From contig NZ_CP025815.1 of the NCBI RefSeq assembly GCF_003352045.1, positions 186,001 to 250,000 of the forward strand: DNA of 64,000 nt. The letters run 5' to 3'. A program made the translations under genes and the position numbers. The number at the start of each line of letters is the position of its first letter. Position 1 is the stretch's first letter. Below, piece by piece: positions 1 through 64,000 of the stretch. The notes below the pieces were generated by a model, which made no database searches, was not told where the DNA came from, and saw only the letters and a list, made by a program, of their open reading frames with translations. This stretch comes from Sulfitobacter sp. JL08. GTDB lineage: Bacteria; Pseudomonadota; Alphaproteobacteria; Rhodobacterales; Rhodobacteraceae.

Positions 1-1
1 A

Positions 2-895
2 CAGGGTGGCCCGCCGGTATCGGCTGTCAGTTTTCAGGATGAAGAAGGGCGCTTTGGCACCTGCACCGGCAGCATGGTGTGGGCGGGCGCGATGCCCCTG
101 CACGAGGCCGACACTGTCACTGATCGTGACGGCATATCCTTTGCACAGGCCCGCGCCGCGATGCAGGGCAAGGCCGATACGTTCATCGCACCCGACCGGT
201 TTTCCGGCTTTGTCGAACTGCATATCGAACAGGGCCCGACGCTGGATGCCGCTGGCGAACAGATTGGCGTTGTCACCGACATTGTCGGCATCCGGCAAAA
301 CCATATCACCTTTGAAGGCCAGCAGAACCACGCCGGCACCACGCCAATGGCGGCGCGGCGCGATGCGTTTCAGGCGGTGTCTGCGTTCAACACCCTGCTG
401 AACGACCGTTTGCGCAATATCGTCACCCCTCAAACCGTCTGGACGATCGGCCATGTCAGCCTGACGCCCAATGCCCCGTCCATCGTGCCGGGCAAGGCGG
501 TGTTTTCCATGCAGTGGCGCGATGGCGATCTGGATCGGCTGGACCGGATGGAAGAGGTGATCAACGACGTTGCAACGCAGATCGCATCAGATTTCGGCAT
601 GGCAATGACCAATGTGCCGCGTCCCGCCATGGTGCCTGTCGCGATGGACAAGACCCTGCGTACCGCGCTGGAAAACGGCGCCATCGCGATCGCACCGGGG
701 CGCTGGCGCACCATGCCGTCGGGCGCGCTGCATGACGCGACCAACGTGTCCTCTGTGCTGCCCGCCGCTATGCTGTTTGTTCCGTCTATCAACGGCATCA
801 GCCACGCGTTCGAAGAAGACACGCACGAAGCCGATCTGATCGCCGGTCTGCAAGTTCTGGATCATGCGGTACAGGCACTGGGCGCAAGGTTGTGA
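2..895 (+). CDS. N-carbamoyl-L-amino-acid hydrolase / beta-ureidopropionase family (M20), 5' end missing
   Basis: The reading frame is open from the first bases of the window, so the N-terminal part of the gene lies outside; about 297 residues are visible. It is an M20-type zinc amidohydrolase that removes the carbamoyl group from N-carbamoyl amino acids or beta-ureidopropionate, or acts on allantoate, in the cytoplasm. Visible family marks are HIEQGPTLD, the dimerisation-domain segment NHAGTTPM, and the C-terminal SGALHDA block that carries a metal/substrate histidine. The end DTHEADL is also typical. Substrate cannot be told apart within this family (hydantoin, pyrimidine or purine breakdown). 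The gene ends 218 bp before the next start, with no clear terminator. Confidence 0.85.
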
Positions 896-1113
896 ATTCG
901 GTGATGCCGGACATCCGCGCCCCGCACCATTGCACATAAGACTTCGGTGGCTTGTGTCATGGGTGCAAAAACACAATAAGGTCAATCCAGACAGCGCAAG
1001 ACCGAAGAACCCCGCAGTTGCGTTTTCAGAAGGGTTCGGGCGGGGCAGCGCGCGCACAAATGACAGGTATCGGTAGCGGGTGCGCCCGGATCCGGTGAAC
1101 AGGGACAAGCCGA

Positions 1114-3021
1114 GTGTTCAGAACGGATATCGAAGGTCTTCGCGGCGTCGCGGTTCTTGCGGTTGTGGTACACCACATGAACGCATCTGCGCTGCCACAT
1201 GGCTATCTGGGCGTCGATATCTTCTTTGTGATTTCGGGCTACGTGATCACCGCATCCATCGCGTCATGGCCGTGGACAGATTTCGGGGCATCTGCGGCCC
1301 GCTTTTTCGGCCGCCGTTTCAAGCGGCTTGCGCCTGCCCTTGTCGTTTGCCTTGGTGTCACCACGGCGCTCAACTCTCTCGTTATTCAGGATATGGGCAG
1401 CTACATCGAAACCGGCTATTGGGCCGCGTTCGGTGCATCGAACATTTTCCTTTATCTGCAACAGGCCGACTATTTCGGAGCGTCGGTAGAACTGAACCCG
1501 TTTACCCACACATGGTCATTGGGCGTGGAAGAACAGTTTTATCTGTTGTTTCCCGTGCTGGCATGGCTTGCGCTGTCGCCGCGTTTCGGCGCAAGGCTGC
1601 ACGCGGTTCTGTTGCCGGGCGCAATTCTTCTGACGGTCTGTTCGCTGGCGGCTTTTGTCTGGGGCACGCATTACGCACCTAATGCTGCATTCTATCTGCT
1701 TCCCTTTCGGGCGTGGGAACTGGCCATCGGGGCCGGTGTTTTCATTCTGAACGCGCGTTTTGGCCGAACCGCCCCGTCGTGGATGCCGTCAGTTGCGATA
1801 CTGCTGGCGCTGGTCGCCGGTCTGGCGCTGCCGGCTGAAACGGACCGGTCAGTGCTGACCGCTTTGGCGGTCGGTTTTACCGCCCTGTTGCTGTGGGATA
1901 CTCGACCCGGTGGTGGCATCACGCTGCTTCTGGCAAACCGTCCGATCCGCTATTTCGGGCGCATCTCGTATTCGCTGTACCTGTGGCACTGGCCTGTGGT
2001 TGTTTTCGCGAAATGGTCTGTCGGGATCACCCTTATCACTGCGCCGGTTCTGATCGTCATCATGCTGGCGCTGGCATCGGCGTCTTACCGCTTTGTCGAA
2101 CAGCCGCTGCGCCATGCGGATTGGGGCGCCCGGCGCCGCACAGCCGCGCTCAAGGGATTGGCGGGATTTGTTGCCGGTCTGGTCATCCTGTCAGCTTTCG
2201 AAGGCGTTCTGAAAGAGCGGCTTTACATCGGCGATCCCGCCCCGCTGGAGCATCGCGGCTCGGAAAGTCTGCTGATCCCGCTGGCGGACGGGAACGGAAA
2301 CACCTGGCAAGGCGCGCCCTGCGTTATTGATACGGAAAGCCGCGTTGGCCAGCCGATCCGGATCGAAGATTGTACGTTCGGTGCGTTCCCGACAGCACAG
2401 CGCCGGGTGCTGGTGCTGGGAAATTCGTTCACTGCCGCCTTTTCGGGCACGTTTCAAAGGATCGCGGAGGCCGAGGATATGGCGATCACGCTCACGTCGT
2501 CCTGGGGCTCGCCCGCTGTTGCGCCCCTTGATGATGAGTATGACGGGCCATGGATAAACGAAAACCGGTATTACTGGACAGATGTTGTGCCCGATCTTGT
2601 CGGCACCCTGCGTGCCGGTGACATCGTGTTTCTGGCCAGTGATCTGGCCTATATTTTTTCCGTCAATGGCGCGCTGCCGCAGGATGCGCTGAACGATTAC
2701 ATCGCCGGAGTGAGCCACCTGTCCGCCGATCTGAATGCACGCGGAATAGGTCTGGCGATACTCGGCCCGATGCCGCTGGCTCGCGAAGCAAACTGCACCC
2801 CCGATACCGCCGTCAGCCAGTGGTTCGCCCCACAGGGCGGCCCCTGCCATTATTATTCAAGACAGGCCACGCTGGACCGTCTTGCCCCGCTGCAACAGGC
2901 ACAGCGCGAACTGGCGCAGGACAGCGGCATAATCCTTGTGGACTTGTTTGATTTCTTCTGCCCGGGACAGATTTGTACCTATGGCAGTCGCGATACCATC
3001 GTTCTTTATCGCGATGAATGA
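1114..3021 (+). CDS. OafA/YrhL-type acyltransferase with C-terminal SGNH domain, stop codon inside the DxxH motif
   Basis: An inner-membrane acyltransferase-3 protein (residues about 5-340, many membrane segments, catalytic-type histidines in VVVHH near residue 20) joined to a periplasmic SGNH/GDSL-like domain (GNSF block near residue 436). Such proteins O-acetylate surface polysaccharides or other envelope glycans. The start is GTG at 1114, giving the usual N-terminus with the GLRG motif. Oddity: the protein stops at TGA (3019-3021) just after YRDE. The same frame then runs on as SHPSLEAARAV... to TAG at 3088-3090. Without the TGA codon the sequence reads D-E-S-H, a perfect SGNH DxxH motif followed by the usual final helix. 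As written the product lacks its catalytic histidine. This may be a real 3-base insertion, a readthrough case, or an assembly error. Confidence 0.85.
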   Translation: MFRTDIEGLRGVAVLAVVVHHMNASALPHGYLGVDIFFVISGYVITASIASWPWTDFGASAARFFGRRFKRLAPALVVCLGVTTALNSLVIQDMGSYIETGYWAAFGASNIFLYLQQADYFGASVELNPFTHTWSLGVEEQFYLLFPVLAWLALSPRFGARLHAVLLPGAILLTVCSLAAFVWGTHYAPNAAFYLLPFRAWELAIGAGVFILNARFGRTAPSWMPSVAILLALVAGLALPAETDRSVLTALAVGFTALLLWDTRPGGGITLLLANRPIRYFGRISYSLYLWHWPVVVFAKWSVGITLITAPVLIVIMLALASASYRFVEQPLRHADWGARRRTAALKGLAGFVAGLVILSAFEGVLKERLYIGDPAPLEHRGSESLLIPLADGNGNTWQGAPCVIDTESRVGQPIRIEDCTFGAFPTAQRRVLVLGNSFTAAFSGTFQRIAEAEDMAITLTSSWGSPAVAPLDDEYDGPWINENRYYWTDVVPDLVGTLRAGDIVFLASDLAYIFSVNGALPQDALNDYIAGVSHLSADLNARGIGLAILGPMPLAREANCTPDTAVSQWFAPQGGPCHYYSRQATLDRLAPLQQAQRELAQDSGIILVDLFDFFCPGQICTYGSRDTIVLYRDE

Positions 3022-3090
3022 TCCCATCCGTCGCTGGAAGCCGCGCGTGCTGTTGCGCCGGATGTGTTCCGGCAACTCACCAGCCCCTAG
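3019..3090 (+). other. In-frame extension of the acyltransferase after the TGA stop
   Basis: After the TGA at 3019-3021, 22 sense codons continue in the same frame (S-H-P-S-L-E-A-A-R-A-V-A-P...) before TAG at 3088. They supply the missing catalytic His of the SGNH domain and a helix like those that end this family. The local sequence GATGAATGATCC fits a 3-base slippage duplication. Confidence 0.7.
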
Positions 3091-3130
3091 CATCGTTTCT
3101 CACACACGGGCGTTGATCGCATCCACCCCG

Positions 3131-3517
3131 TCAGCCCGCTGCATAACTCCCGTCCGGCTGATGGACTTCATCGCCTTGCAGGGCCGGGGAAAATACGCAG
3201 ATCAGGCGTACCGTTTCGTCACCGATCACGCGAACCTCGTGTTTGTCGTGGGCGTTCGGCGCATAAAGCACACCGGGCCTGATGCGATGCGTTACGCCGC
3301 TGTCTGTTTCGGTCACTTCCGCTTCGCCCGACAGGCAGTAGCAGGCTTCGATGTGGTTCTTATAATGAAGTTTCAGCACCGCGCCGGGCAGGATTTTGGT
3401 ATCGGTCATGGAAAACCCCATGCCGTCGGATTTCACCAGCAGCCGCAAACTTTCCCACCCCGGTCCGCGCGCATCGCGCGGGGTGGATAGCAGGGCATTT
3501 CTATCAGCGATAATCAT
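3131..3517 (-). CDS. EctC-like cupin (solo L-ectoine synthase homologue)
   Basis: A 128-residue cupin close to ectoine synthase, which closes N-gamma-acetyl-diaminobutyrate into ectoine. Typical EctC segments are present in order: LLVKSDGMGFS, the metal-site region HYKNHIEACYCLSGEAEV, the RPGVLYAP segment, HDKHEVR, and the end region GDEVHQPDGSY. A GGAG ribosome site precedes the ATG at 3517. There is no ectA, ectB or ectD beside it, so it is an orphan copy. Either it uses N-acetyl-diaminobutyrate made elsewhere or scavenged, or it works on another substrate. VFSPAL replaces the more usual VFNPPL, a small divergence in the substrate-side strand. Confidence 0.75.
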   Translation of the reverse strand: MIIADRNALLSTPRDARGPGWESLRLLVKSDGMGFSMTDTKILPGAVLKLHYKNHIEACYCLSGEAEVTETDSGVTHRIRPGVLYAPNAHDKHEVRVIGDETVRLICVFSPALQGDEVHQPDGSYAAG

Positions 3518-3692
3518 GTCGGTTCTCCGGCTAAAATGGTGCGGTCAGGGTGCACGGGACGCATAAAACCGCGCCATGCGCAGTCTAGGCCCAGCGCGAG
3601 TAAACCGCCAATTGAAAACCCCACATGTCGGGACATGCGCGCAGGTCACACAAGGAAGTACCGATCAAATCCGACCGGCTGCGAAAGGGTGT

Positions 3693-4568
3693 TTACCCGT
3701 CTTTTCCGTACCGCGCGCGCCGCAACCTGCGCCGCAGCCGAAAGCGCAGCCGCTGCCACGGGGTGTATTCGTCGGGAAACCGGTGAAGGTTTGCGGGCAG
3801 AAGCTGCAAACTTTTCGGACCATGTTGCATGCCGTGCCACAGCGCCTTGACGGGGCCGGTTGAAAGAATCTCTCCGTTGTATCCTGCAAAGACATAGCTG
3901 ACGTGTTTGTCTTCTGAACGAAGCTGTTCAAGTGTCGGTTTGTCGTTGCCAATCACGGCGTCGGACAGGGCGGATTCGACGAAGATCAGGTTCACGTCTG
4001 TCGCAGCGACCAGGTCATAACCCTTCTGCCCGGCAAGATCGCAAAGGGCGCGTGCGCTGTTGCCATGACGGATCGAGAAATCGGCGGGCTGTACATAAGA
4101 AACGCAGTTCGGAATCGTGGGGTTGAACTCGATACAGACGATCTTGGGCCGATAGGTTTCGATTGAATTCCAGACGTGCCAGTCACAGCTGTCGATGTCG
4201 ATCGAAAGTACGTCAAAATCCTGCGGGATCGGTGTTTCCGCCAGAATGGTTTCCAGCCGTCCTTCGCCGGACAGCGACACCCAGCGGCAGAACTTGAGCA
4301 CACGGTCCTCGGGTAAATTGCGCTGCAGTTCCTTGAAACGGTCCGCGTCTCCTTCGACAAGGACTGCGGAATAGCCGTTTTCACGGATCAGTTTGCAGGT
4401 GTTGGAAAGATAAACGCCATCCCACGCGCCAAACTCGACGCACCATTTATTAAGCGCGGTTGATCGTGAAATCCGCGACAGGCACTCTTCGAGTATCCCG
4501 TCTTCACCATATTGCGAATAGGTGTTGCTGCCGAACTCGGACAAGGCTTTTTCGACGGTCGCATTCAT
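3693..4568 (-). CDS. FkbM-like methyltransferase-fold protein
   Basis: A 291-residue soluble protein with the marks of the FkbM-type Rossmann family: SQYGEDGI at residues 18-25, a glycine-containing motif I (VEFGAWDGVYLSNT, near 45-58), an acidic residue after the next strand (VLVEGDAD), and VLSIDIDSCDWHVW near 120. FkbM-type proteins are mostly SAM-dependent O-methyltransferases acting on glycans or natural products, but many members of this subgroup have no assigned activity. The C-terminus is very basic (RLRFRLRRRLRRARY), which could bind membrane or nucleic acid. Its neighbours are not glycan operons except for the O-acyltransferase 1.7 kb upstream. Function is unassigned. Confidence 0.6.
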   Translation of the reverse strand: MNATVEKALSEFGSNTYSQYGEDGILEECLSRISRSTALNKWCVEFGAWDGVYLSNTCKLIRENGYSAVLVEGDADRFKELQRNLPEDRVLKFCRWVSLSGEGRLETILAETPIPQDFDVLSIDIDSCDWHVWNSIETYRPKIVCIEFNPTIPNCVSYVQPADFSIRHGNSARALCDLAGQKGYDLVAATDVNLIFVESALSDAVIGNDKPTLEQLRSEDKHVSYVFAGYNGEILSTGPVKALWHGMQHGPKSLQLLPANLHRFPDEYTPWQRLRFRLRRRLRRARYGKDG

Positions 4569-4712
4569 GTTCTGGGCCCCCGGTTTCGAACGGGTTTTTC
4601 CTATACGCGAAACCGGACAATATCAAATTCCGTGTCCCGGCTGATGGACGGGTTGCCGATGCGCGACGAAAACGGGCGAGTGATGGGCATTTGCGTATCG
4701 CGGCGTGCAGCC

Positions 4713-5270
4713 TCAATGCGCCTTGATGATCCTTGCGGCGATTTCTTTGGCTTCTTGGGCAGGGGCCGGATCATGGGACATGGCGGCGATCACGATCGCA
4801 CCTTCCTTGAGTATCAGCAGTTGGCGCGCGATTGCCCGCGGGTTTGGCAGACCAGCGGATTTTGCCAGTGCCGCGAAATGATCGACAAGAAGTTCCTTGT
4901 GGGCATATGACTGTTTGTTGATGGCATCGTCCTTGTTCTGGTACTCGGCGCTGGCCTTGATGAACATGCAGCCCTGAAACCCGTCAGCGACAAACCATTC
5001 GCCCAGAACGTCAAACATGGCCAGCAACTGGCCCTCGGGCGTATCGGCAAGGTCTTCCATGCGGCGGAAGTACCAGTTTCGAAAGTTTTCATCCCGCAGG
5101 CGCAGCACCGCAAGGATCAGTTCTTCCTTGGTGCGAAAGTGTTTGTAGATCGACGTTTTCGACACGCCGGTTTCCTTCGCGACCAGATCCATGCCGGTTG
5201 CGTTGAACCCGTTCCGGTAAAACAGGGTCAACGCTCCGCGAATCAGGTCTGCGCGTTTGCTTTGGCTCAT
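4713..5270 (-). CDS. TetR/AcrR family transcriptional regulator
   Basis: A 185-residue repressor with an N-terminal TetR helix-turn-helix (residues about 5-50, GVSKTSIYKHFRTKEEL) and a C-terminal ligand/dimerisation domain of the type seen in small TetR proteins (GCMFIKASAEY). It is divergent from the peptide-PNPOx-hydrolase-PhzF gene set. A palindrome TACTGATCTGTA lies 17 bp upstream of its start, and two related copies lie before the divergent genes. It therefore probably represses both itself and that set until an unknown, perhaps electrophilic or oxidised, compound is bound. The ligand is unknown. Confidence 0.85.
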   Translation of the reverse strand: MSQSKRADLIRGALTLFYRNGFNATGMDLVAKETGVSKTSIYKHFRTKEELILAVLRLRDENFRNWYFRRMEDLADTPEGQLLAMFDVLGEWFVADGFQGCMFIKASAEYQNKDDAINKQSYAHKELLVDHFAALAKSAGLPNPRAIARQLLILKEGAIVIAAMSHDPAPAQEAKEIAARIIKAH

Positions 5271-5286
5271 TCAGGCACCTTTGGCT

Positions 5287-5298
5287 TACTGATCTGTA
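5287..5298. promoter_or_regulatory. Predicted TetR operator, site A (TACTGATCTGTA)
   Basis: A perfect TAC-N-GATC-N-GTA palindrome 17-28 bp upstream of the TetR start codon. This position fits autorepression. The same core recurs at 5419-5430 and 5448-5459. That the TetR protein binds here is inferred from position and recurrence. Confidence 0.55.
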
Positions 5299-5413
5299 CA
5301 TAACATTTCCCTTCACAGTCTCAAGAAGAATCACGTTTTACCGATGGTTTAGGCCGAGTTTTCGCCGCGTATAAGGAGGCGTGATGTCGGTTATCAAAAG
5401 CTTTTCCTTGAAA

Positions 5414-5459
5414 ACATTAACCGACCAGTACATGTTGATGAAACATTAACCGATCTGTA
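5414..5459. promoter_or_regulatory. Tandem predicted TetR operators, sites B and C
   Basis: Two direct 17-bp copies, ACATTAACCGACCAGTA (5414-5430) and ACATTAACCGATCTGTA (5443-5459), start 29 bp apart and differ at two bases. The AAC-N-GAYC-N-GTA cores match site A near the TetR gene. They sit 20-65 bp before the first divergent gene, where repressor binding would block transcription. A weaker look-alike (TTTACCGATGGTTTAGG) is near 5336. Confidence 0.55.
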
Positions 5460-5478
5460 AACCTTAGTGGAGAAACCT

Positions 5479-5640
5479 ATGAACGTCTTGTCCCCACATT
5501 TTAAGACACGCTTGTCCTTCCTTGCTCTGGCCGCATCCATGGCCCTCAGTCTGGCCTCTGCCGCACTGGCGCTGGGCGGTGCGCCCGATCCCGGTTTTGA
5601 CATGACCCTTGGCAACATCGCCCTGCTGGAGGCGCGCTGA
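5479..5640 (+). CDS. Short exported peptide, first gene of the TetR-controlled set
   Basis: A 53-residue ORF starting at ATG 5479 with a GGAG ribosome site (AGTGGAGAAACCT). Residues 1-11 are basic, followed by a hydrophobic stretch of about 20 residues (LSFLALAASMALSLASAALA) and a short polar tail ending NIALLEAR. This looks like a Sec signal peptide with a mature part of only about 20 residues, or a small membrane peptide. It lies directly downstream of the two tandem operators and 56 bp before the next gene. No homologue is recognised. It may be a real microprotein or a leader ORF. Confidence 0.5.
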   Translation: MNVLSPHFKTRLSFLALAASMALSLASAALALGGAPDPGFDMTLGNIALLEAR

Positions 5641-5696
5641 CCCCGCCCCACCGAACATCCGGGTCTGAAAGACCTGAACCTTTGAAGGAATAAACC

Positions 5697-6329
5697 ATGG
5701 CTATTGCATTTGCAGACATCGCGTTCACCCCATCCGTCCTGCGCACTCAGGAACAGAACGGATCTGGTCGCTATGCCGGGTTCCTGTCCGAAACACGCAG
5801 TGGCGGCGACCGGTTGGGCGAAGGCGAACGCGCCTTTATCGAGGCGCGCGACGGCTTTTATCAGGCCACTGCTTCCTCGACCGGCTGGCCTTATGTCCAG
5901 TTCCGCGGCGGACCGGCGGGGTTTGTCAGGGTTCTTGATGACCAGACGATTGCCTATGCGGACCTGCGCGGGAACCGTCAGTATATTTCGACAGGAAACC
6001 TGTCTGACAACGATCGTGTTTCCCTGATCCTGATGGATTACCCGAACGCCCGGCGGCTCAAGATTTGGGGGCGGGCGGAAATCACCAACATGGACGCAGA
6101 CGCCTTTGATCTCGCACCCGCCGGCACGCCCGCCGAACGGCTGGTTAAGATCAGCGTCAAGGCGTTTGACTGGAACTGCCCCCAACACATCCCCCGCCGC
6201 TTCACAAGCGAAGAGGCAGGCGACGAGATCGCGGCATTGCGCCGCGAAAACGAGGCCCTCAGGGCCGAAACCAGTGCTCTGCGCCGCTCTGTTCTGCGGT
6301 CAGAGTCCCCGCTGCCCAAAAGCCGCTGA
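5697..6329 (+). CDS. Pyridoxamine 5'-phosphate oxidase-like flavin/F420-type split-barrel protein
   Basis: A 210-residue protein with a PNPOx-like split barrel in residues about 25-170 (IEARDGFYQATASSTGWPYVQFRGGP, LDDQTIAYADLRGNRQY, LIWGRAE-like strand). Members of this broad family bind FMN or F420 and reduce or oxidise small molecules; few are true PNP oxidases. The segment FDWNCPQHIPRRFT is typical of the subgroup. The C-terminal 35 residues form a short coiled coil (EEAGDEIAALRRENEALRAE), suggesting dimer or partner binding. It is the second gene of the TetR-controlled set. The start is ATG 5697 after AAGGAATAAACC. Confidence 0.8.
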   Translation: MAIAFADIAFTPSVLRTQEQNGSGRYAGFLSETRSGGDRLGEGERAFIEARDGFYQATASSTGWPYVQFRGGPAGFVRVLDDQTIAYADLRGNRQYISTGNLSDNDRVSLILMDYPNARRLKIWGRAEITNMDADAFDLAPAGTPAERLVKISVKAFDWNCPQHIPRRFTSEEAGDEIAALRRENEALRAETSALRRSVLRSESPLPKSR

Positions 6330-6357
6330 ACCGCGGCCCATGACAAGGATTGAACCC

Positions 6358-7320
6358 ATGAAAAACCAGATGATCCACACCACGCTTGCCGCGTTTCTTG
6401 CCGGCGCTTCATTTTTGCCGGTCACCCTGCCAAATCTGGCAGCCGCAGCTGAAAGCCCCTTTGCGGTTCGCATGAACACAATGGAAATCGACGGGCTGAC
6501 CATCGCCTATCGCGAAGCGGGCGATCCATCGAACCCGACTGTCCTGTTGCTGCACGGTTTCCCGACATCGTCGCATATGTTTCGCGAACTGATCCCTGAA
6601 TTGGCCGGGAAATACCATGTCATCGCGCCGGATTATCCTGGCTTTGGTGCTTCTGATATGCCGGACGTGAAAGACTATGACTACAGTTTCGCAAATGCCG
6701 CCGATGTGGTTACCAAGCTGATCGAAGCCAGGGGGGTCACAGATTACGCGGTCTACCTGATGGATTACGGCGCGCCGGTGGGATACCGGATGTTCGCCGC
6801 AGATCCTGCGCGGGTCACCGGGTTTATCATCCAGAACGGAAATGCCTACGAAGAAGGTTTGCGCGAATTCTGGGATCCGATCAAAACCTATTGGGCAGAA
6901 CCCAGCGCCGAAAACGGTGATGCCCTGCGCGCATTCCTGACCCTTGATGCCACGATCTGGCAGTTCACGCACGGTGTCGGGGATGTGTCCAAGGTCAACC
7001 CCGACAATTACTGGCACGTGCAGTACCTATTGGACCGTCCGGGAAATCAGGAAGTGCAGCTTGAGATGTTTCTTGATTACGGTACCAATGTTTCCGAATA
7101 TCCGAAATGGCAGGCGCTGTTTCGGGAACACCAGCCGCCTGCATTGATTGTCTGGGGTCAGAACGATCATATCTTTCCGGCACAAGGCGCCCATCCCTAC
7201 AAGCAGGACCTGACCGATGTGGAATTTCACCTGCTGGATACCGGTCACTTTGCGCTGGAGGAATACGGCGAAGTGATCGCGGACGAGATGACCGATTTTC
7301 TGGACCGTATCCACGACTGA
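6358..7320 (+). CDS. Exported alpha/beta-hydrolase of the haloalkane dehalogenase/epoxide hydrolase type
   Basis: The chosen start is ATG 6358, because it begins a clear Sec signal peptide (residues 1-31, ending LAAAAES). The product is 320 residues. HGFPTSSHMFR gives the oxyanion loop. The nucleophile elbow reads MDYGAPVG with Asp136 in place of serine, as in haloalkane dehalogenases and epoxide hydrolases. The other catalytic residues fit: Asp270 in WGQNDHIF and His297 in DTGHFALEE. It would act in the periplasm, which is unusual for this Asp-nucleophile class. It lies 28 bp after the PNPOx-like gene and before PhzF, in the same TetR-controlled set. The likely role is detoxification of a halogenated or epoxidised compound; the substrate is unknown. 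Confidence 0.8.
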   Translation: MKNQMIHTTLAAFLAGASFLPVTLPNLAAAAESPFAVRMNTMEIDGLTIAYREAGDPSNPTVLLLHGFPTSSHMFRELIPELAGKYHVIAPDYPGFGASDMPDVKDYDYSFANAADVVTKLIEARGVTDYAVYLMDYGAPVGYRMFAADPARVTGFIIQNGNAYEEGLREFWDPIKTYWAEPSAENGDALRAFLTLDATIWQFTHGVGDVSKVNPDNYWHVQYLLDRPGNQEVQLEMFLDYGTNVSEYPKWQALFREHQPPALIVWGQNDHIFPAQGAHPYKQDLTDVEFHLLDTGHFALEEYGEVIADEMTDFLDRIHD

Positions 7321-7413
7321 TCAGACCGGATTGCCGCGCCGTCCTGCTTCGGGCGTGGCAATCCCCGCCTCATGTAAAAGCCGGATCAGGCCGGCGCGTC
7401 GAAAGGACCCGTT

Positions 7414-8256
7414 ATGTTTGAACCAGATATCCACCGCATTGCCGCTTTCTCGGACGGGACAAGGGGCGGAAACCCCGCCGGAGTTGTCGTTGCTGACACC
7501 ATGCCGGATGCCGAACAGATGCAGCGCATTGCCGCCGAAGTTGGCTATTCCGAAACCGTATTCGCTGCGCCCAACAGGGACGGCTGGCACGTGCGCTACT
7601 TTTCCCCCTCGGCCGAAGTTGCCTTTTGCGGGCATGCAACCATCGCCCTTGGAAATGTCCTTGCCGATCAAATAGGTGCCGGGGTTTTTCCTTTAACGCT
7701 CGGCACAGGGCAGATCACGGTTGAGGCGAAGCGCGACAAGGACGGCATGTCTGCCATCCTGACGTCGCCCCCGACAAAAAGTGGCAGGGCCGACCCCCGG
7801 CTTGTTACACAGGCGCTTGATCTATTCTCGCTCTCGCCCGGCGATCTTGATCCTTTCATTCCCGCCGGTCTTGCCAATGCGGGAAACGATCACCTGATCC
7901 TGCTTTTGAAAGACCGCCAGACCCTGTCGCGGATGCGCTATGATCTGGCAGAAGGGGCGGATTTGATGACGCAGCATGGCCTGACCACGATCAGCCTGCT
8001 TTGGGCTGAAACGCCCCGCCTGTTTCACAGCCGCAATGCCTTTGCCATCGGCGGCGTTCTGGAAGATCCGGCGACCGGTGCCGCCGCAGCGGCCCTGTCG
8101 GGCTATCTGCGCGATCTGGGGTGGCCTCATGGGGGATCGATTGACATTGTTCAGGGCGAAGATATGGGCGCGCGTTCGCTCTTGCACGCTGAAATCGGCC
8201 CGCAGGCGGGTGCGGGTATCCGGGTTTCGGGAACCACCCGCCTGATTGACGCCTAA
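7414..8256 (+). CDS. PhzF family isomerase
   Basis: A 280-residue protein of the PhzF/diaminopimelate-epimerase fold. Typical marks are GGNPAGVV near the N-terminus, the catalytic-glutamate loop GYSETVF near residue 45, FSPSAEVAFCGHAT near residue 70, and the second-domain loop EDPATGAAAAALSGYL near 215. PhzF proper isomerises dihydro-3-hydroxyanthranilate, but most homologues outside phenazine clusters have no known substrate. There is no other phenazine gene here. It follows the exported hydrolase by 93 bp and probably belongs to the same TetR-controlled transcript. Confidence 0.85.
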   Translation: MFEPDIHRIAAFSDGTRGGNPAGVVVADTMPDAEQMQRIAAEVGYSETVFAAPNRDGWHVRYFSPSAEVAFCGHATIALGNVLADQIGAGVFPLTLGTGQITVEAKRDKDGMSAILTSPPTKSGRADPRLVTQALDLFSLSPGDLDPFIPAGLANAGNDHLILLLKDRQTLSRMRYDLAEGADLMTQHGLTTISLLWAETPRLFHSRNAFAIGGVLEDPATGAAAAALSGYLRDLGWPHGGSIDIVQGEDMGARSLLHAEIGPQAGAGIRVSGTTRLIDA

Positions 8257-8325
8257 GGGTATTCCCCTGTCCGGCCACCCCACCGCAAACAGCGCCAAGT
8301 CGCATGCGGTTGGGTGATTTGAACC

Positions 8326-8354
8326 GCGCGCGCTCTGTTGCAAAGGGCGCGCGC
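8326..8354. terminator. GC hairpin between convergent genes
   Basis: GCGCGCGC (8326-8333) and its repeat (8347-8354) can form an 8-bp stem with a 13-base loop between the convergent phzF-like and acyl-CoA dehydrogenase genes. There is no T tract, so its use as a terminator is uncertain. Confidence 0.3.
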
Positions 8355-8382
8355 AGGACCGCCGGCGGCAGGCGTTTCCGGC

Positions 8383-9588
8383 TCAGGCTGCGTTTTGGTG
8401 CGCCTTTGGTGCGTCGGTTTCGCCAAACCCCTTTGGCACCGGCAGGTCGGGCAATGTGGCGGCGCGTTTTTGCAATGCGCGTCCGATCACAACGCGGCTG
8501 ATCTCGGTTGTGCCGTCCACGATCCGCAACATCTGCGCAAGGCGCGACAAACGGTCCAGACCATAAGGCTGCAACAGGCCCATTCCGCCCAAGACCTGCG
8601 TGCAGGTGTTCGCGGCTTTCACGGCGGCATCCGGCACAAACCGTTTGGCGTGGGCGGCCATCAGCGGCCCCTCGGGCGTGCCCAGTGCCTCTGCCGCCCT
8701 GCGATAGAGCAGGCGTGACACTTCCAGATCGGTCGCAACTTCGCCCAGCATCCACTGGATGCCGTCAAGGTCTAGGTTCTTGCCCCCGAACATCTTGCGG
8801 TTCTTTGCATACGACAACGCCGTATCAAGCGCTGCCTGCATCAGCCCGCAACAGCCTGACGCGATCGACACCCTTGCGATATCAATCGCCATCAGCGATC
8901 CTTGCAGGCCCTGACCGACCGGCAGGATGATATTGTCTTCGCTGACAACAACCTTGTTCATGTACATTTCGGACATCGGCAGAAAGTTGTAAGACGGCGT
9001 GTCATACATCGGGCCAAAGCTCAGCCCCTCGGCATCGGCGGGAATGGCGATCATCGCCATATCCTTGTGTCCGGGCGCATTGCTGGTCTTGACCACGGTA
9101 AAATAAACATCGGCCTCGGTGGCAAGGCTGACCCACGCCTTCGATCCGCTGATGGTCCACGTTCCATCGCCGTTGATCGTGGCGCGGGTGTACATCTGCA
9201 TCGGGTCCGATCCCGACTGCGGTTCGGTCAGCGCGAAATTGGCCAGCTTGCGCCCCGATGTCAGATCACGCGCCCATTTTTCCTTGAACGCGTCGGTACC
9301 ATAGCCGCAGCCGGCAAAGGTGCAGATATTATGCATCGACAGCGCAAAGGCATAAGCGCCATCGCCCAGACCCAGCTGTTCGTACACCTGAATGCCTTGC
9401 GACAGCGGCAGGCCCTGACCGCCGAACTCCTCAGGGGCATAAAGCCCGGTCAGACCGGCGGCCCCGGCCTTGTCCGATGCATCGCGGGGCCATTTTCTCG
9501 CGGCGTTCCACTGGTCGATATTGGGTTTGATCACCTGCTCTGCATGTTCGCGTGCGGCCTGTAGAATGCTGTCCAGTCTGGTTGTCAT
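8383..9588 (-). CDS. Acyl-CoA dehydrogenase
   Basis: A 401-residue flavoprotein of the acyl-CoA dehydrogenase family, which introduces the alpha-beta double bond in acyl-CoA esters and passes electrons to ETF. The ATG at 9588 was chosen over the upstream ATG at 9693, because the family N-terminus begins there and AAAGGGCACCCC precedes it. The FAD/substrate segment [12 protein letters not shown], the KAWVSLA block, and the C-terminal [15 protein letters not shown] (with the expected catalytic-base position) are all visible. Chain-length or branched-chain preference cannot be read. It lies downstream of an AraC-type regulator on the same strand. Confidence 0.85.
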
Positions 9589-9781
9589 GGGGTGCCCTTT
9601 ATCCGAAGTGCATTGTCCAATACTGCCGAAACGCATGGCAGCAGGATTACTGTCGCGGCGCGCGGTTTCATTGGAAAGTGCGTTGAATTTCAAATTATGA
9701 GAAGATTTTAGTCAGTCTACGCCGAATGCGAAATCTCATAGGCTGACAGATTATTGTCCGAAAGTGACAAAATAAAGCGAT

Positions 9782-10810
9782 CTAGCCTTGTGTCTGCCGG
9801 TACGATCTGGGTGTGCCGCCAGTCCACCGGTGGAACGCACGGTGAAAGTTTGCTGCGGATGAAAACCCGACATCCTGCGCGATTTCCTCAATGCTTTTTC
9901 GCCCGGCTTGCAGATCGCGGATCGCGATGTCACGGCGCAACCCGTCTTTGATTGCCTGAAAGGATGTGCCATCCGCATCCAGCCGGCGCATCAGTGTGCG
10001 TGACGTCAGGTGCATGGCCCTTGCCGCGTCGGCCAGCGTACAATTGGTCCAGTCCGCCTGCGACAGGTAGGTGCGCACCCGCAGGGATTGCGTGTGTTCG
10101 CGCGAACTGGTGAAGATCCAGTCTCGGGGCGCGTTCTTCAGAAACTCATCCAGATCCGCCGCACTGCGCGCCTGCACCGGGCCAAATCGTGCGGGATCAA
10201 ACGAGATTGATGTCGCCGCTGCGCCATACCGGACAGGTGAGGGGAAAATGATGGCATAGTCCGGCGCAAAATCCGGCCGCTCGAACGCAAAGGCGACGGC
10301 TTTCACCGGCACCTCGTAGCCCGCAAGCCAGGACAAAAGACCATGGGCCAGCTTCAGGATCAACATGTGCCCGAACCGCTGAACCGGTGCAGGCCCAATC
10401 TGTTTCAGCGTCAGTTCCAATCGGTCGTCCATATCGGTCAACTCGAACTGGTAATCGTCCAGTAGCAGGTTCCAGAATGTCGAAAACCGGTACAGCGCCG
10501 ATGACAGCAACGTCGCCTCGCGCACCGATGTCAGCAGGTGTTGCAGCGCACGCGGGCGGATCGGTCGGCTCCACAATCCCATCATCTCGTCGCCGGTTTC
10601 GACAGCAGCCGACTGGTAGAGGCGCACAATCTGATCCAGCGTCACCCGACCGTTGGGCTGGCTCTGATCTGCAACCATGCCGGATTTCTGCAAAAGGGAT
10701 GCCATCTGCGCATCCGTGTACAAGGACCGTAAAGCCGTCAGCCAGTCGTCGATAAACGTGCTGGAAACCGTTGAAAGGATGCTGGGTGCAACAGGGGTCA
10801 TGGTGCGCAT
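9782..10810 (-). CDS. AraC family transcriptional regulator
   Basis: A 342-residue regulator with an N-terminal arabinose-binding-like domain (DUF-type AraC sensor, residues about 20-210) and a C-terminal double helix-turn-helix (about 245-342, LTSRTLMRRLDADGTSFQAI then IEEIAQDVGFSSAANFHRAF). This arrangement is common in OruR/ArgR-like activators of amino-acid or lipid breakdown genes. It sits 193 bp upstream of the acyl-CoA dehydrogenase on the same strand, which it may control. The inducer is unknown. Confidence 0.85.
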   Translation of the reverse strand: MRTMTPVAPSILSTVSSTFIDDWLTALRSLYTDAQMASLLQKSGMVADQSQPNGRVTLDQIVRLYQSAAVETGDEMMGLWSRPIRPRALQHLLTSVREATLLSSALYRFSTFWNLLLDDYQFELTDMDDRLELTLKQIGPAPVQRFGHMLILKLAHGLLSWLAGYEVPVKAVAFAFERPDFAPDYAIIFPSPVRYGAAATSISFDPARFGPVQARSAADLDEFLKNAPRDWIFTSSREHTQSLRVRTYLSQADWTNCTLADAARAMHLTSRTLMRRLDADGTSFQAIKDGLRRDIAIRDLQAGRKSIEEIAQDVGFSSAANFHRAFHRWTGGTPRSYRQTQG

Positions 10811-10934
10811 GTGGTTATCACCGCGCGCGATCTTGTCAAAGCGCGCTGGTCCGTGAAACTGCCATGTTCGCGCAAGCAGTGGGGCAGGTCCGTTTCACAG
10901 GACTGCCCCGCCGAATATCAGGCCGTATTCCGGT

Positions 10935-11987
10935 TCAAAGCGTGGTCCACAGCTGGAACAAAAGGCCGCTGGCAAAAGACCCTGTCAGGGCGATGCCAAG
11001 ATAGAGGAAAAAGACCTGCCGTTTGACCAGCGCCCAGACCGCTATGGCGGCTGGCAGGGAACTGACCCCGCCGGCAACAAGAAACGCCAGACCTGCACCG
11101 GGCGCCATGCCCTGCTCCATCAGGCCGCCGACCAGCGGCAGGGCCGCATACCCGTTCAGATAGGCCGGTACGCCGACAAGAGTTGCGATCCCGATTGGAG
11201 CGATCCCGGTGCCGCCCAACGCCTGCGCCACCAGATCGGCAGGCACCCAGGCCAGCATCAGACTTTCCAGAATGAACGCGAGGGTCAGCCATTTGGCCAG
11301 AAACAACGTGGTCTTGATGCCTTCCTGCCAGAATTTCCTGACGCGCGCATCGTCGCTCCAGAACGCCCAGACAACCGGCTGCGCCGAGCGGACTTTTGAT
11401 CCGCCGCACCCGCCATTGCCGACACCGTCCCGCAACGGATCGCCCAGTCCGCCCGCGCGCGAAACTGTGTGAACGACAAACCCGCCAAACACGCCCAGAC
11501 TGATGGCTGTGATCGTCTTGGCAACGGCAAACTCAAGGCCCAGCACCCCGGTGGTCAGCGCGAACATGGACGGATCCATGACCGGTGATGCCAGCCAGAA
11601 GGCCATCACCGCCGACAGGGGCACACCCATAGCCAGAAGCGCGGCGATCAACGGAATGACGCCACAGGAACAGAACGGCGATAGCCCGCCCACCGCCGCG
11701 GCCAACAGGATCATCACTGCCGGCGATCCGGTAAAGGCGCGCGCAATCAGCCCGTCTGCACCCGTCGCCCCGGCATAGGCCGCGACCACGACAGACAGAA
11801 CAAGGAAGGGCGCCACATTCGCAAGGTTCTGCGCGGCAAACTGTGCGGTGGACACACCCAGCGCCGGGGCCAGAACCATCAGCGCCGCAAGAATAGCTGC
11901 CGACAAAAGCCAGACCTTTTCCTTGGTCCAGATCCGGTTTGCTGCATCAATCGTCCATGATCTGACGCCAAGAGCAAGTTCGGTCAT
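10935..11987 (-). CDS. Metal/metalloid efflux permease of the SO_0444/UPF0718 (ArsP-like) family
   Basis: A 350-residue inner-membrane permease with about eight to ten hydrophobic segments. The first half carries the family motif PFCSCGVIPL, with cysteines thought to coordinate metal or organoarsenical; a glycine/cysteine-rich loop follows (GNGGCGGSK). Family members export trivalent organoarsenicals (ArsP) or Cu/Zn-type cations. The ATG at 11987 is chosen because AGGGAT precedes it and the upstream ATG at 12041 adds residues with no family match. It is directly downstream of an ArsR-type repressor, and an AACTATA half-site of the arsR operator recurs in its leader near 12003-12009. Confidence 0.8.
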   Translation of the reverse strand: MTELALGVRSWTIDAANRIWTKEKVWLLSAAILAALMVLAPALGVSTAQFAAQNLANVAPFLVLSVVVAAYAGATGADGLIARAFTGSPAVMILLAAAVGGLSPFCSCGVIPLIAALLAMGVPLSAVMAFWLASPVMDPSMFALTTGVLGLEFAVAKTITAISLGVFGGFVVHTVSRAGGLGDPLRDGVGNGGCGGSKVRSAQPVVWAFWSDDARVRKFWQEGIKTTLFLAKWLTLAFILESLMLAWVPADLVAQALGGTGIAPIGIATLVGVPAYLNGYAALPLVGGLMEQGMAPGAGLAFLVAGGVSSLPAAIAVWALVKRQVFFLYLGIALTGSFASGLLFQLWTTL

Positions 11988-12041
11988 TTCGAAATCCCTA
12001 ATTATATAGTTGTTTAAAGCCAAGAAAAACGCCCGCTTCAC

Positions 12042-12356
12042 TCATGCAGCATCTTCCTGTGTCAGTGTTACGCCCGTGCAGCATTCCGCAGTCAGAAAGG
12101 ACAGGGTCTGATGCATCACATCAAAATCAACCCGGTTCATGATCTGACGTCCCTGACGTTCCTGCGTCACAAGCCCTGCATCGACCAGTGTCTTGAGGTG
12201 ATACGCAAGGGTCGAGGCCGCCATGCCCAGGTGATCGCCGATTTCGCCTATATTGAGGCCATCGTTTCCGGCCCGTACCAGCAACCGAAAGATTGTCAGA
12301 CGGGTCTCGTGGCCGAGGGCGGCAAGCGAAAGCGCGGTGGAAGCCATGTTCATCAT
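12042..12356 (-). CDS. ArsR family metalloregulator
   Basis: A 104-residue winged-helix repressor (HTH at about residues 34-60, IGEIGDHLGMAASTLAYHLKTL). The C-terminal segment TAECCTGVTL has vicinal cysteines that could bind As(III) or a soft metal. It lies 54 bp upstream of the efflux permease on the same strand and behind a 20-bp palindrome, so it very probably represses the pair until metal or metalloid binds. Confidence 0.85.
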   Translation of the reverse strand: MMNMASTALSLAALGHETRLTIFRLLVRAGNDGLNIGEIGDHLGMAASTLAYHLKTLVDAGLVTQERQGRQIMNRVDFDVMHQTLSFLTAECCTGVTLTQEDAA

Positions 12357-12365
12357 GACTCCAAT

Positions 12366-12385
12366 AAAACTATAAATGTAGTTTT
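12366..12385. promoter_or_regulatory. Predicted ArsR operator palindrome
   Basis: AAAACTATAAATGTAGTTTT lies 10 bp upstream of the arsR-like start codon and has perfect 7-bp arms around a 6-bp centre. It is AT-rich in a GC-rich genome and is well placed for autorepression. A half-site with the same AACTATA core (minus strand) lies in the arsR-permease gap at about 12003-12009. Confidence 0.6.
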
Positions 12386-12406
12386 GTCAAGCAATCTTCG
12401 CCCGCG

Positions 12407-13027
12407 TCAGCCCAGCACGGCGCGCAGGGCCAATTCGGGTGACGCAAACACCGGCATTGACAGATCATCCAGCATGGTGGCTGCGCCCGCCATGGATGCC
12501 TGCGCCAGAACCACAGCGCTGATATCTGGGTGGTCTTTCACATATGCCTTCACAGCGGCGGCGATCACGGCGCGAAACGCATCGTGTTCACCCGCCTGAA
12601 ACAGGGCCCAGAACCGGCCCAGATGCAGGGTTTGAAACGGGGCTATCACGCCAGCGACATCCAGCGCGGATTGCAGCAGATCGCCCGAAGGTGCGGCGCT
12701 GCTGTCCAGACAATAGACCAGCAGAACCGGCCCGCCCGTCTGTGCCGCCGTCTGCGCTGCCGCCTGCATCATCGGTGCGTCGATGCGGATCGCGCCCGCA
12801 TCCCCCGCCACCGCGCCAATTGTCGTGCAGGTGCACAAAACCGGCCCCGCCGCCGCGCGAACCAGTGCGCCGATGTCACCCGCAAGCGCTGTGTCTATGC
12901 CGCCCTGTGCGCGATCCAGAAAACCGGGGCGCACCAGATGCACAAGCTTTGCATCCGGCGCGATCCGGTCGCGCAGCGCATCAAACGTGTCCGCATGGGC
13001 CTGCGCCGTGTGCAAAAGGGTGATCAC
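12407..13027 (-). CDS. Asp/Glu racemase-superfamily-like protein lacking the second catalytic cysteine
   Basis: A 206-residue protein with two alpha/beta lobes resembling the Asp/Glu/hydantoin racemase superfamily. The first catalytic region reads VLCTCTTIG, with cysteines. The matching place in the second half, where active members have a cysteine before a Thr/His, reads VVLAQASMAGA. A two-cysteine racemase is therefore unlikely; an arylmalonate decarboxylase-like one-cysteine reaction or a non-catalytic role is possible. Its start codon overlaps the stop of mcl1 by 4 bp (ATGA), so the two are translationally coupled. No sure function. Confidence 0.55.
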   Translation of the reverse strand: MITLLHTAQAHADTFDALRDRIAPDAKLVHLVRPGFLDRAQGGIDTALAGDIGALVRAAAGPVLCTCTTIGAVAGDAGAIRIDAPMMQAAAQTAAQTGGPVLLVYCLDSSAAPSGDLLQSALDVAGVIAPFQTLHLGRFWALFQAGEHDAFRAVIAAAVKAYVKDHPDISAVVLAQASMAGAATMLDDLSMPVFASPELALRAVLG

Positions 13028-13980
13028 CCCGCGATCATTTCCGACTGGCGCACAATCACCTCGGCCTGTTTGATCGACGCGATATCAACCAGACGTCCCT
13101 TGTAGACGGTTGCGCCTTCGCCGTTGGCCTTGGCCGTTTCCATCGCCGCCAGAATCTCGCGCGCTTCGGCCACAGCCTCGGGGGACGGTGTGAACACATC
13201 GTTGGCCAGCGCGATCTGTTTGGGGTGAATTGCCCATTTGCCGACCATGCCCAGCGTCGCCGACCGGCGGGCCTGCGCGATAAACCCTTCATCATCGGAA
13301 AAATCACCGAACGGGCCATCGACCGGCAACAATCCGTGGGTGCGGCAGGCCGCAACAATCGCCGCCTGTGCCCAGTGCCACGGATCGGACCAGTGCTTTT
13401 GCCCGTCGCGGATCATGTAATAGTTTTCCTGCGTGCCACCGATGCCGGTGGTCTGCATCCCCATTGATGCGGCAAAATCCGCCGCGCCCAAAGACATGGC
13501 CTGCAGCCGCGGACTAGCGGCAGCAATTTCTTCGACATGGGCGATGCCGGCAGCACTTTCGATGATCACTTCGAACGAAATCGGTTTGCTTCGGCCCTTG
13601 GCCGCTTCGATCGACGTCACCAGCGCATCAACCGCATAAACATCCGCCGCGCATCCGACCTTGGGGATCATGATCTGGTCCAGCCGGTCGCCGGCCTGTT
13701 CCAGCAGGTCCACGACGTCGCGATACCACCACGGGCTGTCCAGACCGTTGATACGAACGCTTAGATACTTATTGCCCCAGTCCACATCCGAAATGGCGGC
13801 AATCACGTTGGCGCGTGCCGCGTCCTTGTCGGTGGGGGCAACGGAATCTTCCAGATCAAGGTTGATCACATCCGCTGCACTGGCGGCCATTTTTTCGAAC
13901 AGGGCCGGGCGCGATCCGGGGCCGAACAGCTGACAGCGGTTGGGACGGGCGGGGGCGGCGGGTTGTAAACGGAAACTCAT
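13024..13980 (-). CDS. mcl1: L-malyl-CoA/beta-methylmalyl-CoA lyase
   Basis: A 318-residue HpcH/HpaI-family CoA-ester lyase. It cleaves malyl-CoA to acetyl-CoA and glyoxylate, or beta-methylmalyl-CoA to propionyl-CoA and glyoxylate; in Rhodobacterales it serves the ethylmalonyl-CoA pathway of C2 assimilation. INLDLEDSVAP (metal/substrate acid), the CoA-site FEVIIESAAGI, and MQTTGIGGTQENYY match Mcl1 closely. The ATG at 13980 gives the standard N-terminus; the upstream ATG at 14055 does not. It is coupled to the racemase-like gene by a 4-bp overlap and is divergent from dgcN across a 303-bp gap. Confidence 0.9.
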   Translation of the reverse strand: MSFRLQPAAPARPNRCQLFGPGSRPALFEKMAASAADVINLDLEDSVAPTDKDAARANVIAAISDVDWGNKYLSVRINGLDSPWWYRDVVDLLEQAGDRLDQIMIPKVGCAADVYAVDALVTSIEAAKGRSKPISFEVIIESAAGIAHVEEIAAASPRLQAMSLGAADFAASMGMQTTGIGGTQENYYMIRDGQKHWSDPWHWAQAAIVAACRTHGLLPVDGPFGDFSDDEGFIAQARRSATLGMVGKWAIHPKQIALANDVFTPSPEAVAEAREILAAMETAKANGEGATVYKGRLVDIASIKQAEVIVRQSEMIAG

Positions 13981-14283
13981 ATCTGGGCGGCCTTTCGGGT
14001 CGGTGAAACGGAAATTCTGCGCGTTGGACGTAGTCAACCGGCGCAGGTCGCGCAAGCGAATAACCCCGCCTGCGACGTCGTGGCGGCCCGCACCGAACCG
14101 GTGGGGCGATCGAAGAAATCATCATCTTGCCTGCAACAGGTGCAAAAATATTCAGCATTTTTCCGAAATTCGAGCCAAAATCTGCGTGCGGATTGCCCTG
14201 AGCACACAATTCGCAATACCCTTTCTACCGTGTTGGGGCAATCTGCGCGCGATATCTGCACTTTCTGACGGGGGCACTTTACC
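13981..14283. other. Divergent intergenic region between mcl1 and dgcN
   Basis: About 300 bp with no supported gene. The mcl1 ribosome site (AAAGGCCGCCC) is at its left end. A more AT-rich patch near 14135-14180 is the best place for promoters. No clear operator or riboswitch was recognised. Confidence 0.4.
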
Positions 14284-15285
14284 ATGATCGAAACACCATA
14301 CCTTCTGTTTCTGGGCGACGCGCCCGATCAACTGGCGGCCAAGGTCGCGCAAGGCATCAAGGACTGGCGCCCCGAAAACGCAATCGGCCAGTTGCGCCTG
14401 CCCGGTTGCGGGGCCGATGTGGGCCTGACCGATATGGGTTTGAAGCAGGCACAGGAAGCAGGGGCCAAAACCCTTGTGATCGGGGTGGCCAACCGTGGCG
14501 GCGTGATCAGTGCAGCGTGGAAAAAGGTGCTGATCGAAGCGCTGGAGATGGGCTATGATCTGGCCAGCGGGCTGCACAACCTGCTGCGCGACGAAGGCGA
14601 TCTGGTGGCGGCCGCGCAAACCCATGGCGGCACCCTGCACGATGTGCGCGTTCCCACCGTGGGCTATCCGATTGCCAATGGCGAAAAACGCAGCGGCAAA
14701 CGAGTTCTGGCGGTGGGCACCGATTGTTCGGTCGGCAAGATGTATACCGCGCTGGCGCTGGACGCATCGATGCGCGCAAAAGGCATGAAAAGCACGTTCC
14801 GCGCCACCGGCCAGACGGGTATCCTGATCACCGGTCACGGCGTGCCGCTGGATGCGGTGATCGCCGATTTCATGGCCGGTTCCATCGAGTATCTGACGCC
14901 CGACAATGACGCCGATCACTGGGATATCATCGAAGGTCAGGGCAGCCTGTTCCACGTTTCCTATTCCGGCGTGACACTGGCCCTGATCCACGGCGGCCAG
15001 CCCGACGCCCTGATCCTGAGCCATGAGCCAACCCGCAGCCATATGCGCGGTCTGCCCGGTTACACGCCACCCAGCCTCGAGGCGCTGCGCGACATGGCCC
15101 TGCCGCTGGCCCGCGTCGCCAACCCCGACTGCCAGGTCGTGGGCATCACGGTCAACACGCAACACATGTCAGAAGACGAAGCACAGGCCTATCTGGCCGA
15201 GGTCGAGGCCCGTATGGGCCTGCCCACGGTCGATCCGTTCCGCCACAGTGCCGATCGTCTGGCCGACGCGCTGGCGGCCCTTTAG
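14284..15285 (+). CDS. dgcN: D-glutamate N-acetyltransferase (DUF1611 family)
   Basis: A 333-residue DUF1611 protein. Characterised members (DgcN) use acetyl-CoA to acetylate D-glutamate as the first step in D-glutamate breakdown. An N-terminal Rossmann-like domain (residues 1-140) is followed by a P-loop domain starting near 143 with the Walker-like loop GTDCSVGKM. DIIEGQGSL and LSHEPTRSHMRG are typical family blocks. It is followed 64 bp later by the enolase-family racemase dgcA, the known partner. Pairing with the transaminase downstream makes the D-amino-acid role firmer than homology alone. Confidence 0.8.
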   Translation: MIETPYLLFLGDAPDQLAAKVAQGIKDWRPENAIGQLRLPGCGADVGLTDMGLKQAQEAGAKTLVIGVANRGGVISAAWKKVLIEALEMGYDLASGLHNLLRDEGDLVAAAQTHGGTLHDVRVPTVGYPIANGEKRSGKRVLAVGTDCSVGKMYTALALDASMRAKGMKSTFRATGQTGILITGHGVPLDAVIADFMAGSIEYLTPDNDADHWDIIEGQGSLFHVSYSGVTLALIHGGQPDALILSHEPTRSHMRGLPGYTPPSLEALRDMALPLARVANPDCQVVGITVNTQHMSEDEAQAYLAEVEARMGLPTVDPFRHSADRLADALAAL

Positions 15286-15289
15286 ACAT

Positions 15290-15340
15290 TGCACGCGCCG
15301 CTGGTGCGGTGCAGTTTCCGTATTTGAGGCAAAAAGAAGG
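15290..15340 (+). terminator. Bulged hairpin plus CCGTATTT tail after dgcN
   Basis: TGCACGCGCCGCTGGTGCGGTGCA (split: arms 15290-15301 and 15306-15313) is followed by CCGTATTTGAGGCAAAAAG and the AGAAGG ribosome site of dgcA. The tail matches the one after pheT (31873). It may attenuate or process the transcript between dgcN and dgcA. Confidence 0.35.
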
Positions 15341-15349
15341 GACGGTCCG

Positions 15350-16315
15350 ATGGACATCGAAATCACGCGCGACGTGTTCAGGCTGGCGCAGGTGTTCACC
15401 ATCAGCCGTGGATCGCGCAGTGAAGCGCATGTTCTGACCGTCACCGTGACCGATGGCGGTCACAAGGGGTGGGGCGAATGTGTGCCCTATGCCCGCTACG
15501 GTGAAACGCTGGACTCGGTCAGTGACCAGATTGCGGGCCTGCCTGCGATGTTTGACCGTGCGGGCCTGTATGATCTGCTGCCCGCAGGGGCCGCGCGCAA
15601 TGCGGTGGATTGCGCAATGTGGGATCTGGCGGCGAAACAGGCGGGCAAACGGGTATGGGATCTGGCCGGGCTGGAACCACCCAGGCCACAGATCACAGCC
15701 TATACCCTGTCGCTGGAAACGCCCGAGGTGATGCAGGCGCAGGCTGCCAAAAACGCGCATCGCCCGTTGCTCAAGATCAAGCTGGGCACGCCGGATGACA
15801 TGCCCCGTCTTGAGGCGGTGCGCAAAGGCGCGCCCGCGGCCCGTATCATCGTGGATGCAAACGAGGGCTGGTCGGCCGATGTTTATACCGATCTGGCGCC
15901 GCATCTGGTGCGGCTGGGGGTTGATCTGGTGGAACAACCGCTGCCCGCCGGAGAGGATGATGCCCTGATCGGCATGGCGCGTCCGGTGCCGGTCTGCGCT
16001 GACGAAAGTTGCCATGACCGCGCCAGTCTGGCCGCGCTGAAGGGCAAATACGATGTGGTCAACATCAAACTGGACAAGACCGGCGGGCTGACCGAGGCAC
16101 TGGCGCTGAAAGACGCCGCGCTGGCGCAGGGCTATGGCGTGATGGTTGGCTGCATGGTGGGCAGTTCGCTTGCGATGGCCCCTGCCGTTCTGGTGGCTCA
16201 GGGCGCTGCGGTGGTCGATCTTGACGGGCCTTTGCTTCTGGCCGAAGACCGCGAACACGCTTTGACATTCGACGAAAACGGCGTGCATCCCCCCGATGCC
16301 GCCCTGTGGGGATAA
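15350..16315 (+). CDS. dgcA: N-acetyl-D-glutamate racemase (enolase superfamily)
   Basis: A 321-residue enolase-superfamily protein of the dipeptide-epimerase branch. The chemistry residues are in place: KIK (second lysine acid/base) near residue 140, metal ligands in VDANEGW, VEQPL and CADES, and the second lysine in NIKLDKTGG. Next to dgcN the expected reaction is N-acetyl-D-glutamate to N-acetyl-L-glutamate; an L-Ala-D/L-Glu epimerase role is the alternative. The ATG at 15350 is chosen because AAGAAGGGAC precedes it. The transaminase gene starts 13 bp after its stop. Confidence 0.8.
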   Translation: MDIEITRDVFRLAQVFTISRGSRSEAHVLTVTVTDGGHKGWGECVPYARYGETLDSVSDQIAGLPAMFDRAGLYDLLPAGAARNAVDCAMWDLAAKQAGKRVWDLAGLEPPRPQITAYTLSLETPEVMQAQAAKNAHRPLLKIKLGTPDDMPRLEAVRKGAPAARIIVDANEGWSADVYTDLAPHLVRLGVDLVEQPLPAGEDDALIGMARPVPVCADESCHDRASLAALKGKYDVVNIKLDKTGGLTEALALKDAALAQGYGVMVGCMVGSSLAMAPAVLVAQGAAVVDLDGPLLLAEDREHALTFDENGVHPPDAALWG

Positions 16316-16328
16316 AAGGATCACAGAA

Positions 16329-17186
16329 ATGCGTACGGTTTACGTAAACGGAAACTACCTGCCCGAAACCGAAGCCACAGTTTCAATCTTTGATCGCGGC
16401 TTTCTGATGGCGGACGGGGTTTACGAGGTCACGTCGGTGCTGGGCGGCAAGCTGATCGATTTCGAGGGCCACGCGGTAAGGCTGGCGCGATCCCTGAAAG
16501 AACTGGACATGCGCGCGCCGGTGGACAAGGATGATCTGCTGGCCATTCACCGCGAACTGGTCCGCCTGAACGACATCGACGAAGGATTGATCTATCTGCA
16601 GATCACCCGTGGATCGGATGGCGACCGTGATTTCGTTTTTCCGCCGGAAGATACGGAACCCACCATCGTGATGTTCACCCAGAACAAGCCCGGGCTGGCT
16701 GACAATCCGGCCGCGAAAAAAGGCGCGAAAATCATCAGCATCGAAGATATCCGCTGGGGGCGGCGCGACATCAAGACCGTGCAGCTGCTGTACCCGTCGA
16801 TGGGCAAGATGATGGCGAAAAAGGCCGGCGCTGATGATGCCTGGATGATCGAGGACGGGTTCGTGACCGAAGGCACATCGAACAACGCCTATATCGTCAA
16901 GGGTAACAGGATCATCACCCGCGCGCTGAGCAATGACATTCTGCATGGCATCACCCGCGCCGCCGTGCTGCGCCTTGCCCGCGAGGCGCAGATGGAAGTG
17001 GAAGAGCGCAATTTCACCATCGAAGAGGCCCGCGCCGCGGACGAAGCGTTTACCACATCGGCCAGCGCCTTTGTGATGCCGGTTGTCGAAATCGACGGCA
17101 TCGCGCTGGGCGACGGCACACCAGGTCGCGTGGCGCGGCGCCTGCGCGAGATCTATCTGGAAGAAAGCCTGAAAAAGGCGGTCTGA
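16329..17186 (+). CDS. dat: D-amino-acid transaminase (class IV aminotransferase)
   Basis: A 285-residue PLP enzyme of fold type IV. The start ATG 16329 gives the family N-terminus (YVNGNYLPETEATVSIFDRGF). The PLP lysine is in RRDIKTVQLL near residue 150, and the EDGFVTEGTSNNAY block near 180 contacts the cofactor. D-alanine transaminases move the amino group from D-amino acids to 2-oxoglutarate, giving D-glutamate, which DgcN/DgcA would then handle. A branched-chain aminotransferase-like activity is the main alternative, but the neighbours favour the D-specific role. Confidence 0.85.
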   Translation: MRTVYVNGNYLPETEATVSIFDRGFLMADGVYEVTSVLGGKLIDFEGHAVRLARSLKELDMRAPVDKDDLLAIHRELVRLNDIDEGLIYLQITRGSDGDRDFVFPPEDTEPTIVMFTQNKPGLADNPAAKKGAKIISIEDIRWGRRDIKTVQLLYPSMGKMMAKKAGADDAWMIEDGFVTEGTSNNAYIVKGNRIITRALSNDILHGITRAAVLRLAREAQMEVEERNFTIEEARAADEAFTTSASAFVMPVVEIDGIALGDGTPGRVARRLREIYLEESLKKAV

Positions 17187-17288
17187 CACTTTCTGCGCTG
17201 CCCGTCTGAGGATTTTTGAGCGCCGCGACCGGGCTGATGTGCTAGCCTGCCCTGAAAATGCAACAGGACATACAGAAAGGCGCGCATT

Positions 17289-17702
17289 ATGACATATGAT
17301 CGGGAACTGATTTCCAACGGCAACCCGATGGAGGCGATTGTCGGGTTCAGCCGTGCAGTGCGCGTCGGGCCGTATATCTCCGTGGGTGGCACAGCCCCTG
17401 TCGGACCGGATGGAAAAACCGTGGGCGTCGGTGACGTGGCCGCCCAGACCCGCCAGTGTATCGAGGTGATCAAGGCCGCGCTGGAACAGGCCGGTTCGGG
17501 CTTGCATGATGTGGTGCGCACGCGGGTGATCCTGACGGATATAGATGACTGGAAAGCCGCCATTGATGTGCGCAAGACCTATTTTCGCGACATCCGCCCC
17601 GTGGATACGATCATGGCCGTCACGCGGTTTGTGAACCCCGAATGGCTGGTCGAGCTTGAGGTGGATGCGGTGATTGGCAACTGGCAGGGGCCGGCCGGCT
17701 GA
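17289..17702 (+). CDS. RidA/YjgF/YER057c family protein
   Basis: A 137-residue trimer-forming protein of the RidA superfamily. It has the typical GGTAPVGPDG, the conserved arginine in VVRTRVILTD, and an acidic C-terminal strand (LVELEVDAV). Archetypal RidA hydrolyses reactive enamine/imine intermediates made by PLP enzymes. This copy belongs to a divergent subgroup, so that activity is inferred. Its position 103 bp after the transaminase suits a clean-up role. Confidence 0.85.
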   Translation: MTYDRELISNGNPMEAIVGFSRAVRVGPYISVGGTAPVGPDGKTVGVGDVAAQTRQCIEVIKAALEQAGSGLHDVVRTRVILTDIDDWKAAIDVRKTYFRDIRPVDTIMAVTRFVNPEWLVELEVDAVIGNWQGPAG

Positions 17703-17777
17703 TCCGGCCCCCCAGCGCGCCTGCTCCGTCACCCGATTGGCACCTGATTGGTTCATGCGGCGCATCTTTTGCCCTTG

Positions 17778-17808
17778 AGCGGCCCCATTGTTGCCAGATT
17801 GGGCCGCT
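17778..17808. terminator. Hairpin downstream of ridA-like gene
   Basis: AGCGGCCC (17778-17785) pairs perfectly with GGGCCGCT (17801-17808). It lies 75 bp after the RidA stop and before the fusion gene. No T tract follows, so termination is possible but unproved. Confidence 0.35.
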
Positions 17809-17892
17809 ATCGAATGCGCACGCAAGACAAAGGCGCCGCGCATGGATACGTTACTCGGTTACTTCCAGTATTAGTTACAAACCTTTTTCAAT

Positions 17893-19959
17893 ATGAACGA
17901 GCGCGTCGCGCTCTTATATCTAGGCTGTACCCTGTTTCTGGCGCTGGCCGTGTGGTGGTACCGCGGCAGACGGGGGTCTTTCATAAGCTTTCTGTTGCCG
18001 GCGCGGGTGTATCTGCACCGGTCAAACCTGCTGGACATAAAGCTGTTTTTCACCTTTCGCGCGATCGGCTTCTTCGGATTGATGAGCAAGGTATTCTTTC
18101 CGGCAACGGTTGCGTTTTACGTTCTGTCATGGCTTTCCGGCCCGTCCGCCGATGGCTTTTTGGCCCCGCCCACAGGTTGGACGCGCAGCCTGCTGGCGAC
18201 ACTGATCATCGTTGTCGCCTCGGATTTCTGCAAATACTGGGCGCACCGGCTGCACCATGAATGGAAGGTGCTTTGGCCGTTCCATGCGGTGCATCATTCG
18301 GCCGATGTGCTGACCCCGCTGACGGTTCACCGAACCCATCCGATTGAACCGGTCATCCGCAACCTGCTGATCACAGTCATCGTCGGGATCGTGCAGGGCG
18401 TGATGCTGTTTGCGCTGATCGGACAGATCGACATCGTAACGCTGGGTGGCGCCAATGCGATGTATGTGCTGTTTAATATGCTGGGGGCCAACCTGCGCCA
18501 CAGCCATATCTGGCTGAGCTACGGGCGGGTGATGGAACATATCTTTATTTCGCCGGCGCAACATCAGGTGCACCATTCGGTCGCGGTGGAACACATCGAC
18601 AAGAACTACGGGTCTATATTCGCGATCTGGGACTGGATGTTCGGCACGCTTTATGTGCCCGAAAAGGTCGAGGAGATCACCTATGGCGTGTCCGACGGTA
18701 AGGGCAACCCGATCGCACAGCCCTATACCACCCTGCGCGAGGCGCTGTTGAAACCGTTTCGCGAAAGCTGGGAGGCGATTGACAAACAGCGCGCGGCGCG
18801 CGCGCGGGCGCGTGCGAAATTGCCGCCGGCGGTCATGTCACAGGGGTTTTCCATCTGGTTGGATGCCCTGCGCGCCGGGGCTGCGCTGACCGTGCTTTTC
18901 GGCCACATGGCCCATATCCGATTCACCCGCGGGGATTATTTTGTGCTGCGCGAACTGAACGTCGCCAGCGATGCGGTGATCGTTTTCTTCGTGCTGTCCG
19001 GTGTGGTGATCGCTTATGCAGCCACGCGCGACGCCACGCTGGAACGGTTTGCGTTCAATCGTATGACGCGGCTGTGGTCGGTCGTGGTCCCGGCGCTTGC
19101 ACTGACGCTGATCTTTGATGCCATTGGCACGCGGATAAACCCCGAAGCCTATCCGGAGACGTTCTATAACCCTGTTTCCCTGTCCGAAATGGTGCTGCGC
19201 GGGCTGACATTTACCAGCGAATGGCAGGGGATCTGGGATCGGGTACGGCTGGGCACAAACGGCCCGCTCTGGTCGCTGAGTTACGAAGTCGGGTTTTACA
19301 TGCTTTTCGGCGTTGCGTTGTTCCTTAGGGGGGCGCTGCGCTGGGTGTTGCTGGCGCTGCTGGTCGGTGTGCCGATACTGGCGCTGCTGCCGGCATGGCT
19401 GATGGGGGTTCTGGTCTGGCACACGGTGCGCCTGTCACCGGATGCGCCCACACATTCCGGCAAAGACTGGGCGCGCGCGATCCTGGGTATTGCCATGCTG
19501 GTGGTGCTGAAATTGGCAGGCCTGCCTGCGGCGCTGAGCGAAATAACGGCGCAGGCGTTTGCGCCTTACAGCCATCATGCCGTTCTGGCATATTCCGACG
19601 AAGTGTTGTGGAACACGGTCATCGCAGTGGGTGTTGCCTTGCATCTGGCAGGTGTCAAAAACATCGCCGACCGTCGCGCTCCCCGCCCGGAAGGCCGCGC
19701 AACAGGCGCCATCCGCTGGGTCGCCGGAGCAAGCTTTTCCATCTACGTGATGCACTATCCAACGCTGCATCTGCTGGACGCCACTTTGCCGGAAAATCTG
19801 CCCGCCTATGATCTGTGGCTGCTGACGCTGACACTGCTGGTTTGTTTCGGATTTGCCAGCCTGTTCGAACGCCCGCTGAAACGGTTTCGCGCACTGGTGG
19901 AACCGATGTGGAAAATGGCGGGGGCCCCGTTTGTGGCCCCGCGCTCGTCTACGCCGTGA
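17893..19959 (+). CDS. Fusion of sterol desaturase/fatty-acid hydroxylase with acyltransferase-3
   Basis: A 688-residue integral membrane protein with two enzymes in one chain. Residues about 1-310 are a di-iron membrane hydroxylase: the histidine clusters HRLHHE, HAVHHS, and HQVHHS (with HSHIW between) are in the usual order. A short basic linker (KQRAARARARAKLPP, about 298-312) leads to an acyltransferase-3 domain (about 318-680) that begins FSIWLDALRAGAALTVLFGHM, has VFFVLSGVVIAY, and holds about ten membrane segments. The first half could hydroxylate a lipid and the second could acylate a hydroxyl, perhaps the same one. The start codon ATG 17893 has a weak ribosome site. No frameshift is seen at the join, so this is a true fusion. 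Confidence 0.85.
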   Translation: MNERVALLYLGCTLFLALAVWWYRGRRGSFISFLLPARVYLHRSNLLDIKLFFTFRAIGFFGLMSKVFFPATVAFYVLSWLSGPSADGFLAPPTGWTRSLLATLIIVVASDFCKYWAHRLHHEWKVLWPFHAVHHSADVLTPLTVHRTHPIEPVIRNLLITVIVGIVQGVMLFALIGQIDIVTLGGANAMYVLFNMLGANLRHSHIWLSYGRVMEHIFISPAQHQVHHSVAVEHIDKNYGSIFAIWDWMFGTLYVPEKVEEITYGVSDGKGNPIAQPYTTLREALLKPFRESWEAIDKQRAARARARAKLPPAVMSQGFSIWLDALRAGAALTVLFGHMAHIRFTRGDYFVLRELNVASDAVIVFFVLSGVVIAYAATRDATLERFAFNRMTRLWSVVVPALALTLIFDAIGTRINPEAYPETFYNPVSLSEMVLRGLTFTSEWQGIWDRVRLGTNGPLWSLSYEVGFYMLFGVALFLRGALRWVLLALLVGVPILALLPAWLMGVLVWHTVRLSPDAPTHSGKDWARAILGIAMLVVLKLAGLPAALSEITAQAFAPYSHHAVLAYSDEVLWNTVIAVGVALHLAGVKNIADRRAPRPEGRATGAIRWVAGASFSIYVMHYPTLHLLDATLPENLPAYDLWLLTLTLLVCFGFASLFERPLKRFRALVEPMWKMAGAPFVAPRSSTP

Positions 19960-20274
19960 TCAGCCTTTGCCAACGTTTTCCGCAAACGCCTTTTTAAAGG
20001 CTGTCTGCTGGTCGTCGGTGGCCTCGGTCTGATGCCTGGATTTCCATTCATCCATGCTCATCCCGTAGTAATGTTCGCGTGCTTCGTCTTTTGACATTTC
20101 AATGCCGCGTTCGGCGGCGGCCTCCTGATACCAGCGCGACAGGCAGTTGCGGCAGAACCCTGTCAGGTTCATCATGTCGATGTTCTGCACATCGTTGCGA
20201 TCCTGCATCAGGTGTTTCTGCAACCGGCGGAAGGCGGCGGCCTGTAGTTCGATTTCGGTCTGGTCGTCCATCAT
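19960..20274 (-). CDS. DUF1244 domain-containing protein
   Basis: A 104-residue alphaproteobacterial protein. The conserved DUF1244 core is clear: RLQKHLM, QNIDMMNLTGFCRNCLSRWY (two cysteines), and EAREHYYGMSMDEWK. The family has a small helical fold and no assigned role. Its stop directly abuts the stop of the convergent fusion gene. AAGGGGAAT is the ribosome site before the tandem ATG-ATG start. Confidence 0.9.
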   Translation of the reverse strand: MMDDQTEIELQAAAFRRLQKHLMQDRNDVQNIDMMNLTGFCRNCLSRWYQEAAAERGIEMSKDEAREHYYGMSMDEWKSRHQTEATDDQQTAFKKAFAENVGKG

Positions 20275-20293
20275 ATTCCCCTTTTCCTGTTAT

Positions 20294-21031
20294 CTATAAA
20301 TTGGTGCTGGCCAGCACGTCTTCAAGAACGGGGGCCAGTCGGGTGGCCCATTTCGCCTGATCCTGCGCCGTGCGGATCAGATCGTTGCGCAATTCGATCA
20401 GCACGTTGGGTCGGCCATGTTGCAGTGCGTGGCGTTCAACCGCATCGCCGGGCAGGTGGCCACCGTAAGGTTCGTTGTCGCCGACTGGCGGGCCGCCCTG
20501 TTCGGCCAATGCGGCAATCAGCGGTTTGGAAAGCCGCTGGTCATCTGCATGCAGCACGCCGATTTCCCAGGGCCGCACCGGGCGCCCCTCAAGCTGGCGG
20601 GTAAAGCTGTGGATCGACAGAAGAACGGTATCAGGGCGCGCCGCCAGTTCGGCCAGCGCCCGGTGATAGGGGCGGTAACACAGATCAAGCCGTGCCTCGA
20701 TCTCGGATGCGTCGACATGGCGGTTGCCGGAAATGATCGTCCCGTCATACAGCTTCATCACCAGTGTCGGGTCGTCCTCTCCGCGGTTGGGATCAATCAC
20801 CAGCCGCGAAAAATTTGACAGGATCGCGGTACTGTTCAGTGCTTTGGCCAGTTCAAGTGTCAGCCCCGCCGCCCCCACATCATAGGCGATGTGGCGGTTC
20901 ATATCCGCATCCGACAACCCCAATGTGCCACCGTTGACGGCTGCTGGGATCGTGTTGGCCGCATGATCGCACGTGATCAGCCAGCGGCCGGGCCGGTTTT
21001 CGCCATGGATGGAAAATGGGGTATACGTCAT
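20294..21031 (-). CDS. N-formylglutamate amidohydrolase family protein
   Basis: A 245-residue hydrolase of the HutG-like family, which removes the formyl group from N-formyl-L-glutamate at the end of one histidine breakdown route. ITCDHAAN (metal histidine), SRLVIDPNR, LLSIHSFTR, and IELRND are present in order. No hut genes are near, and many Roseobacter homologues are not in histidine operons, so the substrate is not certain. It starts 19 bp upstream of the DUF1244 gene and probably shares its transcript. Confidence 0.85.
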   Translation of the reverse strand: MTYTPFSIHGENRPGRWLITCDHAANTIPAAVNGGTLGLSDADMNRHIAYDVGAAGLTLELAKALNSTAILSNFSRLVIDPNRGEDDPTLVMKLYDGTIISGNRHVDASEIEARLDLCYRPYHRALAELAARPDTVLLSIHSFTRQLEGRPVRPWEIGVLHADDQRLSKPLIAALAEQGGPPVGDNEPYGGHLPGDAVERHALQHGRPNVLIELRNDLIRTAQDQAKWATRLAPVLEDVLASTNL

Positions 21032-21139
21032 ATTGCTGTCACCTGTTTTCCCGCAGGTTTAGGCCAGTTGCCCGCGGAATGGAATTGGGTGATAACAGGT
21101 TGCGCGGTTAGCGTTAACAAAGACGACAAGGAATACCTG

Positions 21140-22585
21140 ATGAGACGACTGCGGAACGTAAAGATTGTTGCCACACTTGGCCCGGCCTCGGACAATTATG
21201 AAATGATCCGGGCCCTGCACGAGGCAGGCGCAGATGTGTTTCGCCTGAACATGTCCCACGGCAGCCATGAAGAGATCGCCAAGAAACACGCGATTATCCG
21301 TCAGGTCGAACAGGATCTGGACAGCACAATCGCGATTCTGGCCGATCTTCAGGGGCCCAAACTGCGCGTCGGTACCTTTGCCAATGGCGAAGAGGAACTG
21401 GAACAGGGCGCTGCGTTCCGGCTGGATCTGAACGAGGCAGACGGAGATGCAACCCGGGTGTGCCTGCCGCATCCGGAAATTTTTGCTGTTCTGCAATCCG
21501 GTGCCAGTCTTTTGGTGAATGACGGCAAGATCCGCTTGCAGGTCAAATCCTGCGGGACCGATTTTGCCGATTGCACGGTGATTGCGGGCGGCACCATCTC
21601 GGACCGCAAGGGCGTGAACGTGCCGGATGTCGTGTTGCCGCTGGCGGCGCTGTCGGCCAAGGACCGCGCCGATCTGGAATTCGTCTGCGAACTGGGCATT
21701 GACTGGCTTGCCCTGTCGTTCGTCCAGCGCCCCGAAGATGTTGTTGATGCACGTGCGCTGGCCAAAGGCCGTGCCGCGATCCTGTCCAAAATCGAAAAAC
21801 CGTCAGCAGTTGAGCGGTTCGATGATATTCTGGCTGTCAGCGACGGCATTATGGTCGCGCGTGGCGATCTGGGTGTGGAACTGCCGGTGCAGAACGTGCC
21901 GCCCATCCAGAAACGGCTTGTCCGCCGCTGCCGCAGTGCCGCCAAGCCGGTGATCGTGGCCACCCAGATGCTGGAAAGCATGATCGAAAGTCCGATGCCG
22001 ACCCGCGCCGAAGTGTCCGATGTGGCGACAGCGATCTACGAAGGGGCGGATGCCGTCATGCTGTCCGCGGAATCCGCCGCCGGGCAATACCCGGTGGAGG
22101 CGGTGACAACAATGAACAACGTCGCCGTCGAGGTCGAAGACGATCCGACCTATACCCAGATCATCGAAGCATCGCGCACCGCCAACCGCGCCAGCGTTGC
22201 TGACGGGATCGTGGCGGCTGCCCGCGAAATTGCCGAGACGACCAATATCAAGGCGATCTGCTGCTTTACCCAAAGCGGTACAACGGCATTGCTGACCGCG
22301 CGCGAACGTCCGCGCGTACCGATCATCGCGATGACATCGGTGCGCCAGACCGCGCGTCGTCTGGCGCTAAGCTGGGGCACGAACTGCGTGATGACCGGCG
22401 AGCTTGAGCGGTTCAAGATGGCTGTTGTTAATGCAGCACGCGCCGCCCGTGCCGGTGGGTTTGCCGAACCGACAGATCAGATCGTCGTTACAGCTGGCGT
22501 ACCGTTCAACGTGCCAGGAAGCACCAATATCCTTCGGGTTGCGCCCTGCGACGAACGTTTGATTTTTAATACCGATCCAGAGTAA
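21140..22585 (+). CDS. pyk: Pyruvate kinase
   Basis: A 481-residue glycolytic enzyme that converts phosphoenolpyruvate and ADP to pyruvate and ATP. KIVATLGPAS at the N-terminus, ILADLQGPKLRVG, the lysine/metal block SKIEKPSAV, MVARGDLGVE, and the active-site loop ATQMLESMIESPMPTRAEVSD are all intact. The start ATG 21140 is chosen for the family N-terminus and the AAGGAATACCTG ribosome site. The C-terminal domain (residues about 345-475) is complete. Confidence 0.97.
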   Translation: MRRLRNVKIVATLGPASDNYEMIRALHEAGADVFRLNMSHGSHEEIAKKHAIIRQVEQDLDSTIAILADLQGPKLRVGTFANGEEELEQGAAFRLDLNEADGDATRVCLPHPEIFAVLQSGASLLVNDGKIRLQVKSCGTDFADCTVIAGGTISDRKGVNVPDVVLPLAALSAKDRADLEFVCELGIDWLALSFVQRPEDVVDARALAKGRAAILSKIEKPSAVERFDDILAVSDGIMVARGDLGVELPVQNVPPIQKRLVRRCRSAAKPVIVATQMLESMIESPMPTRAEVSDVATAIYEGADAVMLSAESAAGQYPVEAVTTMNNVAVEVEDDPTYTQIIEASRTANRASVADGIVAAAREIAETTNIKAICCFTQSGTTALLTARERPRVPIIAMTSVRQTARRLALSWGTNCVMTGELERFKMAVVNAARAARAGGFAEPTDQIVVTAGVPFNVPGSTNILRVAPCDERLIFNTDPE

Positions 22586-22615
22586 ACTTTGCCGACAGAA
22601 AAAAGGGGCAGGGCG

Positions 22616-22840
22616 ATGGAACCGGATCTGGCGCTTGTGATCGGGCTTGTGATTGCGGGGTTTTCAATCCCGTCGATGATGTCGGCCGTCACGGACGGGC
22701 GCGCGCCGCGCGCGTCTGCCCTGACGATCCTGATATCTTTTGCCCTGATTTTTTACGCCGTCTATCAAAAGCCCAGCGGCTACAGCATGTCCGAAATCCC
22801 CGATGCCTTTGTCAACGTAGCGTCGCAATTCTTTCGCTGA
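22616..22840 (+). CDS. Small two-helix membrane protein
   Basis: A 74-residue protein starting at ATG 22616 (GGGGCAGGGCG before it; an upstream TTG at 22589 is less likely). Two hydrophobic stretches (LALVIGLVIAGFSIPSMMSAV and ALTILISFALIFYAVY) predict two membrane helices with a basic loop (TDGRAPRAS). It follows pyruvate kinase by 30 bp and probably shares its transcript. No function is known. Confidence 0.7.
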   Translation: MEPDLALVIGLVIAGFSIPSMMSAVTDGRAPRASALTILISFALIFYAVYQKPSGYSMSEIPDAFVNVASQFFR

Positions 22841-22980
22841 CCGGTTGTGCGCCGAGAAATTGCCCTTTCCCTCTTGCCCTATGATGCATTGCCGCCTATA
22901 CGGCGCGTCTGTTCGTGCGTCCGGCCAATATGGCATGCCGAGTCGTGCGTGAACCGACCCAAATACGATAGGAGACGGAA

Positions 22981-23181
22981 ATGCCTAAGATGAAGACGAA
23001 ATCGAGCTGCAAGAAGCGGTTCAAGGTGACGGCCACGGGCCGCGTTCTGACGGGCCAGGCCGGCAAGCGCCACGGCATGATCAAACGCAGCAACAAATTC
23101 CTGCGCAACGCGCGCGGCACAACGACACTGTCGGCCCCTGATGAGAAAATCATCAAGTCGATGATGCCGTACGCACGCTAA
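22981..23181 (+). CDS. rpmI: 50S ribosomal protein L35
   Basis: A 66-residue, highly basic protein with the family pattern [20 protein letters not shown], then [19 protein letters not shown]. It binds 23S rRNA in the large subunit. TAGGAGACGGA is the ribosome site. It is the first gene of the rpmI-rplT pair; infC is not beside it. Confidence 0.97.
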
Positions 23182-23193
23182 GGAGGGAATGAT

Positions 23194-23559
23194 ATGTCTC
23201 GCGTAAAATCCGGCGTTGTCACACACGCCCGCCACAAAAAAGTAATCAAAGCAGCCAAAGGCTATTACGGTCGTCGCAAGAACACCTTCAAGGTGGCCGC
23301 GCAAGCCGTGGACAAGGCCAACCAGTACGCCACCCGCGACCGCAAGAACCGCAAGCGCAATTTCCGCGCCCTGTGGATCCAGCGGATCAACGCCGCGGTG
23401 CGCAGCCACGACGAAGCGCTGACATACAGCCGCTTTATCAACGGCCTGTCGCTGGCCGGTATCGAAGTGGACCGCAAGGTTCTGGCCGATCTGGCCGTAC
23501 ACGAGCCTGCCGCATTCGGTGCGATCGTAGAACAAGCCAAAGGCGCGCTGAGCGCGTAA
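23194..23559 (+). CDS. rplT: 50S ribosomal protein L20
   Basis: A 121-residue basic protein, 12 bp after rpm[30 protein letters not shown], and [20 protein letters not shown] are standard L20 blocks. It is needed early in 50S assembly and in many bacteria represses its own operon. An intrinsic terminator follows. Confidence 0.97.
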
Positions 23560-23588
23560 GCGTCAAACGCCCCCTTTGGTAAAAGAAA

Positions 23589-23615
23589 AGCCGCCCCCTG
23601 CTCGGGCGGCTTTTT
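23589..23615 (+). terminator. Intrinsic terminator after rplT
   Basis: AGCCGCCC (23589-23596) pairs with GGGCGGCT (23604-23611), followed by TTTT. It closes the rpmI-rplT transcript. Confidence 0.85.
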
Positions 23616-23702
23616 GCTGTGCGGGGGATGGAAAAAACCGAAACCATTTGACTAGGATCTGGGCGATGGCCCACCCTGACGTTGTTCAAAGGGGGAAACA
23701 CC

Positions 23703-24704
23703 ATGAAAACGGTGCTTTGTGACCAGTTTGATATCGAAATTCCCATTCTGTCCGCACCGATGGGTGGGGCGGCCGGGCCGGATTTGGTTGCGGCGGTCTG
23801 CAATGCAGGGGGGCTCGGGGTGATCCCGCTATGGGGTATGCCCGTGGAACAGGTTCGCAGCGGCATCGCGCAAGTGCGCAAACTGACCGATCGGAACTTT
23901 GCGGTGAATCTGAATCTGTCCTTCCCGTTCAAAGACCAGTTGCAGGCCTGTATTTCTGAAAATGTGGCCGCAGTGTCGCTGTTCTGGGGAATGGACCCGG
24001 CCGCAATCGACATGGCTCGTCGCGGTGGCCTGAGTGTCATGGCAAGCGTTGGCAACGCACACGAAGCACGGATCGCGGCCGATGCCGGGGCCGACATCAT
24101 CGTCGCCCAGGGCTGGGAGGCAGGCGGTCACGTCTGGGGCAGTGTCGCGACGATGGCGCTGGTCCCCGCCGTGGTGGATGCAGTGACTGTGCCAGTGATC
24201 GCTGCTGGTGGAATCGCGGATGGCCGCGGTATGGCGGCCGCGCTGATGCTGGGGGCGTCGGGTGTCTGGATCGGCACCCGCTTTTTGGCCAGCACCGAAG
24301 CCACCATCCACGATACCTACCGGAAACAGATTCTGGACGCCTCGGAGGGCCAGACCGAATGGTATCAAGACCTGTATGATGGTGACTGGCCCGACGCGCC
24401 GCATCGGGCCCTTGCAAACGCGACCTCGGCAAAATGGCATGACGCCGGTAACCCCCAACCGGGCAAACGCCCCGGCGAAGGTGATATCATCGGCCACCGC
24501 GCTGACGGCAGGCCGGTCACGCGATACCAAAGCTATACCCCACATCCCGGCACGACCGGCGACGTGGCCGATATGTCATTGTGGTCCGGTCAGGGCGTGT
24601 CTCTGGTGCGCGAGGTCATGCCCGCCAAAGAAATCGTCGCGGAAATCTATCGCGACGCCAAACAAGCGCTTCAGTCCGGCCTGTCCGTCCTGCCCGACAG
24701 ATAG
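23703..24704 (+). CDS. Nitronate monooxygenase family protein
   Basis: A 333-residue FMN-dependent TIM-barrel enzyme. ILSAPMGGAAGPDLVAAVCNAGGLG at the start is the family FMN loop (split here by definition into the APMGG and GGLG parts), QGWEAGGHVW carries the catalytic-type histidine of class I enzymes, and IAAGGIADGRGMAAAL with GASGVWIGTRFL forms the phosphate site. Such enzymes oxidise nitronates such as propionate-3-nitronate, though some homologues are NADH:quinone reductases. The ATG at 23703 is preferred after GGGGGAAACACC. It ends convergent with the GFA-family gene. Confidence 0.85.
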   Translation: MKTVLCDQFDIEIPILSAPMGGAAGPDLVAAVCNAGGLGVIPLWGMPVEQVRSGIAQVRKLTDRNFAVNLNLSFPFKDQLQACISENVAAVSLFWGMDPAAIDMARRGGLSVMASVGNAHEARIAADAGADIIVAQGWEAGGHVWGSVATMALVPAVVDAVTVPVIAAGGIADGRGMAAALMLGASGVWIGTRFLASTEATIHDTYRKQILDASEGQTEWYQDLYDGDWPDAPHRALANATSAKWHDAGNPQPGKRPGEGDIIGHRADGRPVTRYQSYTPHPGTTGDVADMSLWSGQGVSLVREVMPAKEIVAEIYRDAKQALQSGLSVLPDR

Positions 24705-24711
24705 GTGCCGC

Positions 24712-25119
24712 CTACCTGTCGGGCAGGTTTTCAAAGCTGGGCACATCTGCCGCAATCACATGGAACGGTTGCTGGTCTTTGGTATAGATCGCCGCCTGCG
24801 GTGTGCCAAACCGGGCCGGATCATCCAGCGCCCCGGCCTTCAGAACAACCTGATCATAGCCTGCGATGCGCGTCAGAACCGGCGTGCCGCAGGTGCCGCA
24901 AAATTCGCGCGTCACGGGGTTTTCCAGATCGCTGCGCGCAAAGCTTTGCGGTGTGCCGCGCACGTAACGCACCCCGTCAGCGGGCATCATCATGAAAAAA
25001 TTCGGCCCGCCGCCCGAAATATACTGGCAAGGGCGGCAATGGCACTGCCCCCAAAATCCTGGCTGCCCCTCGGCTTCGAACCGCAGAGCGCCGCAGTAAC
25101 ACCCACCTGTCAGTTTCAT
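24712..25119 (-). CDS. GFA (glutathione-dependent formaldehyde-activating enzyme-like) family protein
   Basis: A 135-residue zinc protein. Metal-binding cysteines are visible in GCYCGALRF, GQCHCRPCQ, and FCGTCGTPV, the standard Mss4-like pattern. The founding member was proposed to speed S-hydroxymethylglutathione formation, but most homologues have no proven activity. AGGAGAGTGAC (reverse strand) precedes the start. It is convergent with the nitronate monooxygenase gene, eight bases apart. Confidence 0.85.
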   Translation of the reverse strand: MKLTGGCYCGALRFEAEGQPGFWGQCHCRPCQYISGGGPNFFMMMPADGVRYVRGTPQSFARSDLENPVTREFCGTCGTPVLTRIAGYDQVVLKAGALDDPARFGTPQAAIYTKDQQPFHVIAADVPSFENLPDR

Positions 25120-25245
25120 GTCACTCTCCTTTTTCGCACATCAGTGTGTGGAGCTTGCCGCGCCGGCGCGTCAAAGACCAGCGCGCACTTGCTTTCACGC
25201 GCCCTTGTGATAGCAGAGCGGGGATGAATTTCCGGGGGGTCCGTT

Positions 25246-26319
25246 ATGGACGATCTTAAGCGCAAATACCTTGATCAGATCGCAAATGCCGCAGATGAAT
25301 CCGCGCTTGAGGATATCCGCGTCGGTGCCGTGGGCAAAAAGGGCGAGGTCGCGCTGAAGATGCGCGAACTGGGCAAGATGACGCCCGAGGAACGGCAGGT
25401 GGCCGGCCCCGCGCTGAACGCCCTGAAAGACGAGATCAACGCAGCGCTTGCCGCGAAAAAGGCCGCGTTGGGCGATGCCGCGCTGAACGAACGGTTGCGC
25501 ACCGAATGGCTGGACGTGACATTGCCGGGGCGGTCGCGCCCACAAGGCACCATCCATCCGGTGTCGCAGGTCACAGAAGAACTGACAGCGATCTTTGCGG
25601 AACTGGGGTTTTCCGTGGCCGAAGGGCCGCGCATCGACACCGACTGGTATAATTTCGACGCGCTGAATATCCCGTCACATCACCCCGCACGCGCCGAAAT
25701 GGATACGTTTTACATGCACCGCGCAGAAGGTGACAACCGCCCACCGCATGTGCTGCGCACCCACACCAGCCCGGTGCAGATCCGCACGATGGAAGCCGAA
25801 GGCGCGCCGCTGCGCATCATTTGCCCCGGCGGTGTCTACCGCGCCGATTACGACCAGACCCACACGCCGATGTTCCATCAGGTTGAAGGGCTGGCGATTG
25901 ATAAAAACATCAGCATGGCCAACCTGAAATGGACGCTTGAGGAATTCTTCAGCTCTTTTTTCGAAATCGAAGGCATCAAGACCCGGTTCCGCGCCTCGCA
26001 TTTTCCGTTTACCGAACCCTCGGCCGAGGTGGATATCCAGTGTTCCTGGGTCGACGGGCAATTGCGCATCGGCGAAGGCGATGGCTGGATGGAAGTGCTG
26101 GGCAGCGGCATGGTGCACCCCAAGGTGCTGGCCGCCGGTGGCATCGACCCGGAAGAATGGCAGGGCTTTGCCTTTGGCATGGGCATAGACCGGATTGCGA
26201 TGCTGAAATACGGCATCCCCGACCTGCGCGCATTCTTTGATTCAGACCTGCGTTGGCTGCGCCATTACGGGTTTGCAAGCCTGGATCAGCCGAACCTGCA
26301 TGGCGGGTTGAGTAGGTGA
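25246..26319 (+). CDS. pheS: Phenylalanyl-tRNA synthetase alpha subunit
   Basis: A 357-residue class II synthetase subunit. After an N-terminal coiled coil (residues 1-85), the catalytic core has [25 protein letters not shown] (motif 1 region), [13 protein letters not shown] (motif 2), and [14 protein letters not shown] (motif 3). It charges tRNA-Phe as an alpha2beta2 enzyme with PheT. The usual immediate pheS-pheT pairing is broken: pheT starts 3.1 kb further on. Its stop overlaps the GTG start of the interrupted membrane-protein gene by 4 bp (GTGA). Confidence 0.97.
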
Positions 26320-26467
26320 GTGAAATTCTGGAAGCGATCAAACAATTTGTAGTTTTTGTTCAGGAAGATCTTATTAGTCTTGCCATCACTTTGGTTGGCG
26401 CTCTGTTGTTTTATTTGTTTCGGGCAAAGGTCAAATTGATTTATGGCCGCGCGAACAATTCACTTAA

Positions 26468-26486
26468 GGAACGTCTGATCAACGCC
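26468..26486. repeat. Left terminal inverted repeat of the IS
   Basis: GGAACGTCTGATCAACGCC, next to the TTAA at 26464-26467. Twelve of the first sixteen bases match the right end. Confidence 0.7.
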
Positions 26487-26609
26487 TTCGGCTTCGCCGC
26501 CGTGCCGGCTTGAAGGTAGTTTGGGGCGTCAGACGTCCCATTTCCAGCGATTTTCCCGCTGTTTCGGCCGCCTGAGTGGCGGTTTCGGCGTTTTTGGGCA
26601 GACTCTGCC

Positions 26610-27569
26610 TCATGCTGCCAGCTTTCTCCGGGTCATGAACAGGTTGCCGAGGGCGAAGAGCGTGAACAGATGCGCCCGGTTCTTGGCCAGCCCACGGTAG
26701 CGCGTCTTCACGTGGCCGAACTGGCGCTTCAGGATCCGGAACGGGTGCTCAACCTTGGCCCGGACCTTTGCGATGATCCGGTTGATCTGCACGTCGAGCG
26801 GATCCAGTTCGCCACCTTTGGGTGCCTTGCGCATCACGCCCCAGAACCGGCCTGCATCCTTGGTGAAGGCCGCCTCTCGTTCGGAATGCACGTAGCCCTT
26901 GTCCGCCCAGACGGATGTTTCGTTGCCGTGCAGCAGTTCGTCCCAGACCTGGCTATCGTGGGTCTTGGCAGTGGTGGTCTCCAGGCTGTGGACGATGCCG
27001 CTGTCTGCATCGACGCCAACATGGGCCTTCATGCCGAAGTACCAGTCATTACCCTTCTTGGTGGATGACATCTCGGGATCGCGGGCCTTGGCTTCATTCT
27101 TGGTCGAGGACGGCGCATCGATGATCGTCGCATCCACCAACGTGCCAGAGCGCAGCGTGACGCCCTTGTCGGCAAGATAGGCATTCACCTCGGCAAACAG
27201 CTTCTCGGTCAGCTGATGCTTCTCCAGCAGGTGCCGGAAGTTCAGGATCGTTGTTTCGTCGGGGATGCGGTCATCGCCAAGCTCGATACCGGCAAACCGG
27301 CGCATGGCCTCGCTGTCATACAGGCTCTCTTCGGCCATCGGATCGCTCAGCGCGTACCAGCTCTGAAGGAAATACACTCGCAGCATCGTCTCCAGTGGCA
27401 TCGGTGGCCGACCACCCTTTGACCCAACCTTCGGATAGTGCGGCTCGATCAGCGCCAACAGACGACCCCAAGGCACCACCGCATCCATCTCCGACAGGAA
27501 CTTCTCGCGGCGCGTCACCTTCTTCTTCACCGCATCACCAAGGCCGGGAATGGCAGGCTGTTTGGGCAT
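26610..27569 (-). CDS. IS5 family transposase
   Basis: A 319-residue DDE transposase. The N-terminal part has KGGRPPMPLETMLRVYFLQ and IPDETTILNFRHLLE. DDE acids are visible in VDATIIDAPSST (first D), VWADKGY (second D), and the YREK-like region KVRAKVEHPFRILKRQFG (E). The frame is intact from ATG 27569 to the stop. It is antisense to the gene it interrupts. Confidence 0.93.
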   Translation of the reverse strand: MPKQPAIPGLGDAVKKKVTRREKFLSEMDAVVPWGRLLALIEPHYPKVGSKGGRPPMPLETMLRVYFLQSWYALSDPMAEESLYDSEAMRRFAGIELGDDRIPDETTILNFRHLLEKHQLTEKLFAEVNAYLADKGVTLRSGTLVDATIIDAPSSTKNEAKARDPEMSSTKKGNDWYFGMKAHVGVDADSGIVHSLETTTAKTHDSQVWDELLHGNETSVWADKGYVHSEREAAFTKDAGRFWGVMRKAPKGGELDPLDVQINRIIAKVRAKVEHPFRILKRQFGHVKTRYRGLAKNRAHLFTLFALGNLFMTRRKLAA

Positions 27570-27622
27570 CGGCGGGCTCCTCTCTCATCCGCAGAAACCA
27601 TACCAAATCAAGCCAAAATGGG

Positions 27623-27641
27623 GAAGTTCTTCAGAGATTCC
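27623..27641. repeat. Right terminal inverted repeat of the IS
   Basis: Read inward on the minus strand: GGAATCTCTGAAGAACTTC. The second TTAA copy follows at 27642-27645. Confidence 0.7.
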
Positions 27642-28075
27642 TTAACAACATTACTGTTCCAAATGAGGAAGATCCCGAGAAGCACAGCAGCACGGAAATT
27701 TATATCGAGAAGTACTTTCTGCAAAACACAGGTAAGAAACCAGCCACAAATGTTGAGTTTGTTTTAAGTAGTTTCCCTACCGATATTTCCGTCTTTCAGC
27801 CGCGCAACGAAAAATACTTGAGAGTGGCCAAGGGCAATTGCTTAATCAGTATTCCTCAAATGGCACCAAAGGAATTGGTCGTCATTGACTGCGCTTACAT
27901 CAACCAAAAGGCGGCATGGGTTACTTCCGTAAAATGCGCTGAATGTCTTGGTACTGAAGTCCCTTTCTGGACAGTCAGAAAACTCCCCAATTGGGTGTTT
28001 TGGGGTCTGTGGTGCCTACTGATCTTTGGAATAGCCTTCGTTGTAAAGTTCTGCTTATCCCTAATTCTAAGCTGA

Positions 28076-28458
28076 AGATGCTGAACAAACTCCCAGTTCG
28101 TACCTCACACCAAACCTCCACCTCCGGCATTTCACTGGGGCGGTCCCTGCCTATGTCTTTCACTTCTGCAAACTCTGATCGCGTCTGCCAGTAAAAGGCG
28201 GCGCCGCCGGGGTGGACGAGGTAAACGGGGGTGGTTTCCCCGTGCCCGGATATATCCAAAGCGGCCCCGCGTCACCGGTGCCTTGTTGTCCTGTGGCTAC
28301 GACAACAGGCGCTGGTCTGCCTGTCGAAGGATCGATCGCGGCAAGGTTTAGGGCCACGCGGTTAACCCTGCCCTACACCAAACACCACCGCCCATTTTCT
28401 TGACAGATGCGGCATGCAGGTTCAGCCTTGCCCCGATCCACCTGGGAAAGGGCCAAAG
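28076..28458. other. Non-coding stretch between the interrupted gene and the amidinotransferase-family gene
   Basis: About 380 bp without a convincing gene. Short open frames exist on the minus strand (27975-28259 and 28160-28357) but lack start signals and known motifs. An inverted repeat TGTTGTC ... GACAACA (about 28285-28308) could form a hairpin. Composition moves from the lower-GC island to the genome norm near 28190, which may mark the right edge of imported DNA. Confidence 0.4.
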
Positions 28459-29388
28459 ATGAAAGATGCAGGAACCGAATTTTCGCTGCGCACCCGCAAA
28501 CCGGGGGGTGGAACTGCAACGCTGAACAGCTGGGGGGCCAATTCTGATTATGGCACCTTGCGTTCTGTCATGCTGGGCCCGATCGAAAACTACAGATGGT
28601 TGCAGACCAGTTCTGTATCGAAAAAGACCCTGCGCCGGGGGGTGCCGTTTGATATGGATGTAGCCCGCGCCCAGCACCGAGAAATGGTTTCGGCCTACAA
28701 GTCGGCGGGCGTCGATGTGCACATCCTGACGCCTGATCCCGAATTGCCCTATCAGGTCTATGCGCGCGACAGTTCGGTGATGACGCCCTATGGCGCGATC
28801 ATCACCAACATGGCGCAGTGGTGGCGGCGCGGCGAAAATTACCGCGCCATCGAAACCTATCAGAAACTGGGTATCCCGATCTACGATTACGTCACCGCCG
28901 GTACGTTCGAGGGCGGTGATTTCAACGTGATCGAACCGGGCTGCGTTCTGATCGGATGGGAAGGCGACGAGGGCCGCAGCCAGGAACAGGCGGCGGTGCA
29001 GATCAAGGGCTGGATGGAGGCCGAAGGCTGGGAGGTCATGCTGGCCGACATCGACCCGTTTTATGTGCATATCGATCTGATGGTGGTGATGCTGGCCCCG
29101 AAACTGGCAGCTGTCTGCCTTGATTGCACCGATCCGGCGATTGTGGACTGGCTGCGCGCCAAAAAGATCGAGATTATTCCCGTGCCGTTTCAGGAAACAG
29201 TTGCGCTGGGCTGTAACGTGGTGGCGCTGGGCGAGGATCGCGTGTTGCTGCCTGCGGCCTCGAAAACGCTGAAACAGGCGTTGAAGGCGCGCGGATTCAC
29301 GATTTTCGACCCCGATCTGTCGATGATCACCCAGGGCGGCGGTGGCGTGCATTGCATGTGTCAAAGCCTGATCCGCGATCCGGTGTAG
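28459..29388 (+). CDS. Amidinotransferase / dimethylarginine dimethylaminohydrolase-like enzyme
   Basis: A 309-residue guanidine-modifying enzyme with the five-bladed propeller family marks: YARDSSVMTPYGAI near residue 100, TFEGGDFNVIEPGCVLIGW near 150 (acidic catalytic pair), HIDLMVVML near 205 (catalytic His), and QGGGGVHCMCQSLIRDP at the end (nucleophilic Cys). Relatives hydrolyse arginine, dimethylarginine or transfer amidino groups; the precise substrate is open. The ATG at 28459 has GGGAAAGG before it; ATG 28414 would add 15 residues. It stands between pheS and pheT, 75 bp before pheT. Confidence 0.8.
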   Translation: MKDAGTEFSLRTRKPGGGTATLNSWGANSDYGTLRSVMLGPIENYRWLQTSSVSKKTLRRGVPFDMDVARAQHREMVSAYKSAGVDVHILTPDPELPYQVYARDSSVMTPYGAIITNMAQWWRRGENYRAIETYQKLGIPIYDYVTAGTFEGGDFNVIEPGCVLIGWEGDEGRSQEQAAVQIKGWMEAEGWEVMLADIDPFYVHIDLMVVMLAPKLAAVCLDCTDPAIVDWLRAKKIEIIPVPFQETVALGCNVVALGEDRVLLPAASKTLKQALKARGFTIFDPDLSMITQGGGGVHCMCQSLIRDPV

Positions 29389-29463
29389 GCGCCCCCTTTC
29401 ACGCGCAGGGGATATCCGGTACATGCGGCGGGAACACTTTGAATTGCCGCAGGACCCTGACGC

Positions 29464-31860
29464 ATGAAATTCACCCTTTCCTGGTTGAAAACCCATCTGG
29501 ACACCACCGCCAGCCTTGACGACATCCTTTATGCCCTGACCGATCTGGGGCTGGAGGTGGAAGAGGTGATCAACCCCGCCGACAAGCTGCGTGATTTTAC
29601 CATCGGCAAGGTGCTGCACGCGGAAAAACACCCCGAAGCGGACCGGTTGCAGGTGTGTCGGGTCGACACTGACGCGGGCGAATTGCAGATCATCTGCGGT
29701 GCTCCGAACGCGCGCGAGGGGATCACCGTTGTGGTCGCCAAACCGGGTGTTTACGTGCCGGGCATCGATACCACCATCGGGGTTGGCAAAATCCGCGGTA
29801 TCGAAAGCCACGGCATGATGGCGTCGGAGCGCGAGCTGGAACTGTCCGAAGAACATGACGGCATCATCGAACTGCCAAGCGGCGAAGTGGGTCAGAGCTT
29901 TACCGATTGGCTGGCCGATCATTTCCCGTCCAAGGTTGATCCGGTGATCGACATCGCGATAACCCCCAACCGCCCCGATGCGCTGGGCGTGCGCGGCATT
30001 GCCCGCGATCTGGCGGCGCGTGGCCTTGGCACGCTGAAACCGCAGGCGATCGAGCCTGTGGATGGCGCGTTTTCGTGCCCTGTGTCTGTCCGGATTGACG
30101 ACGACACCTTGAACGGCTGCCCGCTGTTCACCGGGCGGGTGATCCGCGGCGTCAGGAACGGGCCGTCGCCCGATTGGCTGCAGGATCTGCTGCGCGCCAT
30201 TGGCCTGCGCCCGATTTCGGCACTTGTCGATATCACCAACTTTTTCACCTATGACCAGAACCGTCCTCTGCACGTGTTCGACGTGGGCAAAATGACCGGC
30301 GGATTGCGCATTCACCGCGCGGCCGGGGGCGAAACCCTGATGGCGCTGGATGACAAGGAATACACGTTCCAGCCCGGCATGATGGTCATTTCCGATGATA
30401 CCGGCCCCGAAAGCATTGCCGGCGTCATGGGCGGTGCGGCGACTGGTGTCAGCGCCGAAACCTCCGATGTGTTTCTGGAAAGCGCCTATTGGAACAATGT
30501 GCAGATTGCGCTGACCGGTCGGGCGCTCAAGATCAATTCGGACGCGCGTTACCGGTTTGAACGCGGGATTGATCCCGCCTTTACCGAACCGGGGCTGGAA
30601 ATGGCAACGCAGATGGTGCTGGACCTGTGCGGCGGCGAAGCATCGGATGTCGTGGTGGCGGGCGCCGTGCCCGACACATCGCGCGCCTATCGTCTGGATA
30701 CCGCGCGCGTGCAATCGCTGGTTGGCATGGATATTCCCGAAAGCACACAGCGCCAGACGCTGACGGCGCTGGGCTTCCGGCTGGAAGGCAACTGGGCGCA
30801 TGTGCCCAGCTGGCGCCCCGATGTGGACGGCGAGGCCGATCTGGTGGAAGAGGTGGCGCGTGTCGCGTCCCTGACCAAGCTGGAAGGGCGGCCCCTGCCA
30901 CGGCTGAGCAGCGGCATCCCGAAACCGGTCCTGTCGCCGATGCAGCGTCGCGAACAGGCAGCGCGGCGCACCTGCGCGGCACTGGGGTACAATGAATGCG
31001 TCAGCTATTCGTTCATTGATCAGTCATCGGCCGCGCTGTTTGGCGGCGGCACGGATGCGACGATGCTGGAAAACCCGATATCAAGCGAGATGAGCCACAT
31101 GCGCCCCGCGCTGCTGCCCGGATTGTTGCAGGCCGCAGCCCGCAATCAGGCGCGCGGTTTCGCCGATCTGGCCCTGTTCGAGGTCGGTCCCGCCTTTCAC
31201 GGGGCCGAACCCGGCGAACAACATCTGCTGGTGTCGGGCCTGCTGGTCGGGCGCACCGGGCCAAAGGACGTGCATGGCACGTCGCGGCCGGTGGATGTGT
31301 TTGACGTAAAGGCTGATGCCGAAGCGGTGCTGGCGGCGATGGGCGCTCCGGCCAAGGTGCAGATTCTGCGCGGTGCCGCCGACTGGTGGCATCCGGGGCG
31401 GCACGGCATGATCTGTCTTGGCCCCAAAAAGGTGCTGGGTGTTTTCGGCGAACTGCACCCCAAAGTGGTATCCGCGATGGGCATCAAAGGGGCTGCGATG
31501 GCGTTTACCCTGTGGCCGCACGAAGTGCCGGTGCCCAAGAAAACCAAATCCACGCGCCCCGCGCTGGACATGCACGATCTGCAGGCGGTTGAACGCGATT
31601 TCGCCTTTGTGGTGGCCGCCGATGTCGAAGCGGCGGTGCTGGTGAACGCTGCCGCCGGCGCCGACAAGGCACTGATCGAGGATGTGCGCGTGTTTGACGA
31701 ATTCATTGGCGGGTCGCTGGGCGACGGCCAGAAATCGCTGGCCATTACCGTGCGTCTGCAACCGACCGAGACTACATTGAAAGAGGCCGATATCGAAGCG
31801 GTCAGCGCCAGGATCGTGGACAAGGTCGCCAAGGCAACGGGCGGTGTTCTGCGCGGCTAG
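29464..31860 (+). CDS. pheT: Phenylalanyl-tRNA synthetase beta subunit
   Basis: A 798-residue subunit. The N-terminal tRNA-binding domain (residues about 40-150, KHPEADRLQVC), B3/B4 editing region (about 205-380), B5 domain (about 400-475), catalytic-like core (RRTCAALGYNECVSYSF near 500), and C-terminal FDX-ACB domain (about 705-798) are all present. It pairs with PheS, whose gene is 3.1 kb upstream, so the two may now be made from separate transcripts. A hairpin overlaps its stop codon. Confidence 0.97.
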   Translation: MKFTLSWLKTHLDTTASLDDILYALTDLGLEVEEVINPADKLRDFTIGKVLHAEKHPEADRLQVCRVDTDAGELQIICGAPNAREGITVVVAKPGVYVPGIDTTIGVGKIRGIESHGMMASERELELSEEHDGIIELPSGEVGQSFTDWLADHFPSKVDPVIDIAITPNRPDALGVRGIARDLAARGLGTLKPQAIEPVDGAFSCPVSVRIDDDTLNGCPLFTGRVIRGVRNGPSPDWLQDLLRAIGLRPISALVDITNFFTYDQNRPLHVFDVGKMTGGLRIHRAAGGETLMALDDKEYTFQPGMMVISDDTGPESIAGVMGGAATGVSAETSDVFLESAYWNNVQIALTGRALKINSDARYRFERGIDPAFTEPGLEMATQMVLDLCGGEASDVVVAGAVPDTSRAYRLDTARVQSLVGMDIPESTQRQTLTALGFRLEGNWAHVPSWRPDVDGEADLVEEVARVASLTKLEGRPLPRLSSGIPKPVLSPMQRREQAARRTCAALGYNECVSYSFIDQSSAALFGGGTDATMLENPISSEMSHMRPALLPGLLQAAARNQARGFADLALFEVGPAFHGAEPGEQHLLVSGLLVGRTGPKDVHGTSRPVDVFDVKADAEAVLAAMGAPAKVQILRGAADWWHPGRHGMICLGPKKVLGVFGELHPKVVSAMGIKGAAMAFTLWPHEVPVPKKTKSTRPALDMHDLQAVERDFAFVVAADVEAAVLVNAAAGADKALIEDVRVFDEFIGGSLGDGQKSLAITVRLQPTETTLKEADIEAVSARIVDKVAKATGGVLRG

Positions 31861-31896
31861 CCGCGCGCAGATCCGTATTTAAGGCAAAAAGAAAGG
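31849..31896 (+). terminator. Hairpin over the pheT stop plus CCGTATTT tail
   Basis: CTGCGCGG (31849-31856) pairs with CCGCGCGCAG (31861-31870), with one bulge, across the TAG stop. CCGTATTTAAGGCAAAAAG follows, then the ribosome site of ytoQ. The tail matches the one after dgcN. Confidence 0.4.
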
Positions 31897-31904
31897 AAAC
31901 TGTC

Positions 31905-32354
31905 ATGACATTGAACGTCTACCTGTCCGGAGAAATCCACACCGACTGGCGCGAACAGATCATTGACGGGGCGGCGGGTCTGGATCTGGCCTTTGACAGC
32001 CCGGTGACCGATCACGCCGCCAGCGACGATTGCGGGGTTGCGATACTGGGGGCAGAGGCGGACAAATACTGGCATGACCACAAGGGCGCGATGGTCAACG
32101 CGATCCGCACCCGCAAGGGAATTGCCGATGCCGATGTTGTGGTGGTGCGTTTCGGTGATCAGTACAAGCAGTGGAACGCGGCCTTTGATGCGGGATATGC
32201 CGCCGCGTTGGGCAAATCGCTGATCATCCTGCACGGGCCGGATCACGCGCATGCGCTGAAAGAGGTCGACGCGGCGGCGCTGGCCGTGGCGCAGGAACCG
32301 CGGCAGGTGGTCGAGATTTTGCGCTATGTACTGACGGGCGCATTGCCCGGCTGA
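31905..32354 (+). CDS. YtoQ family protein
   Basis: A 149-residue protein matching the YtoQ family: VYLSGEIHTDWRE at the start, FDSPVTDHAASDDCG, ILGAEADKYWHDHKGA, and ADVVVVRFGDQYKQWNAAFDAGYAAALGKSLI. The fold is related to nucleoside 2-deoxyribosyltransferases, and the family has no proven activity. It follows pheT by 44 bp with AGAAAGGAAACTGTC as ribosome site. Confidence 0.88.
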   Translation: MTLNVYLSGEIHTDWREQIIDGAAGLDLAFDSPVTDHAASDDCGVAILGAEADKYWHDHKGAMVNAIRTRKGIADADVVVVRFGDQYKQWNAAFDAGYAAALGKSLIILHGPDHAHALKEVDAAALAVAQEPRQVVEILRYVLTGALPG

Positions 32355-32390
32355 TCCGGGCGCAACCTGAACGCCCGGACCTGACCGCGA

Positions 32391-33089
32391 TCAGTCGCGC
32401 GGCGGCGTGACCAGCCCGGTCTGAACTGCGGGGCGGGCCAGAAATCGATCCAGATAGGCCACGAGGTTGGGGTGGTTTTCCCAGCCCAGAACATCGCGCG
32501 CGCCATAAAAATCAAGCGAGCGCAGCCACGGCGCGATGGCGATATCGGCGATGGAATAATCCCCCGCGATCCAGTCCTTGCCATCCATTTTCTGTTCCAG
32601 AACCGACAGCAGCCGTTTGGCTTCGCCGATATATCGGTCACGCGGGCGAGGGTCTTTGATTTCGCTGCCGGCGAATTTGTAGAAAAACCCAAGCTGTCCG
32701 AACATCGGGCCAAGACCACCCATCTGGAACATCAGCCACTGGATGATTTTCGCCTTGTCGGTCGCCGTCTTGCCGATCAGCTTGCCAGATTTTTCCGCCA
32801 GATAAATCAGGATCGCGCCGCTTTCGAACAACCCGATCGCCACACCGTCAGATCCGTTCGGATCGACGATGGCGGGGATCTTGTTGTTGGGGTTCAGCGA
32901 CAGGAATTCAGGGCTTTTGACGTCGGCATCCGACAGGGTCACCTTGTGCGCCTCGTAGGGGATGCCCACTTCCTCGAGCGCGATCGACACTTTGACACCG
33001 TTCGGGGTGGGAAAGGAATAAAGCTGCAGAATGTCGGGGTTCTGGGCGGGCCATTTCTGCGAGATGGAAAAACCGGCAAGGCGGGACAT
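32391..33089 (-). CDS. Glutathione S-transferase (YfcG/YghU-like)
   Basis: A 232-residue GST. A thioredoxin-like domain (residues about 20-100; LYSFPTPNGVKVSIALEE, NKIPAIVD, LFESGAILIYLAEK) is followed by a helical domain (about 105-225; DYSIADIAIAPWL). The N-terminal Asn/Thr context fits Nu-class GSTs that bind two glutathiones and act as disulfide-bond reductases. AAAGGATC is the ribosome site. It is convergent with ytoQ and divergent from mscL. Confidence 0.88.
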   Translation of the reverse strand: MSRLAGFSISQKWPAQNPDILQLYSFPTPNGVKVSIALEEVGIPYEAHKVTLSDADVKSPEFLSLNPNNKIPAIVDPNGSDGVAIGLFESGAILIYLAEKSGKLIGKTATDKAKIIQWLMFQMGGLGPMFGQLGFFYKFAGSEIKDPRPRDRYIGEAKRLLSVLEQKMDGKDWIAGDYSIADIAIAPWLRSLDFYGARDVLGWENHPNLVAYLDRFLARPAVQTGLVTPPRD

Positions 33090-33248
33090 GGTATGATCCT
33101 TTGTGATTGAGGTGCCAACCTAAGTACTTTTCCCCGTAAAAACAGCTTAGGGAGTGTGCGCGCATATGCTATCGGCTGTGTCATTATGAACAGAGCGCGA
33201 AACCGGACCTTGGGAAAGCCCTTCAGGTTCCGACAACAGGGATAGACA

Positions 33249-33680
33249 ATGATTCAGGAATTCAAGGACTTTGTTGCCAAGGGCAATGTCATGGACATGG
33301 CCGTGGGTATCATCATCGGGGCGGCCTTTACCGCGATCGTGGCATCGCTGGTGGGCGACCTTATCAACCCGATTATCGGGCTGGTGTCGGGTGGTGTGGA
33401 CTTTACCAACAATTACGCCGTGTTGGGCGGAGAAGTGCCGGAAGGGGCCTCGCTTGAAGCGGCGCGCGAGGCGGGCGCATCGGTGTTTGCCTATGGTGCC
33501 TTCATCATGGCAGTGATCAATTTCCTGATCATTGCATGGGTTGTCTTCATGCTGGTGAAAATGGTTAACCGCGTGAAGGATGCCGCCGCTAAAGAGGAAG
33601 AAGCCGCAGATGCAGCGCCTGCAGGTCCAAGCGAACTGGACGTTCTGTTGGAAATTCGGGATGCGATGAAAAAGGCCTGA
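33249..33680 (+). CDS. mscL: Large-conductance mechanosensitive channel
   Basis: A 143-residue pentameric channel that opens on sudden osmotic downshock. [24 protein letters not shown] forms the N-terminal helix and TM1; [17 protein letters not shown] forms TM2; the acidic C-terminal bundle (EEEAADAAP... LLEIRDAM) is present. It is followed by a strong terminator and then by mscS, placing two tension-gated valves side by side. Confidence 0.96.
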
Positions 33681-33703
33681 GATGGCGTATCAGGACCAAA
33701 GGA

Positions 33704-33730
33704 AAAGCCCGCCTTGTGCGGGCTTTTTTG
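33704..33730 (+). terminator. Intrinsic terminator after mscL
   Basis: AAAGCCCGC, a 5-base loop CTTGT, then GCGGGCTTT and a T run. Confidence 0.88.
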
Positions 33731-33864
33731 TGCCTTGCAGTTGAAGGTGCAGGAAAGGCCATTGCCGGTTGCATTGACATTGTGGGGTGTGCGGAAATAT
33801 CAGATGGCCGGCGGGGGCACGTGCCGCCGGCTGTTTGTCATATTTTACGCAGGAGATCGGATAC

Positions 33865-34671
33865 GTGTCTGAAATTATGGAATACCTTGGTCAATATGCC
33901 CCGCTTGCCCTGAATGCGCTTAAGGCGCTGGTGGTTCTGATTATCGGCTGGATGATCGCCGGTCGTATCAGCGCGGTAGTGAATCGCCGTCTGAACGCCT
34001 TGCCGCAAATGGATCCGACACTGGCCAACTTTCTGTCCAGCATGGCCAAATGGCTGGTTCTGCTGATTGTCGGTATCGCGGTTCTGAACATTTTCGGGGT
34101 CGAGGCGACAAGCCTTGTTGCCATTCTGGGTGCCGGTACGCTTGCGGTCGGTCTGGCTTTGCAGGGCACGCTCAGCCATCTGGCGGCGGGGTTCATGCTG
34201 GTGCTTTTTCGCCCTTACAAACTGGGCCAATATGTTGAAATCGCCGGCACGTCGGGCACGGTCAAAGACCTGAACCTTTTTGTAACCGAACTGGTCACGC
34301 CGGATAACGTACAGATCATCATCCCCAACGGCGAGGCGTGGGGCAGCGTGATCACCAACTATTCAGCGCATGATACACGGCGCGTCGATTTGGTGTTCGG
34401 CATCGATTATGGTGACAGCGCGGATGCGGCGATCAAGATCATTCTGGACATGGCCAAGGGTGATGAACGTGTGCTGGACGATCCCGCGCCATGGGCGCAT
34501 GTCACCAATCTGGGCGACAGTTCGGTCGACATCACCACACGCATCTGGTGCAAGGCCGATGATTACTGGGCACTGAAATTCGACATGACAAAAGCCGTGA
34601 AAGAGGCGTTTGACGACAAGGGGATTTCCATCCCCTATCCGCATTCCGTCGAGATTCAGAAAGCGGGTTGA
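33865..34671 (+). CDS. mscS: Small-conductance mechanosensitive channel (MscS type)
   Basis: A 268-residue channel subunit. The GTG at 33865 is chosen because CAGGAGATCGG precedes it; the longer open frame to 33787 covers the promoter region. Three membrane helices fill residues 1-125, with the pore helix GAGTLAVGLALQGTLSHLAAG, then the beta domain (YVEIAGTSGTVKDLNLFVTEL, IIIPNGEAWG) and alpha-beta vestibule. It releases solutes under moderate tension. It lies behind the mscL terminator with its own leader and is followed by another terminator. Confidence 0.93.
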   Translation: MSEIMEYLGQYAPLALNALKALVVLIIGWMIAGRISAVVNRRLNALPQMDPTLANFLSSMAKWLVLLIVGIAVLNIFGVEATSLVAILGAGTLAVGLALQGTLSHLAAGFMLVLFRPYKLGQYVEIAGTSGTVKDLNLFVTELVTPDNVQIIIPNGEAWGSVITNYSAHDTRRVDLVFGIDYGDSADAAIKIILDMAKGDERVLDDPAPWAHVTNLGDSSVDITTRIWCKADDYWALKFDMTKAVKEAFDDKGISIPYPHSVEIQKAG

Positions 34672-34688
34672 ACGGTCCTTTGGCAAGA

Positions 34689-34724
34689 AGGGGGGGCGGC
34701 ACTGCAAGGGTGCCGCCCCTTTTT
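34689..34724 (+). terminator. Intrinsic terminator after mscS
   Basis: GGGGCGGCA (34693-34701) pairs with TGCCGCCCC (34711-34719), followed by TTTTT. Confidence 0.85.
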
Positions 34725-35198
34725 CATTTTGGCAGATGGTGCCCCGAAGACCGCAGAATTGCCGGTACCGGCGCTTTTCGGTTTTCGGGGCGCGACGCTC
34801 TGGGCGCGCCTTGTGACGCGGCCGGTATCACCGGGCAGGGCATCGCATTCCGGTGTTACTGAAAGCGCAGCACGCGAAAGGCCCATCGTGACGGTTGCGT
34901 GCTTTTTTGGCCTGGTGCCAAGCCCCTGATCATCTCTTGCGCCTGTTCCGCGCGTTTCTGACGGCCGATCTGCATGTAATACGCGGTGTCGATCTAACCG
35001 TCGGGGCGGCATTTAGCATCGGTATCTGTGTCCGGGTGTTTCATCTGGCATATCCTTCTGTGGGGTAGGGCCAGTTAGACAGATTCAGCGCCGCGGCGGT
35101 TGAAGACGGTCTTTAGATTGTCTTGTGATTTCACCTGCTGCGCCGCCATTTTTCGAAAAACGCTTGTGTGACGGGGCCGGAGGGTCATTCAATGGCGC
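34725..35198. other. Non-coding or decayed region after mscS
   Basis: About 470 bp with no intact gene. On the minus strand, ATG 35044 starts MKHPDTDTDAKCRPDG, hits TAG at 34996-34994, and the same frame then reads IDTAYYMQIGRQKRAEQAQE and on to TAA at 34858-34856. That second part looks like the small basic proteins often found in Rhodobacterales, so a broken microprotein gene is possible. The rest shows no recognisable signal. Confidence 0.4.
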
Positions 35199-35589
35199 AT
35201 GATTTATCGTTTCGCGACCTGCCGGCTGGATACGGACACGCACAGGCTTGTGCGCTACGGCAAACCCGTTCACGTAGAGCCGCAGGTGTTTGATCTGCTG
35301 CATCTGCTGGCCGACAGCAACGGACAACGCCGCACGACTGCGCCGGATCGTTGATCGTTTCGACATACGCGCCGAATTGCCATCGGTCACGACCCCGACA
35401 CTGGTGGTGCATGCGTTGGACGATGCGATCCAGCCGATGGAACAGGGGCGGATACTGGCCAGCGAAATTCCCGATGCGCGTTTCCTGACACTGGACAGCC
35501 GCAACCACATACCGTTGCCACAGGATGCCGGCTGGTCGCGCATGGTGCAGGCGGCAGCACAGTTTCTTAAGGATGTGAGCGGGACCTGA
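35199..35589 (+). pseudogene. Remnant of a winged-helix/alpha-beta-hydrolase fusion protein with internal deletion
   Basis: ATG 35199 begins a clean OmpR-type winged-helix start (MIYRFATCRLDTDTHRLVRY, then PQVFDLLHLLAD) that ends at TGA 35352-35354 after switching to unrelated residues. In another frame, from about 35330, the C-terminal part of an alpha/beta-hydrolase reads IVDRFDIRAELPSVTTPTLV, HALDDAIQPMEQG, and DSRNHIPLPQD, to TGA at 35587. Full-length relatives are about 500 residues with these pieces at opposite ends. A large internal deletion near 35322-35330 with a frame change explains the remains. Confidence 0.75.
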
Positions 35590-35617
35590 TCGCGGACCCG
35601 CCAGCGTTAAGGCCACG

Positions 35618-35649
35618 AAAAAGGCGGCGCAGAACAGGTCTGCGCCGCC
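35618..35649 (-). terminator. Intrinsic terminator of ald
   Basis: On the minus strand GGCGGCGCAGA pairs with TCTGCGCCGCC and is followed by TTTTT, 25 bp after the ald stop. Confidence 0.85.
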
Positions 35650-35673
35650 CGATTTTCAACGTGTTGTGACCGT

Positions 35674-36786
35674 TCAGACCAGCGATTGCGGGTCTACGAA
35701 ATCCAGACCCAGCGCAACGCCGACGGCCTCATAGGTCAGCTGACCGGCATGGACGTTCAGACCGTTCAGCAGATGGCGGTCATCGGCGCAGGCCTTTTTC
35801 CAGCCCTTGTCGGCCAGTGCCAGCATGAACGGCATGGTGGCATTGCCCAGTGCGATGGTGGATGTGCGTGCAACGGCGCCGGGCATGTTGGCCACGCAGT
35901 AATGCATGATGCCGTCCACATCATAGATCGGATCCTGATGCGTGGTTGCCTTGGATGTTTCGAAACATCCGCCCTGATCGATGGCAACGTCCACAAGGGC
36001 GGCACCGGGTTTCAGTTCGGACAATTGTGCGCGGCTGATCAGTTTCGGCGCAGCGGCACCGGGGATCAGAACCGCGCCGATGATCATGTCGGCCTGACGC
36101 GCCAGTTCGATCGTGTTGCCCGCGCTGGCATAGCTGGTTTTGAACTGGCCGCCAAAAACGTCATCCAGATAACGCATCCGCGGCAGGGACCGGTCAAGAA
36201 CGGTCACATCCGCGCCCATGCCGGCCGCAATGCGGGCCGCGTGGGTGCCGACAACACCGCCACCGATAACCATCACACGCGCAGGGCCAACGCCGGGTAC
36301 GCCGCCCATCAGAACACCGCGGCCGCCATTGGCTTTTTGCAGGGTCCACGCCCCGACCTGTGGCGCCAGACGGCCTGCAACTTCGGACATCGGCGCCAGC
36401 AGTGGCAGGCCACCAGCGGCATCGGTCACGGTTTCATAAGCAATCGCGGTACAGCCCGAGGCCAGCAGATCGTGCGTCTGGTCGGGATCGGGCGCAAGGT
36501 GCAGATAGGTGAACAGCAACTGGCCGTCGCGCAGCATCTTGCGCTCGCCCGCCTGAGGTTCCTTGACCTTGACGATCATGTCGGCGGCGGCGAACACCTC
36601 GGCTGCGGTTCCGATGATTTCGGCACCGGCAGCGCGATATGCATCGTCATCGAAACCGGCACCGATGCCGGCATTGGTTTCGACAATCACGCTGTGGCCA
36701 CGGTTCACGGCCTCTTGCGCGGCGTTGGGGGTCATTCCGACGCGGAATTCCTGTGGTTTGATCTCTTTGGGGCAGCCGATTTTCAT
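35674..36786 (-). CDS. ald: L-alanine dehydrogenase
   Basis: A 370-residue NAD-dependent enzyme that interconverts L-alanine and pyruvate plus ammonia. MKIGCPKEIKPQEFRVGMTP at the start, KVKEPQ (substrate lysine), the nucleotide loop VIGGGVVGTHAARIAAGMGA near residue 172, and DVAIDQGGCFETS are all standard. AGGAGACTCGCGCT is the ribosome site. The divergent Lrp-type gene 142 bp away is probably its regulator, as in other alphaproteobacteria. Confidence 0.96.
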   Translation of the reverse strand: MKIGCPKEIKPQEFRVGMTPNAAQEAVNRGHSVIVETNAGIGAGFDDDAYRAAGAEIIGTAAEVFAAADMIVKVKEPQAGERKMLRDGQLLFTYLHLAPDPDQTHDLLASGCTAIAYETVTDAAGGLPLLAPMSEVAGRLAPQVGAWTLQKANGGRGVLMGGVPGVGPARVMVIGGGVVGTHAARIAAGMGADVTVLDRSLPRMRYLDDVFGGQFKTSYASAGNTIELARQADMIIGAVLIPGAAAPKLISRAQLSELKPGAALVDVAIDQGGCFETSKATTHQDPIYDVDGIMHYCVANMPGAVARTSTIALGNATMPFMLALADKGWKKACADDRHLLNGLNVHAGQLTYEAVGVALGLDFVDPQSLV

Positions 36787-36928
36787 AGCGCGAGTCTCCT
36801 GTTGTTTTCAATTTGCCCGAAAATGAGGCATCGATAACGCAATTGCTGTGATATCTGCCCTCGTCAAGCAGGGTATTTTTCGAATAAGATACGAAGAAAT
36901 GACACTTTGACGCGAAAGTTTTGCACGG

Positions 36929-37387
36929 ATGAGCCTTGACGCAACTGATCGTCGTATTCTGGCGGCCCTTCAGAAACGGGGCCGGATGTCCAATTCCGAT
37001 CTGTCGGAAACGGTGAACCTGTCCCCGTCCGCCTGCCATCGCCGCGTGCAGCGGCTGGAAACCGATGGCTATATCAAGGATTACGTGGCGCTGCTGGACG
37101 CGCGCAAGATGAACGTACCGACCACCGTATTTGTGGAAATCACCCTGATGGGCCAGGCCGATGAGGTGCTGGATGCGTTCGAAAAGGCGGTGGCGCGGAT
37201 ACCGGATGTTCTGGAATGTCACCTGATGGCGGGCAGTGCGGATTACCTGCTGAAAGTGGTCGCCGAAAACACCGAAGATTTTGCCCGCATCCACCGCCAG
37301 TATCTGGCCCGCCTGCCCGGCGTGGCGCAAATGCAAAGCTCGTTCGCGCTGCGCACCGTGTTCAAGACAACGGCCCTGCCGGTGTGA
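36929..37387 (+). CDS. Lrp/AsnC family regulator, probably of ald
   Basis: A 152-residue regulator: helix-turn-helix in residues about 5-55 (LDATDRRILAALQKRGRMSN, LSPSACHRRVQRLE) and the RAM ligand domain after residue 65 (VPTTVFVEITL, CHLMAGSADYLLKVV). It faces ald across a 142-bp AT-enriched gap (36787-36928) that should hold both promoters and Lrp-type sites. The ligand is probably alanine or another small amino acid. Confidence 0.88.
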   Translation: MSLDATDRRILAALQKRGRMSNSDLSETVNLSPSACHRRVQRLETDGYIKDYVALLDARKMNVPTTVFVEITLMGQADEVLDAFEKAVARIPDVLECHLMAGSADYLLKVVAENTEDFARIHRQYLARLPGVAQMQSSFALRTVFKTTALPV

Positions 37388-37410
37388 CGGCTTGGTGTTG
37401 GGGCAGGCGG

Positions 37411-37652
37411 GGGAGTTTTGGCACAGGTGAAGAACGGACCCCGGCCAATACCGGCTATGCCAAGGGTGTGCCGATCGCGGGCAACCTGCCCACAGCACCT
37501 GATGGTGCGACTGCGCCCGCGTACTTGAGATTCTCACACCCAGATGGACAGTTTACGACGCGGTGCGCTTTGGCGTCGAGCCGCTGGACGGGGCGCGCAT
37601 GACGATAGTCAAACGCGCTTACACTGCGCCGATCTGGTATACACCGGGCTGA
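37411..37652 (+). pseudogene. Remnant of a DUF3604 gene
   Basis: In one frame (37411-37520) the residues read GTGEERTPANTGYAKGVPIA and [13 protein letters not shown], like the middle of DUF3604 proteins. In another frame from 37521 they read [20 protein letters not shown], then [12 protein letters not shown] and a stop at 37650-37652, which is the C-terminus of that family. The 5' two thirds and the part between the two pieces are gone. The join is at about 37520. This is a decayed gene with at least one large internal deletion. Confidence 0.75.
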
Positions 37653-37748
37653 ATTGCTGCGTCCAAGAACAAAAGGCGCGCCGGTTTGGCTGTACCCGGA
37701 CAACGCTTCCGGGTATTCTTGAGCGGTAATCCGAGCGAGGATAATTCA

Positions 37749-38906
37749 ATGTTTTCGAGCACCGATTCCGAGAAAGCTCTGAGTTTTGCCAGAGGCACAG
37801 TGACAGATGTAGTCAGTCCCCTTGCGCGGCTGGCGGCCGTCTTGACTGTCGCGGTGACCATATCCACCGCTCCTGTGGAGGCATGCGGTTTTGATCTGGT
37901 CAAGCCAGAGCGATCCGCCATCGACTGGATTGTCGAGGCTGACGAACTGGTTATCGCGCGACCGATGGCCGACAACCCGTTCGCGTACGACGTACGGCGC
38001 GTGCTGGTTGGTTCCGGCGCTGAAATTGCGCTTCCGGGCTTGGTGAGCAGTACTGTCAGACGCCGACTTGCACTCAATCCGGAAGACGGCGTTCTATTCG
38101 CCCGTGTTTCGGGAAGCGAAGATGGCATTGTAGGCAGCGGTTGGCGGATCGTCGGTCAGGTTGATGATACTTTCCGGCCGATCATGGACGTCGCTTTTGC
38201 GAATAGAAAACAGTGGCAGGTCGGATACGACGAAACCCGTCAGGAATTCTTGGACGGCCTTCAGGACAATAACGATCCCGCTGTACGGGCTCTGGTGATT
38301 TCCGAGTTCGACAAGATGCCGTACGAAATGCTGCGAACAATGGATATTCGCATACCGTCGCAGGATTTGATCAACGAGCTGTGGAGCATGCAAGGCTACC
38401 CGTATCAGTCAATTCGCGTGCTGCTGCTCGGGTTAAGTGGTGACGAAGCGGCGCGTAACGAGATCAACGCGTTCATCGATCGCGTCGAAGATTGGGACTG
38501 GGCGAACAACCTCGGAGCATTCTCGGCTGCGCTGATAGAACTGGACGGGGCGCGCGGAGTAGAGAAGCTTTCGGAGCGTCTGCTCTCGGATCCCGGGCAA
38601 CCTCTCGACAAGCTGGAAGAAGTGATCATGGCCTTTGCCGCAATAAACAGATTGGCAGAGCCCGAAGTGCAAATGGCTATAGATATTGCGATCAGTGATT
38701 TCATCGCGCTGCGTCCCGACGCCGGCGCGATCGTCGCGCGGCAATTCGCAGCCGTTTCCGACTGGTCTCAGGCGCAATCGCTTCAACCGCTGGTGAGCCA
38801 ACGGTCGTTGTCGGATTTGACGGGTCTGCTGGCAGTGTCCGTGTATCTGGCTCAGGCCCGCGAAGCGAGTTTGCCAGTCAAGACATACTCTCGGTCAGAC
38901 GGATAA
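37749..38906 (+). CDS. Exported helical-repeat-like protein, unknown function
   Basis: A 385-residue protein starting at ATG 37749 with AGGA before it. A hydrophobic stretch near residues 25-45 (LARLAAVLTVAVTISTAPVEA) followed by CGFDL predicts export. Residues about 170-360 are rich in paired helices (NDPAVRALVISEFDKM, YQSIRVLLLGLSGDEAARNE, PLDKLEEVIMAFAAINRLAE), resembling HEAT-type repeats. Composition is lower in GC than the surrounding genes, and it lies just after a decayed gene, both consistent with transfer. Its stop is 4 bp before the DUF3299-like gene, so the two form an operon. No function is recognised. Confidence 0.65.
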   Translation: MFSSTDSEKALSFARGTVTDVVSPLARLAAVLTVAVTISTAPVEACGFDLVKPERSAIDWIVEADELVIARPMADNPFAYDVRRVLVGSGAEIALPGLVSSTVRRRLALNPEDGVLFARVSGSEDGIVGSGWRIVGQVDDTFRPIMDVAFANRKQWQVGYDETRQEFLDGLQDNNDPAVRALVISEFDKMPYEMLRTMDIRIPSQDLINELWSMQGYPYQSIRVLLLGLSGDEAARNEINAFIDRVEDWDWANNLGAFSAALIELDGARGVEKLSERLLSDPGQPLDKLEEVIMAFAAINRLAEPEVQMAIDIAISDFIALRPDAGAIVARQFAAVSDWSQAQSLQPLVSQRSLSDLTGLLAVSVYLAQAREASLPVKTYSRSDG

Positions 38907-38910
38907 GTGC

Positions 38911-39444
38911 ATGTCACGTGACGAACCAGGGCAGGCTGCACAGATGAGTTCATTGCTCCGGCGCAAATTATTGTTGGGTCTGTCAGCGGTGATCTTCCTG
39001 CCGAGGGCGTCTTTTGCGGCAGAGGTTATTGATCTTGAATGGGAAGACCTTCTTCCCAAAGGAGAAAGCCCGCTGCCACCAGAACTGCGCGGTATCGTTC
39101 AACACGAAGCCGCACCCTTGATAAGCCAGCAACCTGCATCTTCGGCCCTACGGACCGATTGGAATGGCAAGATCATCCGACTTCCCGGATACATCGTTCC
39201 TCTCGATTTCCAAGGCACCGCCGTCACAACCTTTATTCTGGTTCCATTCGTCGGCGCCTGTATCCACGTACCGCCACCGCCCGCAAACCAGCTTGTACTG
39301 GTGACGACATCCAGGCCTTACGAGTCCTCGGGCCTCTTCGAAGCGGTCAATGTGACCGGAATGTTCGGCACGTCCGAAACGTCGACCCAATTGGCCGAGA
39401 TTGGGTACGCCCTTTCTGCCGAGAAAATCGAACCCTACGGGTAG
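38911..39444 (+). CDS. DUF3299 domain exported protein
   Basis: A 177-residue protein with an N-terminal export signal (LLRRKLLLGLSAVIFLPRAS, cut after SFA), which has a twin arginine but is not a strict Tat motif. The DUF3299 core is clear: VIDLEWEDLLP, LPGYIVPLDF, TFILVPFVGACIHVPPPPAN, and a final SEKIEPY-type end. DUF3299 proteins are periplasmic, share an OB-like fold, and often sit beside ABC-type membrane systems, which are missing here. It starts 4 bp after the helical-repeat gene. ATG 38944 is an alternative start nearer the signal peptide. Confidence 0.8.
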   Translation: MSRDEPGQAAQMSSLLRRKLLLGLSAVIFLPRASFAAEVIDLEWEDLLPKGESPLPPELRGIVQHEAAPLISQQPASSALRTDWNGKIIRLPGYIVPLDFQGTAVTTFILVPFVGACIHVPPPPANQLVLVTTSRPYESSGLFEAVNVTGMFGTSETSTQLAEIGYALSAEKIEPYG

Positions 39445-39598
39445 TACTGGGCAGTGCCATTGGCGCACTGGTTATTGACCAAGCGTTTTCGCTTGCATCC
39501 AGCCGACCCTGAACATCCCAAACGGGCAACCGAAACGGTTCAAGATCACGCCGACCTTATAGCGGGCGAGCCCGCCGAGGGCGCCCATACCCCACAAA

Positions 39599-40261
39599 CT
39601 AAACGCCACTCCGAAACAACTCCAGGTTCGCGGGGTTCAGGAAAATTGACAGCGCCAGAACGGAAAAACCGGCCTCGTACACTTCCCACTGGCGGGGCAG
39701 GTCGATCCACAGAACGATCGCTGTCATCGCCAGCGTGATCACGGCGTGAACCGGTTTGGGCACCGGCACCATCAGGGCGCGCACAAAGGCCTGAACCCAG
39801 GCAAAGCGCGGATACATCAGTGGCAGCACCACCAGATACATCAGCAATGTTACCGTCAGCACATTGCCGAACAGGAAAGACGCAAGGCTGACATCGGCCA
39901 CCACCAGATTGTGCAGGGTGATTTCGGCCTGTTTGTTGTTTTCCATGAAAAATTCATTGGGTTGCAGATCGAAAATGCGCTGACCCCAGGATATTTCCTC
40001 GCCCGCGGCGAAAAAGAACAGCAGGCCGTAAAACCCCAGCAACAGGGCCGGACGCCACAGCGCGGCGCGGCGCGTATGGCCCCAGAGGACAAACGCACTG
40101 ACCAGCAGGAACACCGCCGTCATATATTCGACAAGCCCGTCTTCGGCGGCGTAGCGCAGGGAAAACGCCTGCGGGTCGGTGACGGCGACAAAGCCGGCCC
40201 CCAAAAAGGTGACTGCGATGATGCCGAACAGCAGATAATCGATTCTGGATAATCCCGACAC
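39599..40261 (-). CDS. Polytopic membrane protein, unknown function
   Basis: A 220-residue protein with about six membrane helices. The GTG at 40261 is chosen because AAAGGGGAACACC precedes it; the ATG at 40351 adds a non-hydrophobic tail. A conserved-looking polar stretch FFAAGEEISWGQRIFDLQP lies between helices 3 and 4, with acids that could bind metal or act in catalysis. Such GEE-W-G-Q proteins occur in many proteobacteria without an assigned role. Confidence 0.65.
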   Translation of the reverse strand: MSGLSRIDYLLFGIIAVTFLGAGFVAVTDPQAFSLRYAAEDGLVEYMTAVFLLVSAFVLWGHTRRAALWRPALLLGFYGLLFFFAAGEEISWGQRIFDLQPNEFFMENNKQAEITLHNLVVADVSLASFLFGNVLTVTLLMYLVVLPLMYPRFAWVQAFVRALMVPVPKPVHAVITLAMTAIVLWIDLPRQWEVYEAGFSVLALSIFLNPANLELFRSGV

Positions 40262-40390
40262 GGTGTTCCCCTTTGGGCAATTTTGATACTGCGCGCATAT
40301 AGGGTGCGCGCGCCCCCATAAAAAGACATAACCCCGCGTGCCGTCGGGCAAGCAGGGTTAAATCTAGTCTTACAGTTCCAAGGGGATGAT

Positions 40391-40597
40391 TTACATCATA
40401 CCTTCGCGCTGCGCTTTTTTCCGTGCCAATTTCCGGGCGCGGCGGATCGCTTCTGCCTTCTCGCGCGCTTTTTTCTCGGACGGTTTTTCGAAATGCTGCT
40501 TCAGCTTCATTTCGCGAAACACACCTTCGCGCTGGAGTTTTTTCTTCAGAGCCCGAAGGGCCTGATCGACATTGTTGTCACGAACACTAACCTGCAT
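40391..40597 (-). CDS. rpsU: 30S ribosomal protein S21
   Basis: A 68-residue, very basic protein: [40 protein letters not shown], then an Arg/Lys tail. It helps mRNA start selection in the small subunit. GAAAGGTGG precedes the start. It is divergent from the COQ9 gene across 111 bp. Confidence 0.96.
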
Positions 40598-40708
40598 GTG
40601 GTTTTCACCACCTTTCTAGTAAGAGTTGCAAGGATTTGCAGGAAGTGGCCGTATAGCAAAGCGACCCTATGTTGTCTAGTATTGTCAAACACCACGCAGG
40701 AGCACGAA

Positions 40709-41407
40709 ATGACCGGACTTCCACAGGATGATGCAAAGGCGAAATTGCTGGCGGCAGCCCTGACACATGTGCCGTTTGACGGCTGGTCCGAAGCGACGCT
40801 GAAGGCGGCGATCGCCGACACAGGGATGGATGCGATCCAAGCGCGGGCGCTGTTTCCGCGCGGCGCGGTGGATCTGGCGCTGGCCTTTCACGATGCCGGA
40901 GACGCGGAAATGCTGGCCCGTCTGGCCAAGGCAGACATGAGCGAGTTGAAATTCCGTGACAAAATCGCGCTGGCCGTGCGGCTGCGGTTGGAAGCGATTG
41001 AAGACAAGGAAGCGGTGCGCCGTGGCGCCACCCTGTTTGCGCTGCCCCATTACGCGGCAGACGGGGCCAGGGCCGTCTGGGGCACCTGTGACAAGATATG
41101 GACGGCACTGGGCGACACATCCGACGATGTGAACTGGTACACGAAACGCGCCACGCTCAGCGGTGTTTACAGTTCCACCGTGCTGTACTGGCTGGGCGAT
41201 GATTCGGTCGGACATCAGGCGACCTGGGCGTTTCTGGACCGGCGGATCGAAAACGTCATGCAGTTTGAAAAGTTCAAGGCACAGGTGAATAGCAATCCGG
41301 CGCTCAAGCGGTTGTTGGCCGGGCCGCTTTGGGCGCTGGGCAAGGTGCGCGCGCCCACCAGAATGCCCGACGTGAACCTGCCGGGAAGCTGGACCACGCC
41401 CAGATAG
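40709..41407 (+). CDS. COQ9 family protein
   Basis: A 232-residue protein with a TetR-like helical fold in which the C-terminal half binds lipid. PFDGWSEATLKAAIADTGMD, FPRGAVDLALAFH, and NWYTKRATLSGVYSSTVLYWL are the diagnostic COQ9 blocks. In ubiquinone synthesis COQ9 presents the lipid intermediate to the COQ7 hydroxylase. The ATG at 40709 has CAGGAGCACGA before it. Two quinone-reductase-like genes follow, but a pathway link is not proved. Confidence 0.88.
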   Translation: MTGLPQDDAKAKLLAAALTHVPFDGWSEATLKAAIADTGMDAIQARALFPRGAVDLALAFHDAGDAEMLARLAKADMSELKFRDKIALAVRLRLEAIEDKEAVRRGATLFALPHYAADGARAVWGTCDKIWTALGDTSDDVNWYTKRATLSGVYSSTVLYWLGDDSVGHQATWAFLDRRIENVMQFEKFKAQVNSNPALKRLLAGPLWALGKVRAPTRMPDVNLPGSWTTPR

Positions 41408-41476
41408 CGCATTCCCCCGTTTCGCCGAAGTGCGCGCGATGGTAAGACATCGGAAAACGACAGGAGCGTGCCACCG

Positions 41477-42460
41477 ATGAAACAGACCATGCGTGCGATT
41501 GAAATCACCGAACCAGGTGGCCCGAACGTGTTGCGGATGACCAGCCGGCCTGTCCCCGAACCGGGTTATGGCGATGTTCTGATCCGCGTGGCCTATGCGG
41601 GCGTGAATCGCCCCGATGCGTTGCAACGCGCCGGGGCCTATGCGCCACCGCCAACCGCCAGCGATCTGCCCGGTCTGGAAGCGTCGGGTGAAATTATCGC
41701 GATGGGCGCGGGCGTATCGGGCTGGCAGGTCGGCGACGAGGTCTGTGCCCTGTTGCCGGGCGGCGGATATGCGGAATATGCCATCACACCGGCGGCGCAT
41801 TGCCTGCCCGTGCCACACGGGATGGACCTGAAACAGGCCGCCTGCCTGCCCGAAACCTTTTTCACGGTCTTTTCCAACGTGTTCACCCGCGGCAGGTTGA
41901 CGGCCGGGGAACGGTTTTTGGTGCATGGGGGATCATCAGGCATCGGAACAACCGCGATCCAGCTGGCCCATGCGTTCGGCGCGCGGGTGTTTACCACCGC
42001 CGGATCGGACGAAAAATGCGAAGCGTGTCTGGCGCTGGGTGCGGAACGCGCGATCAATTACCGCAAGGACGATTTTGTCCCCGTTCTGAAGGATGAAGGC
42101 GGCGCGCATCTGATCCTTGATATGGTTGGGGGCGATTACATACCGCGCAATATATCGGCGCTGGCGGATGACGGACGGCTGGTGCAGATCGCGTTTTTGC
42201 AGGGGCCCAAGGTTGAATTGAACTTTGCCCAGATGATGATGCGCCGCCTGACGATCACCGGCAGCACGCTGCGCCCGCAAAGCGATCTGGCCAAGGCGCG
42301 CATCGCGTCCGATCTGCGCGAGGCCGTCTGGCCGATGCTGGGCACCGGCCAGATTGGCCCGGTGATGGACAGCGAATTTGATCTGGCGGATGTGATTGCC
42401 GCACACGAGCGGATGGAAAGCAGCACCCATATCGGAAAAATCGTACTGAACGTGGCCTGA
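41477..42460 (+). CDS. NAD(P)H quinone oxidoreductase-like protein 1 (MDR family)
   Basis: A 327-residue zinc-independent medium-chain reductase. The N-terminal GroES-like domain (LEASGEIIAMGAGV, VGDEVCALLPGGGYAEY) is followed by the nucleotide-binding domain (VHGGSSGIGTTAIQLAHAFG near residue 150). The PIG3/TP53I3-like end AHERMESSTHIGKIVL fits one-electron or crotonase-type quinone and enone reduction. GGAGCGTGCC precedes the ATG at 41477. A second family member starts 26 bp after its stop. Confidence 0.88.
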   Translation: MKQTMRAIEITEPGGPNVLRMTSRPVPEPGYGDVLIRVAYAGVNRPDALQRAGAYAPPPTASDLPGLEASGEIIAMGAGVSGWQVGDEVCALLPGGGYAEYAITPAAHCLPVPHGMDLKQAACLPETFFTVFSNVFTRGRLTAGERFLVHGGSSGIGTTAIQLAHAFGARVFTTAGSDEKCEACLALGAERAINYRKDDFVPVLKDEGGAHLILDMVGGDYIPRNISALADDGRLVQIAFLQGPKVELNFAQMMMRRLTITGSTLRPQSDLAKARIASDLREAVWPMLGTGQIGPVMDSEFDLADVIAAHERMESSTHIGKIVLNVA

Positions 42461-42485
42461 ACAGCGCTACCAAAAGGAGGACACC

Positions 42486-43460
42486 ATGGCAAAAACAGTG
42501 ATGATCGACGCATTCGGCGGACCGGAAAACCTGAGCCTGGCCGAACGGCCTGTGGGTGATCCCGAAGCCGGCGAGGTACGGATTGTCCACAAGGCCTGCG
42601 GGCTGAATTTCATCGACATCTACCAGCGCACCGGACTCTACCCGCTGGATTTGCCCCATGCGCTGGGCATGGAGGCCGCCGGCGTGATCGAGGCCGTGGG
42701 CGAAGGTGTGACCCATCTGAAGGTCGGGGACCGCGCAGCCTATGCCGCCGCCCCGCCCGGTGCCTATTGCGAAGCGCGCGTGATGTCGGCCGCACAGGTG
42801 TGCCCGCTGCCGGACGATCTGTCGTTCGAACAGGGTGCGGCGATGATGCTGAAAGGGATGACTGTTGAATACCTGTTCCACCGCACCACCCCCCTGAAAA
42901 AAGGCGATACGGTTCTGTTTCATGCCGCTGCCGGCGGCGTGGGTCTGATTGCCTGCCAGTGGGCGCGATCCGAAGGGATCACCCTGATCGGCACCGCCGG
43001 ATCGGACGAAAAATGCGCGCTGGCGCTGGAACATGGCGCGCAACACTGCATCAACTACCGGACCGAGGATTTTGCCGCACGCGTGCGCGAGATCACCGGT
43101 GGAACCGGCGTTGATGTGGTGATGGATGCAGTGGGCGCGGACACATTCGAGGGGTCGCTGAACTGTCTGAAGCCGCTGGGCATGATGATTTCGTTCGGCA
43201 ATGCCTCCGGCCCGGTGCCACCGTTCAACATCGGCATTCTGGGGCAGAAGGGATCGCTCAAGATCACGCGCCCGACGCTGTTCACCCATATCGGGGATCA
43301 TGACACCTGTCAGGCGATGGCGCAGCACCTGTTTTCCAAAGTGCAATCGGGCGAAGTGAGCATCCGCATCGACCAGCGGTTTGCGCTGGAAGATGTGCGC
43401 CAGGCACACACCGCGCTTGAGGCGCGCAAAACCACCGGCAGCACGGTGTTGACGGTGTAG
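42486..43460 (+). CDS. NAD(P)H quinone oxidoreductase-like protein 2 (QorA type)
   Basis: A 324-residue paralogue of the gene just upstream but only distantly similar, closest to QOR/zeta-crystallin: NFIDIYQRTGLYPLDLPHAL, MEAAGVIEAVGEGV, MLKGMTVEYLFHRT, and HAAAGGVGLIACQWARSEG. It reduces quinones or enones with NADPH. AAAAGGAGGACACC is a strong ribosome site. Together with the first MDR gene and the COQ9 gene it may serve quinone homeostasis. Confidence 0.9.
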   Translation: MAKTVMIDAFGGPENLSLAERPVGDPEAGEVRIVHKACGLNFIDIYQRTGLYPLDLPHALGMEAAGVIEAVGEGVTHLKVGDRAAYAAAPPGAYCEARVMSAAQVCPLPDDLSFEQGAAMMLKGMTVEYLFHRTTPLKKGDTVLFHAAAGGVGLIACQWARSEGITLIGTAGSDEKCALALEHGAQHCINYRTEDFAARVREITGGTGVDVVMDAVGADTFEGSLNCLKPLGMMISFGNASGPVPPFNIGILGQKGSLKITRPTLFTHIGDHDTCQAMAQHLFSKVQSGEVSIRIDQRFALEDVRQAHTALEARKTTGSTVLTV

Positions 43461-43465
43461 GTTTA

Positions 43466-43490
43466 CGAGTATTTGCGGACAAATGAAGAC
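43466..43490. repeat. GAGTATTT-type motif after the second quinone reductase gene
   Basis: CGAGTATTTGCGGACAAATG then AAGAC lies 5 bp after the stop codon. It matches the copy at 60121-60146 in 21 of 25 bases or better, and is related to the CCGTATTT tails at 15318 and 31873. Confidence 0.55.
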
Positions 43491-43521
43491 GGGTGCCGTG
43501 CCCCGGTCTTACCGGAGTTGA

Positions 43522-44151
43522 TCAGCGCACCGGCGTAAACAGCGCGTTTTGCGACGTGCAGTCGCGCACCACATCCTGACCGCAGGGAACCGGCTTCAGG
43601 GACTTCGAGAGGCACAGGCGCGCCTCCTGGATGTGGTTGTTCTTGCAGGTGATGGTGATCATGTCGCGGTCGAGTTCCGGATTGGCATCCAGAAACGCTT
43701 CCTCGACCACCGAGGCGGGCAGGCGAACCGCGCGGTCAAGCTGGCGGAATACGGGCGGGCGCGTGATGCTTTCATAGGCCTGACGCGACAAGGCGTAATA
43801 GGCGCTGGCAGAAAGGCCTGAACAGGTGCCGTGTTTCTTCCACTGGTACCAGGCCAGACCACTGGTGCCCATGATGTCGGCCATATCATCTGTCATGCCC
43901 CGTGTCGGGGGCCGCTGGGTGGTGCGGCAGAGGCTGGGAAAGCCGCGATGGTATTGCGGCCAGAGGCCGTGCAGAATCCAGCCGTGATCGTGGCGCGCAT
44001 CGCATTGATCGGAATTGCGCGCATCGCCTTTCTGTGCGCACCAGTTCGGCGACCAGCTGAGCGACATGACATAATAGTCGAATTCGCCCGCTTTTTCGCC
44101 GTCGGCAACTGCGACCGAGGCGAGGGTGATCCAGACAAACAGCCAGCGCAT
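43522..44151 (-). CDS. Ribonuclease T2 family, exported
   Basis: A 209-residue secreted RNase. Residues 1-16 are a short signal peptide (WLFVWITLASVAVAD). The two catalytic segments are intact: ILHGLWPQY (CAS1, first His) and WYQWKKHGTCSG (CAS2, Glu replaced by Gln at QWKKHG with the second His kept). Paired cysteines across the chain suggest disulfides. It cleaves RNA in the periplasm or outside the cell, probably for nucleotide recovery together with the phosphodiesterase further on. Confidence 0.9.
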   Translation of the reverse strand: MRWLFVWITLASVAVADGEKAGEFDYYVMSLSWSPNWCAQKGDARNSDQCDARHDHGWILHGLWPQYHRGFPSLCRTTQRPPTRGMTDDMADIMGTSGLAWYQWKKHGTCSGLSASAYYALSRQAYESITRPPVFRQLDRAVRLPASVVEEAFLDANPELDRDMITITCKNNHIQEARLCLSKSLKPVPCGQDVVRDCTSQNALFTPVR

Positions 44152-44277
44152 TCTGCTCTTTCCTTATCGTGCAAGCCCGACTATACAGCCTGCAAGTTCC
44201 CCCACAATGGTAACCCGTCCCGATCCCGGGGCCGCCTGTTTCAGGCATCGGGGAAGATATGCGTAAGGAGACGTGAC

Positions 44278-45057
44278 ATGGCAAAACCGCTTATGGCCAA
44301 GGCGACCGCCGTCTGGCTGGTTGACAACACTACCATCAGTTTCAAACAGATCGCCGATTTCGTCGGCATGCACGAGCTGGAAGTGCAGGGCATTGCCGAT
44401 GGTGATGTGGCGACCGGCGTCAAAGGGTTTGACCCGATTGCAAACAACCAGCTGACGCAAGAGGAAATCACCGCCGCCGAAACCAACCCGATGCACGCGC
44501 TGAAGCTGAAATTCAACGCGGCGGCAGAGGGCGAGGAAAAACGCCGCGGGCCGCGCTATACGCCGCTGTCCAAACGGCAGGACCGGCCGGCATCGATTCT
44601 GTGGCTGGTGAAATTCCACCCTGAACTGACCGATGCGCAGGTGTCAAAACTTGTCGGCACGACCAAGCCGACGATTCAGGCCATCCGCGAGCGTACGCAC
44701 TGGAACATTTCCAACATCCAGCCGATCGATCCGGTGGCGCTGGGCCTGTGCAAACAATCCGAACTGGACGCCGCCGTACAGAAGGCTGCCGCCAAGAAAG
44801 CCGCAAGTGGCGAACTGATGAGCGATGACGAACGCCGCAAACTGGTCAGCACCGAACAGTCCCTGGGTGGCGAGCCCGAGCCGAAAATGCCGACCGCGAT
44901 TGAAGGGCTTGAAACCTTTACGCTGGGCGGCGGCAGCGCCGACCAGGACGCAAAAGACGAGGACGACGAGGACAAGGACACAGCCCTGGTCGATGCAGAC
45001 AGCCTGTTCAACCTGCCCGCGGGCGGGGATGACGAAGACGACGAGCACAACCGCTAA
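44278..45057 (+). CDS. trcR: Cell-cycle transcriptional regulator TrcR (DUF1013)
   Basis: A 259-residue protein specific to alphaproteobacteria. A conserved helix-turn-helix-like N-terminus (LMAKATAVWLVDNTTISFKQ, MHELEVQGIADG) is followed by the second DNA-binding-like block RPASILWLVKFHPELTDAQV and GTTKPTIQAIRERTHWN. The tail (residues about 215-259) is strongly acidic. In Caulobacter TrcR binds RNA polymerase and promoters of cell-cycle genes. AAGGAGACGTGAC precedes ATG 44278. Confidence 0.9.
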   Translation: MAKPLMAKATAVWLVDNTTISFKQIADFVGMHELEVQGIADGDVATGVKGFDPIANNQLTQEEITAAETNPMHALKLKFNAAAEGEEKRRGPRYTPLSKRQDRPASILWLVKFHPELTDAQVSKLVGTTKPTIQAIRERTHWNISNIQPIDPVALGLCKQSELDAAVQKAAAKKAASGELMSDDERRKLVSTEQSLGGEPEPKMPTAIEGLETFTLGGGSADQDAKDEDDEDKDTALVDADSLFNLPAGGDDEDDEHNR

Positions 45058-45082
45058 GCCGGTTTCGACTATTGCAACAATG

Positions 45083-45112
45083 AACCCCGGTGTGAAAACA
45101 CCGGGGTTTTTT
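45083..45112. terminator. Terminator between trcR and recR
   Basis: AACCCCGGTG (45083-45092) pairs with CACCGGGGTT (45099-45108), followed by T residues. It lies between convergent genes and can serve both. Confidence 0.88.
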
Positions 45113-45116
45113 CATA

Positions 45117-45710
45117 TCAGATCGCCTTGCGCGCCCTGAGTGCCGCCGAGATCGTGCCGTCATCGAGATAATCCAGCTCGCCCCCGATGGGGACGCCCTG
45201 CGCCAGCGAGGTCAGACGCACGGTGCCGTCAAGCTGGTCGGCGATATAATGCGCCGTGGTCTGGCCGTCGACAGTGGCATTGAGGGCAAGGATGACTTCG
45301 CTGATGTTTTCGCTTTGGACACGATCCATCAGGCGGGGAATGCGCAAGGCATCCGGGCCTATACCGTCCAGCGCCGAAAGCGTTCCGCCCAGCACGTGAT
45401 AGCGCCCCTTGAACACGGCGGCGCGTTCCAGCGCCCACAGATCGGCGACATCCTCGACCACGCAAATTTCGCCATTGGCGCGCTTTTCGCTGGTGCAGAT
45501 ATCGCAGATGTCCTGCGTCCCGACATTGCCGCAGTTCAGGCATTCCCGTGCCGTTGCCGCCACGATCTGCATCACATCGGCCAGCGGCGTCAGCAGCAGG
45601 GCGCGTTTGCGGATCAGGTGCAGCACGGCGCGCCGGGCCGAGCGCGGGCCAAGGCCCGGCAGCTTGGCCATCATGTCGATCAGGGCGTCAATGTCTTTTG
45701 TGCTGCTCAA
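45117..45710 (-). CDS. recR: Recombination mediator protein RecR
   Basis: A 197-residue protein: helix-hairpin-helix ([17 protein letters not shown]), a C4 zinc site ([16 protein letters not shown]), and a Toprim domain ([33 protein letters not shown]). With RecO and RecF it loads RecA on gapped DNA. The start is TTG at 45710, preceded by CCAGGAAAACCCCGAC; no ATG gives the family N-terminus. It is 28 bp downstream of ybaB and forms the usual dnaX-ybaB-recR order. Confidence 0.95.
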
Positions 45711-45738
45711 GTCGGGGTTTTCCTGGGGCGCCGTTGTG

Positions 45739-46083
45739 TCAGAACGGCAGCTTCATGTCCTTGGGCAGGCCCATGCCTTCGGTCAGCTTGCCCATTTCTT
45801 CCTGGGCCTTGTCCGAGGCTTTGGATTGCGCATCCTTGATCGCGGCCAGGATCAGGTCTTCGACCACTTCCTTGTCATCGCCGTTAAAAATCGACGGATC
45901 GATATCCAGCGTCTTGAGCTCGCCCTTGGCCGTGCAGGTGGCCTTGACCAGCCCAGCACCGCTTTCACCGGTGACGATCAGGTTGTGCATGTCTTCCTGA
46001 AGCTGCGCCATCTTGGTCTGCATTTCCTGCGCGGCCTTCATCATCTTGGCCATGTCGCCCATGCCGCCTAGTCCTTTGAGCAT
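45739..46083 (-). CDS. YbaB/EbfC family nucleoid-associated protein
   Basis: A 114-residue dimeric DNA-binding protein: [20 protein letters not shown] at the start, [20 protein letters not shown] and [16 protein letters not shown] after. It bends or bridges DNA and is nearly always encoded between dnaX and recR. The ATG at 46083 gives the standard N-terminus; the longer frame upstream does not. Confidence 0.94.
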
Positions 46084-46171
46084 CCTGTTACTCTCCTGTT
46101 TGAAAGGGTTCCGGGTAGAGATACGCGCGGGGGAGGCCTGCCACAAGGGGGCGGGCACGTTGCCGCGCGCA

Positions 46172-47935
46172 TCAGCCGTCTTCGAACGGGTCCCATTCGT
46201 CATCGACTTCGGGCAGGGCCTCGACCTCGACATTGGCGGCGATCTGGTCGGGGGTGCGGATATCGGTGATCCGCGCGTCTGGAAATTGCGCCAGAACCGC
46301 CTGCACCAGCGGGTGCGCTTCGGCCTGCGCCTTCAGCGCGTTTTCGGCCGCATCGCGCAGATGTGCGATGGTGGGCGCGCCCCCTGTGTTCACGACAGAG
46401 ACGGCCCAGCGGTTGCCTGTCCACAATTGCAGGCGCTGGCCCAGACGCTGCGCCAGATCGGGCGGGGCAGCATCGGTGGGCACAAATTCGATCCGTCCCG
46501 GCGTGTAACGGGCCAGTTGCAGGGTTGTTTCGACTTCGACCAGAAGTTTCACATCGCGGTTGACGCGGATCAGTTCGATCACGTGTTCAAAGCTGGGAAA
46601 ACGGGCCAGCGCCGTATCGTCCTGCGGCGCAAGGGCCGTTGCAGGGCCGTTGCCGCCCCCGGATGGGGCATCGGTTGTGACGGCAATACGGGTCTGGCTT
46701 GAACCGGCCACCGGTGCGTTGCCGGCGGCAGGCGCGCCGCCGCCAGAGGGAGTCGGCGCGGTTGGAACAGGCATGTTTTGCAATTTGCGCACAAGGTCTT
46801 CGGGGCTGGGCAGTTCGGCCACATGGGTCAGGCGGATCACGGCCATTTCTGCGGCCATCATCGCGATGGGCGCGGCGGCTACCTCGTCCAGCGCCTTGAG
46901 CAGCATCTGCCACATCCGTGTCATCGCGCGCATGGGCAGGTCTTTGGCCATCTGCGTGCCGCGAAGCCGCTCATCCGGGTTGATCGTGGGATCTTCGGCG
47001 GCATCCGGGGTAATCTTGACCACCGATATCCAGTGGGTGATTTCAGCCAGATCGCGCAGCACCGCCATCGGGTCGGCGCCGTCAGCGTACTGGCTGCCCA
47101 GTTCTTCCAGTGCGGCGGCGGCATCGCCACGCATGATCATATCAAACAGGTCAAGTACCCGCCCGCGATCGGCCAGCCCCAGCATAGCACGGACCTGATC
47201 GGCGGTGGTTTCGCCCGCACCGTGCGATATCGCCTGATCCAGCAGCGACGTGGCATCGCGCGCCGATCCTTCGGCGGCGCGGGTGATCAGCGCAAGGGCG
47301 TCATCCGTGATATCGGCGCCTTCGCTTGCTGCAATCCTGCGCATCAGGGCGATCATGTCTTCGGGTTCGATCCGGCGCAGATCAAAGCGCTGGCAGCGTG
47401 ACAGTACCGTAACCGGCACTTTACGGATTTCGGTAGTGGCAAAGATGAATTTGACGTGGGCGGGCGGTTCCTCCAGCGTTTTCAACAGTGCGTTGAATGC
47501 CGAGGTGGACAGCATGTGCACTTCGTCGATGATATAGATCTTATAACGGGCCGAGGCGGCGCGATAATGCACGCTGTCGATGATTTCGCGGATATCGCCG
47601 ACACCGGTGCGGCTGGCGGCATCCATTTCCATCACGTCCACATGGCGGCCTTCCATGATGGCGACGCAATGTTCGCAAACGCCGCAAGGTTCGGTGGTGG
47701 GGCCGCCGGTGCCATCCGGCCCGATGCAGTTGATGCCTTTGGCGATGATCCGCGCAGTGGTGGTTTTACCGGTGCCGCGGATACCCGTCATGATAAAGGC
47801 TTGCGCGATCCTGTCCGCCTCGAACGCGTTTTTCAGCGTGCGGACCATGGCATCCTGCCCCACCAGATCAACAAAGGTTTCCGGCCGGTATTTGCGCGCC
47901 AGAACGCGATAGGCTGTCGGGGTGTCTTCGGTCAT
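46172..47935 (-). CDS. dnaX: DNA polymerase III gamma/tau subunit
   Basis: A 587-residue clamp-loader ATPase. Walker A is GIRGTGKTTTARIIAKG near residue 48, a zinc module follows (CIGPD...CGVCEHC), Walker B/DEVH is in IYIIDEVHMLSTSAF near 125, and the sensor Ser-Arg-Cys is in VLSRCQRFDLRR. The C-terminal tau part (after about 370) includes a Gly/Ala/Pro linker. No slippery A-run was noticed for a frameshifted short form. It heads the dnaX-ybaB-recR set. Confidence 0.96.
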   Translation of the reverse strand: MTEDTPTAYRVLARKYRPETFVDLVGQDAMVRTLKNAFEADRIAQAFIMTGIRGTGKTTTARIIAKGINCIGPDGTGGPTTEPCGVCEHCVAIMEGRHVDVMEMDAASRTGVGDIREIIDSVHYRAASARYKIYIIDEVHMLSTSAFNALLKTLEEPPAHVKFIFATTEIRKVPVTVLSRCQRFDLRRIEPEDMIALMRRIAASEGADITDDALALITRAAEGSARDATSLLDQAISHGAGETTADQVRAMLGLADRGRVLDLFDMIMRGDAAAALEELGSQYADGADPMAVLRDLAEITHWISVVKITPDAAEDPTINPDERLRGTQMAKDLPMRAMTRMWQMLLKALDEVAAAPIAMMAAEMAVIRLTHVAELPSPEDLVRKLQNMPVPTAPTPSGGGAPAAGNAPVAGSSQTRIAVTTDAPSGGGNGPATALAPQDDTALARFPSFEHVIELIRVNRDVKLLVEVETTLQLARYTPGRIEFVPTDAAPPDLAQRLGQRLQLWTGNRWAVSVVNTGGAPTIAHLRDAAENALKAQAEAHPLVQAVLAQFPDARITDIRTPDQIAANVEVEALPEVDDEWDPFEDG

Positions 47936-48078
47936 GGGCCTGCCATTGGGATTCGCATCAATGCGCTAGGGTAAAGCGGGGCGCGGGCCGCGTCCACCGG
48001 CGCTGAGCCGAATTATCCGTTCACTGGCGCGGCGGGTCGCGTTATGCTGGGGCAGTATGCGGCAGCGAGGGCAAGGCG

Positions 48079-48912
48079 ATGCGATTGAGGGGTGTTAAAT
48101 CCAGCCGGAATGTGGATGACCGGCGCAGGGCAGGCGGGGGCCGCCGTGCGGGCGGTGTGGGCCTGTTTGGTGTGCTGATCATTCTGGCGATCGGGTACTT
48201 TGCAGGCATTGATGTAACACCGTTGTTGAACCAGACGGCAGCGCCCGCGCAATCGCAGGCCACGACGGCCGAGCAGGATCAGGCGGCGGATTTCTCAACG
48301 CGGGTTCTGGCGACCACAGAAGAGGTGTGGGACGATATCTTCGCAAACCAGCTTGGCCGCGACTACACGCCGCCCGTGCTGGTGCTGTTTTCCGGCATGA
48401 CGCAAAGCCCCTGTGGCGGCGCATCAGGGGCGACCGGCCCGTTCTACTGCCCAGTGGATCAAAAGGCCTATCTTGATACCGATTTTTTCGTGACGCTGAA
48501 CCGCCAGATGGGGGCGGGCGGCGATTTTGCGGCTGCCTATGTGATTGCCCACGAGGTGGCCCACCATGTTCAGAACCAGCTTGGTATTCTGGCCCCGGTC
48601 GATCAGCGGCGCAGGCAGGTGTCCAAGGTCGAGGCCAATGCGCTGACTGTCCGGCTTGAATTGCAGGCCGATTGTCTGGCAGGTGTGTGGGCGAACAATG
48701 TCGGCGAATTGCTGGAGCCGGGCGACATTGAAGAAGCACTGAACGCAGCAGTGCGGATCGGCGATGACCATCTGCAACGTCAGGCCGGACGGGTGCCCGC
48801 CCCGCACACGTTTACGCATGGTACATCGAAACAGCGCGCCGGCTGGTTTGCCCGAGGCTATCAAAGCGGCAACCTGTCGCAATGCGATACGTTCAGCGCT
48901 GCCAATCTGTAG
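48079..48912 (+). CDS. Neutral zinc metallopeptidase (YpfJ family)
   Basis: A 277-residue protein with a cytoplasmic basic start, one membrane helix (GLFGVLIILAIGYFAGI, residues about 29-45), and a periplasmic peptidase domain. The zinc motif is HEVAHHVQNQLG, with a downstream glutamate in ELQADCLAGVWAN, the usual third-ligand region. CGGASGATGPFYCPVDQKAYL is a family block. The substrate is unknown. It is divergent from dnaX. Confidence 0.9.
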   Translation: MRLRGVKSSRNVDDRRRAGGGRRAGGVGLFGVLIILAIGYFAGIDVTPLLNQTAAPAQSQATTAEQDQAADFSTRVLATTEEVWDDIFANQLGRDYTPPVLVLFSGMTQSPCGGASGATGPFYCPVDQKAYLDTDFFVTLNRQMGAGGDFAAAYVIAHEVAHHVQNQLGILAPVDQRRRQVSKVEANALTVRLELQADCLAGVWANNVGELLEPGDIEEALNAAVRIGDDHLQRQAGRVPAPHTFTHGTSKQRAGWFARGYQSGNLSQCDTFSAANL

Positions 48913-48971
48913 GTTGGATTTTCCTGCTTCGTCGCCACAACGCGCGCACAACGGCGTGAGGCATGCAAGGT

Positions 48972-49064
48972 GAGAGGCTGACAACGACCCAAGCGGGGCT
49001 CGTTATGGCTGCTTCCTTCCGGATCTGACCAGGTTGGCGAGGCGCCTGCCCGCGCCAACCTCTC
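48972..49064 (-). ncRNA. ffs: Signal recognition particle RNA (4.5S type)
   Basis: The minus strand carries the hallmark GGTCAGATCCGGAAGGAAGC followed by AGCC, the apical loop bound by Ffh. The ends GAGAGGTTG and CAGCCTCTC pair, and the inner arms (GGCGCGGGC ... ) close a long hairpin of about 93 bases. The boundaries are taken from this pairing. It guides ribosomes making membrane proteins to the translocon. Confidence 0.9.
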
Positions 49065-49119
49065 GACCGTGGATATAGGCATGCGGGCGCAGATTCGCAA
49101 GCGGCGGTAAAACGCACGC

Positions 49120-50985
49120 CTAAAGCGTCAGGTGCAATTTCAGGAACCCGCGATCGTTCACACCCATCGGCACGGGGTTGTAACCGGCAATGTCATCCAG
49201 ATGCGCCATGGCACCGGGGCCGGTTTCAAACGAAACCTGTGCGCCGCCAAGGGGGCAAAGCTGCCACGGATCCGGCCACGGCGGGGCATACGGTGCGGGG
49301 GTGTTCAGGTCTTGCAGGATGCAATCGACCACGGTTGTGTCCGAGTCATAAACAACCGGTGCAGCCGCAAGCCCGGGGAAGTGTCCGCCACCACCTGCGC
49401 GATAGGTGTTTACGGCCACGACAAACGGTTGGTCTGCCGCGACCGCAGCGCCGTTCCAGCGCAGGTTGCGGATGCGCTGCGCAACAGGGTCGCGCAACCG
49501 GCCGTCAGGCGAAAACCGCGCAGGGCCGCGCAGATCGATTTCATAGCTTAGCCCATAGATCACATCGAAATTATACATCGGATAATCGCGGATCAGCAGC
49601 GGTTGAGGCGTGCGCAAGTCAGGGTCATGAGTGCAAAAAAACAGCGCCGACATCTCGAGCCAGTCTGCCAGAATGGCGCCGCTGATCCTGATCGCGGACA
49701 GGCGGTTGGGAAACACGTAAAGATCGGCAACATGGCGTTGCAGCAACGGACCTTTGGGAATGTCGGTATAATTCAAAGGGCCAGCGCGCCCGCCCGTTTT
49801 GAACGGCGCCACCGCCGACAGCAGGGGCAGTCTGCCCGAATCCGTGCCATCGAGCGCCAAGCGCACGGTTCGCGCCTGCGCCCGCGCCACAAGGGCCAGT
49901 GCATCCGACGGGAACAGGGCTGCAAAATAGCTGTGCAGTTTTGCGTCGGTCTGTCTCACATGCGCGCGCATCTGTGTCAGCGCTCTGGCGTGATACGGGG
50001 CGAACAGGCGCGACAGGCGCACATCGTCCGCCACAACCGCGCGTGTCTGGCCCGATGCGGTTTGAAGCGCGATGGGACGCAATGCGCTGCTGTGCTGCGC
50101 CACGAACCAGCCGGTTTCTGTCTGTTGCAATGTCAGGTCCATCACCCCCAGCACCGCACCGCGCGCCCCCGGCATCAGCGCCGGGACGGTACCCAGCCTT
50201 GCGTTTTCCGGATCAACTTCGGGCCAGCCGGCATGATCGGGGCCCGGCAGATGCAGGTGCGTATGCCCTGCGATCAGCGCATCGATTTCGCCGGTTCGGG
50301 CAAGATCCAGCGCGGCGTTTTCCGGATTTGGCCCGTCGCGCGGATCAGCGATGCCGGTATGGGCCAGGGCAATCACCAGATCGGCCCCGCCGCGCCGGAG
50401 TGCCCGCGCCTTTTCAATGCCCGTGGCCACGATATCGCGAACCGTCACCTGACCCGCCAGAATTTGGCGGTTCCACTGCATGACCTGTGGCGGCAACAGC
50501 CCGATCAGGCCGATGCGGATGAAATGGGCCTGACCGTTCTGGTCGTTGATATTACGCAGCAGCAGGGCGTGATCGGGCCACGCCCGCCCGTGCAGGCGTT
50601 TGGCATTGCTGGACAGGACCGGAAACCGTGCCTGCGCCAGAACCCGATCCAGATAGTCCAGCCCGAAATCGAAATCATGGTTGCCCAGTGTCGCGGCGTC
50701 GTATCCCAGATCGTGCATTGCGGTGATCAGGGGGTGCGGCACCTGCGATTGTGCCAGCACATCGGCCATAGGCGTGCCTTCCAGAAGGTCGCCATTGTCC
50801 AGCAGAACAACGGTCACGCCCTGAGCCTCTGCCTCGGACCGGGCCTGCCGGATCAGCGTGGCCGTGCGCACCAACCCGACCGCATCATCGGCCCTGTCGT
50901 TATGGTAGTCATAGGCCATCAGATGCAGATGCAGATCAGTTGTTGCCAACACGCGCAGCCGGAGAACGGGGGAAGGGTTTAGCAT
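49120..50985 (-). CDS. 2',3'-cyclic-nucleotide 2'-phosphodiesterase / 3'-nucleotidase (CpdB type)
   Basis: A 621-residue metallophosphatase. The N-terminal domain has TTDLHLHLMAYDY, DNGDLLEGTPM, TLGNHDFDFGLDYLD, and AGHTHLHLPG, the two-metal ligand set. The C-terminal nucleotide-binding domain ends near YNPVPMGVNDRGFLKLHL. CpdB turns 2',3'-cyclic nucleotides from RNA breakdown into nucleosides. The ATG at 50985 starts the family region, but no signal peptide follows, so a cytoplasmic or non-Sec location is possible. A role after RNase T2 is likely. Confidence 0.88.
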   Translation of the reverse strand: MLNPSPVLRLRVLATTDLHLHLMAYDYHNDRADDAVGLVRTATLIRQARSEAEAQGVTVVLLDNGDLLEGTPMADVLAQSQVPHPLITAMHDLGYDAATLGNHDFDFGLDYLDRVLAQARFPVLSSNAKRLHGRAWPDHALLLRNINDQNGQAHFIRIGLIGLLPPQVMQWNRQILAGQVTVRDIVATGIEKARALRRGGADLVIALAHTGIADPRDGPNPENAALDLARTGEIDALIAGHTHLHLPGPDHAGWPEVDPENARLGTVPALMPGARGAVLGVMDLTLQQTETGWFVAQHSSALRPIALQTASGQTRAVVADDVRLSRLFAPYHARALTQMRAHVRQTDAKLHSYFAALFPSDALALVARAQARTVRLALDGTDSGRLPLLSAVAPFKTGGRAGPLNYTDIPKGPLLQRHVADLYVFPNRLSAIRISGAILADWLEMSALFFCTHDPDLRTPQPLLIRDYPMYNFDVIYGLSYEIDLRGPARFSPDGRLRDPVAQRIRNLRWNGAAVAADQPFVVAVNTYRAGGGGHFPGLAAAPVVYDSDTTVVDCILQDLNTPAPYAPPWPDPWQLCPLGGAQVSFETGPGAMAHLDDIAGYNPVPMGVNDRGFLKLHLTL

Positions 50986-51172
50986 GATGTGTCCGGGGCA
51001 TCGGCAAACGTTGAAATACAACTTTAGGTTTAGTTCTTTGGTGCCGTTGGGGAAAGCACATCGGTGCACAAAGCCGCGCACCTGTGTGAAAACAGATACA
51101 ATCGCGCCGCCATTGCACACCGGTGCCGCGCATGCGATGCCCTAGGCAGATTGATCTGCGAGCAGGCACGGC

Positions 51173-52141
51173 ATGAAACAGGCAGAAACAGTAACATTCG
51201 GTGGTTCGGGGCTTGATCGCGCGGGCGAATTGCGCACCAACGTGACCGAACTTGCGCTCGCCGCCGCCGATTCACTGGCGCGGGCGGTTCTCTACTGGCG
51301 CGGCAAACCGCTGCTGTGCGGAAAAGAGCGCAACGGACTGGCGCGCCTGGCACTGGATCATCCGGTTCTGGATCAGGCATCGGATGAACGGATATTTCTG
51401 GGCCGTGAAGACGGGCATGCGGTGTTTGCCTGCGTCCTGGATGGCTGGCAGCCCAAGGATGTCGACGAAGCCAAGATGGGCGCGTTTTTCGACCCGACAG
51501 AGCAGCACCATCCGCTGTTGCCGCCCGACCATGTGTTCGCCGAACTGCGCGGAGTGATGACCCGCCTTTCGCCGCGCGATGCCGAAATGGCCGCCACCGG
51601 CAAAGCGGTGTTTGCGTGGCATGAAATTCACCCGTTTTGCGCCAAGTGCGGGGCCGCGACCGACATGGCCAATGCCGGATGGCAGCGCGATTGCCCGGCC
51701 TGTGGTGCGCACCATTTTCCGCGCACGGATCCGGTTGTGATCATGCTGATCACCTGTGGCAACGCGGTGCTGATGGGGCGATCGCCGGGGTGGCCTGATG
51801 GCATGTATTCCCTGCTGGCCGGATTTGTCGAACCGGGTGAAACGCTTGAGGCCGCAGTGCGCCGCGAAGTCAAGGAAGAGGCAGGCATTGATGTGGGTGA
51901 AGTGACCTATCTGGCCAGTCAGCCGTGGCCGTTTCCCGCATCGCTTATGTTCGGGTGCGCCGGCGTTGCCACCAGCCGTGATATCTGCATTGATCCGCTT
52001 GAAATCGAGGATGCGCTGTGGGTGTCGCGCGAAGAGATGATGGACGCCTTTGCCGGCACACATCCCAAGCTGCATCCGGCGCGCAAGGGTTCGATCGCGC
52101 ATTTTCTTTTGCGAAACTGGCTTGCGGATTCGCTGGATTGA
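51173..52141 (+). CDS. nudC: NAD(+) diphosphatase / NAD-cap RNA hydrolase
   Basis: A 322-residue Nudix enzyme. A zinc ribbon (CAKCGAATDM ... CPACGAHHFPRTDP, near residues 158-185), the Nudix box GFVEPGETLEAAVRREVKEE followed by AGI near 218, and the NudC-specific SQPWPFPASLMFG are all intact. It cleaves NAD(H) to NMN and AMP and removes NAD caps from RNA. It is divergent from the cpdB-type gene. Confidence 0.94.
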   Translation: MKQAETVTFGGSGLDRAGELRTNVTELALAAADSLARAVLYWRGKPLLCGKERNGLARLALDHPVLDQASDERIFLGREDGHAVFACVLDGWQPKDVDEAKMGAFFDPTEQHHPLLPPDHVFAELRGVMTRLSPRDAEMAATGKAVFAWHEIHPFCAKCGAATDMANAGWQRDCPACGAHHFPRTDPVVIMLITCGNAVLMGRSPGWPDGMYSLLAGFVEPGETLEAAVRREVKEEAGIDVGEVTYLASQPWPFPASLMFGCAGVATSRDICIDPLEIEDALWVSREEMMDAFAGTHPKLHPARKGSIAHFLLRNWLADSLD

Positions 52142-52219
52142 CGCGACAGTCGGGGTTAAGGGACAAAAGGGTGTGGGCGGTGCTGACTGACCGCAGTTTG
52201 ATACACCACCGGGCGGGCT

Positions 52220-52696
52220 ATGAAATTTTCGACCAGAGAAGATATCGACGCACCGATTGATCAGGTGTTCGAAATGCTATCGGATTTCGACGTTTATGAA
52301 CGCAATGCGTTGCGTCGCGGGGCGGATGTGCGCCGTGTTGATGCGCTGACCGGCCCTGCGGTTGGCATGCAGTGGAAAGCGGCGTTTACGATGCGGGGTA
52401 AACCGCGCGATCTGGAAATCACGCTGGTCGAGTATAACCGGCCCGATTGCCTGTTGTTCCAGTCAAAATCGGCAGGCATCGAAGGCGCGTTGTCGATGGA
52501 TCTGATGGCGCTGTCACGCGGGCGCACACGGCTGTCCGTGGCGCTGGAACTAAAGCCCAAGAACCTGTCGGCGCGGTTGCTGGTGCAATCGCTGAAATTG
52601 GCCAAGTCAAACCTGACACTGCGGTTCAAGCAGCGGGTGGCCGAATATGCCAAGGTCATCGAAGACCGTAACGCCGCGCCGGTTCGCCCGTTCTAG
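52220..52696 (+). CDS. SRPBCC family protein
   Basis: A 158-residue single-domain START-like/polyketide-cyclase fold protein. STREDIDAPIDQVFEMLSDF is the typical first strand and helix, MQWKAAFTMRGKPRDLEITL the middle strands, and LLVQSLKLAKSNLTLRFKQR the long closing helix. Such proteins bind lipids or other hydrophobic ligands; function is unknown. It ends one base before the convergent pheA-type stop. Confidence 0.8.
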   Translation: MKFSTREDIDAPIDQVFEMLSDFDVYERNALRRGADVRRVDALTGPAVGMQWKAAFTMRGKPRDLEITLVEYNRPDCLLFQSKSAGIEGALSMDLMALSRGRTRLSVALELKPKNLSARLLVQSLKLAKSNLTLRFKQRVAEYAKVIEDRNAAPVRPF

Positions 52697-53530
52697 TCAG
52701 TGCCGTCCCGGGTCTGCCGGATAGACGCCCAGAATCTCAAGCATGTCGGTAAAGTAATCCAGTTCGTCCAGCGCCAGTTTGACGTTGGGATCATCGGGAT
52801 GGCCTTCGATATCGGCGTAAAACTGGGTCGCGGTAAACGACCCGCCTACCATATAGCTTTCCAGTTTGGTCATGTTGACGCCGTTCGTCGCAAAGCCGCC
52901 CATCGCCTTGTAAAGGGCGGCGGGAATGTTGCGCACCTGAAAAACGAAACTGGTGATCATACCGTGTTTGCCGCGCCGCGATGTATCTGCCGTGCGCGAC
53001 ATGATCAGGAACCGGGTGGTGTTGTTGCCCTGATCCTCGATATGACGGGCCAGAACGTCCAGCCCGTAGATATCGCCTGCCAGTTCTGACGCCAGCGCAC
53101 CCATTGTCGGATCGCTCGCCAAAGCCACCTGTTTCGCCGACCCGGCCGTATCCGCGCCGGTGACACGGTGGATACCGTGTTCTTCCAGAAATTTGCGGCA
53201 CTGGCCCAGCAATACGGTATGGCTCATCGCGCTTTTGACGTCGGCCAGTTTAGTACCCGGCAAGGCCAGAAGGTTGATGTGCACCCGCACGAATGCCTCT
53301 TCGATGATGTGCAGCCCGGATTGCGGCAAAAGGGAATGAATGTCGGCCACCCGCCCGTAGGTCGAATTTTCGACCGGCAGCATCGCCAGTTCCGCCGCAC
53401 CTGTGGATACGGCAGAAATCGCATCTTCGAATGTACGGCAGGGCAACGCTTCCATATCGGGGCGTGCGTTGCGGCATGCCTCGTGTGAATAGGCGCCGGG
53501 TTCTCCCTGAAATGCGATTTTATGGGTCAT
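52697..53530 (-). CDS. pheA: Prephenate dehydratase
   Basis: A 277-residue monofunctional enzyme that makes phenylpyruvate for phenylalanine. IAFQGEPGAYSHEA at the start, the catalytic-region threonine block (NNTTRFLIMSR), and the C-terminal ACT domain (FQVRNIPAALYKAMGGFATN, MTKLESYMVGG) for feedback by phenylalanine are present. No chorismate mutase domain is fused. The ATG at 53530 has GAAAGAGGGCAGG before it. Confidence 0.95.
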   Translation of the reverse strand: MTHKIAFQGEPGAYSHEACRNARPDMEALPCRTFEDAISAVSTGAAELAMLPVENSTYGRVADIHSLLPQSGLHIIEEAFVRVHINLLALPGTKLADVKSAMSHTVLLGQCRKFLEEHGIHRVTGADTAGSAKQVALASDPTMGALASELAGDIYGLDVLARHIEDQGNNTTRFLIMSRTADTSRRGKHGMITSFVFQVRNIPAALYKAMGGFATNGVNMTKLESYMVGGSFTATQFYADIEGHPDDPNVKLALDELDYFTDMLEILGVYPADPGRH

Positions 53531-53660
53531 CCTGCCCTCTTTCCTGTGCAATCGCGCACCGGAAACTGACCGGTGGGCGTTTGGTCGCGGTAACTACACC
53601 TTGCCACAGCCAAGGGGAAGCAATAGATACGCGCAAAAGCAGTTTATGGAATGCGGATCA

Positions 53661-54167
53661 ATGCTCGACACGATGACGTTCACTAAAATCGCCGGCGGCC
53701 TTTGTGCGGCTCTTCTGATCTTTCTTCTGGGCAAATGGGCGGCTGATATCCTTTACGGGGATCATGGCCACCATGAACAATCCTATGTGATTGAAACCGG
53801 CGATGATGAAGGCGGCGAAGCCGAAGAAGCCGGACCCAGCTTTGATGAGCTGATGGCGTCTGCCGATATCGAAAAAGGCGCTGGCGTATTCAGAAAGTGC
53901 AGCGCATGCCACAAGCTGGAGCAGGGCGCAAACGGTACTGGCCCCTACCTTTACGGTGTGGTTGGCCGTGAAAAAGCAGCTGCCGAAGGATTTGGCTATT
54001 CCGACGTGCTGGCCAGCATGGACGGTGCCTGGACCCCGGAAAATCTGGACGGGTTTCTTGAAAAGCCCAAAGATTACGCGCCCGGAACGACTATGGCATT
54101 TGCCGGTTTGAAAAAGCCTCAGGACCGGGCCGATCTGATCGCCTATCTTGACAGTCTGGACAACTGA
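53661..54167 (+). CDS. Membrane-anchored cytochrome c (c552/CycM type)
   Basis: A 168-residue protein from ATG 53661 (ATG 53646 adds five residues). One N-terminal membrane helix (IAGGLCAALLIFLLGKWAAD) serves as uncleaved anchor, then an acidic linker (ETGDDEGGEAEEAG), then a class I cytochrome c domain with haem motif CSACH near residue 80 and distal methionine in GTTMAFAGLK. It carries electrons from the bc1 complex to terminal oxidases. A terminator follows. Confidence 0.92.
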   Translation: MLDTMTFTKIAGGLCAALLIFLLGKWAADILYGDHGHHEQSYVIETGDDEGGEAEEAGPSFDELMASADIEKGAGVFRKCSACHKLEQGANGTGPYLYGVVGREKAAAEGFGYSDVLASMDGAWTPENLDGFLEKPKDYAPGTTMAFAGLKKPQDRADLIAYLDSLDN

Positions 54168-54188
54168 TCACCGGATCAGACAGAATTT

Positions 54189-54222
54189 GGGCCGCTTTTG
54201 CAGATGCAAGGGCGGCCTTTTT
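54189..54222 (+). terminator. Intrinsic terminator after the cytochrome c gene
   Basis: GGCCGC and GCGGCC (with inner TTGC/GCAA pairing) form a stem followed by TTTTT. Confidence 0.75.
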
Positions 54223-54361
54223 CATTGGCATGTGCCGCATCCGGTCAAATCCGCTTGTATCGCGCGCCTTGGGTCTTGAATATTGGCAATCGCGCCCTTT
54301 AGCTTAGATAGATGATAACGCAGGCAAGCTGCGACCACCCGACAGGACAAAGGATATCCCC

Positions 54362-56293
54362 ATGACCCGATCCCGCGCTCGCGCCAAAGCCCTGCCCGAT
54401 ATTCGTGCAAGGGCGTTTCTGACGGCGGGGATTATGCTGGCGGTGTTGGTGATCTGGGGCAAACAGGTGGCCGCGCAAAGTGACGATATCATCATATCCC
54501 ACGGCTATTCGTTTTACGGTGATCTAACCTATCCGGCGGATTACACGCATTTTGACTACGTGAACCCCGATGCGCCTAAAGGCGGCGAGATTTCCTTTGC
54601 CGCGCTGGGCACGTTTGATTCGATGAACCCCTATTCGCGCAAGGGCCGGCGTGGGCAGCTAAGCTGGATGATGTACGAAAGCCTTTTGGGCGACGGACCG
54701 TCAGGCGCGGCCGTACCTGCCGATACTTACGGTGAAGGATACGGGCTGCTGGCCGAACGGCTGGAATATCCGGCCAGCAAGGACTGGGTGATATTCTACA
54801 TGCGCAAAGAGGCGCGGTTTTCCGATGGCACGCCTGTCACGGCGCATGACGTGTTGTTCAGCCACAACCTGCTGCTGGAACAGGGCCTGCCCTCATATGC
54901 GGCAGCGGTGAAAAAGCGTATTCCCAAGGCCGAAGTGCTGGATGACCACACGATCAAGTTCTATTTCACAGAAGACATTTCGCGCCGTAGCCTGATTGAT
55001 CAGGTGGGCGGTGTGCCGGTCTGGTCGAAAAAATGGTTCGAAGACACCGGCGCGCGGCTGGATGAAAGCCGCATGGAAACATCGCCGGGGTCAGGCCCCT
55101 ACATGATCGAAAGCGTCGATATCAACCGTCGCATCGTTTACAAACGCAACCCCGATTACTGGGGCAACGATCTGCCGTTCAATGTGGGCCGCAATAATTT
55201 TGATCGCATCCGCATCGAATATTTCGGCGATGACACATCCGCGTTCGAAGGTTTCAAGGCGGGGGAATACACATTCCGCACCGAGGGCGATTCCAAAAAA
55301 TGGGCCACGTCCTACGATTTTCCGCGTGTCGCCAAAGGCGAGGTGGTCAAGAAAGAACTGCCTGACGGCACACCACCCACGCCGTCCGGTATCGTGTTCA
55401 ATCTGGGGCGTGATGTGCTGAAGGACAAACGGGTGCGTCAGGCGATTGCTCTGGGATTCAACTTTGAATGGACCAACGAATCCCTGCAATACGGGCTGTT
55501 CAAACAGCGTGCGTCATTCACACAGGATACGCCATTGATGGCAACCGGTGTACCCGAAGGCGATGAACTGGCGTTTCTGCAATCGCTGGGCGATATCCTT
55601 CCGTCCGAACTGCTGACGGAACCTGCTGTGATGCCGCATACGTCCAAGGCCGACCGTCTTCTCGACCGGCGCAATCTGCGCACTGCGATGAAGATGCTGG
55701 ACGAGGCGGGATGGGCCGTGGGCAGTGACGGAAAGCGGCGCGATGCGTCGGGCCGCCCGCTGCGCGTGACCTTGCTGTTCAATACGGCTTCGGATGGCAC
55801 GTTAAGTGGCGTGATCGAAAATTTCATGTCCAATCTGACGGCCATGGGGCTGGATGCGGTTCTGGAAAAGGTCGACCCTGCACAATACACGCTGCGCGAA
55901 CGCGACCGCGATTATGATCTGGTGTTCGACAGCTACGCATCGTTTCTGGGCACCGGCACCGGATTGATGCAACGCTACGGGTCCGAAGATGCCGCCGTGT
56001 CGTTATTCAACCCCGCCGGTCTTGCCAGCCCGATGGTCGATGCGATCATACAGGCGTCTTTGCAGGCGCAAAGCAGCGAAGAGGAACAGGCGTCTTTGCG
56101 CGCACTGGACCGAGCGTTGCGCTATGAATTCTTCATGATCCCGGTGTGGTACAATGACAGCTATTGGCTGGCCTATTACGATCAGTACGAACATCCCGAA
56201 CCACTGCCACCCTATGCGCTGGGCCAACTGGATTTCTGGTGGTTCAATGCCGACAAGGCCGCTGCCTTGAAGGCCGCCGGCGCGCTGCGGTAA
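54362..56293 (+). CDS. yejA: ABC transporter peptide-binding protein, YejA type
   Basis: A 643-residue periplasmic solute-binding protein of family 5. The start has basic residues and one hydrophobic stretch ([20 protein letters not shown]), a signal peptide cut near residue 40. [20 protein letters not shown] and [20 protein letters not shown] are YejA blocks; [17 protein letters not shown] near the end is typical of peptide/microcin C binding. With YejBEF it imports short peptides and, in enterobacteria, microcin C. It begins a four-gene operon. Confidence 0.9.
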
Positions 56294-56303
56294 GTACAGC
56301 CAC

Positions 56304-57392
56304 ATGGGCGCCTATATTCTTCGCAGGTTACTGCTGATCATTCCGACACTGTTCGGCATCATGCTGGTGAATTTCACGCTGACCCAGTTTGTGCCGGGCG
56401 GGCCTGTGGAACAGGCGATTGCGCGCGCGCAGGGCGAAGGCGATGTGTTCGGCGGGTTTACCGGGGGTGGCGCAGGCGATGCAGGCGCCACAGATTTTGC
56501 CGCCAGCGAAAAATACGTGGGGGCGCGGGGGCTGCCGCCCGAGTTCATTGAACAACTGGAAAAGGAATTCGGCTTTGACAAGCCGCCGCTGGAGCGGTTC
56601 GGCAACATGCTGTGGAATTACCTGCGGCTGGATTTCGGGCAAAGCTATTTCAGATCAATCAGTGTGATTGATCTGGTCATCGAAAAGCTGCCCGTGTCGA
56701 TCACCCTTGGCCTGTGGTCGACGATCATTGCCTATCTGGTGTCGATCCCGCTGGGCATCCGCAAGGCGGTGAAAGACGGCACACCTTTTGACACATGGAC
56801 CAGCGGCGCGATCATCGTGGCCTATGCGATCCCCGGGTTTCTGTTTGCCATTCTGCTGCTGGTGCTGCTGGCAGGTGGGTCATACTGGCAGATATTTCCG
56901 CTGCGCGGCCTGACATCGGATAATTTTTCCGAACTGTCGACATGGGGCAAGGTTGTTGATTACGCATGGCACATCACGCTGCCGGTGCTGGCATCGACCA
57001 TATCGGCCTTTGCCACGCTGACCCTGCTGACCAAGAACAGTTTTCTGGACGAGATCAAGAAACACTATGTCATGACCGCCCGCGCCAAGGGCCTGTCGGA
57101 ACGGCAGGTTCTTTACGGGCATGTGTTCCGGAATGCGATGCTGATCGTGATCGCCGGGTTTCCGGCGGTGTTTATCGGTGTGTTCTTTGCCGGATCGCTG
57201 ATCATTGAAACGATCTTTTCGCTCGACGGGCTTGGCCGGCTTGGGTTTGAGGCCGCGGTGGCGCGCGACTATCCGGTCATCTTCGGCACGTTGTTCATCT
57301 TTGGCCTGATTTCACTGGTCGTCGGAATCCTTTCGGACATCATGTATGTTCTGGTGGACCCGCGCATCGATTTCGAACGGCGCGAGGGATAA
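56304..57392 (+). CDS. yejB: ABC transporter permease YejB
   Basis: A 362-residue inner-membrane permease with six predicted helices. The N-terminal [20 protein letters not shown] is characteristic, and the EAA-type loop [20 protein letters not shown] contacts the ATPase. An inserted periplasmic loop (residues about 40-85, Gly/Ala-rich) is normal for YejB. Its stop overlaps the yejE start by one base. Confidence 0.92.
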
Positions 57393-58498
57393 TGGCTCTT
57401 TCTCCGCTGAACCAGCGCCGCTGGCGCAACTTCAAACGCAACCGGCGCGCCTTTTGGTCGCTGATGATCTTTTCGGTGCTGTTCGGCCTGTCGCTGTTTG
57501 CCGAATTTATCGCCAACGACAAACCGATCCTCGTGTCCTATCGCGGCGATTTCTACATGCCGGTGTTCAAATTCTATCCCGAAACCGAATTTGGCGGCGA
57601 TTTCCAGACCGAGGCGATCTATCGCGATCCCGAAGTGGCCTGCCTGATCGAAACCGGCGGGCTGGAAATATGTCTGGATGATCCCGAAGCCACGATCGAG
57701 GACGCAGCAGACGGTGTTGTAGACGGGGAAGCGATCGAAAAAGGCTGGGCCATCTGGCCGCCCATTCCCTATTCCTACAAAACCGCCGTGGACCGGCCAG
57801 GCGCGGCCCCGTTGCCGCCCAACGCGGAAAACTGGCTGGGCACGGATGACACGAAACGCGACGTGCTGGCGCGGGTGATCCACGGGTTCCGCCTGTCGAT
57901 CCTGTTTACCCTGATGGTCACGGCGGCCGCATCCCTGATCGGGATCTCGGCGGGCGCGGTGCAGGGATATTTCGGCGGTTGGCTGGATCTGGTGTTCCAG
58001 CGGATCATTGAAATCTGGTCATCAACCCCATCGCTTTATGTGATCATCATCATGTTCGCGGTGCTGGGGCGAAGTTTTTGGCTGCTGGTGTTCCTGCTGG
58101 TGCTGTTCAGCTGGACCAGTCTGGTGGGTGTGGTGCGCGCCGAATTCCTGCGGGCGCGCAATCTGGAGTATGTGCGCGCGGCCAAGGCGCTGGGCGTGGG
58201 CAACGTGACGATCATGTTCCGTCATATGCTGCCGAACGCGATGGTGGCCACGCTGACCATGCTGCCCTTTATCGTCACCGGCACCATCGCCACGCTGGCC
58301 AGCCTTGATTATCTGGGCTTCGGCTTGCCCGCTTCCTCGCCATCTTTGGGCGAACTGACATTGCAGGCCAAACAGAACCTGCAGGCCCCGTGGCTGGCCT
58401 TTACCGCCTTTACGGTCTTTGCGGTGATGCTGTCATTGCTGGTGTTCATATTTGAAGGCATCCGCGATGCCTTTGATCCGCGAAAGACATTTACATGA
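57392..58498 (+). CDS. yejE: ABC transporter permease YejE
   Basis: A 368-residue permease. The start NQRRWRNFKRNRRAFWSLMI, the long periplasmic segment (residues about 45-150, NWLGTDDTKRDVLARVIHGF), and the loop EYVRAAKALGVGNVTIMFRH identify YejE. It pairs with YejB to form the channel. Its last codons overlap the yejF start by 4 bp. Confidence 0.92.
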   Translation: MALSPLNQRRWRNFKRNRRAFWSLMIFSVLFGLSLFAEFIANDKPILVSYRGDFYMPVFKFYPETEFGGDFQTEAIYRDPEVACLIETGGLEICLDDPEATIEDAADGVVDGEAIEKGWAIWPPIPYSYKTAVDRPGAAPLPPNAENWLGTDDTKRDVLARVIHGFRLSILFTLMVTAAASLIGISAGAVQGYFGGWLDLVFQRIIEIWSSTPSLYVIIIMFAVLGRSFWLLVFLLVLFSWTSLVGVVRAEFLRARNLEYVRAAKALGVGNVTIMFRHMLPNAMVATLTMLPFIVTGTIATLASLDYLGFGLPASSPSLGELTLQAKQNLQAPWLAFTAFTVFAVMLSLLVFIFEGIRDAFDPRKTFT

Positions 58499-60075
58499 CG
58501 GCCTTGCTGGATGTGCAGAACCTGACCGTTTCGTTCCGTCAGGACGGGGCAGAAACCAAAGCGGTGCGCGGTGTCAGCTTTGCGCTGGAGCGGGGCGAAA
58601 CCGTGGCCCTTGTGGGCGAAAGCGGGTCGGGTAAATCAGTTACGGCACTCAGTACTGTATCCCTGCTGGGCGACAGTGCGCGTGTCGGCGGATCGGTTAC
58701 CTATGACGGGCAGCAGATGATCGGTGCAGACGAGGCGCTGTTGCGCAAGGTGCGCGGCAACGACATCAGTTTCATCTTTCAGGAACCCATGACATCGCTG
58801 AACCCGCTGCACACGCTGGAACGGCAGTTGACGGAATCGCTTGCCCTGCATCAGGGCTTAAGCGGGCAGGCGGCGCGTGACCGGATTGTCGAGTTGCTGA
58901 CCAAGGTTGGTATACGCGACCCTGAAAGCCGCCTGGGTGCCTACCCGCACCAGTTGTCTGGCGGGCAACGCCAGCGCGTGATGATCGCGATGGCGCTGGC
59001 CAACAAACCCGATGTTCTGATAGCGGATGAACCGACCACAGCGCTGGACGTGACCATTCAGGCACAGATTCTGGACCTGCTGAAAGAGCTGAAAGACAGC
59101 GAAGGCATGGGCCTTTTGTTCATCACCCACGATCTGGGCATCGTGCGGCGCATTGCAGACCGCGTCTGCGTGATGAAAGACGGTGAAATCGTCGAAACAG
59201 GCCCGACGGCGCAGATTTTCGAGAACCCCCAACACCCCTACACGATCAAACTGTTGGGGGCCCATGCTGTGGGCCAGCCCGGCCCGGTGCCCGAGGATGC
59301 CCCCGAAATCGCCCGGACCGAGCATCTGAAAGTGTGGTTTCCGATCCACCGCGGCCTGTTGAAACGCACGGTAGGTCATATCAAGGCGGTGAACGATGCC
59401 AGCATTTCCGTGCGCGCGGGCGAAACTGTTGGCATTGTCGGCGAAAGCGGGTCGGGAAAGACCACGCTGGCGCTTGGCCTGATGCGGCTGATCGCCTCTG
59501 AGGGTGGCATCACGTTCATGGATCAGGACGTGCGCCAGTGGTCGACGCGCGAATTGCGCCGTTTGCGCAAGGACATGCAGATCGTGTTTCAGGATCCGTT
59601 CGGATCGCTGAGCCCGCGCATGACCTGCGCGCAGATCATCTCCGAAGGGCTGGCCATTCACAAGGTCGATCCGGCGCGGGCCCCGCGCGAACTGGTGGCC
59701 GAGGTGATGGTGGAAACCGGCCTTGATCCGGCATCAATGGACCGGTACCCGCACGAGTTTTCCGGCGGGCAGCGCCAGCGCATCGCCATCGCACGCGCCA
59801 TGGTGCTGCGCCCGAAACTGCTGGTTCTGGACGAGCCGACATCGGCGCTGGATATGACGGTACAGGTGCAGATTGTCGATCTGTTGCGCAATCTTCAGGC
59901 CAAATACGGGCTGGCCTATCTGTTCATCAGCCATGACCTGAACGTGGTGCGCGCGATGTCACACAAGGTGATGGTGATGAAACAGGGCGACGTCGTGGAA
60001 TACGGCGATGCCGAAGCGTTGTTTGAACACCCGCAGACCGATTATACCAAGGCATTGATGAACGCCGCGCGATAA
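58495..60075 (+). CDS. yejF: ABC transporter ATP-binding protein YejF (two ATPase domains)
   Basis: A 526-residue protein with two ATPase cassettes. Walker A motifs are GESGSGKS (near residue 42) and GESGSGKTT (near 320); signature motifs LSGGQRQRV and FSGGQRQRI and Walker B segments [11 protein letters not shown] and [11 protein letters not shown] are intact in both. It powers the YejBE channel. A hairpin follows the stop. Confidence 0.94.
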
Positions 60076-60084
60076 GCGCGAGAA

Positions 60085-60121
60085 AAACGGTGGCACTGCA
60101 TGGTGCCAGCGCCGTGTTTTT
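60085..60121. terminator. Terminator between yejF and hemN
   Basis: ACGGTGGCAC and GTGCCAGCGCCGT form a bulged stem with a TGCATG loop, followed by TTTTT. A-residues before the stem would serve the convergent hemN transcript. Confidence 0.7.
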
Positions 60122-60146
60122 GAGTATTTCCGGACAAATGAAGCCG
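60121..60146. repeat. GAGTATTT-type motif after the yej operon
   Basis: TGAGTATTTCCGGACAAATG then AAGCCG directly follows the terminator stem. It matches the copy at 43466-43490 and the related tails at 15318 and 31873. Confidence 0.55.
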
Positions 60147-60163
60147 AAGCCCGTGTGCCGCGA

Positions 60164-61519
60164 TCAGATGGCCGAACTGTGCCCTGCCTTGCTGAGATCA
60201 TAGGCATCCAGACTGCGTGCCATCATCCGCGTCAGCGCGCGCGCTTTCGGTGGCACAAACAGGCCGGTTTCATCGACGTTGACCATATCGGGAAACTGCG
60301 TGGCAATACCGTCCAGCATCTGCATCACCTGGGTCTGGGCAACACCGAACCGGTTGGTGATATCGGCCAGATCAACGCGGAAATCGCACATCAATGCCTC
60401 GATCATGCGCGCGCGCAATCTGTCGTCTTCGCTGAACACATGGCCGCGTGCGGTGGAAAACCGCCCGTCTCGAATCGCGCCGGTATGGGCCGAGGTCGCG
60501 GGCGCGTTCTGGGCATACCCTTGCGGAAATTTCGAGATCGAGGATGCGCCGACGCCGATCAGAACGTCTGAGGTGTCATCGGTGTAGCCCTGAAAGTTGC
60601 GCCGCAAGGTGCCGGCCTTTTTCGCAAAGCTGAGCCCGTCTGATTGTGTGGCGAAGTGATCAATGCCGATTTCTTCGTAATTGTCCCACAGGAACAGGCG
60701 GCGTGCGGTTTCGAACAGGTCGAGCCGTTCGGCGGGGGTGGGCAGGGCCTCGGATGGGATCATCGACTGGCGGCGCGCCATCCACGGCACATGAGCATAG
60801 CCATAAAGTGCGACCCGGTCGGGATTGAGCGACAGAAGTTTCTGAACCGAAGTTGTCATGCGTTCCTGGCTCTGGTGCGGCAGGCCGAACAGGATATCCG
60901 CGTTCAGGCTGGCCACGCCGCGTTCGCGGATCATGTTCGCGGCATCGCGGGTCACGTCATAGCCCTGAATGCGCCCGATCGTCTGCTGGATTTCCTCGTC
61001 GAAATCCTGCACCCCGATCGAGGCGCGGTTCATGCCCGACGCGGCCAACACATCAAGCCGCGCTTCGTCGATTTCGTTGGGATCGATTTCAACCGAGAAT
61101 TCGGCACTTTCCCCCAGCGGGGCGACATCGAAAATCGTACCGGCCAGATCCTGCATCATGGAAGGCGACAGCAAGGTGGGTGTGCCCCCGCCCCAGTGCA
61201 GACGGTTCAGCGTTACACCCTGCGGCAATTCACGTTTCAGCAGGGCAAGTTCCGATTTCAGCGTGTCCAGATAGGCCATCACCGGTCTGTCGCTTTGTGT
61301 GCCCTGGGTGCGGCAGGCGCAAAACCAGCAAAGACGGCGGCAAAACGGCACGTGGATGTATAGCGATACGGAGGCCCCGGGCGAAATGGCGCGGATCCAG
61401 CTGCTGAAATGATCAGCCCCCACTTCGGTGCTAAAATGGGGTGCTGTCGGATAGCTGGTATAGCGTGGCACTTTCGCGTCAAAAAGACCCAGCTTGGCCA
61501 ATTGTGTTTTTGTTTCCAT
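60164..61519 (-). CDS. hemN: Oxygen-independent coproporphyrinogen III oxidase
   Basis: A 451-residue radical SAM enzyme that makes protoporphyrinogen IX without oxygen. The [4Fe-4S] site is in YIHVPFCRRLCWFCAC near residue 55, with GGGTPTLLSP, VEIDPNEIDEARLD, and VASLNADILFGLPHQS as later family blocks. The HemN C-terminal domain (about 370-451) is complete. An FNR box 36-49 bp upstream of the start fits induction under low oxygen. It is divergent from fnrL. Confidence 0.95.
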   Translation of the reverse strand: METKTQLAKLGLFDAKVPRYTSYPTAPHFSTEVGADHFSSWIRAISPGASVSLYIHVPFCRRLCWFCACRTQGTQSDRPVMAYLDTLKSELALLKRELPQGVTLNRLHWGGGTPTLLSPSMMQDLAGTIFDVAPLGESAEFSVEIDPNEIDEARLDVLAASGMNRASIGVQDFDEEIQQTIGRIQGYDVTRDAANMIRERGVASLNADILFGLPHQSQERMTTSVQKLLSLNPDRVALYGYAHVPWMARRQSMIPSEALPTPAERLDLFETARRLFLWDNYEEIGIDHFATQSDGLSFAKKAGTLRRNFQGYTDDTSDVLIGVGASSISKFPQGYAQNAPATSAHTGAIRDGRFSTARGHVFSEDDRLRARMIEALMCDFRVDLADITNRFGVAQTQVMQMLDGIATQFPDMVNVDETGLFVPPKARALTRMMARSLDAYDLSKAGHSSAI

Positions 61520-61554
61520 GCAAATACCTTAGAAGATACAAATCCGGTACTTCT

Positions 61555-61568
61555 TTGACCTAAATCAA
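61555..61568. promoter_or_regulatory. FNR box between hemN and fnrL
   Basis: TTGACCTAAATCAA matches the FNR consensus TTGAT-N4-ATCAA with one change. It lies 14 bp before the fnrL start and 36 bp before hemN, so it could activate hemN and tune fnrL itself. Confidence 0.8.
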
Positions 61569-61581
61569 GCGCGAACAGAAT

Positions 61582-62337
61582 ATGCCCCAGCTGAAGACAA
61601 CGCAGTTGAATGAATTGCCGCAGGAATGCAGCGGCTGCCCGATCCGGCATCGGGCTGTCTGCGCGCGGTGCGAATCCGACGAACTGGAACGTCTGGAAGG
61701 CATGAAATATTACCGGTCATACGAGGCCGGACAAACCATTATCTGGGCCGGCGACCGTATGGAATTCGTTGCGTCGGTTGTCAGCGGCATCGCGACGCTG
61801 ACCCAGACCATGGAAGACGGCCGCACCCAGATGGTGGGCCTGTTGCTGCCGTCTGATTTTGTCGGGCGTCCGGGGCGTGAGGGATCCGCCTATAATGTGA
61901 TTGCGACAACCGATCTGGTGATGTGCTGTTTCCGCAAGAAACCGTTCGAGGACATGATCCAGACCACGCCGCATATCGCACATCGTTTGCTGGAAATGAC
62001 GCTGGATGAACTGGATGCAGCCCGCGAATGGATGCTGGTGCTGGGGCGCAAGACCGCGCGCGAAAAGATCGCCAGCCTGCTGAGCATCATTGCCCGCCGT
62101 GACGCCACACTGAAACTAGTCGGGACCGATGGTCCTTTGGTGTTCGACCTGCCGCTGACCCGCGAGGCGATGGCCGATTATCTGGGTCTGACGCTGGAAA
62201 CGGTCAGCCGCCAGATGTCGGCACTGAAAAAAGAAGGCGTGATCCTTCTGGAAGGCAAGCGCCATGTCACCGTGCCGGATATGTCGCGTCTGATGGACGA
62301 GGCCGGGGATGACAGCGATGGCGGTATGCTGGCCTGA
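61582..62337 (+). CDS. fnrL: Crp/Fnr family oxygen sensor FnrL
   Basis: A 251-residue regulator. Cysteines C16, C19, C27/C30 and one in VMCCFRKK can hold the oxygen-labile [4Fe-4S] cluster. A cNMP-binding-like domain (residues about 35-150) is followed by the Crp helix-turn-helix (MADYLGLTLETVSRQMSALK, about 195-215), whose E-SR pattern recognises TTGAT. It activates hemN and the cbb3 oxidase operon in relatives. The three FNR boxes found nearby fit that. Confidence 0.93.
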   Translation: MPQLKTTQLNELPQECSGCPIRHRAVCARCESDELERLEGMKYYRSYEAGQTIIWAGDRMEFVASVVSGIATLTQTMEDGRTQMVGLLLPSDFVGRPGREGSAYNVIATTDLVMCCFRKKPFEDMIQTTPHIAHRLLEMTLDELDAAREWMLVLGRKTAREKIASLLSIIARRDATLKLVGTDGPLVFDLPLTREAMADYLGLTLETVSRQMSALKKEGVILLEGKRHVTVPDMSRLMDEAGDDSDGGMLA

Positions 62338-62381
62338 TCGATGGAACGGCGCGCACCATAACGGATACGCGCCGTGAACCG

Positions 62382-63221
62382 TCAATGGGCCATGAATACC
62401 GGCACCTTGGCCTGTTCCAGCATATAGCGGGTGGCACCACCAAGGATCGCTTCTCGCAGGCGGGAATGGCCATAAGCGCCCATCACCACCATATCGGCGT
62501 CCACATCGGTGACATGCCGGTTCAGAATGTCCGATACCCGCGGCATGGTCTTGCTCAGCACGTCAATCTCACAATGAACGCCATGACGCGACAGCATCTG
62601 TGACAGCGGGCCGCCGGGATCGGACCGGTCCTGCCCGTGGGCGGGGGGATCGATCACCACGATATGGACGGCATCCGCCGCCTTGAGCAATGGCAGGGCC
62701 GCGCGGATGGCCACAAGGGCTTCGGCGCTTTGGTTCCAGCCGACCACGATGCGTTTGGGCGTTGTGAACGGCGCTTTGTCCATCGGTACAACAAGAACCG
62801 GGGCGCGACCTTCGAACAACGCAGCCTCGACCACGGCTTCAACCTCGGGGCCCTGATCGTTGCCATAGGGCTGTGGCAGGATCACCAGATCGGAAAACCG
62901 TGCGGGCAATGCCACATGGCGGCCCAGATCGGCCAACGCGGCCACAGCCGTATCGCTGGCCCAGCGCACATCGGCCTGTTTCAGCTTTTTGCGGGCCAGC
63001 GCATCCAGTTCTTCTGCTTCGTTCTGGGCGCGGGTAATGGTTTCCTGCAGGATCATCGCATTGGCGCCGGCATAATAATACCCGACCTGGCTGCGATCCA
63101 CGCCCAGCGACACGACATCGATATGGGCGTCTTCTGTACCGGCAAGCGCAATGGCCTGATCCAGCGGTTCGTTCAAAAGCTGCGTATCCGTCAGTACGGT
63201 CAAAAGCGATTTGTAGCTCAT
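62382..63221 (-). CDS. Universal stress protein (two tandem Usp domains)
   Basis: A 279-residue cytoplasmic protein with two Usp domains (about 1-145 and 150-279). The second has the nucleotide-type motif GAYGHSRLREAILGGATRYM, close to G-2x-G-9x-G. AAAGGAGAGGTCC precedes the start. It is divergent from ccoN; the two FNR boxes in the gap may also act on it. Confidence 0.88.
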   Translation of the reverse strand: MSYKSLLTVLTDTQLLNEPLDQAIALAGTEDAHIDVVSLGVDRSQVGYYYAGANAMILQETITRAQNEAEELDALARKKLKQADVRWASDTAVAALADLGRHVALPARFSDLVILPQPYGNDQGPEVEAVVEAALFEGRAPVLVVPMDKAPFTTPKRIVVGWNQSAEALVAIRAALPLLKAADAVHIVVIDPPAHGQDRSDPGGPLSQMLSRHGVHCEIDVLSKTMPRVSDILNRHVTDVDADMVVMGAYGHSRLREAILGGATRYMLEQAKVPVFMAH

Positions 63222-63279
63222 GGACCTCTCCTTTGTTGGCTTTATGATTCGACCCTAGTGCGCCCGCGCGTGTGCTACC

Positions 63280-63293
63280 TTGACTCGGATCAA
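63280..63293. promoter_or_regulatory. FNR box 1 upstream of ccoN
   Basis: TTGACTCGGATCAA, one change from the consensus, 59 bp from the usp start and 125 bp from ccoN. Confidence 0.75.
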
Positions 63294-63311
63294 TACGAAT
63301 GCGGCACAGTG

Positions 63312-63325
63312 TTGATGCAGATCAA
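63312..63325. promoter_or_regulatory. FNR box 2 upstream of ccoN
   Basis: TTGATGCAGATCAA is a perfect TTGAT-N4-ATCAA site, 93 bp before the ccoN start, at a distance that suits class II activation of a promoter in the gap. Confidence 0.85.
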
Positions 63326-63417
63326 GGCACCAGCGCGGCGTTCGGCCCAAAACACCCCCAGTCTAAATCCGTTTTTCGCGACGACGAATCGCGAACGACA
63401 TGACGAAGGGACGAAGG

Positions 63418-64000
63418 ATGTCGAATTATATCAAGCTTGTAGCGCTTGGTCTGGTCACGCTGTTTGCGATGATCGCGACCAATTATGCGCGCGATGTGGC
63501 GTACCAGGTGCACGCCGTTATCATCATGTTGGTGGCAGGCGGTCTGTTTTTGCACACGTTGCGCCAAACCGGCGAAGCGATGGTGCCTGCACCGGCCAAC
63601 GAATACATGGACGGTGTTGTAAGGGCGGGGGTTATTGCCACGGCACTATGGGGGGTCGTCGGCTTCCTGGTTGGTGTTGTCATTGCCTTTCAGCTAGCCT
63701 TTCCGGCGCTTAATCTGGACGTGCTGCAAGGCTATGGCAACTTTGGTCGCCTGCGGCCGCTGCACACGTCAGCGGTTATCTTTGCGTTTGGCGGCAACGC
63801 CCTGATCGCAACGTCATTCTTTGTTGTGCAGCGCACCAGCGCGGCGCGGCTTTGGGGCGGCAATCTGGCGTGGTTCGTGTTCTGGGGCTACCAGCTGTTT
63901 ATCGTGCTGGCCGCAACCGGTTATTTGCTGGGCGGAACCCAATCCAAGGAATATGCAGAGCCTGAATGGTATGTCGATCTGTGGCTGACCATCGTCTGGG
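63418..64000 (+). CDS. ccoN: cbb3-type cytochrome c oxidase subunit I, 3' end missing
   Basis: The first 194 residues are visible, running off the window end. After the starting helices, [20 protein letters not shown] has the typical haem b ligand histidine ([13 protein letters not shown]), followed by [20 protein letters not shown] and [13 protein letters not shown], all CcoN marks. The enzyme reduces oxygen at low concentration and pumps protons. GGGACGAAGG precedes the ATG at 63418. Two FNR boxes lie upstream. Confidence 0.95.

Follow-up and report, generated by a model that had tools for sequence, protein, structure and literature searches.

A single-frame gene joining an FA_hydroxylase-type oxygenase to an acyltransferase-3 domain in Sulfitobacter sp. 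JL08, and its gene-pair relatives

The window analyzed here is a 64,000-nucleotide stretch of the Sulfitobacter sp. JL08 genome (contig NZ_CP025815.1, positions 186,001 to 250,000), and one of its open reading frames appears to encode two membrane enzymes in a single chain. The initial annotation described this frame as a natural fusion of a lipid hydroxylase and an O-acyltransferase, and it raises the questions of whether the fusion is genuine, how it arose, and what a protein of this composition might do. The features, given as positions in the window, are as follows.

17893-19959, + strand: fused gene for an FA_hydroxylase-type oxygenase and an acyltransferase-3 (AT3) domain; 688 aa, ATG start, TGA stop.
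17893-18792, + strand: N-terminal hydroxylase part (residues 1-300), recognized from the Pfam match, invariant histidine clusters and phmmer over 100 relatives.
18793-18834, + strand: linker rich in Arg, Ala and Lys (residues 301-314), with neither length nor sequence conserved, predicted to be cytoplasmic.
18835-18837, + strand: ATG codon (Met315) at the position at which free-standing AT3 genes begin in relatives; Met in 12 of 12 fusions.
18835-19956, + strand: C-terminal AT3 part (residues 315-688), recognized by Pfam, TmAT/AT3 motifs and about 10 membrane helices in AlphaFold models.

Domains and motifs of the fused protein

No internal stop codon interrupts the 688-aa frame at 17893-19959. 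Its N-terminal part matches Pfam FA_hydroxylase (PF04116) over residues 104-252 (18202-18648; E 3.8e-25; 89.3 bits against a cut-off of 31), and its C-terminal part matches Acyl_transf_3 (PF01757) over residues 321-654 (18853-19854; E 1.1e-22; 81.0 bits against a cut-off of 31). The second match covers model positions 2-324 of 326, so that the AT3 domain is essentially complete, as the initial annotation had it. The short Arg/Ala linker noted there is also present, as AARARARAKLPP (residues 301-312, approximately 18793-18828), directly after residue 300. A further AT3 domain lies elsewhere in the window at 1126-2082, within a 640-aa open frame.

All of the histidine clusters expected of such a hydroxylase were likewise claimed to lie in the frame, and each of them (H118xxxH122, H131xxH134H135, H149, H203/H205 and H224xxH227H228) is at least 97% conserved over 101 hydroxylase relatives. 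Conservation in the AT3 part was counted on its own alignment, separately from the alignment (A1) on which the full-length model is based and in which the first AT3 helix is misplaced in many of the separate-AT3 rows. Among 42 AT3 relatives R327-x10-H338, the RxxR at 390-393 and the FFxxSG stretch of TMH2 are 100% conserved, and F365/F366, G370, W460, E465, Y618, H621 and E659 are also invariant. In OafB and other AT3 enzymes, R/K-x10-H (TMH1) and RxxR (TMH3) are reported to be essential (PMC9833829), and the fused protein also contains the DxxR, FxxxxG and SxxxY motifs of the TmAT superfamily (PMC12423673).

Comparison with five other fused genes reveals that differences at third codon positions are about 2-3 times those at second positions in both domains, whereas codon positions in the linker are saturated, with no purifying selection there. 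These patterns show purifying selection acting on both domains and, at the level of sequence, both halves look functional.

The full-length AlphaFold2 model is confident, with a mean pLDDT of 91.4 and a pTM of 0.75; the AT3 part contains about 10 membrane helices both in this model and when modeled alone, a number in line with AT3 enzymes, and at the junction a helix (281-308) is followed by a loop (309-316). Sequence searches of the PDB with the whole protein and with a hydroxylase profile gave no match, and those with an AT3 profile gave only weak, meaningless ones. Foldseek searches with both models returned no solved structure at E < 0.001; HGSNAT, a TmAT protein, is the sole plausible enzyme among the weak matches (probability 0.4-0.8, E not below 0.001).

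Fused and paired forms among relatives

A scan of GTDB r220 with one genome per species yielded 52 related loci. All loci gathered comprise 12 fusions (the window included), 31 pairs of separate neighboring genes, one broken copy and 59 loci in which no AT3 of this kind is detectable beside the hydroxylase. The fused form is found in the isolates Marivita geojedonensis, Roseovarius tolerans DSM 11457 and Antarcticimicrobium luteum, and the paired form in Shimia sagamensis DSM 29734 and Thalassococcus halodurans DSM 26915; gene pairs are also present in Hyphomonas, Hellea, Endozoicomonas and one gammaproteobacterial MAG. Phage and plasmid collections contain only distant single-domain relatives.

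These loci bear directly on whether the fusion is a sequencing or assembly artefact, or the decaying read-through of two separate genes. Two observations lean that way: the closest homologue, in Roseobacter sp. WL0113 (locus L043; 72%), has a frame broken by three single-base deletions (at 6182, 6778 and 7842) that could be either decay or sequencing error, and in loci L004 and L042 both genes lie in the same frame with a single stop separating them. However, a further 11 fusions are intact and come from assemblies separate from this one, and both domains are under purifying selection; an artefact is rejected for the window. In particular, an assembly join or missed stop near 18830, with homologues existing solely as separate genes, had been named as the outcome that would overturn the fusion, and it is ruled out because the fusion recurs in these 11 independent loci.

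The order is hydroxylase then AT3 in all 31 pairs, and the junctions are tight. With automatic start choice, 14 pairs have a 4-base ATGA-type overlap, five have a 1-base overlap, and in the others the genes lie 1-16 bases apart; reading by eye adds a further ATGA overlap (L005), so that approximately 20 of the 31 pairs have ATGA- or TAATG-type overlaps. Comparison of the loci shows that the fusion arose from two translationally coupled genes. The methionine at the ancestral AT3 start is retained in every fusion although the surrounding linker is unconserved, and an internal start at Met315 giving rise to a free AT3 protein would explain this; Shine-Dalgarno pairing upstream of Met315 is not clearly above background.

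Several observations show that the two genes have evolved together. Patristic distances for the hydroxylase and AT3 halves are correlated at r = 0.91 (43 rows), and when one genome for each genus of the window's family (298 in all) was surveyed with the AT3 profile at E <= 1e-50, the AT3 subfamily was found in 15 genomes and in all 15 lies beside or is fused to this hydroxylase group. Four distant genomes of the phylum, in contrast, contain AT3 relatives but not the hydroxylase, and sister hydroxylases manage without this AT3; both facts count against two steps in one modification. In a concatenated tree the fusions constitute a nested group with full support that encloses one pair-form member (L005), and the test does not reject a tree in which all fusions form one clade (p-AU 0.07); the phylogeny would thus allow either one fusion and one fission or a few fusions. 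The best reading of these sequence comparisons is that the two parts of the system were joined into one chain within a single roseobacter lineage.

The neighborhood of the genes is less informative. In the window, the fused gene has ordinary neighbors: it is preceded on the same strand by a RidA-type gene and by dgcN/dgcA, the D-glutamate genes, and is followed on the opposite strand by a DUF1244 gene and N-formylglutamate amidohydrolase-type genes. Among the 48 regions in which a conserved gene context was sought, no neighbor beyond the pair itself is common outside close relatives, synteny extends only to the genus level, and the context points to no substrate.

Topology and the possible reaction

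Since both enzymes are encoded in relatives by adjacent, tightly coupled genes, the hydroxylation and acylation steps very probably belong to one lipid-modifying pathway that is not yet characterized. The explanation we favor, and consider probable, is that the fused protein is a two-domain inner-membrane enzyme that performs, on a membrane lipid or some other hydrophobic molecule, two steps of a single modification. In the N-terminal domain, a histidine-bound di-iron center would use O2 and electrons to hydroxylate the lipid at the cytoplasmic face of the membrane. The C-terminal AT3 domain would bind cytoplasmic acyl-CoA via DxxR and R-x10-H (TMH1) and RxxR (TMH3), and would pass the acyl group on to an oxygen atom of that molecule, which could be the new hydroxyl or a headgroup hydroxyl. 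We infer both activities, this order of steps and a substrate common to the two.

A more specific scenario, the one put forward in the initial annotation, is strict tandem chemistry, in which the AT3 domain esterifies the exact hydroxyl made by the oxygenase to give an acyloxy lipid. The substrates named there, an ornithine lipid, hopanoid, carotenoid or lipid A, are hypothetical candidates. A hydroxyl-forming enzyme beside an O-acyltransferase suggests this as the simplest biochemical logic, the obligate pairing and fusion of the two enzymes agree with it, and two candidate OlsB-type genes (PF13444) in the genome could provide an aminolipid substrate, making such a substrate possible. The difficulty is one of topology. 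The iron site of the FA_hydroxylase superfamily faces the cytoplasm. AT3/TmAT enzymes, in contrast, are generally modeled as taking acyl-CoA from the cytoplasm and handing its acyl moiety to an acceptor outside the cytoplasm (PMC9833829, PMC12423673). With active sites expected on opposite faces, action of both domains on one hydroxyl would require the substrate to flip across or span the membrane, and this topology weakens the idea that the same hydroxyl is made and then acylated. Strict tandem chemistry, with the acyl group landing on the newly made hydroxyl as we infer, is therefore possible but somewhat doubtful. The related idea that, in roseobacters and some few proteobacteria besides, one polypeptide hydroxylates a membrane lipid with a di-iron oxygenase and O-acylates its own new hydroxyl to make an undescribed acyloxy lipid is tentative and rather unlikely. 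The fusion itself is nonetheless topologically sound because a cytoplasmic location is expected at the linker both for the N-terminus of an AT3 domain and for the C-terminus of a hydroxylase, as judged from the AlphaFold model and earlier descriptions (PMC7448272, PMC9833829).

The two domains could instead act independently of each other on separate parts of one surface molecule, for example with the hydroxylase modifying a lipid anchor at its headgroup or acyl chain and the AT3 domain O-acylating its sugar outside, or they could have no more in common than their regulation and location. Most of the known AT3 acceptors are carbohydrates (PMC9558356), which speaks for this reading and against the favored one, and 13 of 27 AT3 members are weakly similar to MdoC, a periplasmic-glucan enzyme. 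However, no glycan biosynthesis gene is common to the loci, and co-regulation alone hardly accounts for exclusive pairing and fusion, such that we regard independent modification as unlikely, if not negligibly so.

For the favored explanation of two steps in one modification, the fusion and the exclusive pairing link the two enzymes to a single pathway, and turn the generic annotations 'sterol desaturase family' and 'acyltransferase family' into one prediction, namely that marine roseobacters contain a lipid that is both hydroxylated and acylated. Unusual roseobacter lipids are under active study, and culturable carriers of both the fused and the paired form make the prediction directly testable. 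If true, AT3 acceptors would reach beyond the mostly carbohydrate ones reviewed to date.

Comparison with known systems

Both enzyme families are known, but the combination of hydroxylase and AT3 appears to be undescribed. The AT3 forms that have been described are stand-alone, SGNH-fused or NRF-fused (PMC9558356, PMC7448272, PMC12423673), and no mention of a hydroxylase-AT3 fusion, or of such a gene pair, was found in the open-licence literature searched. The suggestion that no enzyme with this order of domains had been described thus encountered no counter-example in that literature, reviews of AT3 architecture included.

OlsE (NF052566) shares the FA_hydroxylase superfamily and the histidine clusters with the fused protein and hydroxylates a membrane lipid, and the fused enzyme could accordingly be imagined as an OlsE-type ornithine-lipid headgroup hydroxylase whose acyltransferase yields an O-acylated hydroxy-ornithine lipid or roseobacter aminolipid. 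OlsE is the sole curated family that all 50 hydroxylase members match, and roseobacters produce ornithine, glutamine and sulfur aminolipids and have a noted OlsE homologue with no assigned substrate (PMC11631085). The OlsE equivalog is also the only NCBIfam match of the fused protein; however, the score of about 70 bits (67.9 / 70.2) compares with a required 475, and by this measure the fused enzyme is not a member. Moreover, another hydroxylase of this genome (L002) is nearer to OlsE, at 97 bits, so that an OlsE-type role is improbable. The OlsE model also has no acyltransferase partner.

With the AT3 O-acyltransferases (PF01757; OafA/OafB, Oac and MdoC) the fused protein shares DxxR, R-x10-H, FxxxxG, RxxR, SxxxY and about 10 predicted membrane helices. 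It differs in having an N-terminal oxygenase in place of the C-terminal SGNH domain common among them or the eukaryotic N-terminal NRF domain (the chain ends at residue 688, and Pfam finds no SGNH domain in it), and in a substrate that is probably lipid-like. Ornithine-lipid synthesis by OlsBA or OlsF resembles the proposed pathway in that an acyloxy(acyl) aminolipid is made in two steps, but the acyltransferase families are unrelated to AT3 and the hydroxyl derives from a 3-hydroxy fatty acid without an oxygenase (PMC12493201, PMC3972451).

Related hydroxylases also occur in other arrangements. In L054 (5929-8657) a close relative of the paired hydroxylases is followed directly, with an overlap of four bases, by a gene whose product has a DCC1-like domain and a weak HTTM membrane domain, possibly a swap of partner, and the AT3 gene is absent there as it is from the similar loci L057, L059, L062, L085 and L086. 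In a Chromatiales MAG (L063, 2795-4794) a related hydroxylase is followed, again with an overlap of four bases, by a membrane glycosyltransferase-like gene in the place of AT3, and in L089 (418-2529, - strand) FA_hydroxylase and SBP_bac_6, a bacterial extracellular solute-binding protein, share one 704-aa frame that reflects either a fusion or a lost stop. Fusions to a creatininase-family domain (PF02633) are seen in L027 (1414-3294), L028 (703-2496, - strand) and L094 (1288-3150), and are Pfam-confirmed in L027 and L094. These resemble the fusion in the window in joining a related hydroxylase to a C-terminal partner, but the partner is a hydrolase domain rather than an acyltransferase, and they occupy a separate branch of the tree.
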